Positions 1 to 35,089 of a stretch of DNA of 35,089 bases are shown one piece after another. Origin of the DNA: Pseudomonadota bacterium (GTDB taxonomy: Bacteria; Pseudomonadota; Gammaproteobacteria; Xanthomonadales; Rhodanobacteraceae); NCBI GenBank assembly GCA_021815695.1, contig JAKAZT010000009.1:1-35089 (forward strand), in the 5' to 3' direction. A program made the translations under genes and the position numbers. The notes beneath the pieces are model-generated. The model was not told the DNA's origin, did not search any database, and worked only from the letters and a program-made list of their open reading frames with translations. Numbering within the stretch: the first letter of the stretch is position 1; every line of letters begins with the position of its first letter.

Positions 1-52
1 GATCGCGCGCCACCGATATGCATTTGAAAACGCCACGCGCTGAGCCGCAGTC

Positions 53-2086
<2,034 letters not shown>

Positions 2087-2230
2087 GGATATCCCGCTGT
2101 GCCTTGCGCAAGTATAGGCGGCGACTGACTACGTAGCGTGTAGGCGCGCACGCACAATGCAAGATACCCGCTTCCGCTGACGTCCGTCCTCGGCACAGCG
2201 CAACCTTGGCTGCAGAAACGGAGGTGCACG

Positions 2231-2791
2231 ATGAGGCCGCACGCAGCCGCGGGAGCCACGTTGGTCGAGTTGCTGACAGCGATGCTGGTGCTGGCCGTGC
2301 TCGGAACACTGGCGGCCCCGGCTTTCGCGAGTCTGCTGGAACGTGGCCGCGTGCAGGCGGCCGATCAGGATTTCGTGGCGGCGCTGCATCTCGCCCGCGA
2401 AACCGCCGCACGAAGCGAGGCACGCATGCTGGTCTGTCCCAGCGCCGACGGAACCCGTTGCATCGACGACGGTCGCTGGGAGGCAGGCTGGATCGTTGCC
2501 ATCGATCGCGACCGTGACGGCCAGCCCGACACGGCGCCCTTGCTGCGCAGCGATCGCAATGCGGTCCACGGCAGCATCCAGGGGGCACCGCGACTGCGCT
2601 TGCAATCCAGTGCCGGACGCCCACGCGTGGTATTCCAGCCGGATGGCAGCTCCGGCGGCAGCAACGTCACCTTTCTGATCTGCCGGACCGGCGGGCAAGG
2701 CGGGCGCGGCATCGTGGTGTCGAACTCGGGCCGCATCCGCCAGACGGGCCTGAACGCCAGCCAGTTGCAGCTTTGCCTCGCGGGTGCCTGA
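2231..2791 (+). CDS. FimT/GspH-family type IV prepilin-like protein
   Basis: This is a 186-residue minor-pilin or pseudopilin-like protein. The N-terminus has a short leader followed by a prepilin peptidase-type site and hydrophobic helix (GATLVELLTAMLVLAVLGTLAAPAF): cleavage would fall after G9, and the conserved Glu is at +5. The rest fits a GspH/FimT C-terminal domain, with a Cys pair near the end (FLICRTGG...LQLCLAGA) that could form the disulfide typical of minor pilins. A strong Shine-Dalgarno (GGAGGTG, ending about 5 nt before the ATG) fixes the start. No pilV/pilW/pilX/pilY1 neighbours follow, so it is an orphan. It would be processed by PilD and inserted in the inner membrane. Whether it serves type IV pili or a type II secretion system cannot be told from the sequence. 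Confidence 0.85.
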   Translation: MRPHAAAGATLVELLTAMLVLAVLGTLAAPAFASLLERGRVQAADQDFVAALHLARETAARSEARMLVCPSADGTRCIDDGRWEAGWIVAIDRDRDGQPDTAPLLRSDRNAVHGSIQGAPRLRLQSSAGRPRVVFQPDGSSGGSNVTFLICRTGGQGGRGIVVSNSGRIRQTGLNASQLQLCLAGA

Positions 2792-3128
2792 GCCACGAGG
2801 CTCGCACAGTGACGCATGCGGCATCCGCCGATGGTCCTGTGCCCAGCCAGTCGAAGTTCCACATCGCGACAGTGCTTGTTCGAATCGGATGCCGGAACAG
2901 GCTTCTGCAGGCCAACGACGCGGCAGAGCATTGCGCACGCTCACGCCGCCATGAGCTTGGCTCCGACGCGATCGACGGGGCATTCCAGGCTGCGCAAAGC
3001 GGATGACGCCCCGGCTCAGGTGTCGGCAGCAGGTGCACGGTCTCGGCGTGCCCGCGATCGGGCAGCGAGTACCCGCCCGGATTTCTTCTGGATTTCCGGA
3101 CCGCTGCGGACATGGTCGGAAGGGTGGC
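2792..3128. other. Non-coding gap between prepilin gene and tRNA-Asn
   Basis: This 337-bp stretch has no convincing gene on either strand; the ORFs across it lack family features and ribosome-binding sites. It contains a small perfect inverted repeat at 3049-3064 (TGCCCG, 4-nt loop, CGGGCA) downstream of the tRNA 3' end. It has no T-run, so it is not a clear terminator. No integrase or attachment-site duplication of the tRNA 3' end was seen. Confidence 0.5.
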
Positions 3129-3205
3129 TGGCGCCCGAAGTAGGACTCGAACCTACGACCCCCTGATTAACAGTCAGGTGCTCTAACCGGCTGAGCTATT
3201 CGGGC
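3129..3205 (-). tRNA. tRNA-Asn (GTT anticodon)
   Basis: Read on the minus strand, the 77-nt sequence folds as a complete cloverleaf. The acceptor stem is GCCCGAA/TTCGGGC, the D-arm is AGCTC...GAGC, the anticodon stem is CCTGA/TCAGG with loop CTGTTAA (anticodon GTT, so Asn), and the T-arm contains GGTTCGAGTCC. The discriminator is G and the 3' CCA is encoded in the genome (complement of 3129-3131). It lies 52 bp beyond the ppnN stop on the same strand and could be read from that transcript or from its own promoter. Confidence 0.96.
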
Positions 3206-3257
3206 CAGCCGCATATGCTCGCGGCAGCGCGGATCGATGTCAAGACGACGACCGGCG

Positions 3258-4661
3258 TCAGGAAGCACCAAGGACTCGATAACAGGGCACATAGGCGTTG
3301 CCGCCCGGCAACTTCATGCGTTGCTGCGCGACGAAGGCCCGCAGCAGGTCGTCCAGCGCACGCATGATTTGCGCATCCCCGTCGATCACGAACGGCCCGC
3401 GCGCTTCGATCGCGCGCATGCCCTCCTCCTTGACGTTGCCGGCGACGATGCCGGAAAAGGCCCGCCGCAGATCCGCTGCCAGCAGGTGCGGCTGGCGCTC
3501 ACGGCGGATCTGCAGCGCCGTCATGGCGGCGTGGGTCGGCATGAACGGCTGCTGGAACTCGAATGGAATCTTCAGCGTCCAGTTGAAAAAGAACGCATCC
3601 TTGGTATCCAGGCGGTGATTGCGCACGCGGTCCACCCCGCGCGTCATGGCCTTGGCCACCGATGCGGGGTCGTCGACGATGATCTGGTAGCGCGCCGCGA
3701 CCGAATCGCCCAGCGCCAGCCTCAGGAAGCGGTCGATCTGCTCGAAATAGGCCGCCGATACCCGCGGCCCGGTGAAGATCAGCGGCAGCGGAATCGCGGC
3801 ATTGTCGGGATGCAGCAGGATGCCGAGCAGGTAGAGAATTTCCTCGGCGGTGCCGACACCGCCGGGAAACACGATGATGCCGTGCCCGATGCGTACAAAC
3901 GCCTCCAGGCGTTTCTCGATGTCCGGCATGATCACCAGGTGATTCACGATCGGATTGGGCGACTCGGCGGCGATGATGCCGGGCTCGGTAATGCCGATGT
4001 AACGGTTGTGCTTGCGCCGCTGCTTGGAGTGGGCGATGGTTGCGCCCTTCATCGGCCCTTTCATGGCGCCCGGCCCGCAGCCGGTACAGATGTCGAAGCC
4101 GCGCAATCCGAGTTGATAGCCGACCTGTTTGGTGTAGTCGTACTCCTCGCGCGAGATCGAGTGACCGCCCCAGCACACCACCAGGTTGGGATCCACGTGG
4201 GGGCGCAGGATGCGCGCGTTGCGCAGGATGTCGAATACGGCATGGGTAATGCCGGATGAGTCGTCGAGATCGAAGCGCCCCGCGCTGATCTGGGCCGCGA
4301 CATAGGCAACGTCACGTACCACCGCCACCAGCAGTTCGTTGATGCCGCGGATGATCTGGCCTTCGACGAAGGCCTGCGCCGGAGCGTGCACCAGTTCGAT
4401 CTTGATACCGCGATCCTGCTGCAGCACCTGGATGTCGAAATCCGGGTAGCGATCGAGCAACGAGCGCGGATCGTCCGCCTCGCTGCCCGAGGTCAGCACC
4501 GCCAGCGTGCAACGCCGCAACAGCGCGTGCAGGCCGGACTGGGTGGCATCACGCAGCCGCGCAACTTCGTTGCGCGACAGTACGTCAAGGCCGCCGGCCG
4601 GCGACACGCGCGCATTGACCGTGGCTGACACGGCGCCGCGCAGGGGCTGGTAGTCGTTCAT
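3258..4661 (-). CDS. ppnN: Pyrimidine/purine nucleotide 5'-monophosphate nucleosidase (LOG family)
   Basis: This protein matches PpnN (YgdH), which hydrolyses nucleoside 5'-monophosphates to free base plus ribose 5-phosphate and in E. coli is controlled by (p)ppGpp. The predicted length is 467 residues (E. coli about 454). The LOG-family core is present: TGCGPGAMKG (about 193-202) and PGGVGTAEE (about 266-274), which bind the phosphoribosyl moiety. It is flanked by the long N- and C-terminal extensions characteristic of PpnN rather than of short LOG proteins. I chose the ATG at 4661 (MNDYQPL) over an upstream ATG at 4700. It has GGAG/AAGG sequences just upstream, and homology begins shortly after it. 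It is likely cytosolic. Confidence 0.93.
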   Translation of the reverse strand: MNDYQPLRGAVSATVNARVSPAGGLDVLSRNEVARLRDATQSGLHALLRRCTLAVLTSGSEADDPRSLLDRYPDFDIQVLQQDRGIKIELVHAPAQAFVEGQIIRGINELLVAVVRDVAYVAAQISAGRFDLDDSSGITHAVFDILRNARILRPHVDPNLVVCWGGHSISREEYDYTKQVGYQLGLRGFDICTGCGPGAMKGPMKGATIAHSKQRRKHNRYIGITEPGIIAAESPNPIVNHLVIMPDIEKRLEAFVRIGHGIIVFPGGVGTAEEILYLLGILLHPDNAAIPLPLIFTGPRVSAAYFEQIDRFLRLALGDSVAARYQIIVDDPASVAKAMTRGVDRVRNHRLDTKDAFFFNWTLKIPFEFQQPFMPTHAAMTALQIRRERQPHLLAADLRRAFSGIVAGNVKEEGMRAIEARGPFVIDGDAQIMRALDDLLRAFVAQQRMKLPGGNAYVPCYRVLGAS

Positions 4662-4792
4662 CGCCTTGCATTCTCCGTGTTGCGCATCCGCGGCAACCAT
4701 CCGGGCCCGCGACGCCCCATTGCCGGAAGCGCCGCCTGGAGGGGCTCACGAGCATCCACGGCTGCACCGGCAGGGTCAAGCGCGACACCAAC

Positions 4793-4822
4793 AAAAAAGC
4801 CGGCGCCCTCACGGGCGCCGGC
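4793..4822 (-). terminator. Rho-independent terminator of the Oar-like receptor gene
   Basis: On the minus strand a perfect 10-bp GC stem (GCCGGCGCCC / GGGCGCCGGC, 4822-4813 and 4808-4799) with a GTGA tetraloop is followed directly by six Ts (4798-4793). It starts 25 nt after the receptor stop codon. This is the clearest intrinsic terminator in the window. Confidence 0.96.
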
Positions 4823-4846
4823 AGCAGGTGACGATGGAATCGCAGA

Positions 4847-7800
4847 TCAGAATTTGTAGTTCAGGGTCAACTGCACCGACCAGCGTGACAGCGGCCTCGA
4901 ACTGGTATCGGCGGTCTGAAAGGACGACGGCGCGTAGTTGCCATTGGCATCCTTGTACGCCGAACTGCTCAGGTTGTAGATGTACTTGCCGGTCGCCGGA
5001 TCGATACCCGCAAAGTCTGCCAGTGAGCGTCCATAAGGGAATCCGATCTGATCGAACTGCCCCCAGTTCTTGTTGACCAGATTGAGCACGTTGTAGATGT
5101 CGAGCTGGATCACGCCCTTGTTGCCCTTGAACAGGCCGGGAATCTCCTGCGCGATGCGCAGATCAAGCTCGTGCACCCATGGTGAACGTACGGCGTTGCG
5201 GCCAGCGACCTGGCCTTCATGGCTGCGCAGATAACTGTCGGCCTGGATGTACTGGAAGAACTGTTGTTGCATCTGCGCCGTGGTCGTCGGGGTAAACAGC
5301 ACGTCGCCCGGACCCCTCGGCACGTAGATCAGGTCATTGCCGAACACCTGATCGCCGTTGGCGTCATTGCCGAACGTCCAGCTGTAGGGGCGACCGGTGT
5401 GGGCATCGAGGAACGCGCCCACGCGGGTAGCGTAGTCACCAAAGAAGGCATGCGACCACGTCAGCGATGCCGTGATGCGATTGGGGATGCTGTAGTTGGA
5501 TGGCGAGGCGACGGCGGTGTTCGGGTCCAGACCCTGGGAATAACGCCAGTTGGAGTAAGCCACCGACGAAGTGCCCGGATTGACCTCGGTGGCATTGCCA
5601 TGGGTGTAGGCCAGGGACCAGCTCCAGTCATTGCCGTAGGGCTTCTGCAATTGCAGGGTGATGTAGTTCGCTTCGCCGAGATTGGTGTTGCCGAGTTCGA
5701 TCACGCTGCCGAAATTCGGATTGCGATAGGCAGCAGCGCAGGACGAGGTGGTGCACAGGGTGCCGTTGGTGTTGACCTTCCAGAACAACGGACGGCCATC
5801 CGGACCAAACACCCGCGGCGTGCCGAGATTGAGATTCTGGTAATAGATCGCATCCTGCGAACTCAGGTGGGAGAACTCGGCCGAGGCGATGATGCCCCAC
5901 CATGGCAGTTCACGGTCCAGGGCCAGCGAGGCCTTCAGCACTGTCGGCTGCTGGAAATTCGGCGCCAGCAGATCGATGGTCTGGGTGCGTGGCAGCGAGC
6001 CCGATACCGGGTTTGCCGGGTTGGCGGACACCGGGCCACCCTGGGCCGGGCTGAAGGCCTGGAAAGTGGCCACGTTCAGACCGTAATTGGTGAACGGGTT
6101 GGACTGCCATACCGCCGGCGTCGCGCCCATGAACAGACCGAGACCACCACGCAACTGGGTGCGCAAGTCGGTGTCGAAACTGTAGTTGAACGACAGGCGC
6201 GGCTCCAGGACCGAGTGGCCGTTGATGGTGCTCTGGTTGGTCAAGCCGAAGGCCTGCGCGAAGCCGGCGTTGAATGGCGGACTCTGGTGCACGACGGGCA
6301 CATCCCAGCGCAGGCCGTACTGCAAGGCCAGATTGCCGATCTGCCAGTCGTCCTGGGCAAAGAAGCCCCAGTTGTCATACGACCAGATGGCCGATGCCGT
6401 GCTCAGGTTGCCATCCGCCGGACGTCGCACCTGGTAACTGGAATAGTTGCCGTTCTGGAAGTCGGTGATGCTGTTGAAGACGTAAGCTCCCGCGTAGTAC
6501 TGCAGGAACAGGTTGTTGTACTTGTTGCGGACGAAATCGAGACCGAACTTCACCGTATGGTTGTTGAGAAACAGCGTTCCGGCCCAGAACGCCGTGTAAG
6601 TCTTGGTATTGAGGCTGTTGGCCTGATAGGAATAGTCGGTCCCCATGTAGACGCTGGGACCGCTGGGATTGATCGCCGGCCCCTGCTGGGCATACACGCG
6701 CACCTGCGGTGACAGCGGGCCGTACAGCAGCGGAAGGCGCGAGTAGTCCCCGTAGGACACCGAGGTCTCGGACGAGAAGGTGTCACTCCAGTCGTCATAG
6801 AGATTCACCACGTAGTTCTTGAAGTCGCGTTCCTGCGCATACTGATTGCTGGCCAGACCGATCGAGCCGGTGGAACCGCCGTAGAAGTTGTTGACGACCG
6901 CGAGATTGCTCTTGGTGCGGTCGTAGCGGAAGCTGACGCGGTGGTTGTCGCTGATGTTCCAGTCGATCTTGCCGAGATAGCGCTGCTCGGTGGTATTCGG
7001 CTGCGCGGCGCTCGCGCTGCCGGTCGGAAAGCCATAGCCCTGCGCGATGTTCTGGATCTGCGTCAGCTGTGCCTGGGTGATCGGCACGATGCTCGACTTG
7101 CCCGAACCGGTGATGCCGATGTCCGGGGTTGGCGTGTTGGTGGTGCTCTTTTCATAGGACAGGAAGAAGAACAGCTTGTCCTTGATGATCGGGCCGCCGA
7201 AGGTGCCGCCCGCCGTGGTCAGCTTGTTGTAGCCGGTGAAGCTGTTGCCCTGCTGGTCGTCACCGACCCACTTGCTGGGCTGGTACACGTAATACAGAGA
7301 GCCGTGATACTGGTTGGTGCCGCTCTTGGTCACGGCGTTGATCTGCGCGCCGACGTTGCGCGCGTTGGTGACGTCGTAATTGTTGGTGGAGACATCGATC
7401 GCCTCGAGCGCGTCGATCGAAATCGGCTGTCCCAGCGACGGCAGGCCGCCCGATTCCAGACCGAACGGATCGTTGGTGGGCACCGCGTCGATGCTGATGT
7501 TGTTGTAGCGGCTGTTCTGACCCAGAGCCGAGATTTCGCCGCGGGTCGGATCGGTGATCACGATGCGCGGATCAAGGCGAACATAGTCCTGCAGGCTGCG
7601 TCCGGTGGATGGCAGATCCTGCAAATCGCGGCTGGTGATGGTGGTGCCGAGGCCTTTGTTGTCCGGCTGGAAATACTGGCTGAGCGCCTGACCGGTAACC
7701 TTGACCTCGGCGAGCTGCCTGGCTGCGACGCCCATGCTGAGATCGACCGTCGCCGTCTCGGACAGCTTCAGATAGACGTCGTCCTTTTCGGTCTTTTCCA

Positions 7801-8068
7801 GGCCTGCCTTGGTGGCAATCACGTCGAAGGGGCCCCCGACGCGCAGGCCTTGCGCATTGAACTGGCCGCTGGCATCGGTGGTGACGACGCGAGCCGTGCC
7901 GGAGGGCACGTGGACGATCTGCACGGTGGCTCCGGCGACCGGCTTGCCTGCGGCGTCGACCACGCGGCCGGTGATCGAGGAGGACGTGTTCTGCGCCATG
8001 GCCGACCCCATCGCCAGCAGCGACGCGATGGCAAACGGCAGGATCTTGACCCGGATGCGCTGGTTCAT
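4847..8068 (-). CDS. Oar-like TonB-dependent receptor with N-terminal carboxypeptidase-regulatory domain
   Basis: This is an outer-membrane beta-barrel receptor of 1073 residues, of the Oar type common in Lysobacterales. In order it has: a Sec signal peptide (MNQRIRVKILPFAIASLLA...AMAQ, about 26 residues); a CarboxypepD_reg/Ig-like domain (SITGRVVDAAGKPVAGATV, about 30-115) in place of a plain TonB box; a plug domain (about 130-270); and a Tyr/Asn/Trp-rich barrel ending in LTLNYKF, with the terminal Phe expected for BAM insertion. Two close cysteines near residue 770 (LCTTSSCAAA) probably form an extracellular-loop disulfide. The start at 8068 is chosen because the signal peptide begins there; an in-frame ATG 52 codons upstream has no support. 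The substrate is unknown. Peptide or protein cargo is suggested for Oar relatives but is not shown here. Confidence 0.92.
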   Translation of the reverse strand: MNQRIRVKILPFAIASLLAMGSAMAQNTSSSITGRVVDAAGKPVAGATVQIVHVPSGTARVVTTDASGQFNAQGLRVGGPFDVIATKAGLEKTEKDDVYLKLSETATVDLSMGVAARQLAEVKVTGQALSQYFQPDNKGLGTTITSRDLQDLPSTGRSLQDYVRLDPRIVITDPTRGEISALGQNSRYNNISIDAVPTNDPFGLESGGLPSLGQPISIDALEAIDVSTNNYDVTNARNVGAQINAVTKSGTNQYHGSLYYVYQPSKWVGDDQQGNSFTGYNKLTTAGGTFGGPIIKDKLFFFLSYEKSTTNTPTPDIGITGSGKSSIVPITQAQLTQIQNIAQGYGFPTGSASAAQPNTTEQRYLGKIDWNISDNHRVSFRYDRTKSNLAVVNNFYGGSTGSIGLASNQYAQERDFKNYVVNLYDDWSDTFSSETSVSYGDYSRLPLLYGPLSPQVRVYAQQGPAINPSGPSVYMGTDYSYQANSLNTKTYTAFWAGTLFLNNHTVKFGLDFVRNKYNNLFLQYYAGAYVFNSITDFQNGNYSSYQVRRPADGNLSTASAIWSYDNWGFFAQDDWQIGNLALQYGLRWDVPVVHQSPPFNAGFAQAFGLTNQSTINGHSVLEPRLSFNYSFDTDLRTQLRGGLGLFMGATPAVWQSNPFTNYGLNVATFQAFSPAQGGPVSANPANPVSGSLPRTQTIDLLAPNFQQPTVLKASLALDRELPWWGIIASAEFSHLSSQDAIYYQNLNLGTPRVFGPDGRPLFWKVNTNGTLCTTSSCAAAYRNPNFGSVIELGNTNLGEANYITLQLQKPYGNDWSWSLAYTHGNATEVNPGTSSVAYSNWRYSQGLDPNTAVASPSNYSIPNRITASLTWSHAFFGDYATRVGAFLDAHTGRPYSWTFGNDANGDQVFGNDLIYVPRGPGDVLFTPTTTAQMQQQFFQYIQADSYLRSHEGQVAGRNAVRSPWVHELDLRIAQEIPGLFKGNKGVIQLDIYNVLNLVNKNWGQFDQIGFPYGRSLADFAGIDPATGKYIYNLSSSAYKDANGNYAPSSFQTADTSSRPLSRWSVQLTLNYKF

Positions 8069-8455
8069 TTCATCAGCCCTTGCTTGCAGGAATGGAATTC
8101 GGGACGCCACGCGCCACGGCGCAGGCCATCCCGCCTGCAGCACGGATTCGCAAGATGTCATCCCGCCCGATCGGAAGGCGTGCCTGAGTCCCCTGCACGA
8201 CTTCAACGCAAGCTTAACAGTCACTGATTACAGATTTGTAACCGCCTGTCTGTTTCGTAAGATTCAGGCCTGACGATACGCCGGCCCTCCCGTGGCATTC
8301 TGCCAATGCCAGCAAGCGCCCGTGTGGCATGCACAGTCGGCCATCCGGTAGACGGATTGCCAGAATGTCATCGAAATGCCGCGCGTGGCGCGACACAGCA
8401 TCACGGATCGCAAGAAACAGGCCTGACGGATCCCGGGCAGGCCACGCGGACCGTC
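8069..8455. promoter_or_regulatory. Receptor upstream region with inverted repeats
   Basis: This 387-bp gap without a gene lies between the MarC-type gene and the receptor, both on the minus strand, so it should hold the receptor promoter. It contains a perfect inverted repeat at 8228-8241 (TTACA, 4 nt, TGTAA), which is unusually A/T-rich for this genome and is a candidate operator or promoter core. A perfect 7-bp inverted repeat lies at 8293-8311 (TGGCATT, 5 nt, AATGCCA). The 12 bases at 8296-8307 recur in inverted orientation at 8356-8367 with one mismatch. No clear -35/-10 pair could be fixed. Confidence 0.45.
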
Positions 8456-9067
8456 TCAGAATCCGGCACCCTTGAGATAGGCGGCCAGGCCCGACAGGAA
8501 CATCTGCACCGACAGGGCCACCAGCAACATGCCCATCAGGCGTTCGAGAGCGGTCAGCACGCTCTCACCCAGCCAGCGGAACAGGTAGGTCGAGGACAGC
8601 AGGATCACCGCCGTCGCCAGCCAGGCCAGAAACAGCGCCACGCTCCATTGCAGCAGACGCCCGGGCTGGGTGTTGGTCAGCAGCAGCAGGGCCGCCATTG
8701 CCGACGGCCCGGCGACGCCCGGGATCGCCATCGGAACGATGAACGGCTCACCCTCGCCGACGGCGCCGAAGATGCCGCCCTCCCTGGGCGGAAACACCAT
8801 CTTGATACCGATCAGGAACAGCACGATGCCGCCGCCGATGCTGACCGATTCCTGGCGCAACTGCAGCACACGCAGCATCACCTGCCCGCCGAGCAGAAAG
8901 GCGAACAGCACGCCCAGCGCGATCAGCAGCTCGCGCAGCAGCACTCGTCGCCGGCGCTGCGGCGCGACGTTCTTGAGCAGGCTGAGGAACAGCGGAATGT
9001 TGCCCAGCGGGTCCATGATCAGAAACAGCAGGATGCCCGCGGACAGAGCGTTGACCGGCGCGTCCAT
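8456..9067 (-). CDS. MarC/YhgN-family integral membrane protein
   Basis: This 203-residue protein belongs to the MarC (UPF0056) family, closest in appearance to E. coli YhgN. Six hydrophobic segments are visible. The N-terminus has the family hallmark FLIMDPLGNIPLFLSLLK (about 15-32), and a second conserved stretch PFIVPMAIPGVAGPSAMA lies near residue 110, giving the two-fold pseudo-symmetric layout of the family. The biochemical function of MarC proteins is not established; an early multidrug-resistance role was withdrawn in the literature. It starts 12 nt after the SDR stop on the same strand, so it probably sits in one transcript with grxD and the SDR. Confidence 0.9.
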   Translation of the reverse strand: MDAPVNALSAGILLFLIMDPLGNIPLFLSLLKNVAPQRRRRVLLRELLIALGVLFAFLLGGQVMLRVLQLRQESVSIGGGIVLFLIGIKMVFPPREGGIFGAVGEGEPFIVPMAIPGVAGPSAMAALLLLTNTQPGRLLQWSVALFLAWLATAVILLSSTYLFRWLGESVLTALERLMGMLLVALSVQMFLSGLAAYLKGAGF

Positions 9068-9079
9068 GACCGTGCGCGC

Positions 9080-9853
9080 TCAGCCCGTGACGCGCAGGTC
9101 GAGCAGCGCGCCGCGCGCTGCCATGCCGGCCGCCGAGAGCAGGTAGACAGCCGCCACCGCCGTGGCATCGGGCAACGGATGCTGGCGCGTGTCCTCGCCG
9201 AACCAGGCCATCTTGCGCAACGCCGTGCGCATCGGCGCCGGCAGCAAGGCATGGACCCGCAGCGCGCCGGCGTCGTGTTCCTGGTGCAGGATCGCGGCCA
9301 GCGTTTCCAGACCCGCCTTGGCGACGCCGTAGGCGCCCCAGTGGGCACGACGCATGCGCTCGAGGTCGTCGAGCACGAACACCGCCGCGCTGTCGACGCG
9401 CGCCTGCAGCAGCGGCAGCAGCGCCTGCATCAGCAGGAACGGCGCGGTCAGGTTCACCTGCAGCACGCGCAGCCATTCCTCGGCGGACAGCACATCCAGA
9501 GGGGTCAGTCCGTCGAAACGCGCCGCCGCGTGCACAACGCCGTCGAGACCGCCGAGGTCGCGCTCGATCGCCGCAGCGACACCCTCGCAATCACGCGGGC
9601 TGGCGCCCTCGAGATTGAGCGGATAGATCGCCGGCTCGGCAGCACCGGCGGCCTTGATCGCGTCATACACCGACTCCAGCGCACGCACGTTCCTGCCGAG
9701 CAGGACCACGCTGGCGCCGGCAGCAGCACAGGCCAGACTGACCGCCCGGCCCAGACCGCCGCTGGCACCGGTCACCAGGATCACGCGACCCGCAAGGGTA
9801 TCCGTGCCCGCAGTCCAGCCGTCGGGCAGGCGCGCCACAGGCAGCGCGATCAC
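9080..9853 (-). CDS. YciK-like short-chain dehydrogenase/reductase, degenerate active site
   Basis: This SDR protein has 257 residues from a GTG start whose first bases overlap the grxD stop (GTGA, 4-bp overlap), implying translational coupling. The Rossmann TGASGGLG motif (about 28-35) and the Tyr175/Lys179 pair (WGAYGVAK) are intact. The catalytic Ser expected 13 residues before the Tyr is Asp162 (VFVLDDLERM). The NAG motif reads HAAA, and the PG motif after the sixth strand reads LLPAP. By length and order it resembles E. coli YciK, itself of unknown function. It may bind NAD(P) without standard SDR chemistry. An in-frame ATG far upstream lies inside grxD and is unlikely. Confidence 0.88.
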   Translation of the reverse strand: MIALPVARLPDGWTAGTDTLAGRVILVTGASGGLGRAVSLACAAAGASVVLLGRNVRALESVYDAIKAAGAAEPAIYPLNLEGASPRDCEGVAAAIERDLGGLDGVVHAAARFDGLTPLDVLSAEEWLRVLQVNLTAPFLLMQALLPLLQARVDSAAVFVLDDLERMRRAHWGAYGVAKAGLETLAAILHQEHDAGALRVHALLPAPMRTALRKMAWFGEDTRQHPLPDATAVAAVYLLSAAGMAARGALLDLRVTG

Positions 9854-10173
9854 ACGCGCGCCCTTCCGGCATCGCGCACGATGCGCTCGAGCTCGCCGGA
9901 GGCCTGCAACTCGAGGGTGATGTCGCAGCCGCCGATCAATTCGCCGTGCACGAACAGCTGCGGAAACGTCGGCCAGTTCGAGTAGTGCGGCAGGCCGGCG
10001 CGAATCTCCGGATCCTCGAGCACGTTCACGGAATGGTAGTCCGCGCCCACCGCGCGCAGAGCCTGTGCCGTGCGACTGGAAAAGCCGCACATCGGAAACT
10101 GCGGCGTGCCTTTCATGAAGAGCACCACCGGATGGGCATCGAGGATGCCCTTGATGCGTTCGTCAATGTCCAT
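9850..10173 (-). CDS. grxD: Monothiol glutaredoxin, Grx4 family
   Basis: This 107-residue monothiol glutaredoxin carries the signature CGFS (Cys29; [15 protein letters not shown]), the WPTFPQL cis-proline segment and GGCDI of the glutathione site. Grx4 proteins bind a glutathione-ligated [2Fe-2S] cluster as homodimers or with BolA-type partners and hand clusters to Fe-S proteins. A BolA-family protein (IbaG) is encoded elsewhere in this window (33,386). The ATG at 10173 matches the family N-terminus ([22 protein letters not shown]). It lacks a clear Shine-Dalgarno, and an in-frame ATG 16 codons upstream is an alternative. It is divergent from sodB, another iron or oxidative-stress gene, across about 120 bp. 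Confidence 0.95.
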
Positions 10174-10292
10174 GGCTGCAGGGATTACAATGGTTGCAGG
10201 CGTCATGCGCCCGTCGGTCATTGTATCAGCGGCATGCCTGCGCCGAGCTTCGCGGACGCCGCCGCATCCCCCCGCCGCAAGGAGAACGCATC

Positions 10293-10871
10293 ATGGCGAT
10301 CGAACTTCCCGCGCTGCCGTTTGAGCGCACCGCGCTGGAGCCACACATCTCCGCCGAGACGCTGGATTACCATCACGGCAAGCATCACCAGACCTACGTC
10401 ACCAACGTCAACAATCTGATCAAGGGCACCGAGTTCGAGAGCCTGTCGCTCGAGGACATCGTGCGCAAGGCCAGCGGCGGCCTGTTCAACAACGCCGCGC
10501 AGGTCTGGAACCACAGCTTCTACTGGCAGTCGCTGTCGCCGCGCGGTGGTGGCGACCCGTCGGGCAAGCTCGCCGACGCGATCGTCAAGGCATTCGGCAC
10601 GATGGACAGGTTCCGCGAGGAATTCAGCAAGACCGCGATCGGCACTTTCGGCTCCGGCTGGGCCTGGCTGGTGCAGCGACCGGACGGCTCGCTGGGCCTG
10701 GTCAGCACGGCCAATGCCGCCACGCCGCTGACCGGCGCCGATCACGCCCTGCTCACCTGCGATGTCTGGGAACACGCCTACTACATCGATTACCGCAACG
10801 CGCGGCCGAAGTATCTCGAGGCGTTCTGGAAGCTGGTCAACTGGGAGCACGCCGCCAGCCGGATGTCCTGA
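10293..10871 (+). CDS. sodB: Iron superoxide dismutase
   Basis: This cytosolic superoxide dismutase has 192 residues. Metal ligands are visible as His27 (DYHHGKHH), His74 (VWNHSFYW), Asp157 and His161 ([11 protein letters not shown]). Gln70 within NNAAQVWNH is the position and residue typical of Fe-type rather than Mn-type enzymes, so SodB is preferred, although cambialistic use cannot be excluded. An excellent AAGGAG lies 8 nt before the ATG at 10293 and rejects the longer upstream reading. It is divergent from grxD. A perfect GC hairpin lies about 70 bp after the stop but has no T-run. Confidence 0.97.
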
Positions 10872-10941
10872 GCGACCGGCGCGCACGCGACGAGGGTCGC
10901 CGCGCCCGGTGCCGCTCGATCGGGACCGGACTCGTGCTGCC

Positions 10942-10965
10942 GGCGCCGTGCATGCGTGCACGGCG
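10942..10965. repeat. Perfect palindromic hairpin downstream of sodB (REP-like)
   Basis: A 10-bp perfect stem (GCGCCGTGCA / TGCACGGCGC) encloses a 4-nt loop (TGCG). No T-run follows, so it is not a standard intrinsic terminator. Its core CCGTGCA-N4-TGCACGG is almost the same as the hairpin at 33,706-33,727 upstream of murA, which suggests a repeated palindromic unit. It could also stabilise the 3' end of the sodB transcript. Confidence 0.6.
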
Positions 10966-11014
10966 CACGGCCGCAACGGATAATGCGCATCCCCTCAGCA
11001 GCAACGATGCGCGC

Positions 11015-11500
11015 ATGCCTGTCCGATTCGTCGCCCGCCGTTCGTCCATTCACGGCCAGGGTGTGTTCGCCCGCACCGCGATCCCCGCCGGTGCCCTGAT
11101 CCTCGTCTACAAGGGTCGACTGATCACCCACGCCCAGGCCGACCGCCGATACAGCGACGGCGCCGAAAGCGGCCACACCTTCCTGTTCACTCTCAACACA
11201 CGCTACATCGTCGATGCCAATGCCGGCGGCAACGCCGCGCGCTGGATCAACCACAGCTGCGAACCCAACTGCCGCGCCTGCGTCGAGGAGAGCCGCGATG
11301 GCGATCCGCGCCGCGATCGCGTGCTGATCGAGGCGTTGCGCGACATCACCCCCGGCGAAGAGCTGACCTACAACTACGGCATCGTGCTGGAGGACCGGCA
11401 GACGCCGCGACTCAAACGCCTGTGGGCCTGTCGCTGCGGCAGCGTGTCGTGTACCCGTACCATGCTGCAACCCAAGCGCACACGGATCGCCCTTGCCTGA
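11015..11500 (+). CDS. SET-domain protein (putative lysine methyltransferase)
   Basis: This compact 161-residue SET-domain protein shows the main motifs: an N-terminal HGQGVFARTAIPAGALI segment, INHSCEPNC (the NHSCxPN pseudoknot motif that forms the S-adenosylmethionine site) and GEELTYNYG. A Cys-rich post-SET tail follows (CRCGSVSCTRTML), which in related enzymes binds zinc with the NHSC cysteine. It resembles eukaryotic histone methyltransferase cores, but small SET proteins also occur in bacteria. The substrate is unknown and no histone-like gene is nearby. The ATG at 11015 begins the conserved part. The next gene starts 1-2 nt after its stop (or overlaps if TTG is used), so the two are probably cotranscribed. 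Confidence 0.88.
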   Translation: MPVRFVARRSSIHGQGVFARTAIPAGALILVYKGRLITHAQADRRYSDGAESGHTFLFTLNTRYIVDANAGGNAARWINHSCEPNCRACVEESRDGDPRRDRVLIEALRDITPGEELTYNYGIVLEDRQTPRLKRLWACRCGSVSCTRTMLQPKRTRIALA

Positions 11501-11501
11501 G

Positions 11502-12620
11502 ATGACGCCACGTCCATCGCGTCGCCGCCGCGACTGGCAGGAATTGCGGCGCCGGCTGGTGCGGCGCCTGTTCGCGCAGCTGGCCGGCGTGAGTGCCGCA
11601 TCATCCACGCCACTACCGGCGACGGGAATCGCCCGCATTCTGGTGATCCGCCCCAACCATCGGCTGGGCAACGTCGTGCTGCTGACACCGCTGCTGGCCG
11701 ATCTTGAACGGGCATACCCCGACGCCGGCATCGATCTGCTGGTCAGCGGCGGCATCGCCGCGCAGGCCTTGGCCGACGGCTATCGTATCGACACCCTGCA
11801 CACGCTGCCGCGGCACGCACTGCGAGAGCCGCGCCGCCTGTGGCGCACGCTGCGGCAGCTGCGCGCGGCCCGCTACGACCTCGCCATCGACCCCAGCGTC
11901 GGCTCGCAGTCGGGTCGGCTGCTGCTGCTGTTCGCACGCGCGCGTTTCCGTCTCGGCTTTGCCGAAGCCGGCCAGCGCGGCAACCTCACGCACGGCGTGC
12001 CGATGCCGGCCGCGCCGCGACACATGGCGCAACTGCCGGTCTATCTGCTGCGCACGTCGCGCGGCGAGGCGTTTGCGGCGACCCCATGCCCTCCGCTTGA
12101 TCTGCGCCTGAGCGCGACCGAGCGGGCGCAGGGCGAGATCGAGCTGCAGCACCGGCTCGGCCCGCGTCATGCCGGTCAGGCGCGCATCGGCCTGTTTGCC
12201 GAAGCCACCGGTGCCAAGGCCTTTCCCAGCGCGTGGTGGCAGACACTGCATGCGACATTGGCGCAGCACTGGCCGACGGGCGTTTTTTTCGAGCTCGCAC
12301 CGGTCGACGGCCGGCCGCGTCTGAGCGGGGTGACGGCGCACTTTCATTCGCCCGATGTGCGCCGGGTTGCCGCGGTGCTGGCCGGGCTCGACCGCTTCAT
12401 CAGCGCCGACTGCGGCGTGATGCATCTGGCAGTCGCGTCCGGGGTGCCGACGGCGGGCTTGTTCAGCGTCACCGACCTGGCGACCTATGCACCCTGCGGC
12501 AACGGCCACTTCGCGCTCGAGACCCGCAACCAGACAGCGCTCGAGGTGGCCGCGACGCTGGCCACGCGTTGCGAGCCGCTGCGCCCTGCCGATGCCGGCA
12601 CCGCGGATCAGGCCGGATAG
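11502..12620 (+). CDS. Glycosyltransferase family 9 (heptosyltransferase-like)
   Basis: This 372-residue protein has the two-lobed GT-B layout of family 9. The N-terminal lobe starts with IRPNHRLGNVVLLTPLLADLERAYP (about 47-71), a strong family-9 hallmark. The C-terminal lobe has FISADCGVMHLAVASGVPTAGLFS (about 305-328), the nucleotide-sugar binding D-G-MH-A segment. Family 9 enzymes usually transfer ADP-heptose to LPS inner core, but no waa genes are adjacent, so the acceptor is unknown. An Arg-rich N-terminus may attach to the membrane. The start is the ATG at 11502; an in-frame TTG at 11493 would overlap the SET gene. The 3' end overlaps the convergent Gre-like gene by 13 bp. Confidence 0.88.
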   Translation: MTPRPSRRRRDWQELRRRLVRRLFAQLAGVSAASSTPLPATGIARILVIRPNHRLGNVVLLTPLLADLERAYPDAGIDLLVSGGIAAQALADGYRIDTLHTLPRHALREPRRLWRTLRQLRAARYDLAIDPSVGSQSGRLLLLFARARFRLGFAEAGQRGNLTHGVPMPAAPRHMAQLPVYLLRTSRGEAFAATPCPPLDLRLSATERAQGEIELQHRLGPRHAGQARIGLFAEATGAKAFPSAWWQTLHATLAQHWPTGVFFELAPVDGRPRLSGVTAHFHSPDVRRVAAVLAGLDRFISADCGVMHLAVASGVPTAGLFSVTDLATYAPCGNGHFALETRNQTALEVAATLATRCEPLRPADAGTADQAG

Positions 12621-13102
12621 GTGATCGTCCGCACGGTCAGCATGAGGTCGCCCGCGGGGCGCCGCCAGACGACTTCATCGCCCGGCCGCGCGCCCAGCAA
12701 GGCCTGCGCCAACGGCGACTGCCAGCTGACGCGCCCCTGTTCGGCATCCGCCTCGTCCTCGCCGACGAGGCTGTAGCGATGCATCATGCCCTCGGCGTCC
12801 TCGGCGCTGACGGTCGCGCCGAAGGCCACGCGATCGCGCGGCTGGGACGTGACATCCACCACGATCGCCACCGCCACCCGGGCCTGCAACCAGCGCAGGT
12901 CGCGTTCGACGGCGGCCAGCGCGGCGGAATCCGCTGCGCGATCGCTGCCGGTCTGCAGTCGCTCACGCTCCGCCTCGCCAGCGGAGAGCCGCTGACGCAA
13001 TGCATCGAGACCCGCGGCAGTGACATAGTTGGGGTCGGCGCTGAGCGGCCGCTCCGGCAGGAGCGCCGGCATATCCGATTCGCGGGTGAAGGCGCGGCTC
13101 AT
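12608..13102 (-). CDS. GreA/GreB-family transcript cleavage factor-like protein
   Basis: This 164-residue protein has a C-terminal Gre domain (HRYSLVGEDEADAEQGRVSWQSPLAQALLGARPGDEVVWRRPAG), which docks at the RNA polymerase secondary channel, preceded by a coiled-coil-like region (about 30-80). It is closer to GreB than GreA in the C-domain. In GreA/GreB the coiled-coil tip carries Asp and Glu (DxxEN) that hold the catalytic Mg2+. Here the tip reads SDRAADSAAL, so the Glu position is not conserved and the coil looks a few residues shorter. It may therefore bind polymerase without normal cleavage activity. The start is supported by GAGGG 5 nt upstream, overlapping the EF-G-like gene stop (8-nt gap), so the two are likely cotranscribed. 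Confidence 0.82.
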   Translation of the reverse strand: MSRAFTRESDMPALLPERPLSADPNYVTAAGLDALRQRLSAGEAERERLQTGSDRAADSAALAAVERDLRWLQARVAVAIVVDVTSQPRDRVAFGATVSAEDAEGMMHRYSLVGEDEADAEQGRVSWQSPLAQALLGARPGDEVVWRRPAGDLMLTVRTITYPA

Positions 13103-13110
13103 GGTGGCCC

Positions 13111-15153
13111 TCAGTCATCCTCGACGCGCGGCTTCCACGCCGCGGCCAGCTGCTTTTGCACCGGCGGCGGCGCGGCTTCGTAGTGACTGAGATCCATGGC
13201 ATAACGGCCCTGACCGCCGGTCATCGATTTCAGCTCGGTGGCGTAGTCGGCCAGTTCGGCCAGCGGCACCTGTGCCTTGATCACGATTTCGCCGCCGCGC
13301 AGGGTGTCGGTACCGAGGATGCGCGCGCGCTTGGCGGCAAGACCGCCGGTGACGTCGCCGACGTTCGGCTCGGGTGCGCTGACCTCCAGCTCGACGATCG
13401 GCTCCAGCACCAGGGGCCGTGCCTTGGCGACGGCGTCGAGAAAAGCCTTGCGCCCGGCGCTGACGAACGCGATTTCCTTCGAGTCCACCGGATGGTATTT
13501 GCCGTCGAACACGGTCACCCGCACGTCCTGCAGCGGATAGCCGGCAACGGCGCCCTGTTCGAGCACCTGCCGCACGCCCTTCTCCACCGCCGGGATGAAC
13601 TGGTGCGGGATGGTGCCGCCCCTGACCGCATCGACGAACTCGAAACCGCTGCCGCGCGGCAACGGTTCCACGCGCAGGAACACCTCGCCGAACTGGCCGG
13701 CGCCGCCGGTCTGCTTCTTGTGCCGATGGTGGCCCTCGGCAGCGGCGCTGACCGTCTCGCGGTAGGCGATGCGCGGCGGATGCGTGCGCACCTCCACGCC
13801 GTAGCGCTCGCGCAGGCGTTCGAGCATCAGCTTCAGATGCAGATCCGACAGCCCGCGCACGACGATCTCGTTGAGTTCTTTGTGGTGCTCGATGCGAAAG
13901 CAGGGGTCTTCCTCGGCCATGCGCGCCAGTGCCTGTGCCAGCTTCTGCTCCTGGCCGCGGTGCGCGGGCTCGACCGCCAGCCCTACCATCGGCTGCGGAA
14001 AGCTCAGCGGCTGGAGATGGATCGTGTCCTCGTCGTGCGAGTCGTGCAGCACGGCGTCGAAGTGGATTTCCTCGACCTTGGCGACGGCGGCGATCTCGCC
14101 CGGTCCGGCCTGATCGATCTCGACGTAATCCTTGCCCTTGATGCGAAACAGATGACCGACCTTGAACGGCTTCTTGCCGTCGTCGATGAACAGCTGCGCG
14201 TCGCGGCGCACGGTGCCCTGATAGACGCGAAACACCGCCAGCTTGCCGACGAAGGGATCGTTGATGATCTTGAACACGTCGGCGATGACGTGACGCGCTG
14301 GATCCGGCAGCGCCGTCACCGGCTGCGCCCCGGTCCCGCGCAGGAACGGCGGCGGATTGCCTTCGGCCGGATTCGGCAGCAGGCGTTCGACCAGCTCCAG
14401 CAGCTCGCGCACGCCGGCGCCGCTGCGCGCCGAAACGAAGCAGACCGGCACCAGATGACCCTCGCGCAGGCACTGCTCGAAGGCGTCGTGCAGTTCCTCG
14501 CGCGACAGCGCGCCCTCGCCGGCATCGAGATAGCGGCCCATCACCTTCTCGTTGATCTCGACCACCTGGTCGACGATGGCGGCGTGCGCCGCCGCCAGCG
14601 AGGAAAAGTCGGTCGCGCCCTCGGCGCGGAAGAAGCAATCCAGCACAAGCCGGCCGCCGTCGGCGGGCAGGTTCACCGGCAGGCATTCGGCGCCGAACTC
14701 CTCGCGCAGCGCGGCCAGCAAGCCGGGCAAATCGGCGCCATCGGCGTCGATGCGGTTGATCACCAGCAGCCGCGCCAGTCCGCGTTCGCGGGCGTAATGC
14801 ATCATCCGTCGCGTGCCGTGCTCAATGCCGATCGCGGCATTGACCACCACCGCGCAGGTTTCCACCGCGGCCAGCACGGCCAGGGTCGGGCCGCGGAATT
14901 CGGCGTAACCCGGGGTGTCGATCAGCTGCAGGCGGCAGCCGGGGCGGTCGATCGTCGCCAGTGCGGTGCCGATCGAATGGCCGCGCGCCTTCTCCTGCGG
15001 GTCGAAGTCGGACACGGTGCTGCCGCGCTCGACACTGCCTGCCGTCTGGATCGCGCCGCCGGCATGCAGCAGGGCTTCGAACAGGGTGGTTTTGCCGGCG
15101 CCGGCGTGGCCGACCAGGGCCACGTTGCGGATCTGTTGCGGGGTATGGGACAT
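13111..15153 (-). CDS. EF-G-like translational GTPase (FusA2-type)
   Basis: This 680-residue paralogue of elongation factor G has the full domain order: GTPase domain, beta-barrel domain II, and domains III-V ending with the EF-G C-terminus (LKSMTGGQGRYAMDLSHYE). The P-loop is GHAGAGKTT (about 15-23). Switch II is DTPGYAEF, with Tyr where canonical EF-G has the catalytic His (DTPGH). The guanine motif is NRID instead of NKxD (about 133-136). Tyr in DTPGY is shared by the EF-G-like/FusA2 family as I know it, so this is not the housekeeping FusA, which normally lies in the str operon. The role in vivo is unsettled. The start at 15153 is taken for its fit to the EF-G N-terminus and a purine-rich site upstream. 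Confidence 0.93.
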   Translation of the reverse strand: MSHTPQQIRNVALVGHAGAGKTTLFEALLHAGGAIQTAGSVERGSTVSDFDPQEKARGHSIGTALATIDRPGCRLQLIDTPGYAEFRGPTLAVLAAVETCAVVVNAAIGIEHGTRRMMHYARERGLARLLVINRIDADGADLPGLLAALREEFGAECLPVNLPADGGRLVLDCFFRAEGATDFSSLAAAHAAIVDQVVEINEKVMGRYLDAGEGALSREELHDAFEQCLREGHLVPVCFVSARSGAGVRELLELVERLLPNPAEGNPPPFLRGTGAQPVTALPDPARHVIADVFKIINDPFVGKLAVFRVYQGTVRRDAQLFIDDGKKPFKVGHLFRIKGKDYVEIDQAGPGEIAAVAKVEEIHFDAVLHDSHDEDTIHLQPLSFPQPMVGLAVEPAHRGQEQKLAQALARMAEEDPCFRIEHHKELNEIVVRGLSDLHLKLMLERLRERYGVEVRTHPPRIAYRETVSAAAEGHHRHKKQTGGAGQFGEVFLRVEPLPRGSGFEFVDAVRGGTIPHQFIPAVEKGVRQVLEQGAVAGYPLQDVRVTVFDGKYHPVDSKEIAFVSAGRKAFLDAVAKARPLVLEPIVELEVSAPEPNVGDVTGGLAAKRARILGTDTLRGGEIVIKAQVPLAELADYATELKSMTGGQGRYAMDLSHYEAAPPPVQKQLAAAWKPRVEDD

Positions 15154-15460
15154 GACCTGCCTCGCTGCGATGGCTGCGAAAGAGGCCGTCATTCCGTCCG
15201 CGCCGGGGCGCGAGCCCCCTCGCGCGATCGCGATGACGGGCGGTGATGGCGGGGCGGCGCGAGCATCGTTGCCGCTCGCGCCTGCGCCCATAGCCTTGTC
15301 CGATGGCGCGCCGCGGTCAAGCGAACCACCCGCACCCGCACCACGCGGGTGCCGAACCCGATCCGGATCGATGACTGCCCGCCGCGCTGATTTCGCGACG
15401 CACCTGCACGATACCGGCTACGGTGATAGGTTGACCGTACTGCCCTTGCGGAATGCCCCG
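15154..15460. other. Divergent intergenic region, EF-G-like gene / glycine-zipper gene
   Basis: These 307 bp should hold the promoters of both divergent genes. The sequence is very GC-rich with CGCG-type runs. A TTGACC hexamer at about 15,431-15,436 could be a -35 for the rightward gene, but no matching -10 is clear. No RNA gene, repeat or terminator was recognised. Confidence 0.4.
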
Positions 15461-15988
15461 ATGCGCCTGCACCTGCTGCCTGCCCTGACCCTGCTCGCCC
15501 TGCTCGCCACCCCCGCGTTCGCCGACCCGCCGCCGTGGTCGCACGGCCGTCATCGTGACGACGAGGACGGCGGCTACGCACGCGTGGTCGCGGTCGTGCC
15601 GGTCTATGCCGGATCGCGCCGGCGCTGCTACGAGGTGCCGGTCGAGCGCCGCGCCAACACCACCGGCGCCACCGTGCTCGGTGCCGTGGTCGGCGGCGCG
15701 CTCGGCAGCACCGTAGGCCACGGCAGCGACCGCAGCGCCGCGATCGTCGGCGGTGCGGTCATCGGTGGCGTGGTTGGCCACGAGATCGCCGCCAACAGCA
15801 CCCCGCGTCCGGGCTACCGCGTCGAATGCCGCGACGAAGGCGGCGGCCCGCCCGCCTACTACGACGTCACCTATCGCCATGACGGCCGCAGCTTCCACCG
15901 GCGCATGGACCACGATCCCGGCGCGCGCGTGCGGATCGGCGGCAACGGTGGCGATGACCACCATGACGATCGCGGCGACGGCGGCTGA
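15461..15988 (+). CDS. Glycine-zipper 2TM-type envelope protein (first of tandem pair)
   Basis: This 175-residue exported protein has a Sec signal peptide (MRLHLLPALTLLALLATPAFA, cleavage likely after residue 21). It also has a glycine-zipper double helix (about 69-110: GATVLGAVVGGALGSTVGHG...AAIVGGAVIGGVVGHE) of the 17-kDa surface antigen/SlyB-like type. The C-terminal part has YDVTYRHDGRSFHRRMDHDPG, followed by a His/Asp/Gly-rich tail. The mature protein lacks a lipobox Cys, so it is not an obvious lipoprotein. It is a paralogue of the next gene: both share the DPP start of the mature chain, a single Cys before the zipper, and the YDVTYR-DGR block. Function is unknown; the family is linked to outer-membrane integrity and stress. 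Confidence 0.85.
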   Translation: MRLHLLPALTLLALLATPAFADPPPWSHGRHRDDEDGGYARVVAVVPVYAGSRRRCYEVPVERRANTTGATVLGAVVGGALGSTVGHGSDRSAAIVGGAVIGGVVGHEIAANSTPRPGYRVECRDEGGGPPAYYDVTYRHDGRSFHRRMDHDPGARVRIGGNGGDDHHDDRGDGG

Positions 15989-16084
15989 ACGATGACCTCC
16001 CGATCCATCGCGGTTCAAGCGCAATTCATCACGTCGCGCTAGCGTAAAGCCGCGGGACAGAACGCGATCTCTGCGGGGTACGCC

Positions 16085-16678
16085 ATGAAAACCACGTCGA
16101 TCCTCCTCGTCGCTGCCATGTTGTGCGCGGTCGCCGCGCCGGCGCTGGCAGACCCGCCCGACTGGGCACCCGCGCATGGCTGGCGCAGCCATGAAGGCGA
16201 CGGCGCCAGCTACGCCTGGGCGCGGGTCCTTGATGCGCAGCCGATCTATGCCAGCGACCGGCAACCGGTTTCGCGCCAGGTCTGCTATCAGCAGCCGGGC
16301 TATGAGGTCCAGCGCACGCGCTACGTCAATCCCAACCAGGGCCCGGCGACCCTGCTGGGCGCGATCATCGGCGGCGCGCTGGGCAACACCGTCGGCCACG
16401 GCGACGGCCGCGCGGCGGCCACCATCGCCGGCGCGGTGATTGGCGGCACGGTCGGCAACAATGCCACGCGCGGCGACGGCTACTATCAGTCGCAGCAGGG
16501 CTATGTGCCGGGCTATCAGGATTGCCGCGTGCAGACGCAGTGGCGCCGGCAGGACCGCGTGATTGGCTACGACGTGACCTATCGTTACGACGGTCGCACC
16601 TACCGCACGCGCACACCGTACGATCCCGGCGAGCGCCTGCGCGTGCGCGTCGACCAGTACGTCACGCCGGTCAACTGA
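16085..16678 (+). CDS. Glycine-zipper 2TM-type envelope protein (second of tandem pair)
   Basis: This 197-residue exported paralogue of the preceding gene has a Sec signal peptide (MKTTSILLVAAMLCAVAAPALA, 22 residues) and a mature chain starting DPPDW. Its glycine zipper lies at about 89-128 (LLGAIIGGALGNTVGHGDGRAAATIAGAVIGGTVGN), and the conserved block is YDVTYRYDGRTYRTRTPYDPGERLRVRVDQY. Cys14 falls inside the signal peptide and does not make a lipobox. A 96-bp gap separates it from the first copy, with no terminator seen, so they may be read together or separately. It lacks the His/Asp-rich tail of its neighbour. The location is likely periplasm or outer membrane. Confidence 0.87.
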   Translation: MKTTSILLVAAMLCAVAAPALADPPDWAPAHGWRSHEGDGASYAWARVLDAQPIYASDRQPVSRQVCYQQPGYEVQRTRYVNPNQGPATLLGAIIGGALGNTVGHGDGRAAATIAGAVIGGTVGNNATRGDGYYQSQQGYVPGYQDCRVQTQWRRQDRVIGYDVTYRYDGRTYRTRTPYDPGERLRVRVDQYVTPVN

Positions 16679-16774
16679 TCCCCGGTTCCGGCGCCACGGC
16701 ACGGCTAACGCCGGCTTAGCGTGCGCGGCGTAACCTGAAGCGCGGCGTTCAAACGCGCCACACCCTGGTTGCCC

Positions 16775-17659
16775 ATGCCCGCAGGCTCCTTTCGCGCCGC
16801 CCTCGACGCTGTCCGCATGTACCGTCCGCCGCAGCCCTTCCGGCTGGCGACCGAGACACTGCCGCTGCCGTCATCGGGGTTTGACCGCGAAGGCCACGCA
16901 CTGCTTCGCGCGCAGTACCGGCGTCGGCCGCCGCCGCAGCGGCTGCGCATCGCGCTCGCCGGCGCCCTCGCCCTGATCGTGAACGGGCTGCTGTTTGCCG
17001 CGCTCTGGTTCGGCTCGCGCCCGACGCCCGCCTACTGGCCGCTGCCGCAGCGCCAGGCCATCGAGGTGGAACTGATCGCGCCCGCGCCGCCGCCCGTGGT
17101 GTCGGAACCGGCGTTGCCGGCTGCGCCGGTGGCGCCACCCGTCGAGCGCACCGTGGCGCGCATCGAACAGCGCGGCACGGCGCCGCTGCCGAGGCCGACC
17201 GCGTCGCCGACGACCACGGCGACTCCGTTGCATCTGTATGCGCCGGACGGCGCGTTGCTGCTGCCGAAGAGCGATTTCGCCGCCGCACCGGCAGCGGCGC
17301 CGGCATATGCGGCACCGCGACCGCAGGGGAATATCGATCTTCACCCCCGGCTGCCGATGACCTACAAGCCGACGTCGTTCGAGAAATCATGGGTGCCCGA
17401 CCACGAGGACGCGCTGAGCCGGCTGGTGCGCAAGACCATGGTCGAGAAGACGGTCAGGCTGCCGGGCAACGTGGTGATGAAGTGCGTCGCGGTGCCGCTG
17501 GCCCTGCTGGCCGGCTGCGGTTTCGGCCCGCCACCGGAAATCCTGACGCCCGAGACGGTCCGCGAACTGCACCGCATCCAGACCCTGCCCAAGGCGCGCC
17601 CACTGGTGCCGGACCTTGGTCCCGCGCTCGCGACCAGTACATCGCAGGCTCCGCATTGA
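16775..17659 (+). CDS. Uncharacterised single-TM proline/alanine-rich protein
   Basis: This 294-residue protein has no family I can name. An N-terminal cytoplasmic Arg/Pro-rich segment leads to one membrane helix (about 58-80, LRIALAGALALIVNGLLFAALWFG). A Pro/Ala-rich linker (about 90-190) recalls TonB-like or envelope-spanning linkers. The C-terminal domain contains SFEKSWVPDHEDALSRLVRKTMVEKT and a hydrophobic Cys-containing stretch ending LLAGCGFG (about 235-250). I recall similar C-terminal blocks in uncharacterised xanthomonad proteins, but this is memory, not a search. The ATG at 16775 is preferred over a TTG at 16769. An in-frame internal ATG at 17477 would begin a short lipoprotein-like product. 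It is probably anchored in the inner membrane with a periplasmic C-terminus. Confidence 0.6.
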   Translation: MPAGSFRAALDAVRMYRPPQPFRLATETLPLPSSGFDREGHALLRAQYRRRPPPQRLRIALAGALALIVNGLLFAALWFGSRPTPAYWPLPQRQAIEVELIAPAPPPVVSEPALPAAPVAPPVERTVARIEQRGTAPLPRPTASPTTTATPLHLYAPDGALLLPKSDFAAAPAAAPAYAAPRPQGNIDLHPRLPMTYKPTSFEKSWVPDHEDALSRLVRKTMVEKTVRLPGNVVMKCVAVPLALLAGCGFGPPPEILTPETVRELHRIQTLPKARPLVPDLGPALATSTSQAPH

Positions 17660-17990
17660 GGCCGCTCCGAACGCCGGATCTTTGGGCCTGCGGCCCCAGC
17701 GACTGTTTTGTCATCCTGAGCGCAGCGAAGGGTCTGGCCTGCCGGCTCACCGCCGCCGGTCATCGAGTCACCGGCCGGCCATGCAGCGGGATGCCCGTCG
17801 CCCGTCAGATCCTTCGGCCTGCGGCCTCAGGACGACCAACGCGACCGTAGGGAGTCCCTTTTCGGGACGACCGAAGGAAGTCCAGCGGAAAAGTCCCCAA
17901 GGGATGACAACGAAGTTGTCACCCTGAGCGCAGCGAAGGGTCTGGCCTGGTGTCATCAGCGCCACGGCAACGCCGCCGCCCGCACGCCTC
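17660..17990. repeat. Cluster of short interspersed repeats (REP/BIME-like)
   Basis: This 331-bp gap without a gene is built largely from repeated units. Two direct 33-bp copies lie at 17709-17741 and 17917-17949 and differ at one base; each contains CCTGAGCGCAGCGAAGGGTC. A diverged inverted copy lies at 17807-17836. Between them are small hairpins: GTCCC-TTTTC-GGGAC at about 17,854-17,868 and ACAAC-GAA-GTTGT at 17,909-17,921. The motif resembles a short repeat I know from many bacterial genomes, including xanthomonads. It separates the convergent proline-rich protein and molybdenum-hydroxylase genes. Confidence 0.8.
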
Positions 17991-20252
17991 TCAGCCGATG
18001 CGCGCGATCCCGGGCTTGAACGGCATCCGCCGCAGGCGCACGCCGGTGGCGGCGAAGATCGCATTGGCCAGCGCCGGCGCCGCGCTGGGCACGCCCATCT
18101 CGCCGGCACCGGCCGGATCGGCCTGCGAGGGCACCTGGATCACCTCGACCTCGCGCGGCATCTCGGCCATGCGTGCCAGCGGATAATCGGGAAAGTTCTG
18201 CTGCACCACCGCACCGTCACGCACCGTGATCGCCAGGTTGAGCGCGGTCGACAGTGCGTCGAGGGTGCCGCCGCTGATCTGCGCGTCGACGCCATTGGGG
18301 TCGATCACCCGGCCGACGTCGGCCGCGGCGACCGCGCGATGGATGGCCAGCTTGCCGCCGCTGACCGACACCTCGAAGGCGTGCGCGACGTAACCGCCGA
18401 AGGTGAAGTGGCAGGCCAGACCGCGGCCGCGGCCGGCAGGCGCGCGGCTGCTCCAGCCGATACGCTGCGCCGCCAGCTGCAGCACGTTGGCGAGACGGCC
18501 GGTGTCGAGGGTCGGGCCGCCGTGGCTGGCATACGGCAGCAGACGCGGCGCGCCCAGCAGCGCCAGCCGCAACCTGAGCGGGTCCTGGCGGGTGGCGTGG
18601 GCGATCTCGTCGAGAAAGCTCTGCACCGCGAACGCGTTGGCGGTGTGGCCCGGAGCACGCCAGTTGCCGCGCGGCAGCGGAAAGTCGAGTGCGAACCACG
18701 CCAGTTCGAGATTGGCCACCATGCCGGCCGGCGGATCGTCGGGGTACAGCTCGGACGTCCACAGACGGTCGTCCGGCACGCCGCGCCGCCACAGCTTGGA
18801 CGTGCTGGCCAGATGCTGGCGCCAGGCCACGATATGGCCCTTGCGATCGACGCCGGCAGCCAGCGCATGCACGCCGAACGGACGATAGACGTCGTGGCCG
18901 AGATCGTCCTCGCGCGTCCACTGCAGCTTGATCGGCTTGCCCACCGCCTTGGCCAGCAGCACCGCCTCGGCGACGTAGTCGTTGTCGAGCCGGCGCCCGA
19001 AGCCGCCGCCGATGCGCGGCATCTCGATGCTGATCTGGCCGGCGTCGAGACCGGTGATCTGGCGCACCACGTCGAAAGCGCTGCGCGGCGTCTGGGTGGC
19101 TGCCATCAGGTAGGCGCGATCGGGGTCGATGCGCACCAGGCAGTTCTGCGGCTCCATCGTGGCGTGAGCGACGAACGGCACCGTGTACTGCGCCTGGATG
19201 CGCCGCGCGGCGGTGCGAAAGGCGTGCGCGAAATCGCCGTTGCGTCGCACCAGGGTGGTCGCCGCGCCCTTCAGCACGCGCTCGGCCTGGCCCTCCAGTG
19301 CCGTCGTCGACGCAGTGCCGCCGCTGCGCGACTTCCAGCGCACGTCGAGCGCGGCGCGGCCCTTCAGCGCCGACCAGGTGTCCCTGGCGAGCACCGCCAC
19401 GCCAGCCCCCAGCGGACCGCGCCCGAGCAGCGTGCCGGCCGGCATCGCCGGCAGCGGCAGAACCTGCTCGACGCCCTCGATCGCCAGCGCCGCGCCGGCA
19501 TCAAGGTGATCGAGCTCACCGTCGAAGTAGGGGCAACGCACGATCATCGCGATCAGGCCGTCACCCCAGTAATGGTCATAGCCGAACTTCTGCTGGCCGG
19601 TGACGATCGCCGGCACATCGACGCCCCGGGCTGCCTGACCGATCAGGCGATAGGCCTGCGGCGATTTCAGCGCCACGCCGGCATCGGGCAGACTCAGCTT
19701 GCCGGCATCCGCGGCCAGCTCGCCGTAGCCGAGTCGACGCGCATCGGGGGTGATCACCCAGCCCGCCTCGGTACGCAGCTGGTCGGGCGGCAATCCGGTG
19801 CGCGCGGCGGCGGCCTGCACCAGCAGCCAGCGCGCAGCGGCACCGGCCTGGCGCAGATCGCGCCAGGCGTCGGGAATGCTGGTGCTGCCACCCGCGCTCT
19901 GCGGTCCGTACAGCCAGCGCGGGGTGCCCTGGTCGTCCTCGACCCCCAGCGGCAGCGGCGTCACCGTCACCTGCGCCCAGTCGGCGTCCATCTCGTCGGC
20001 AATGATGCGCGGCAGCGACGTGCGCGTGCCCTGGCCCATGTCCGGCGTGCGCGCACCGATGATCACGCGGCCGTTGGGCTCGACGCGCACGAACGCATTC
20101 AGCGCGGTCCAGCTGTCGCCGAGGATGGCGAGGTCCTCGCGGCCGTCCTGCTGCGCCCACGCCCGCGCCGGAATGCCGACGACCAGCGCCCCGCCGGTGA
20201 CGGCGAGCACGCGCAGAAAGCCGCGGCGGGTGAAGCCGCTGCCCGCGCTCAC
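17991..20252 (-). CDS. Molybdopterin-binding large subunit of a xanthine dehydrogenase/aldehyde oxidase-family enzyme, Tat-exported
   Basis: This 753-residue catalytic subunit resembles the isoquinoline 1-oxidoreductase/aldehyde dehydrogenase branch (IorB-like) of molybdenum hydroxylases. The N-terminus is a twin-arginine signal ([27 protein letters not shown], Arg9-Arg10), so the holoenzyme is exported folded to the periplasm. Mo-cofactor motifs include [13 protein letters not shown] (about 410), and the catalytic Glu segment [17 protein letters not shown] lies near residue 715. The GTG start overlaps the stop of the Fe-S subunit (GTGA), so translation is coupled. No FAD subunit is present, so electrons probably leave via a cytochrome or another carrier. 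The substrate is unknown; aldehydes and N-heterocycles are typical of the family. Confidence 0.92.
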
Positions 20253-20776
20253 GGCGCCTCCCCGCTGGCGATCGCGGCGGCACGCCGGATCGCCCGGCGA
20301 ATGCGCGGATAGGTGCCGCAGCGGCACAGATTGGGAATGGCATCGATGTCGGCGTCGCTCGGCTGCGGCTTGCGCGCCAGCAGTTCGGCCGCGGCCAGCA
20401 ATTGGCCGGCCTGGCAGTAACCGCACTGCGGCACATCCTCGTCGATCCAGGCGCGCTGCACCGGATGCAGGCGACCCAGCGGGTCGGCCAGGCCCTCGAC
20501 CGTGGTGACGTTGCGCCCGCGCGCCGCAAGGACCGGGGTCAGGCAGGCGCGCGCCGGCTTGCCGTCGATCAGCACCGTGCAGGCGCCGCAGGCGCCCACG
20601 CCGCAGCCGTACTTGGCGCCGGTCAGCCGCAGCACGTCCCGCAGCCACCACAGCAACGGCATGTCGGGATCGCCGGTGTGCACGTAGCGCTCGCCGTTGA
20701 CGGTGAGTTCGACGCCGGTGCGTCGGGGCTCCGGCACGATCCCGGACGCGGATGGAGTCGGCGGCGGCAGGGGCAT
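20249..20776 (-). CDS. (2Fe-2S)-binding small subunit of the molybdenum hydroxylase
   Basis: This 175-residue electron-transfer subunit carries two [2Fe-2S] clusters. The N-terminal plant-type ferredoxin domain has [21 protein letters not shown] (Cys58, 63, 66 and 78). The C-terminal helical domain has CGYCQAGQ and [13 protein letters not shown]. It is IorA-like and lacks its own signal, so it is presumably carried through Tat by the large subunit. The start at 20776 has GGAG 7 nt upstream. It directly precedes and overlaps the large-subunit gene. A YeiH-type transporter gene ends 68 nt upstream on the same strand, so the three may form one transcript. Confidence 0.94.
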
Positions 20777-20844
20777 GGCGGAGCTCCGGAAGGACACCCG
20801 CGATTGTCGCACCACGCGCCCGACCGGAGCAGCAGGAGCGGGCG

Positions 20845-21939
20845 CTACAGTTTGCCGATCGCCTGTTGCACCAGCAGGCTGCTGCTGGCCACCGCCGCCC
20901 ACACGCCAAGCCCCAGCAGGATCGGCCGCGCGCCGGTCGCCGCCATGCGCCGCAGGTCCGACGACAGGCCGATCGAGGTCAGCGCGACGATGATCAGGAA
21001 GGTCGCGGCATCCTGGATGCCCGGCAGCAGGAGCGCCGGAATCAGTCCGGCGGTACGCACCGCCGACGCCAGCAGAAACCACAGAATGAACCACGGAAAG
21101 ATGCGGCGCAGACTGAAGCCGGTGGTGCCGCGCTGCTTTTGCCGCCAGGCCTCGTAGAGCGCCAACACCAGACACACCGGGATGATCAGGGTCGAGCGCG
21201 TCAGCTTGACGATGGTGGCGTAGTCGCCGGCGGCATGCGAGTAGCTGTAGGCAGCCGCCACTACCGACGAGGTGTCGTTGATCGCGGTGCCGGCCCACAT
21301 CCCGAAGCCGAGATTCGACAGATGCATCAGGTGACCCAGCGCCGGGAACAGCAGCACCGCGACCAGGTTGAACAGGAAGATCGTCGAGATCGCGAACGCC
21401 GTCTCGTGCTCGTCGGCGCGCACGATCGGTGTCACCGCCGCGATCGCCGAGCCGCCGCAGATCGCGGTACCGACGCCGATCAGCAGCATCAGCGTGCCGG
21501 GCACCTTGAGCAGGCGACCCAGCCCCCAGGCGGCGATGAAGGCCGCCGTCATCGTCACCAGGGTCACCGACAGCGACTGCAACCCGGTGTGCGCGACCGT
21601 GCTAAGGCTGAGACCGAAGCCCAGCGCCACCACCGACCACTGCAGCACCTTGCGGGCGGCAAGGCGGATGCCCGGCTGAAACACCGCGCCGGGCGCGCGC
21701 AGGTTGCGCACCAGCACCCCCAGCACGATGCCGAACACCGGTCCGCCGACCAGCGGTTCGAGCCGCCCGAGCAGCAGCGCCAGCCCGGCGATGGCCACGG
21801 TCAATGCCAGCCCCGGCACGTGCGCCAGCGGCGATGCCGGGTCCGGCGTCTGCGCCAGGCCGACGTTGTCGGCGACGGTGACGTCGATCGCCGCAGGCTC
21901 GGCAAGCTCGATGACTTCGTCGGTGGACGGCAGGGGCAT
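20845..21939 (-). CDS. yeiH: YeiH-family putative sulfate/sulfite exporter
   Basis: This 364-residue polytopic protein has about 10 hydrophobic segments, of the UPF0324/YeiH family (Cons_hypoth698). Conserved stretches include [45 protein letters not shown] and [11 protein letters not shown]. In E. coli yeiH is controlled by the divergent LysR-type regulator YeiE, and the same divergent pairing is seen here. The transport substrate is not firmly proven; sulfite and sulfate are proposed. The ATG at 21939 has GAGG 8 nt upstream and is preferred over the GTG two codons earlier. The N-terminal 40 residues are polar and cytoplasmic. Confidence 0.9.
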
Positions 21940-21996
21940 GCGCACATCCTCGCAGGAGCGCGCAGTCTGGCGGCCAGGGTCCCGATAAGCCTATTC

Positions 21997-22011
21997 GCGA
22001 TTCCTGATCGC
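21997..22011. promoter_or_regulatory. Candidate LysR-type operator in the yeiH/lysR intergenic region
   Basis: A perfect inverted repeat GCGAT-TCCTG-ATCGC is centred between the divergent yeiH and LysR-type genes, which are 89 bp apart. Size and placement fit an autoregulatory LysR site, though the exact T-N11-A form is not clean. A CATAAT hexamer (22015-22020) just to its right could be the -10 of the regulator gene, which would make its mRNA nearly leaderless. Confidence 0.5.
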
Positions 22012-22028
22012 ATGCATAATCGAAACTG

Positions 22029-22967
22029 ATGATCGGAATCAGCCCGCGCCAGCTCGAGGTGTTCGCCGCGGTTGCCACGCACGGCAGCGTGCGCGTCGCC
22101 GCCGAACAGCTGCATCTGACCCAGCCCGCCGCCAGCATGGCGCTGGCCGGACTCGAGCGCCGCCTCGACGTCGTGCTGTTCGATCGCTCGCAGAGGCGCC
22201 TGCATCTCAACGCACGCGGCCGCGCGCTGCTGCCGCTGGCCCGCGAGGTCCTGCTGCGGCTGCAGGAGATCGAGCGCCGCGGCAACGCCTCCACGGCGGC
22301 ACTGAGCGGCGAGTTGCGCATCGGCACCAGCAACACGGTCGGCAACTACCGCATCGGCGAATTGCTCGGCGGCTTCATCGCCGCGCACCCGCAGGTGGCC
22401 GTGCGGCTGACCGTGGACAACACCGCGGCGGTGCTGGCACAGCTGCGCGACTATGCGCTGGACGCCGCCTGCGTCGAGGGCACGGTGGCCGATGCCGCCC
22501 TGGAAGCCCTGCCCTGGCGCGAAGACACGCTGGTGGTCTGCGCGCGGCCGGATCATGCGCTGACGCGGCGCAAACGGCTGCGCGTGGCGGATTTCGCCGG
22601 CGCGCGCTGGATCCTGCGCGAGCCCGGATCGGCGACCCGCGTGCTGGCCGAGCGCGCGCTGGCGCGGCTGCCGGCCGGCGAGACGGTGCTCGAACTCGAT
22701 CAGACCGAGGCGATCAAGCAGGCCGTGGTGGCGGGGCTGGGCATTGCCTGCCTGCCGGCGGTCGCGGTGCACGACAGCGTCAGCGCCGGCCGCCTGGCAG
22801 TGCTGGCGACGCCATTCCTCGAATTGCGCCGCACGCTGCAGCTGGTGGTCGGCCGCGGCCGCTATCGCGGCGCCTTGCTGGATGCCTTTCTCGCCGCGGC
22901 TCGCGCGGCCCCGACGCTGCCACCCGCGGCCGCGACGAAGCGCCGCGGTCGATCCGTCACGGCCTGA
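22029..22967 (+). CDS. LysR-type transcriptional regulator (YeiE-like)
   Basis: This 312-residue LysR-family regulator has an N-terminal winged helix-turn-helix (SPRQLEVFAAVATHGSVRVAAEQLHLTQPAASMALAGLERRLDVVLFDR, about 5-55), a linker helix and a periplasmic-binding-like effector domain starting with LRIGTSNTVGNY. Its divergent position beside yeiH and the overall sequence suggest a YeiE-like regulator, which in E. coli responds to sulfite; this is inference. The C-terminal tail is basic (ATKRRGRSVTA). It converges on ptsI with only 6 bp between stop codons and no terminator visible, so transcripts may run into each other. Confidence 0.92.
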   Translation: MIGISPRQLEVFAAVATHGSVRVAAEQLHLTQPAASMALAGLERRLDVVLFDRSQRRLHLNARGRALLPLAREVLLRLQEIERRGNASTAALSGELRIGTSNTVGNYRIGELLGGFIAAHPQVAVRLTVDNTAAVLAQLRDYALDAACVEGTVADAALEALPWREDTLVVCARPDHALTRRKRLRVADFAGARWILREPGSATRVLAERALARLPAGETVLELDQTEAIKQAVVAGLGIACLPAVAVHDSVSAGRLAVLATPFLELRRTLQLVVGRGRYRGALLDAFLAAARAAPTLPPAAATKRRGRSVTA

Positions 22968-22973
22968 CCCGCG

Positions 22974-24698
22974 CTACCCGCGCGGCAACAGTGCCGCCAC
23001 GGCGTCGCGATCGGCCGCGCGCACCAGTCGCGGCGCCAGAGCGCGCAGCGCGCCCACATCCAGTCCGGCCAGGCGTTCACGCACCGCCAGCAGTCGCGCC
23101 GGATGCATGCTGAACTCGGTCAGTCCGAGCGCCAGCAGCAGCGGCAACTGCGCCGGCTCGCCGGCGATCTCGCCGCACAGGCTGACCGGACGGCCGGCGC
23201 GGCGCCCGGCCGCGACCACATGCGCGATCAGCCGCAGCAGCGCCGGATGCAGCGGGTCGTACAGTTCGCCCAGGGCGTCGTTGCCGCGATCGGCGGCCAG
23301 CACATACTGCGTCAGATCGTTGGTGCCGATGGCGGCGAAATCGGAGAGCTCCAGCAGCGCACGCGCGCACAGCGCCGCCGCCGGCACCTCGATCATGGCG
23401 CCGACCGCGACCGCGTCGGGGATGGCATGCCCCTCGCCGCGCAGCGCCACGGCGCAGGCATCGACGTGTGCCCGCGCGGCGCGCAACTCGGCCGCGGTGG
23501 TGACCATCGGCAGCAGGATGCGCAACGGCCCCAGCACCGCCGCGCGCAGCATCGCGCGCAACTGGGTGCGAAACACGGCGGGCTGGCGCAGCGACAGGCG
23601 CAGGCCGCGCACGCCCAGCGCCGGATTGGGTTCGGCCGCCAGCGCCAGACTGCTGCCGTCGGCCTTGTCGGCGCCGATGTCGAGCGTGCGCACGGTGACG
23701 CTGCGGCCGCCCATGCCCAGCACCAGCTCGCGATAGGCCTCGAATTGCTCGTCCTCGCCCGGCAGCGCGGCGCGGTGCAGAAACAGGAACTCGGTGCGAT
23801 ACAGGCCGACGCCGTCGGCGCCGAGCGCGCGCGCCGCGGCGATTTCGGCGCCGCGTTCGGCATTGGCCTGCAGGTCGATGCGCCGGCCGTCGCGACTGCG
23901 GCTGGGCGCATGCGCGAATCCGGCGCGCCGCTGCTCGTCGCGCACGGCGTCGCGCTGCCACTGGCGATAGCGCGCCAGATCCTGCGCGGCCGGATGCAGC
24001 ACCGCCTCGCCGCGCTCGCCGTCGATCAGCACGAGGTCGTCGTCGCCGACCGCGTCAAGCGCCTCGTGCACCCCGGTCAGCATCGGCAGGCGCAGGCTGC
24101 GGGCGAGGATCGCGCTGTGCGAATAGGCGCTGCCGCTGCTTGCCAGCACGCCGAGCAGACCGTGATTGGCCAGCGCGGCGACCTCCGCCGGTGTCGGGCT
24201 TTCGGCCACCAGGATGTCGCCGACGCGCGCGGCGAGACGCCGCTCCTCGACGCTGGTATCGCGCTCGAGCGCCGCCAGCACGCGGCCGATCACCTGGTCG
24301 AAATCCTCGCGGCGGCTGCGCAGGTAGGGATCGGCCATGGCGCCGAACAGCGCGCCGAGGCGGTCGCGCTGCGCGATCAGCGCCGCAGCGGCACGGCAGC
24401 GGCCGGTACGGATCATCGCCAGCAATCCGGCGTGCAGTTCGGGATCGTCGAGCAGCAGGGCGTGGGCGTCGAGAAACGGCTCGGCCTCGCGCCGGAGCAC
24501 ACCCTGCAGGCGCCCGCGCACCTCGACGATCTCGGCGCGGGCATGCGCCAGCGCGGCCTCGAGGCGAATGATCTCGGCCTCGACCTCGGTCGCTTCCAGC
24601 GGTCGCGCATCGGCGTTGTAGCGGCGCGGCTGCACCCGCCGCGCGCGACCCAGCGCCATGCCCGGCGCGACCGCGACCCCGGTCAGCACGCGCCTCAT
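22974..24698 (-). CDS. ptsI: Phosphoenolpyruvate-protein phosphotransferase (PTS enzyme I)
   Basis: Enzyme I takes phosphate from PEP and passes it to HPr. It has 574 residues with the usual order: an N-terminal HPr-binding and phosphohistidine domain with active His194 (SAYSHSAILARSLRLP), then a C-terminal PEP-binding TIM barrel with GLYRTEFLFLHR and catalytic Cys in LCGEIAGEP (about residue 505). There is no N-terminal GAF domain, so it is PtsI-like rather than PtsP. It lies 28 nt after ptsH, in an array without sugar permease subunits, so it most likely feeds the regulatory PTS. The Shine-Dalgarno is weak; no other start in frame is better. Confidence 0.95.
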   Translation of the reverse strand: MRRVLTGVAVAPGMALGRARRVQPRRYNADARPLEATEVEAEIIRLEAALAHARAEIVEVRGRLQGVLRREAEPFLDAHALLLDDPELHAGLLAMIRTGRCRAAAALIAQRDRLGALFGAMADPYLRSRREDFDQVIGRVLAALERDTSVEERRLAARVGDILVAESPTPAEVAALANHGLLGVLASSGSAYSHSAILARSLRLPMLTGVHEALDAVGDDDLVLIDGERGEAVLHPAAQDLARYRQWQRDAVRDEQRRAGFAHAPSRSRDGRRIDLQANAERGAEIAAARALGADGVGLYRTEFLFLHRAALPGEDEQFEAYRELVLGMGGRSVTVRTLDIGADKADGSSLALAAEPNPALGVRGLRLSLRQPAVFRTQLRAMLRAAVLGPLRILLPMVTTAAELRAARAHVDACAVALRGEGHAIPDAVAVGAMIEVPAAALCARALLELSDFAAIGTNDLTQYVLAADRGNDALGELYDPLHPALLRLIAHVVAAGRRAGRPVSLCGEIAGEPAQLPLLLALGLTEFSMHPARLLAVRERLAGLDVGALRALAPRLVRAADRDAVAALLPRG

Positions 24699-24726
24699 CG
24701 CGACACCCGGCGGACGGCGGCGGCGT

Positions 24727-24996
24727 TCATGCGCCCTCGTCGAACTTGCGATCGAACAGATCGATCACCGCCGCCAGCGCCGCCGCCGCGTCGTCGCCCT
24801 CGGCGCGCACGGTCAGCACGCTGCCCTGCCCGGCCGCCAGCATCATCACGCCCATGATGCTCTTGGCGTTGATCTCGCGGCCGTGGTGCAGCAGCCAGAC
24901 GCTGGCGCGAAAGTCCTGCAGCAGCTGCACCAGCTTGGCCGCCGCGCGCGCGTGCAGACCGAGCCGGTTGCTGATGACGATGTCCTGTTGCTGCAT
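24727..24996 (-). CDS. ptsH: HPr phosphocarrier protein
   Basis: This 89-residue HPr relays phosphate from enzyme I to the EIIA proteins. The active His15 is in RLGLHARAAAKL, and the regulatory Ser46 is in NAKSIMGVMML. The Ser46 motif matters because an HPr kinase/phosphorylase gene is encoded three genes upstream, so Ser46 is probably a real phosphorylation site here. A GGGGGA sequence just upstream of the ATG fixes the start. A 133-bp gap from the EIIA-Man gene separates it from the upstream genes, which could hold an internal promoter, though none is evident. Confidence 0.96.
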   Translation of the reverse strand: MQQQDIVISNRLGLHARAAAKLVQLLQDFRASVWLLHHGREINAKSIMGVMMLAAGQGSVLTVRAEGDDAAAALAAVIDLFDRKFDEGA

Positions 24997-25129
24997 GAGT
25001 CCCCCGCGCGATCGCCGGACCGGGAGCCGGCTCCGACGCAAGCATGCTGGCACACCGCGGCAACGTCGAGTCCCGCCGCGCCGCGCGACCGGCGCCGGCG
25101 GTGCCGGCGGTTTCAGGCGCGGCGCGAGG

Positions 25130-25528
25130 TCACGGCGCGGCGCCGTCGGGCACGATGCCGCCACGGCCGCCGCTGGCGGCGATCCCGGCCAGCTCGTCGA
25201 GCGGCCGCTCGGCGTAATTGAGCACGCGCAGCAGCATCGGCAGGTTGAGCCCGGCCACGCAGCGCACGCGCGCGCCGCGCTCGCGCAGGCGCTGGGCGAC
25301 GTTGCAAGGCGTGGCACCGTACAGGTCCGACAGCACCAGCACGCCGTCGCCGCGATCGAGATCGCGCGCGTGGTGGGCGGCATCGGCCAGCGCGCGGTCG
25401 GGATCGGCGCTGGCGGCGACCTCGAACTGGTCCAGGGTATCGGGCAACCGCGACAGCACGTGCCGGGCGGCGGCGCTGAGCGCGCTGGCGACGCCCTCGT
25501 GGGTGACCAGCAGGATGCCGACGGCCAT
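25130..25528 (-). CDS. PTS EIIA component, mannose/fructose (EIIA-Man) family
   Basis: This 132-residue EIIA-Man-type domain has the phosphorylatable His10 in the N-terminal ILLVTHEGVA motif, and SDLYGATPCNVAQRL in the middle corresponds to the family loop. It starts 3 nt after the rapZ stop. No EIIB, EIIC or EIID genes are present, so it probably acts as a regulatory phosphoacceptor rather than in sugar uptake. Similar stand-alone EIIA-Man genes next to rapZ and ptsH occur in many proteobacteria. Confidence 0.93.
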   Translation of the reverse strand: MAVGILLVTHEGVASALSAAARHVLSRLPDTLDQFEVAASADPDRALADAAHHARDLDRGDGVLVLSDLYGATPCNVAQRLRERGARVRCVAGLNLPMLLRVLNYAERPLDELAGIAASGGRGGIVPDGAAP

Positions 25529-25531
25529 CGC

Positions 25532-26398
25532 CTACTCGATCTCGCGATGAAAGCTGAGCACGTGCGCGTGACCGTCGCGGAAGTGCTCGGCGAGGCGTTC
25601 GGCCAGATAGACCGAACGATGGCGTCCGCCGGTGCAGCCGATGCTGACGGTGACGTAGCTGCGGTCCTCGCCCTCGAAGCGCGGCAGCCAGGTGTCGAGC
25701 AGGCGGATCAGGTCAGCCAGGTACTCGCGCACCGCAGGCTGGGCTTCGAGATAGGTGCGCACCGCCGCATCCTTGCCCGACAACGGCCGCAGCGTCGGTT
25801 CCCAGTGCGGATTGGGCAGGCAGCGGGCGTCGAACACGAAGTCGGCGTCCGGCGGCAGGCCCTTGCGGTAGGCGAAGGACTCGAACATCAGCGTCAGCCC
25901 GCGCTCGCTCAGGCCGTAGCCGGTCGCGATCAGCCGGCGCAGCTGATGCACGTTGAGCTCGCTGGAATCGATCACGCGGTCGGCGAGCGCCGCCAGCGGC
26001 TTGAGCAGGGTGCGCTCGCGCGCGATGGCGCCGGCCAGCGACAGCCCGGCGCCGGACAGCGGATGCCGGCGGCGTGTCTCCGCGTAGCGCTTCAGCAGGA
26101 CCTCGTCGCGCGCCTCGACGAACACCAGCTCGGCGGCGGTACCGGCCGCGGCCAGCTCGGCCAGCACCGTCGGCATGCGCTCCAGCTCGCCGCCGCGGGT
26201 GCGCACGTCCACGCCGATGGCGATGCGACGCGGGCCGGCGACATCGCTCACCAGGGCGCGCACCAGCGCCGGCATCAGCGCCACCGGCAGGTTGTCGACG
26301 CAGTAGTAGCCGAGGTCCTCGAGGGCGCGCAGGGCGACCGTCTTGCCGCCCCCGGAAAGGCCGGTCAGCACCACGATGCGCGACGCTTCGCCGTTCAT
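25532..26398 (-). CDS. rapZ: RNase adapter protein / nucleotide-binding protein RapZ
   Basis: This 288-residue RapZ (YhbJ/YvcJ) has a Walker A motif GLSGGGKT (residues 13-20), DNLPVALMP after the first lobe, and the C-terminal block YVTVSIGCTGGRHRSVYLAERLAEHF. In E. coli, RapZ senses glucosamine-6-phosphate and directs RNase E to the sRNA GlmZ, and thus controls GlmS. Whether that circuit exists in this lineage is not shown. It begins 4 nt after hprK and ends 3 nt before the EIIA-Man gene, consistent with one operon. It connects amino-sugar supply with the LPS and peptidoglycan genes in the same region. Confidence 0.96.
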   Translation of the reverse strand: MNGEASRIVVLTGLSGGGKTVALRALEDLGYYCVDNLPVALMPALVRALVSDVAGPRRIAIGVDVRTRGGELERMPTVLAELAAAGTAAELVFVEARDEVLLKRYAETRRRHPLSGAGLSLAGAIARERTLLKPLAALADRVIDSSELNVHQLRRLIATGYGLSERGLTLMFESFAYRKGLPPDADFVFDARCLPNPHWEPTLRPLSGKDAAVRTYLEAQPAVREYLADLIRLLDTWLPRFEGEDRSYVTVSIGCTGGRHRSVYLAERLAEHFRDGHAHVLSFHREIE

Positions 26399-26402
26399 GC
26401 GC

Positions 26403-27353
26403 TCACCAGGGCGGCAGGCGGCGCAACTGGTGCGCCTGGCGGTCGATGAAGGTCTGCGCGGGGTCGATCCCCTTGCCCTTGAGCATGTGGCTGCGCACCG
26501 CGGCTTCGACCAGCACCGCGAGATTGCGCCCCGGCGCGACCGGAATGGTGATCACCGGCACCTTGACATCGAACAGCTCGCGCACGCCGGTCACGCCCGT
26601 CAGCCGCAGCATGCCGTCGGGGTCGCCGGACGCGCCCTGCGGCTGCAGATGCACGATCAGGCGCAGGTATTTGGAGTCCTTGACCGCGGTATGGCCGAAC
26701 ATCTCGCGCACGTTGAGCACGCCCAGCCCGCGCACCTCGATCAGGTCGCGCAGCATTTCCGGGCAGCTGCCATCGATCACGTCGGGCGCGATCAGGGTGA
26801 ACTCGGGTGCGTCGTCGGCGACCAGGCGATGGCCGCGGGTCAGCAGCTCCAGTGCCAGCTCGCTCTTGCCGGTGCCGGACTCGCCGGTGATCAGCACGCC
26901 GATCGAATACACCTCGACGAACACGCCGTGCAGGGTCAGCGAGCGCGCCAGCAGGCGTGCCAGGTGGTACTGCAGCCAGGTCAGCAGTTCGTGGCCGCGC
27001 TTGGCGCTGATCCACAGCGGCGTGCCGGTCTCGTCGGCGGCCTCGCGCAGGTCGGCGGGCACCGCCTGGTCCTTGCTCACGATCAGCGCCAGCGGCCGCT
27101 GGGCGACGATCTTCTGCACCGTCTCCCAGCGCTGGCGCGCCTCCAGGGCGTCGAGGTAGGCGAGTTCCTCGGTGCCGATGATCTGCACCTTGTTGGGATA
27201 AATGACGTTGAGATAGCCGACCAGCGAGGGTCGCCGCGCCTGGGCGGCGCCGGGCTCGAGCACGCGCGCCTCGCCGCGCAGGCCGGCCAGCCAGCGCAGT
27301 GCCAGGCGCTCGTGCACCCCGTCATACAGCTGTCGAGCGGTCAGTCGGTCCAC
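26403..27353 (-). CDS. hprK: HPr kinase/phosphorylase
   Basis: This 316-residue bifunctional enzyme phosphorylates and dephosphorylates HPr on Ser46. The N-terminal domain (about 1-130) is followed by the catalytic HGVFVEVYS region (His142), the P-loop GESGTGKS (157-164) and [12 protein letters not shown]. The family signature [15 protein letters not shown] lies near residue 205. The GTG at 27353 is chosen because homologues begin with a segment like [10 protein letters not shown]. An ATG at 27401 would add 16 residues and overlap ptsN by 22 nt and remains possible. Together with Ser46 of HPr this gives a serine-phosphorylation input to the PTS, as known in several proteobacteria that lack sugar PTS permeases. 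Confidence 0.95.
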
Positions 27354-27379
27354 ACGGCTCCCGATGCCGGCGTCGCGGC

Positions 27380-27838
27380 TCAGCCGGCGCGGCGCGTCCA
27401 TTCTGCCAGTTCGGCGCGCAGACCCGCAGCATCCGTGGCGGTACGCAGTCGCTCGAGCAGGCCGGGATCGGCCAGCGCCTCCGCCATCTCGGCCAGCAGC
27501 GCCAGCTGGGCGGTGGTGTACTGCACCGGAACCGCCAGCACCGCCACCAGGTCCACCGGCAAGCCGTCGGCCGCGCCGAAATCCACACCGCGGGCCAGCC
27601 GGAACAGTCCGGCGCGCGGCGCGGTCAGGCCCTCGCAGCGGCCGTGCGGCAAGGCGGCGCCGGCGCCGAGACCGGTGCCACCCAGGCGTTCGCGTTCATT
27701 CAGCGCATCCAGCAGCCGCAGGGCCACCGCCGCATCCGGAGCCAGCCGGCGGGCGATGTCCTCGAGCAGGCGGTGCCTGCTGCCGGCGGCGAGTCCGACC
27801 GCGCACGCGGTCGGACCCAGCAACTCCACGAAATGCAT
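27380..27838 (-). CDS. ptsN: Nitrogen-regulatory PTS EIIA component (EIIA-Ntr)
   Basis: This 152-residue EIIA of the fructose/Ntr type has its phosphorylation site at His65 in [11 protein letters not shown]. In characterised bacteria EIIA-Ntr couples its phosphorylation state to potassium transport, sigma-54-related and stress functions. The gene starts 4 nt after hpf and is in the usual rpoN-hpf-ptsN order. The start at 27838 (MHFVELL) fits the family, although the Shine-Dalgarno is weak. Codons 8-15 contain a perfect 10-bp inverted repeat in the DNA (27793-27816). Confidence 0.94.
27793..27816 (-). repeat. Perfect hairpin within the 5' end of ptsN
   Basis: A 10-bp perfect inverted repeat (GTCCGACCGC, 4-nt loop, GCGGTCGGAC) starts 23 nt into the ptsN coding sequence. 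In mRNA it would form a very stable stem just after the initiation region. It may affect ptsN translation or RNA processing, or may be chance in GC-rich coding sequence. Confidence 0.55.
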
Positions 27839-27842
27839 GCGC

Positions 27843-28172
27843 TCAGCCGGCGCGCACGTCGCGCACGTCGCGCGCCTCGTCGCGATGGTGATCGGTGACC
27901 TTCTCCTTGTACTTGCGCAGCTGCGCAACCAGCTTGTCGACCAGCAGATCGACCGAGGCATACATGTCGCCGTCACTGGCCTCGGCGTGCAGGGTGCGCC
28001 CGGCCACGGCCAGCGTGCCCTCCGCGCGATGCACCAGCTTCTCCACCGACAGCACCACGCTGAGGCCGGTGACGTTGTCGAAGTGGCGCCCGAGGCGGTC
28101 GAGCTTGGACTGCACGTGATCGCGCAGCGCCGCGGTGACCTCGATCTGATGGCCGCTGATCTGGACCTGCAT
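27843..28172 (-). CDS. hpf: Ribosome hibernation promoting factor (HPF/YfiA family, short form)
   Basis: This 109-residue protein has the sigma-54 modulation/ribosome-binding fold: MQVQISGHQIEVTAALRDHVQSKLDRLGRHFDNVTGLSVVLSVEK, then DGDMYASVDLLVDKLVAQLRKYKEKVTDH. Such proteins bind the 30S decoding region and promote 100S dimers or inactive 70S ribosomes in stationary phase. It is the short form, without the long C-terminal dimerisation domain. A perfect AAGGAG 6 nt before the ATG fixes the start at 28172. A 110-bp gap after rpoN contains GC-rich near-palindromes and may hold a separate promoter. Confidence 0.95.
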   Translation of the reverse strand: MQVQISGHQIEVTAALRDHVQSKLDRLGRHFDNVTGLSVVLSVEKLVHRAEGTLAVAGRTLHAEASDGDMYASVDLLVDKLVAQLRKYKEKVTDHHRDEARDVRDVRAG

Positions 28173-28282
28173 GGTGATCTCCTTCGCTTGGAAACGGCGC
28201 CGCCGCAGCGGCGTGACGGGAGGCGGCCGGGCCGCTCCTGGAGTTGTGAACACGCGGACGTGAACCGGTTCCTCCACGCCGG

Positions 28283-29764
28283 TCAGCTGGCACGCTGGCG
28301 TTCAGACGAGCTGGGAATGCGCAGCGCCTCGCGGTACTTGGCCACGGTACGCCGCGCGACGTTGATGCCGCGCTGCTTGAGTTCCTCCGCCAGCGCCTGA
28401 TCCGACAGCGGCCGGCGCGCGTCCTCGGCGGCGACCAGCTTGCGCAACATCGCCTGGATCGCGGTCGCCGAGGCGCTGCCGCCGTCGTCGGTGCCGACAC
28501 CGCTGGAGAAGAAATACTTGAACTCGAAGGTGCCGCGCGGCGTGTGCAGATACTTGCGCGTGGTCACCCGCGAGATGGTCGACTCGTGCATGCCGACCTC
28601 CTCGGCGACCTCGCGCAGCACCAGCGGCCGCATCGCCTCGGGGCCGTAGTCGAGAAACGCGCTTTGCTGGCGCACGATCGCCTCGGCCACCTTGAGCAGG
28701 GTGTCGGCGCGCGCGCGCAGGCTCTTCAGCAGCCAGCGCGCCTCCTGCAGCTGGCCCTTCATGTAGGCGGCGTCGTCGCGGCGCGCGCGCGCGATCAGCG
28801 AACAATAATGCTGGTTGATCGCCAGCCGCGGCATGCTGCCGGCGGCCAGCGCCACCCGCCAGCGACCCTGGTCGCGGATCGCGTAGGCGTCGGGGGCGAC
28901 GTATTCGACCGCCGGCGCCGACAGCGTCGCGCCCGGGCGCGGATCCAGCGCGCGGATCAGCGCCGCCGCCTCGGCGACATCCTCGGGCTCGACGCGCAGG
29001 CGCCGCGCGATGCGCCCCAGATCCTGGCGCGCCAGCGTTTCCAGCTCATCGGCGACGATCCGCCGCGCCAGATCGCGCTGCGGCGTCGCGGCATCGAGCG
29101 CGTCGATCTGCACGCCCAGGCAGTCGCGCAGGTCCAGGCTGGCGATCCCGACCGGGTCCAGCCGCTGCAGGCGATGACGCACCGCCTCGATCTCGGCGCT
29201 CGCGATGCCGGCATCGAGCGCCGCCTGCACCGGCTCCAGTCCCTCGCGCAGGTAACCGTCGTCATCGAGCGCATCGACCACGGCCAGCGCGATGGCGCGA
29301 TCGCGCGCCGACAGCGGCAGCAGATTGACCTGCCACTGCAGGTGTTCGCGCAGGCCTTCGGGCGCCGCGTCCTGGGCCTCGGGGCGATCCTCGTCGTCGC
29401 CGGCGGCGCTGGCGCTGCCGTGGGCCCCGGGACCACCGAAATCGAGACCGTCCTCGTAACGCTCGGAAGGCTCCCAGGCTTCGCCGACCTCATCCGTCGC
29501 GGCCACCGCGGCCGGTTCGGCGGGAGCGTCGTAGGTGAACTCCTCCGCGGCGGGCAACGTGGCGACATCCTCCGGGTCGAGATCCTCCGCGGCGGCGGCC
29601 TCGTCCTGCTCGTCACCCAGCTCCAGCATCGGATTGGCTTCGGTCAGCTGCCGCAGTTCAGTCTCCAGCTCGGCGCGCGAAAGCTGCAGCAGGCGGATCG
29701 CCTGCTGCAACTGCGGCGTCAGCGCGAGCTGCTGGTTGAGACGAAGCTGGAGTCCGGGTTTCAT
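28283..29764 (-). CDS. rpoN: RNA polymerase sigma-54 factor
   Basis: Sigma-54 has 493 residues. The Gln/Leu-rich region I (LQLRLNQQLALTPQLQQAIRLLQLSRAELE, about 5-35), which is the contact for enhancer-binding activators, is followed by an acidic region II (about 50-125). The core-binding and HTH regions come next, and the RpoN box ARRTVAKYRE (about 470-479) recognises the -24 element. All hallmark parts are intact. It follows lptB with an 88-bp gap on the same strand and leads into hpf-ptsN, the usual order in proteobacteria. No convincing -24/-12 promoter was found in the window. Confidence 0.97.
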   Translation of the reverse strand: MKPGLQLRLNQQLALTPQLQQAIRLLQLSRAELETELRQLTEANPMLELGDEQDEAAAAEDLDPEDVATLPAAEEFTYDAPAEPAAVAATDEVGEAWEPSERYEDGLDFGGPGAHGSASAAGDDEDRPEAQDAAPEGLREHLQWQVNLLPLSARDRAIALAVVDALDDDGYLREGLEPVQAALDAGIASAEIEAVRHRLQRLDPVGIASLDLRDCLGVQIDALDAATPQRDLARRIVADELETLARQDLGRIARRLRVEPEDVAEAAALIRALDPRPGATLSAPAVEYVAPDAYAIRDQGRWRVALAAGSMPRLAINQHYCSLIARARRDDAAYMKGQLQEARWLLKSLRARADTLLKVAEAIVRQQSAFLDYGPEAMRPLVLREVAEEVGMHESTISRVTTRKYLHTPRGTFEFKYFFSSGVGTDDGGSASATAIQAMLRKLVAAEDARRPLSDQALAEELKQRGINVARRTVAKYREALRIPSSSERQRAS

Positions 29765-29852
29765 CGCGAACGGACGCCGAGGAGTGACGATTGCATCCTA
29801 ACCGTGGCCCGCGGCTCCGGCTAGTGTGGATGCGTGCCGCGTATCACGGCGT

Positions 29853-30572
29853 TTACAGGCGGAACTCGCGGCCCAGATAGACCTCGCGCACGCGCTCGTC
29901 GGCGAGGATGTGCGCCGGCGTGCCCTGGGCCAGCACCGCGCCCTCGTTGAGGATGTAGGCGTGATCGCAGATGCCCAGCGTCTCGCGCACGTTGTGGTCG
30001 GTGATCAGCACGCCGATGCCGCGCTCCTTGAGATGGCGCACGATGCGCTGGATCTCGCCGACCGAGATCGGATCGACGCCGGCAAAGGGCTCGTCGAGCA
30101 GCATGTAGCGCGGCCGCGCCGCCAGCGCGCGCGCGATCTCGACGCGACGGCGCTCGCCGCCGGACAGACTCTGCCCCTTCTGGTCCGCGAGATGGGCGAT
30201 CTTCAGCTCGTCGAGCAGCGATTCCAGCTCGGTCTCGCGCTGGCGCGCGGCCAGCCCGGGGCGCAGTTCGAGCACGGCGAGGATGTTGTCGGCCACGCTC
30301 AGGCGGCGGAACACCGACGGCTCCTGCGGCAGGTAGCCGATGCCGAGCCGTGCGCGCGCATGCATCGGCAGACCGGTGATGTCGCGGTTGTCGAGCTTGA
30401 TGAAACCGGCGTCGGCGGCGATCAGTCCGACCACGATGTAGAAGCAGGTGGTCTTGCCGGCGCCGTTGGGACCGAGCAGGCCGACCACCTCGCCCTCGCG
30501 CACGGCGAAGGCGAAGTCACGCACCACCTCGCGCCCGCGAAAGCGCTTTTTCAGGCCGGCGGCGCTGAGCAT
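29853..30572 (-). CDS. lptB: LPS export ABC transporter ATP-binding protein
   Basis: This 239-residue cytoplasmic ATPase drives the LptB2FGC extractor, which lifts LPS out of the inner membrane. It has Walker [10 protein letters not shown] (34-42), the Q-loop in [12 protein letters not shown], the LSGGERRR signature, Walker [13 protein letters not shown] and the switch His in LITDHN. The ATG at 30572 follows the lptA stop after a single base. An upstream ATG inside lptA is rejected. It is part of the kdsD-kdsC-lptC-lptA-lptB run. Confidence 0.97.
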
Positions 30573-30573
30573 G

Positions 30574-31179
30574 TCAGCGCGATCCGCCGCCCGGCCTGCC
30601 ACTGCTGGCCGCGGGCGCGGGCGTCTTGCCGGCGGCTGCCGCGGCCGCGGGTTTCTTCGGTCGCGGCTGGAAGGTCACGTGCACCTCGCCGCCGGCGGCG
30701 CTCTCGCCCTGCATCGCGCCGGTCCGGGTGTCATAGACCAGCCGCTCGCCCTGGAAGCTGCCGTGGCCCGGCTGCACCACCTGTGCACCACCGGTCAGGA
30801 TCACGGTGTCGGTGTCCGGCGTGTAGTCGATGCGCTGCGCCTGCGCCTGCATCGTGCTGCCGTCGTCCTGCCGCTGGCTGAGGTGCGCGGGCGTGCCCTC
30901 GAGCACCACGCGGGTGATCTTGTTGTCGGCGTTGGTGTAGGCCGTGGCCTGCGCGGCGTCGCCCTTGAGGCTGCCCTGCGAGAGCGTCACGTTGCCCATG
31001 AAGCGCGACACGCCGGGATCCTTGACCGCCGTGAAGTGCTGCGCATTGATGTTCAGCGGTTGCTGACGGTCGCTCTGCAGGGCCACCGCCGGCAGCGCCA
31101 ACGCCGAAAGCGCAAGGCCCCATGCCAACGCCTCAATGCGGCGGCGGCGAACGCTGCGGCTGGAACGTGGCGTGGACAT
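30574..31179 (-). CDS. lptA: LPS transport periplasmic bridge protein LptA
   Basis: This 201-residue LptA/OstA-domain protein has an N-terminal signal peptide (basic [12 protein letters not shown], then [17 protein letters not shown]). The domain contains [33 protein letters not shown] and [21 protein letters not shown], giving the beta-jellyroll that bridges LptC and LptD across the periplasm. The C-terminus is a Lys/Pro/Ala/Gly-rich tail. Its start overlaps the lptC 3' end by 47 nt, an unusually long overlap that implies coupling, unless a later start is used. None is better, because the signal peptide needs this N-terminus. Confidence 0.94.
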
Positions 31180-31714
31180 CGGCGAGCAGCTCCAGTTGAT
31201 GGGTGTCGGTGGCGGCGGTGAAGCCGACGCCGCGCAGTGTAGCGTCGGGTTGCTGAATCACGGTCGGCGCCGCGCTGGCCATGCGGTGCTGGTTGGGCCA
31301 GGCGGTGACGTTGGCGGTGTCCACGGTCAGCGCCGGCGCCGCCGCGCCCGCGGGACGCTCGAGATGCACGCGGCCGTTGAGCTTCATCAGGCTGCCGTCG
31401 GCGTTGACCCAGCCGTACTGGGCGCGGCCGGTCCACGCCGGACCCTTCGCGGCGGGCAGGCTGAACACCGGTGCGTTGAGGTACAGCGAGTCGTCGCCCT
31501 CGCGGCGATCGAGCTGCGGCGCGCTCAGGGTGAAGCTGGGACGGCCGTCGGGGCCCAGCGCCAGCAGACGAAAGTCGCGCAGCGTGTAACCCGAGCGCGG
31601 CGGGCCGACGAAGCTGTCGGCGGCCGGCGGCGGCGTCAGCCACCACAGCAGCAACTGACTGGCGCCGGCGGCCAGCGCCAGCAGCGCGATCGTCAGCAGC
31701 AGACGGCGCGGCAT
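31133..31714 (-). CDS. lptC: LPS export system protein LptC
   Basis: This 193-residue bitopic inner-membrane protein has one N-terminal membrane anchor (about 4-27, LLLTIALLALAAGASQLLLWWL). A periplasmic LptC/YrbK domain follows, with YTLRDFRLLALGPDGRPSFTLSAPQLDRREGDDSLYLNAPVF and later VTAWPNQHRMAS. It receives LPS from LptFG and passes it to LptA. The ATG at 31714 overlaps the kdsC stop by one base (TGATG); a GTG directly before it is an alternative first codon. Sequence identity across LptC proteins is low, but position and layout are decisive. Confidence 0.93.
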   Translation of the reverse strand: MPRRLLLTIALLALAAGASQLLLWWLTPPPAADSFVGPPRSGYTLRDFRLLALGPDGRPSFTLSAPQLDRREGDDSLYLNAPVFSLPAAKGPAWTGRAQYGWVNADGSLMKLNGRVHLERPAGAAAPALTVDTANVTAWPNQHRMASAAPTVIQQPDATLRGVGFTAATDTHQLELLADVHATFQPQRSPPPH

Positions 31715-32262
31715 CACGGCGTGCGCCCGGCGACGGCATCGAGATGTCCCTGTGCGGCCAGCAGCAGGTCGCAGACCTCGCGCACGGCACCGCGGCCACC
31801 GCCGCGGCGGGTCTGCCAGTGCGCCGCCGCGGCCAGCGCCGGATGCGCATCGGCCACCGCCAGCGCCAGACCGCAGGCGTCCATCGCGCCGCGGTCGGCG
31901 ATGTCATCGCCGACCATCGCGCACTGCGCCGGCTGCAGGCCCAGCGCGGCGGCCAGATCGAGCAGGCAGGCGCGTTTGTCGCGCTGGCCCTGGTAGACGT
32001 GGACGATGCCCAGCTCATCGGCGCGCAGGCTGACCGCGTGGCTGACTCGCGCGCTGATGATCGCGACCTCGATCGCGTGCGCGCGCAGCAGCTTCAGGCC
32101 GTGACCGTCGTGCACGTGGAAGGACTTCAATTCGCGCCCGTCCTCGCCGTAGCACAGACGCCCGTCGGTCAGCGTGCCGTCGACGTCGAACGCGACGAGG
32201 CGCACGCCGGCCGCGCGCGCGACGATCGCGGCGGGTACTGCGGCCAGCACGTCCCAGGCCAT
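31714..32262 (-). CDS. kdsC: 3-deoxy-D-manno-octulosonate-8-phosphate phosphatase
   Basis: This 182-residue HAD-superfamily phosphatase, without a cap domain, removes phosphate from Kdo-8-phosphate in LPS inner-core synthesis. The nucleophile motif is FDVDGTLTDGRL (Asp26, Asp28), motif II is IISAR, and the C-terminal acidic motif is MVGDDIADRGAM. The start at 32262 follows the kdsD stop after one base. It forms a coupled pair with kdsD, as in E. coli. Confidence 0.96.
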   Translation of the reverse strand: MAWDVLAAVPAAIVARAAGVRLVAFDVDGTLTDGRLCYGEDGRELKSFHVHDGHGLKLLRAHAIEVAIISARVSHAVSLRADELGIVHVYQGQRDKRACLLDLAAALGLQPAQCAMVGDDIADRGAMDACGLALAVADAHPALAAAAHWQTRRGGGRGAVREVCDLLLAAQGHLDAVAGRTP

Positions 32263-32263
32263 C

Positions 32264-33274
32264 TCAGACCACCCGCGCGCGCAGCAGGTCATGGATGTTC
32301 AGCGCGCCGACCAGACGGCCGTCGGCGGCGGTCACCAGCAGGGCGTGGATCTTGTGCGTTTCCATGATCTGCGCGGCCTCGGCGGCCAGGCGTCCGGGCC
32401 CGATCGTCTTCGGCCGGCGGGTCATCAGGTCGCTCACCCGCGCCTGCCGCGGATCGACGCCGGGATCGTCCAGCGCGCGGCGCAGGTCGCCGTCGGTGAA
32501 CACGCCCAGCAGCTGCTGCCGCGCATCGACGATCGCGGTCATGCCCAGACCCTTGCGGCCCATCTCCAGCAGCGCGTCCATCAGACTGGCCTCGGCGCCG
32601 ACCACCGGCACCGCGGCGCCGCGGTGCATCACGTCCTCGATGCGCAGCAGCAGGCGCCGGCCGAGGCTGCCGGCCGGATGCGACAGGGCAAAATCCTCGG
32701 CGGTGAAGCCGCGCGCCTCCAGCAGCGCGATCGCCAGCGCATCGCCCAGCACCAGCGCCACCGTGGTGCTGGTAGTCGGCGCCAGTCCCAGCGGGCAGGC
32801 CTCGCTGGCGATGCTGCCGTCCAGATGCACGTCGGCCTCGCGGGCCAGCGCCGAGGTCGGCCTGCCGGTGATCGCGATCAGCGGAATGCCCTGGCGCCTG
32901 ATCGGCGGCAGGATCGTCAGCAGCTCCTCCGTCTCCCCGGAGTAGGACAGCGCAAGCACCACGTCGCGCGCCGTGATCATGCCGAGGTCGCCGTGACTGG
33001 CCTCGCCCGGATGGACGAAAAACGCCGGCGTGCCGGTGGAGGCCAGGGTGGCGGCGATCTTGCGCGCGATGTGCCCGGACTTGCCCATGCCCGACACCAC
33101 CACCCGCCCGCTGCAGGCGAAGATCAGGCTGCAGGCGCTGACGAAGGCGGCATCCACGCGCGGCTCCAGCGCATGCAGCGCGGCGGCTTCGCTGGCGATC
33201 ACCGCGCGCGCGCTGCGCACCAGCGCTTCGGCGTCGAACGGCGGCGTAACGGCAGGGGCGGTGCTCGGGTTCAT
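32264..33274 (-). CDS. kdsD: D-arabinose-5-phosphate isomerase
   Basis: This 336-residue sugar-phosphate isomerase converts ribulose-5-phosphate to arabinose-5-phosphate, the first step to Kdo. A SIS domain (about 45-180) carries VVVSGMGKSGHIARKIAATLASTGTPAFFVHPGEASHGDLG, followed by two CBS domains (about 210-330). The end is ALNIHDLLRARVV, matching the family. The ATG at 33274 (MNPSTAPAV) was selected. The Shine-Dalgarno is poor, and in-frame ATGs 14 and 16 codons upstream exist. It is the first gene of the leftward LPS/rpoN/PTS array and is divergent from ibaG over 111 bp. Confidence 0.95.
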   Translation of the reverse strand: MNPSTAPAVTPPFDAEALVRSARAVIASEAAALHALEPRVDAAFVSACSLIFACSGRVVVSGMGKSGHIARKIAATLASTGTPAFFVHPGEASHGDLGMITARDVVLALSYSGETEELLTILPPIRRQGIPLIAITGRPTSALAREADVHLDGSIASEACPLGLAPTTSTTVALVLGDALAIALLEARGFTAEDFALSHPAGSLGRRLLLRIEDVMHRGAAVPVVGAEASLMDALLEMGRKGLGMTAIVDARQQLLGVFTDGDLRRALDDPGVDPRQARVSDLMTRRPKTIGPGRLAAEAAQIMETHKIHALLVTAADGRLVGALNIHDLLRARVV

Positions 33275-33315
33275 CGGCGGCGGCAGGATGCCATTCCGGC
33301 GCCCCGCCAATTCCA

Positions 33316-33343
33316 TTAACATGACCGATTGCCATTCTATCCT
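33316..33343 (+). promoter_or_regulatory. Candidate sigma-70 promoter of ibaG-murA
   Basis: TTAACA (33316-33321) and TATCCT (33338-33343) with a 16-bp spacer lie 43 bp before the ibaG ATG. This is a reasonable match to -35/-10 consensus and the most A/T-rich patch of the divergent kdsD/ibaG gap. Confidence 0.5.
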
Positions 33344-33385
33344 GAGCGCACACGCAGGCCGTGAGCCTGCCCGCCGCCGAGAACC

Positions 33386-33628
33386 ATGGACCCATCCCGC
33401 ATCAAGAGCCTGATCGAACAGGGTCTGCCCGGCGCACGCGTCGAGGTGGACGGAGCCGACGGTGTGCATTTCGAGGCGCGCGTGGTCTGCGCCGCCTTCG
33501 CCGGCAAACTGCCGCTGGCGCGCCACCGGATGGTCTACGCCACGCTGGGCGCGCTGATGGGCAACGAGATCCATGCCCTGGCGCTGAAAACCCGGACCCC
33601 CGACGAAGCCGCGCGCGGCCGAGGATAA
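33386..33628 (+). CDS. ibaG: BolA-family protein (IbaG-like)
   Basis: This 80-residue BolA-fold protein has IKSLIEQGLPGARVEVDGADGVHFEARVV, with the conserved His-Phe pair, and HRMVYATLGALMGNEIHALALKTRTPDE, with the family C-terminal NxIHALxLKTxTP block. Its location directly before murA matches E. coli ibaG-murA and supports IbaG over BolA. These proteins partner with monothiol glutaredoxins in Fe-S or acid-stress functions, and grxD is present in this window. Its stop is followed two bases later by an ATG that starts a duplicated murA 5' fragment, not by murA itself. Confidence 0.93.
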   Translation: MDPSRIKSLIEQGLPGARVEVDGADGVHFEARVVCAAFAGKLPLARHRMVYATLGALMGNEIHALALKTRTPDEAARGRG

Positions 33629-35026
<1,398 letters not shown>

Positions 35027-35089
35027 GCAACGCGAGGGACCCGGCGGACGACGCGCGCCCTGCTGCCGGGGCGGCCACGGCGACCCTGC

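Follow-up and report, generated by a model that had tools for sequence, protein, structure and literature searches.

An aspartate at the catalytic serine position of a YciK-like short-chain dehydrogenase/reductase encoded behind grxD

Escherichia coli YciK (b1271; PDB 3f1k, 3iah) is described in the accessible part of PMC11841063 as an uncharacterised gene annotated as a putative oxidoreductase. In the portion of PMC8228696 available to us, yciK is one table entry among E. coli oxidant-resistance genes, which we did not take as evidence, and the accessible text of PMC3793261, which is about another short-chain dehydrogenase/reductase (SDR), was set aside. A search of the open-access literature found no discussion of an aspartate in YciK-like proteins. 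In another SDR family, however, an aspartate is part of a working active site. According to the sections of PMC8996148 and PMC1618733 that were available, the triad of pteridine reductase 1 (PTR1) is Asp181-Tyr194-Lys198, spaced 13 and 4 residues; the Asp acquires a proton from solvent, the Tyr passes it on and the Lys secures the nicotinamide; activity is lost when the triad is mutated.

We analysed a stretch of 35,089 nucleotides (hereafter, the window) from a member of the GTDB family Rhodanobacteraceae that encodes a YciK-like SDR with an aspartate where the catalytic serine is expected. Our preferred explanation, to which we assign a probability of roughly 0.5, is that this protein is a catalytically active NADP(H)-dependent reductase, belonging to a YciK-like lineage that has long carried Asp-Tyr-Lys instead of Ser-Tyr-Lys.

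The gene, its protein and its neighbours

The translated minus-strand frame (Table 1) contains TGASGGLG (residues 28-35), HAAA (108-111), VNL (with Asn134), FVLDD (with Asp162), Tyr175, Lys179 and LPAP (204-207). Each residue named by an earlier, sequence-only reading of this DNA was recovered: the TGxxxGxG cofactor motif, the tyrosine and lysine of YxxxK, an aspartate at the place of the catalytic serine, HAAA for the NAG motif and PA for PG. To these we add the asparagine of the catalytic tetrad, which is retained as Asn134. Asp162 precedes Tyr175 by 13 residues, as Ser152 precedes Tyr165 in E. coli YciK, and occupies the same alignment column. The protein scored 115 bits against PF00106, the classical SDR family. 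Its top NCBIfam model was YciK (NF006509), at 203 bits; because this falls under the 269-bit cut-off, we class the protein by sequence as YciK-like and not as YciK proper. Its closest solved relatives by sequence were 3i1j (165 bits) and the YciK entries (3f1k, 3iah and others, about 124-127 bits), and an AlphaFold2 model, built on an alignment of five near-identical sequences, had a mean pLDDT of 45. All eight other SDRs read in the same genome have an active-site serine, which is at Tyr-13 in seven and at Tyr-14 in the eighth; these eight, four of them computed and four read by eye, come from 11 other search matches in a genome that holds further SDRs.

Table 1. Features of the SDR locus in the window.
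Feature	Position	Strand	Remarks
YciK-like SDR, 257 aa, GTG start	9080..9853	minus	active site Asn134, Asp162, Tyr175, Lys179
Asp162 codon (catalytic serine position of the SDR)	9368..9370	minus	counted from the start at 9853
GTGA overlap of grxD stop (TGA) and SDR start (GTG)	9850..9853	minus	
grxD, Grx4-type monothiol glutaredoxin	9850..10173 (start possibly 10221)	minus	TIGR00365 139.5 bits, cut-off 117.1
Membrane protein of the MarC/YhgN family, downstream of the SDR	8456..9067	minus	NF008010 224 bits, cut-off 215
Fe/Mn superoxide dismutase (sodB-like), divergent from grxD	10293..10871	plus	PF02777 138 bits, PF00081 112 bits

The GTGA overlap with grxD, also described in the sequence-only reading, is present, and the sodB-like gene on the far side of grxD scored 321 bits against the Fe-type superoxide dismutase model NF007832, just below its cut-off of 348. 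Counting neighbours relative to the SDR glycine motif, we found that the gene immediately upstream, in the same orientation, is grxD in every one of the 142 assessable loci of the window's GTDB family (one of the 143 loci has no upstream sequence), and the two frames overlap in 118 of the 134 loci scored with start codons picked by script. The same adjacency was seen in 25/25 loci from five further families of the order, in 0/19 loci from five others, and in 0/68 loci from the class outside the order. Matches to marC (140/142) and sodB (63/63) were similarly frequent among family loci with enough flanking sequence.

The suggestion that the SDR is tied to an Fe-S glutaredoxin thus holds as far as adjacency is concerned, but a special tie between the aspartate and GrxD is not supported: the residue is acidic (Asp or Glu) in 18 of the 19 genes of the order that do not adjoin grxD, and in 40 of the 68 genes from outside the order, none of which has grxD upstream. 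Because of those 18 genes, the aspartate is probably older than the grxD neighbourhood, and on both counts we reject its origin as an adaptation to GrxD. The adjacency itself may reflect co-expression only, with marC and sodB being conserved neighbours as well.

Outside the order, the gene keeps different company. In 37 of the 68 loci it lies behind HpnD and/or HpnE on the same strand, and in 16 behind MupP/Gph or UbiG, three loci having neighbours of both types; of the proteins used as queries for these neighbours, HpnE and UbiG score above their NCBIfam cut-offs and HpnD and MupP/Gph below theirs. In those genomes the SDR may be functionally linked with squalene-type lipids or ubiquinone. 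A link with HpnE does not explain the gene in the window, since the family retains the SDR despite a lack of HpnE matches in all 41 of its genomes searched (E 1e-30).

Conservation of the acidic residue

In the window's GTDB family, 143 of the 147 genomes carry an SDR gene of this type (E 1e-30). One copy was read from each, and the serine position is acidic in all 143 (139 Asp, 4 Glu). The triad Tyr and Lys are each present in 143/143, and the position of the tetrad Asn is more variable (128 Asn, 8 Asp, 6 Gly, 1 Ala). At positions 54 and 55, Arg or Lys occurs in 142 and 135 of the 143 members, respectively; basic residues there favour NADP(H). No internal stop was seen among the 143 frames as extracted, some of which are cut by contig ends; 12 search rows from the family have a stop in the matched stretch, in each case outside the gene as extracted. 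A relative at 91% identity is carried by a Lysobacteraceae metagenome assembly. When set against relatives 92-93% identical to it, the gene gave a dN/dS of ~0.12 in six comparisons (dN 0.03-0.04, dS 0.25-0.38), some of which count the same organism twice; it is under purifying selection. Together, the invariant acidic residue, the stop-free frames and the low dN/dS rule out a lone divergent or decayed copy.

Elsewhere in the order, 116 of 123 genomes were matched, and 44 of these were read, the other 72 being mostly weaker matches. The serine position in this set is Asp in 31, Glu in 9, Asn in 4 and Ser in none. The sequence-only reading had proposed such an alignment as a check on whether the aspartate is fixed, and had set against its own interpretation the case of a single divergent gene among relatives that keep serine; that case is not what we found, either at this position or in the conserved link to grxD. 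The lysine is another matter. Although Tyr is kept in 44/44, only 22 genes retain the Lys of YxxxK; 21 have Gln and one has Asn instead, and the tetrad Asn is sometimes lost in these sister families as well.

In the class outside the order, 108 of 184 genomes matched (E 1e-25) at about 37-52% identity. Among the 68 that were read (the 40 others were mostly weaker matches), the position holds 39 Asp, 14 Ser, 6 Ala, 4 His, 3 Gln, 1 Thr and 1 Glu. One of these 68 sequences and one of the 44 from the order hold a stop as extracted; both were kept. In a FastTree phylogeny of 131 sequences with the Asp162 column masked, a branch with support 94 separates the order from the remaining sequences. The residue at this position requires 16 state changes on that tree and 15 on the tree with the column included; the Ser state requires five on each and sits among Asp sequences. 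These trees have many weak forks, contain 14 of the 143 family sequences and are without an outgroup, and the counts are therefore silent on whether Ser was gained or lost. Judging from the sequences compared, Asp is an inherited state of the SDR lineage, which appears old and widespread, and Ser is the rarer state among the relatives read.

Six genomes of the family (four from the window's genus and two from another) also encode another YciK-like SDR, 35-41% identical. In every one of the six, His occupies the serine place, Phe replaces the catalytic Tyr, and the Lys is kept. By eye, two of these genes adjoin one for a small protein resembling high-potential iron-sulfur protein, and three are near one for a cytochrome-like protein.

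Catalysis with Asp-Tyr-Lys

The sequence-only reading had taken the missing serine to mean that normal catalysis is lost, and hence that the protein could be a redox sensor or scaffold. This conclusion does not follow, because PTR1, in the accessible accounts of it, works with Asp-Tyr-Lys at this very spacing; moreover, an aspartate is found at Tyr-13 in all 12 loci that we read of the bacterial pteridine reductase PRK09135. In light of the parasite enzymes, which work with the same arrangement, we consider that the SDR is more likely a working reductase than a dead sensor. Activity is further supported by (i) the invariance of the acidic residue, the Tyr and the Lys across the family, (ii) the mostly basic residues at positions 54 and 55, (iii) the absence of stops and the dN/dS of ~0.12, and (iv) a phenylalanine, Phe113, discussed later. 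Two observations argue against it. Outside the order, 14 of 68 relatives have Ala, His, Gln or Thr at the serine position, indicating that the wider clade tolerates residues that are neither serine nor acidic; and the loss of Lys in 22 of 44 members of the order outside the family speaks against a strict need for hydride transfer in that clade. Both fit a loss of catalysis in some branches, and a non-catalytic role in the sister families is possible.

If the SDR is active, we postulate the following mechanism. Lys179 and Asn134 would bind the ribose of the nicotinamide and depress the pKa of Tyr175, which would deliver the proton. Asp162, in the role that Asp181 has in PTR1, would take in a proton from solvent and hand it on to Tyr175; it would thus relay a proton, where a Ser would polarise a carbonyl. 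With a carboxylate at position 162, acceptors that are basic or carry a positive charge (C=N, iminium or a heteroaromatic ring) may be preferred over plain ketones, and the substrate is perhaps imine-like or heteroaromatic. Yet C=N chemistry does not call for an aspartate here, because the imine-reducing SDRs presented in the available part of PMC7540600 keep and need their serine: a Ser-to-Ala variant nearly lost imine reduction. A C150D substitution at the neighbouring position, in the same portion of that paper, indicates that an acidic residue nearby is tolerated, and nothing more. Reduction of C=N is therefore one of several possibilities for this protein.

The non-catalytic interpretation can be restated more generally, as an NADP(H)-binding pseudoenzyme that has kept its Rossmann fold and cofactor site and acts as a redox sensor or scaffold, for instance on GrxD. 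The replaced serine, the loss of Lys and sometimes Asn in the sister families, and the position of grxD, upstream throughout the family (mostly with overlapping frames there) and in five more families of the order, are all in its favour. Nevertheless, we regard it as unlikely: Tyr and Lys are invariant in the family, Asp-Tyr-Lys is a working triad in PTR1 as reported in the accessible literature, the acidic residue is present in nearly all genes of the order that grxD does not adjoin, and the adjacency may mean co-expression only.

Alternatively, the SDR may be a carbonyl reductase of the ordinary kind, in which Asp does no more than take over the hydrogen bonding of Ser and which acts on the same substrate as the Ser-type YciK proteins. 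The drift of this position among seven residues in the 68 relatives outside the order is consistent with such a substitution, as are the five tree changes to or from Ser and its placement among Asp sequences. No such drift is seen in the window's family, however, where only Asp and Glu occur. Further, position 113 is Phe in 134/143 members of the family and in 36/44 from the rest of the order, compared with 4/68 outside it, where Leu predominates (45/68); this difference suggests a different pocket. We consider this alternative, too, to be improbable.

Comparison with pteridine reductases and YciK

The active-reductase interpretation raises the question of how closely the SDR resembles pteridine reductases, which can be compared within the same genomes. 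A PRK09135 pteridine reductase scored over the cut-off in 55 of the 59 family genomes searched (the 12 loci read are from these 55), and 53 of the 59 contain both this enzyme and the SDR. Asp162, Tyr175 and Lys179 align with Asp, Tyr and Lys in 12/12 PRK09135 proteins, so these organisms employ the triad in another SDR as well, and Phe113 aligns with Phe in 12/12. From the motif NAS-x-F, together with the PTR1 literature, we take this aligned residue to be Phe113 of Leishmania major PTR1 (LmPTR1), which stacks on the pterin. Two other PTR1 residues are absent. The arginine of TGxxxRxG (LmPTR1 Arg17), present in 12/12 PRK09135 proteins, is Gly33 in the SDR (136 Gly, 6 Ala and 1 gap in the family column, n=143), and the serine of NAS (LmPTR1 Ser111), likewise present in 12/12, is Ala111 (115 Ala, 24 Val, 4 Thr, n=143). 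Because the equivalents of Arg17 and Ser111 are thus Gly and Ala, a pterin substrate is not indicated. With 63 bits against the PRK09135 model (cut-off 288), the SDR is by sequence not a pteridine reductase, though it may work like one.

The window's genus presents a special case. Of its 13 genomes, 12 encode a member of the pterin-dependent aromatic hydroxylase family PF00351 and 11 encode DHFR, and none has a match over the cut-off to either PRK09135 or PRK06483 (FolM). We considered whether the genus had lost its pteridine reductase, which would leave an opening for the SDR to take its place. This idea is weakened by a diverged PRK09135 relative (177-198 bits, cut-off 288) in 8/13 genomes; at the four loci read, in three genomes, this protein keeps the Asp and Tyr and has Arg for the Lys of YxxxK. 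No match to it was found at E 1e-50 in the window's own genome, which is 88% complete. That the SDR is a true pteridine reductase of the PTR1 or FolM type, serving the aromatic hydroxylase of the genus, is therefore very unlikely, despite the shared Asp-Tyr-Lys and Phe113 and the empty PRK09135 and PRK06483 counts: the Arg and Ser are missing, the model score is low, the SDR and PRK09135 enzyme are not alternatives where 53 of 59 genomes hold both, the diverged relative may already fill the slot, and DHFR is present in most of the genus.

A more specific form of the active-reductase interpretation is speculative and, in our estimation, rather unlikely as a whole. It would have the SDR as a near-universal NADP(H)-dependent reductase of Lysobacterales and their relatives that has arrived at a PTR1-like Asp162 and Phe113 on a YciK-like scaffold. 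The compound reduced would be an imine or a planar nitrogen heterocycle, which need not be a pterin, and the SDR gene would be locked behind that of an Fe-S glutaredoxin because the reaction's substrate or product has a place in redox or cofactor housekeeping.

If the SDR is indeed active, many gammaproteobacterial YciK-like proteins would be enzymes with an Asp-Tyr-Lys rather than a Ser-Tyr-Lys triad, and the less typical case would be E. coli YciK, the annotated member whose crystal structures are known. A testable question would then attach to a widespread protein, namely, for which acceptor a carboxylate is required in place of a hydroxyl, and caution would be warranted in calling SDRs dead for want of the serine.

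Set beside the known systems, the SDR shares with PTR1 of Leishmania and Trypanosoma, and with PRK09135, the Asp at Tyr-13, the Lys at Tyr+4, the tetrad Asn and the stacking Phe, and differs from them in the glycine-motif Arg, the NAS Ser and overall similarity. With the YciK-like SDRs of other Gammaproteobacteria, it belongs to the same family by sequence, and more than half of those read also have the Asp; they differ in their frequent position behind HpnD/HpnE and in the Leu common at position 113. With E. coli YciK and the protein of PDB 3i1j, it has in common the Asn, Tyr, Lys and a WGAY motif, but these have Ser at Tyr-13 where the SDR has Asp, and the E. coli gene lies in the context yciK-btuR, as opposed to grxD-SDR-marC here.
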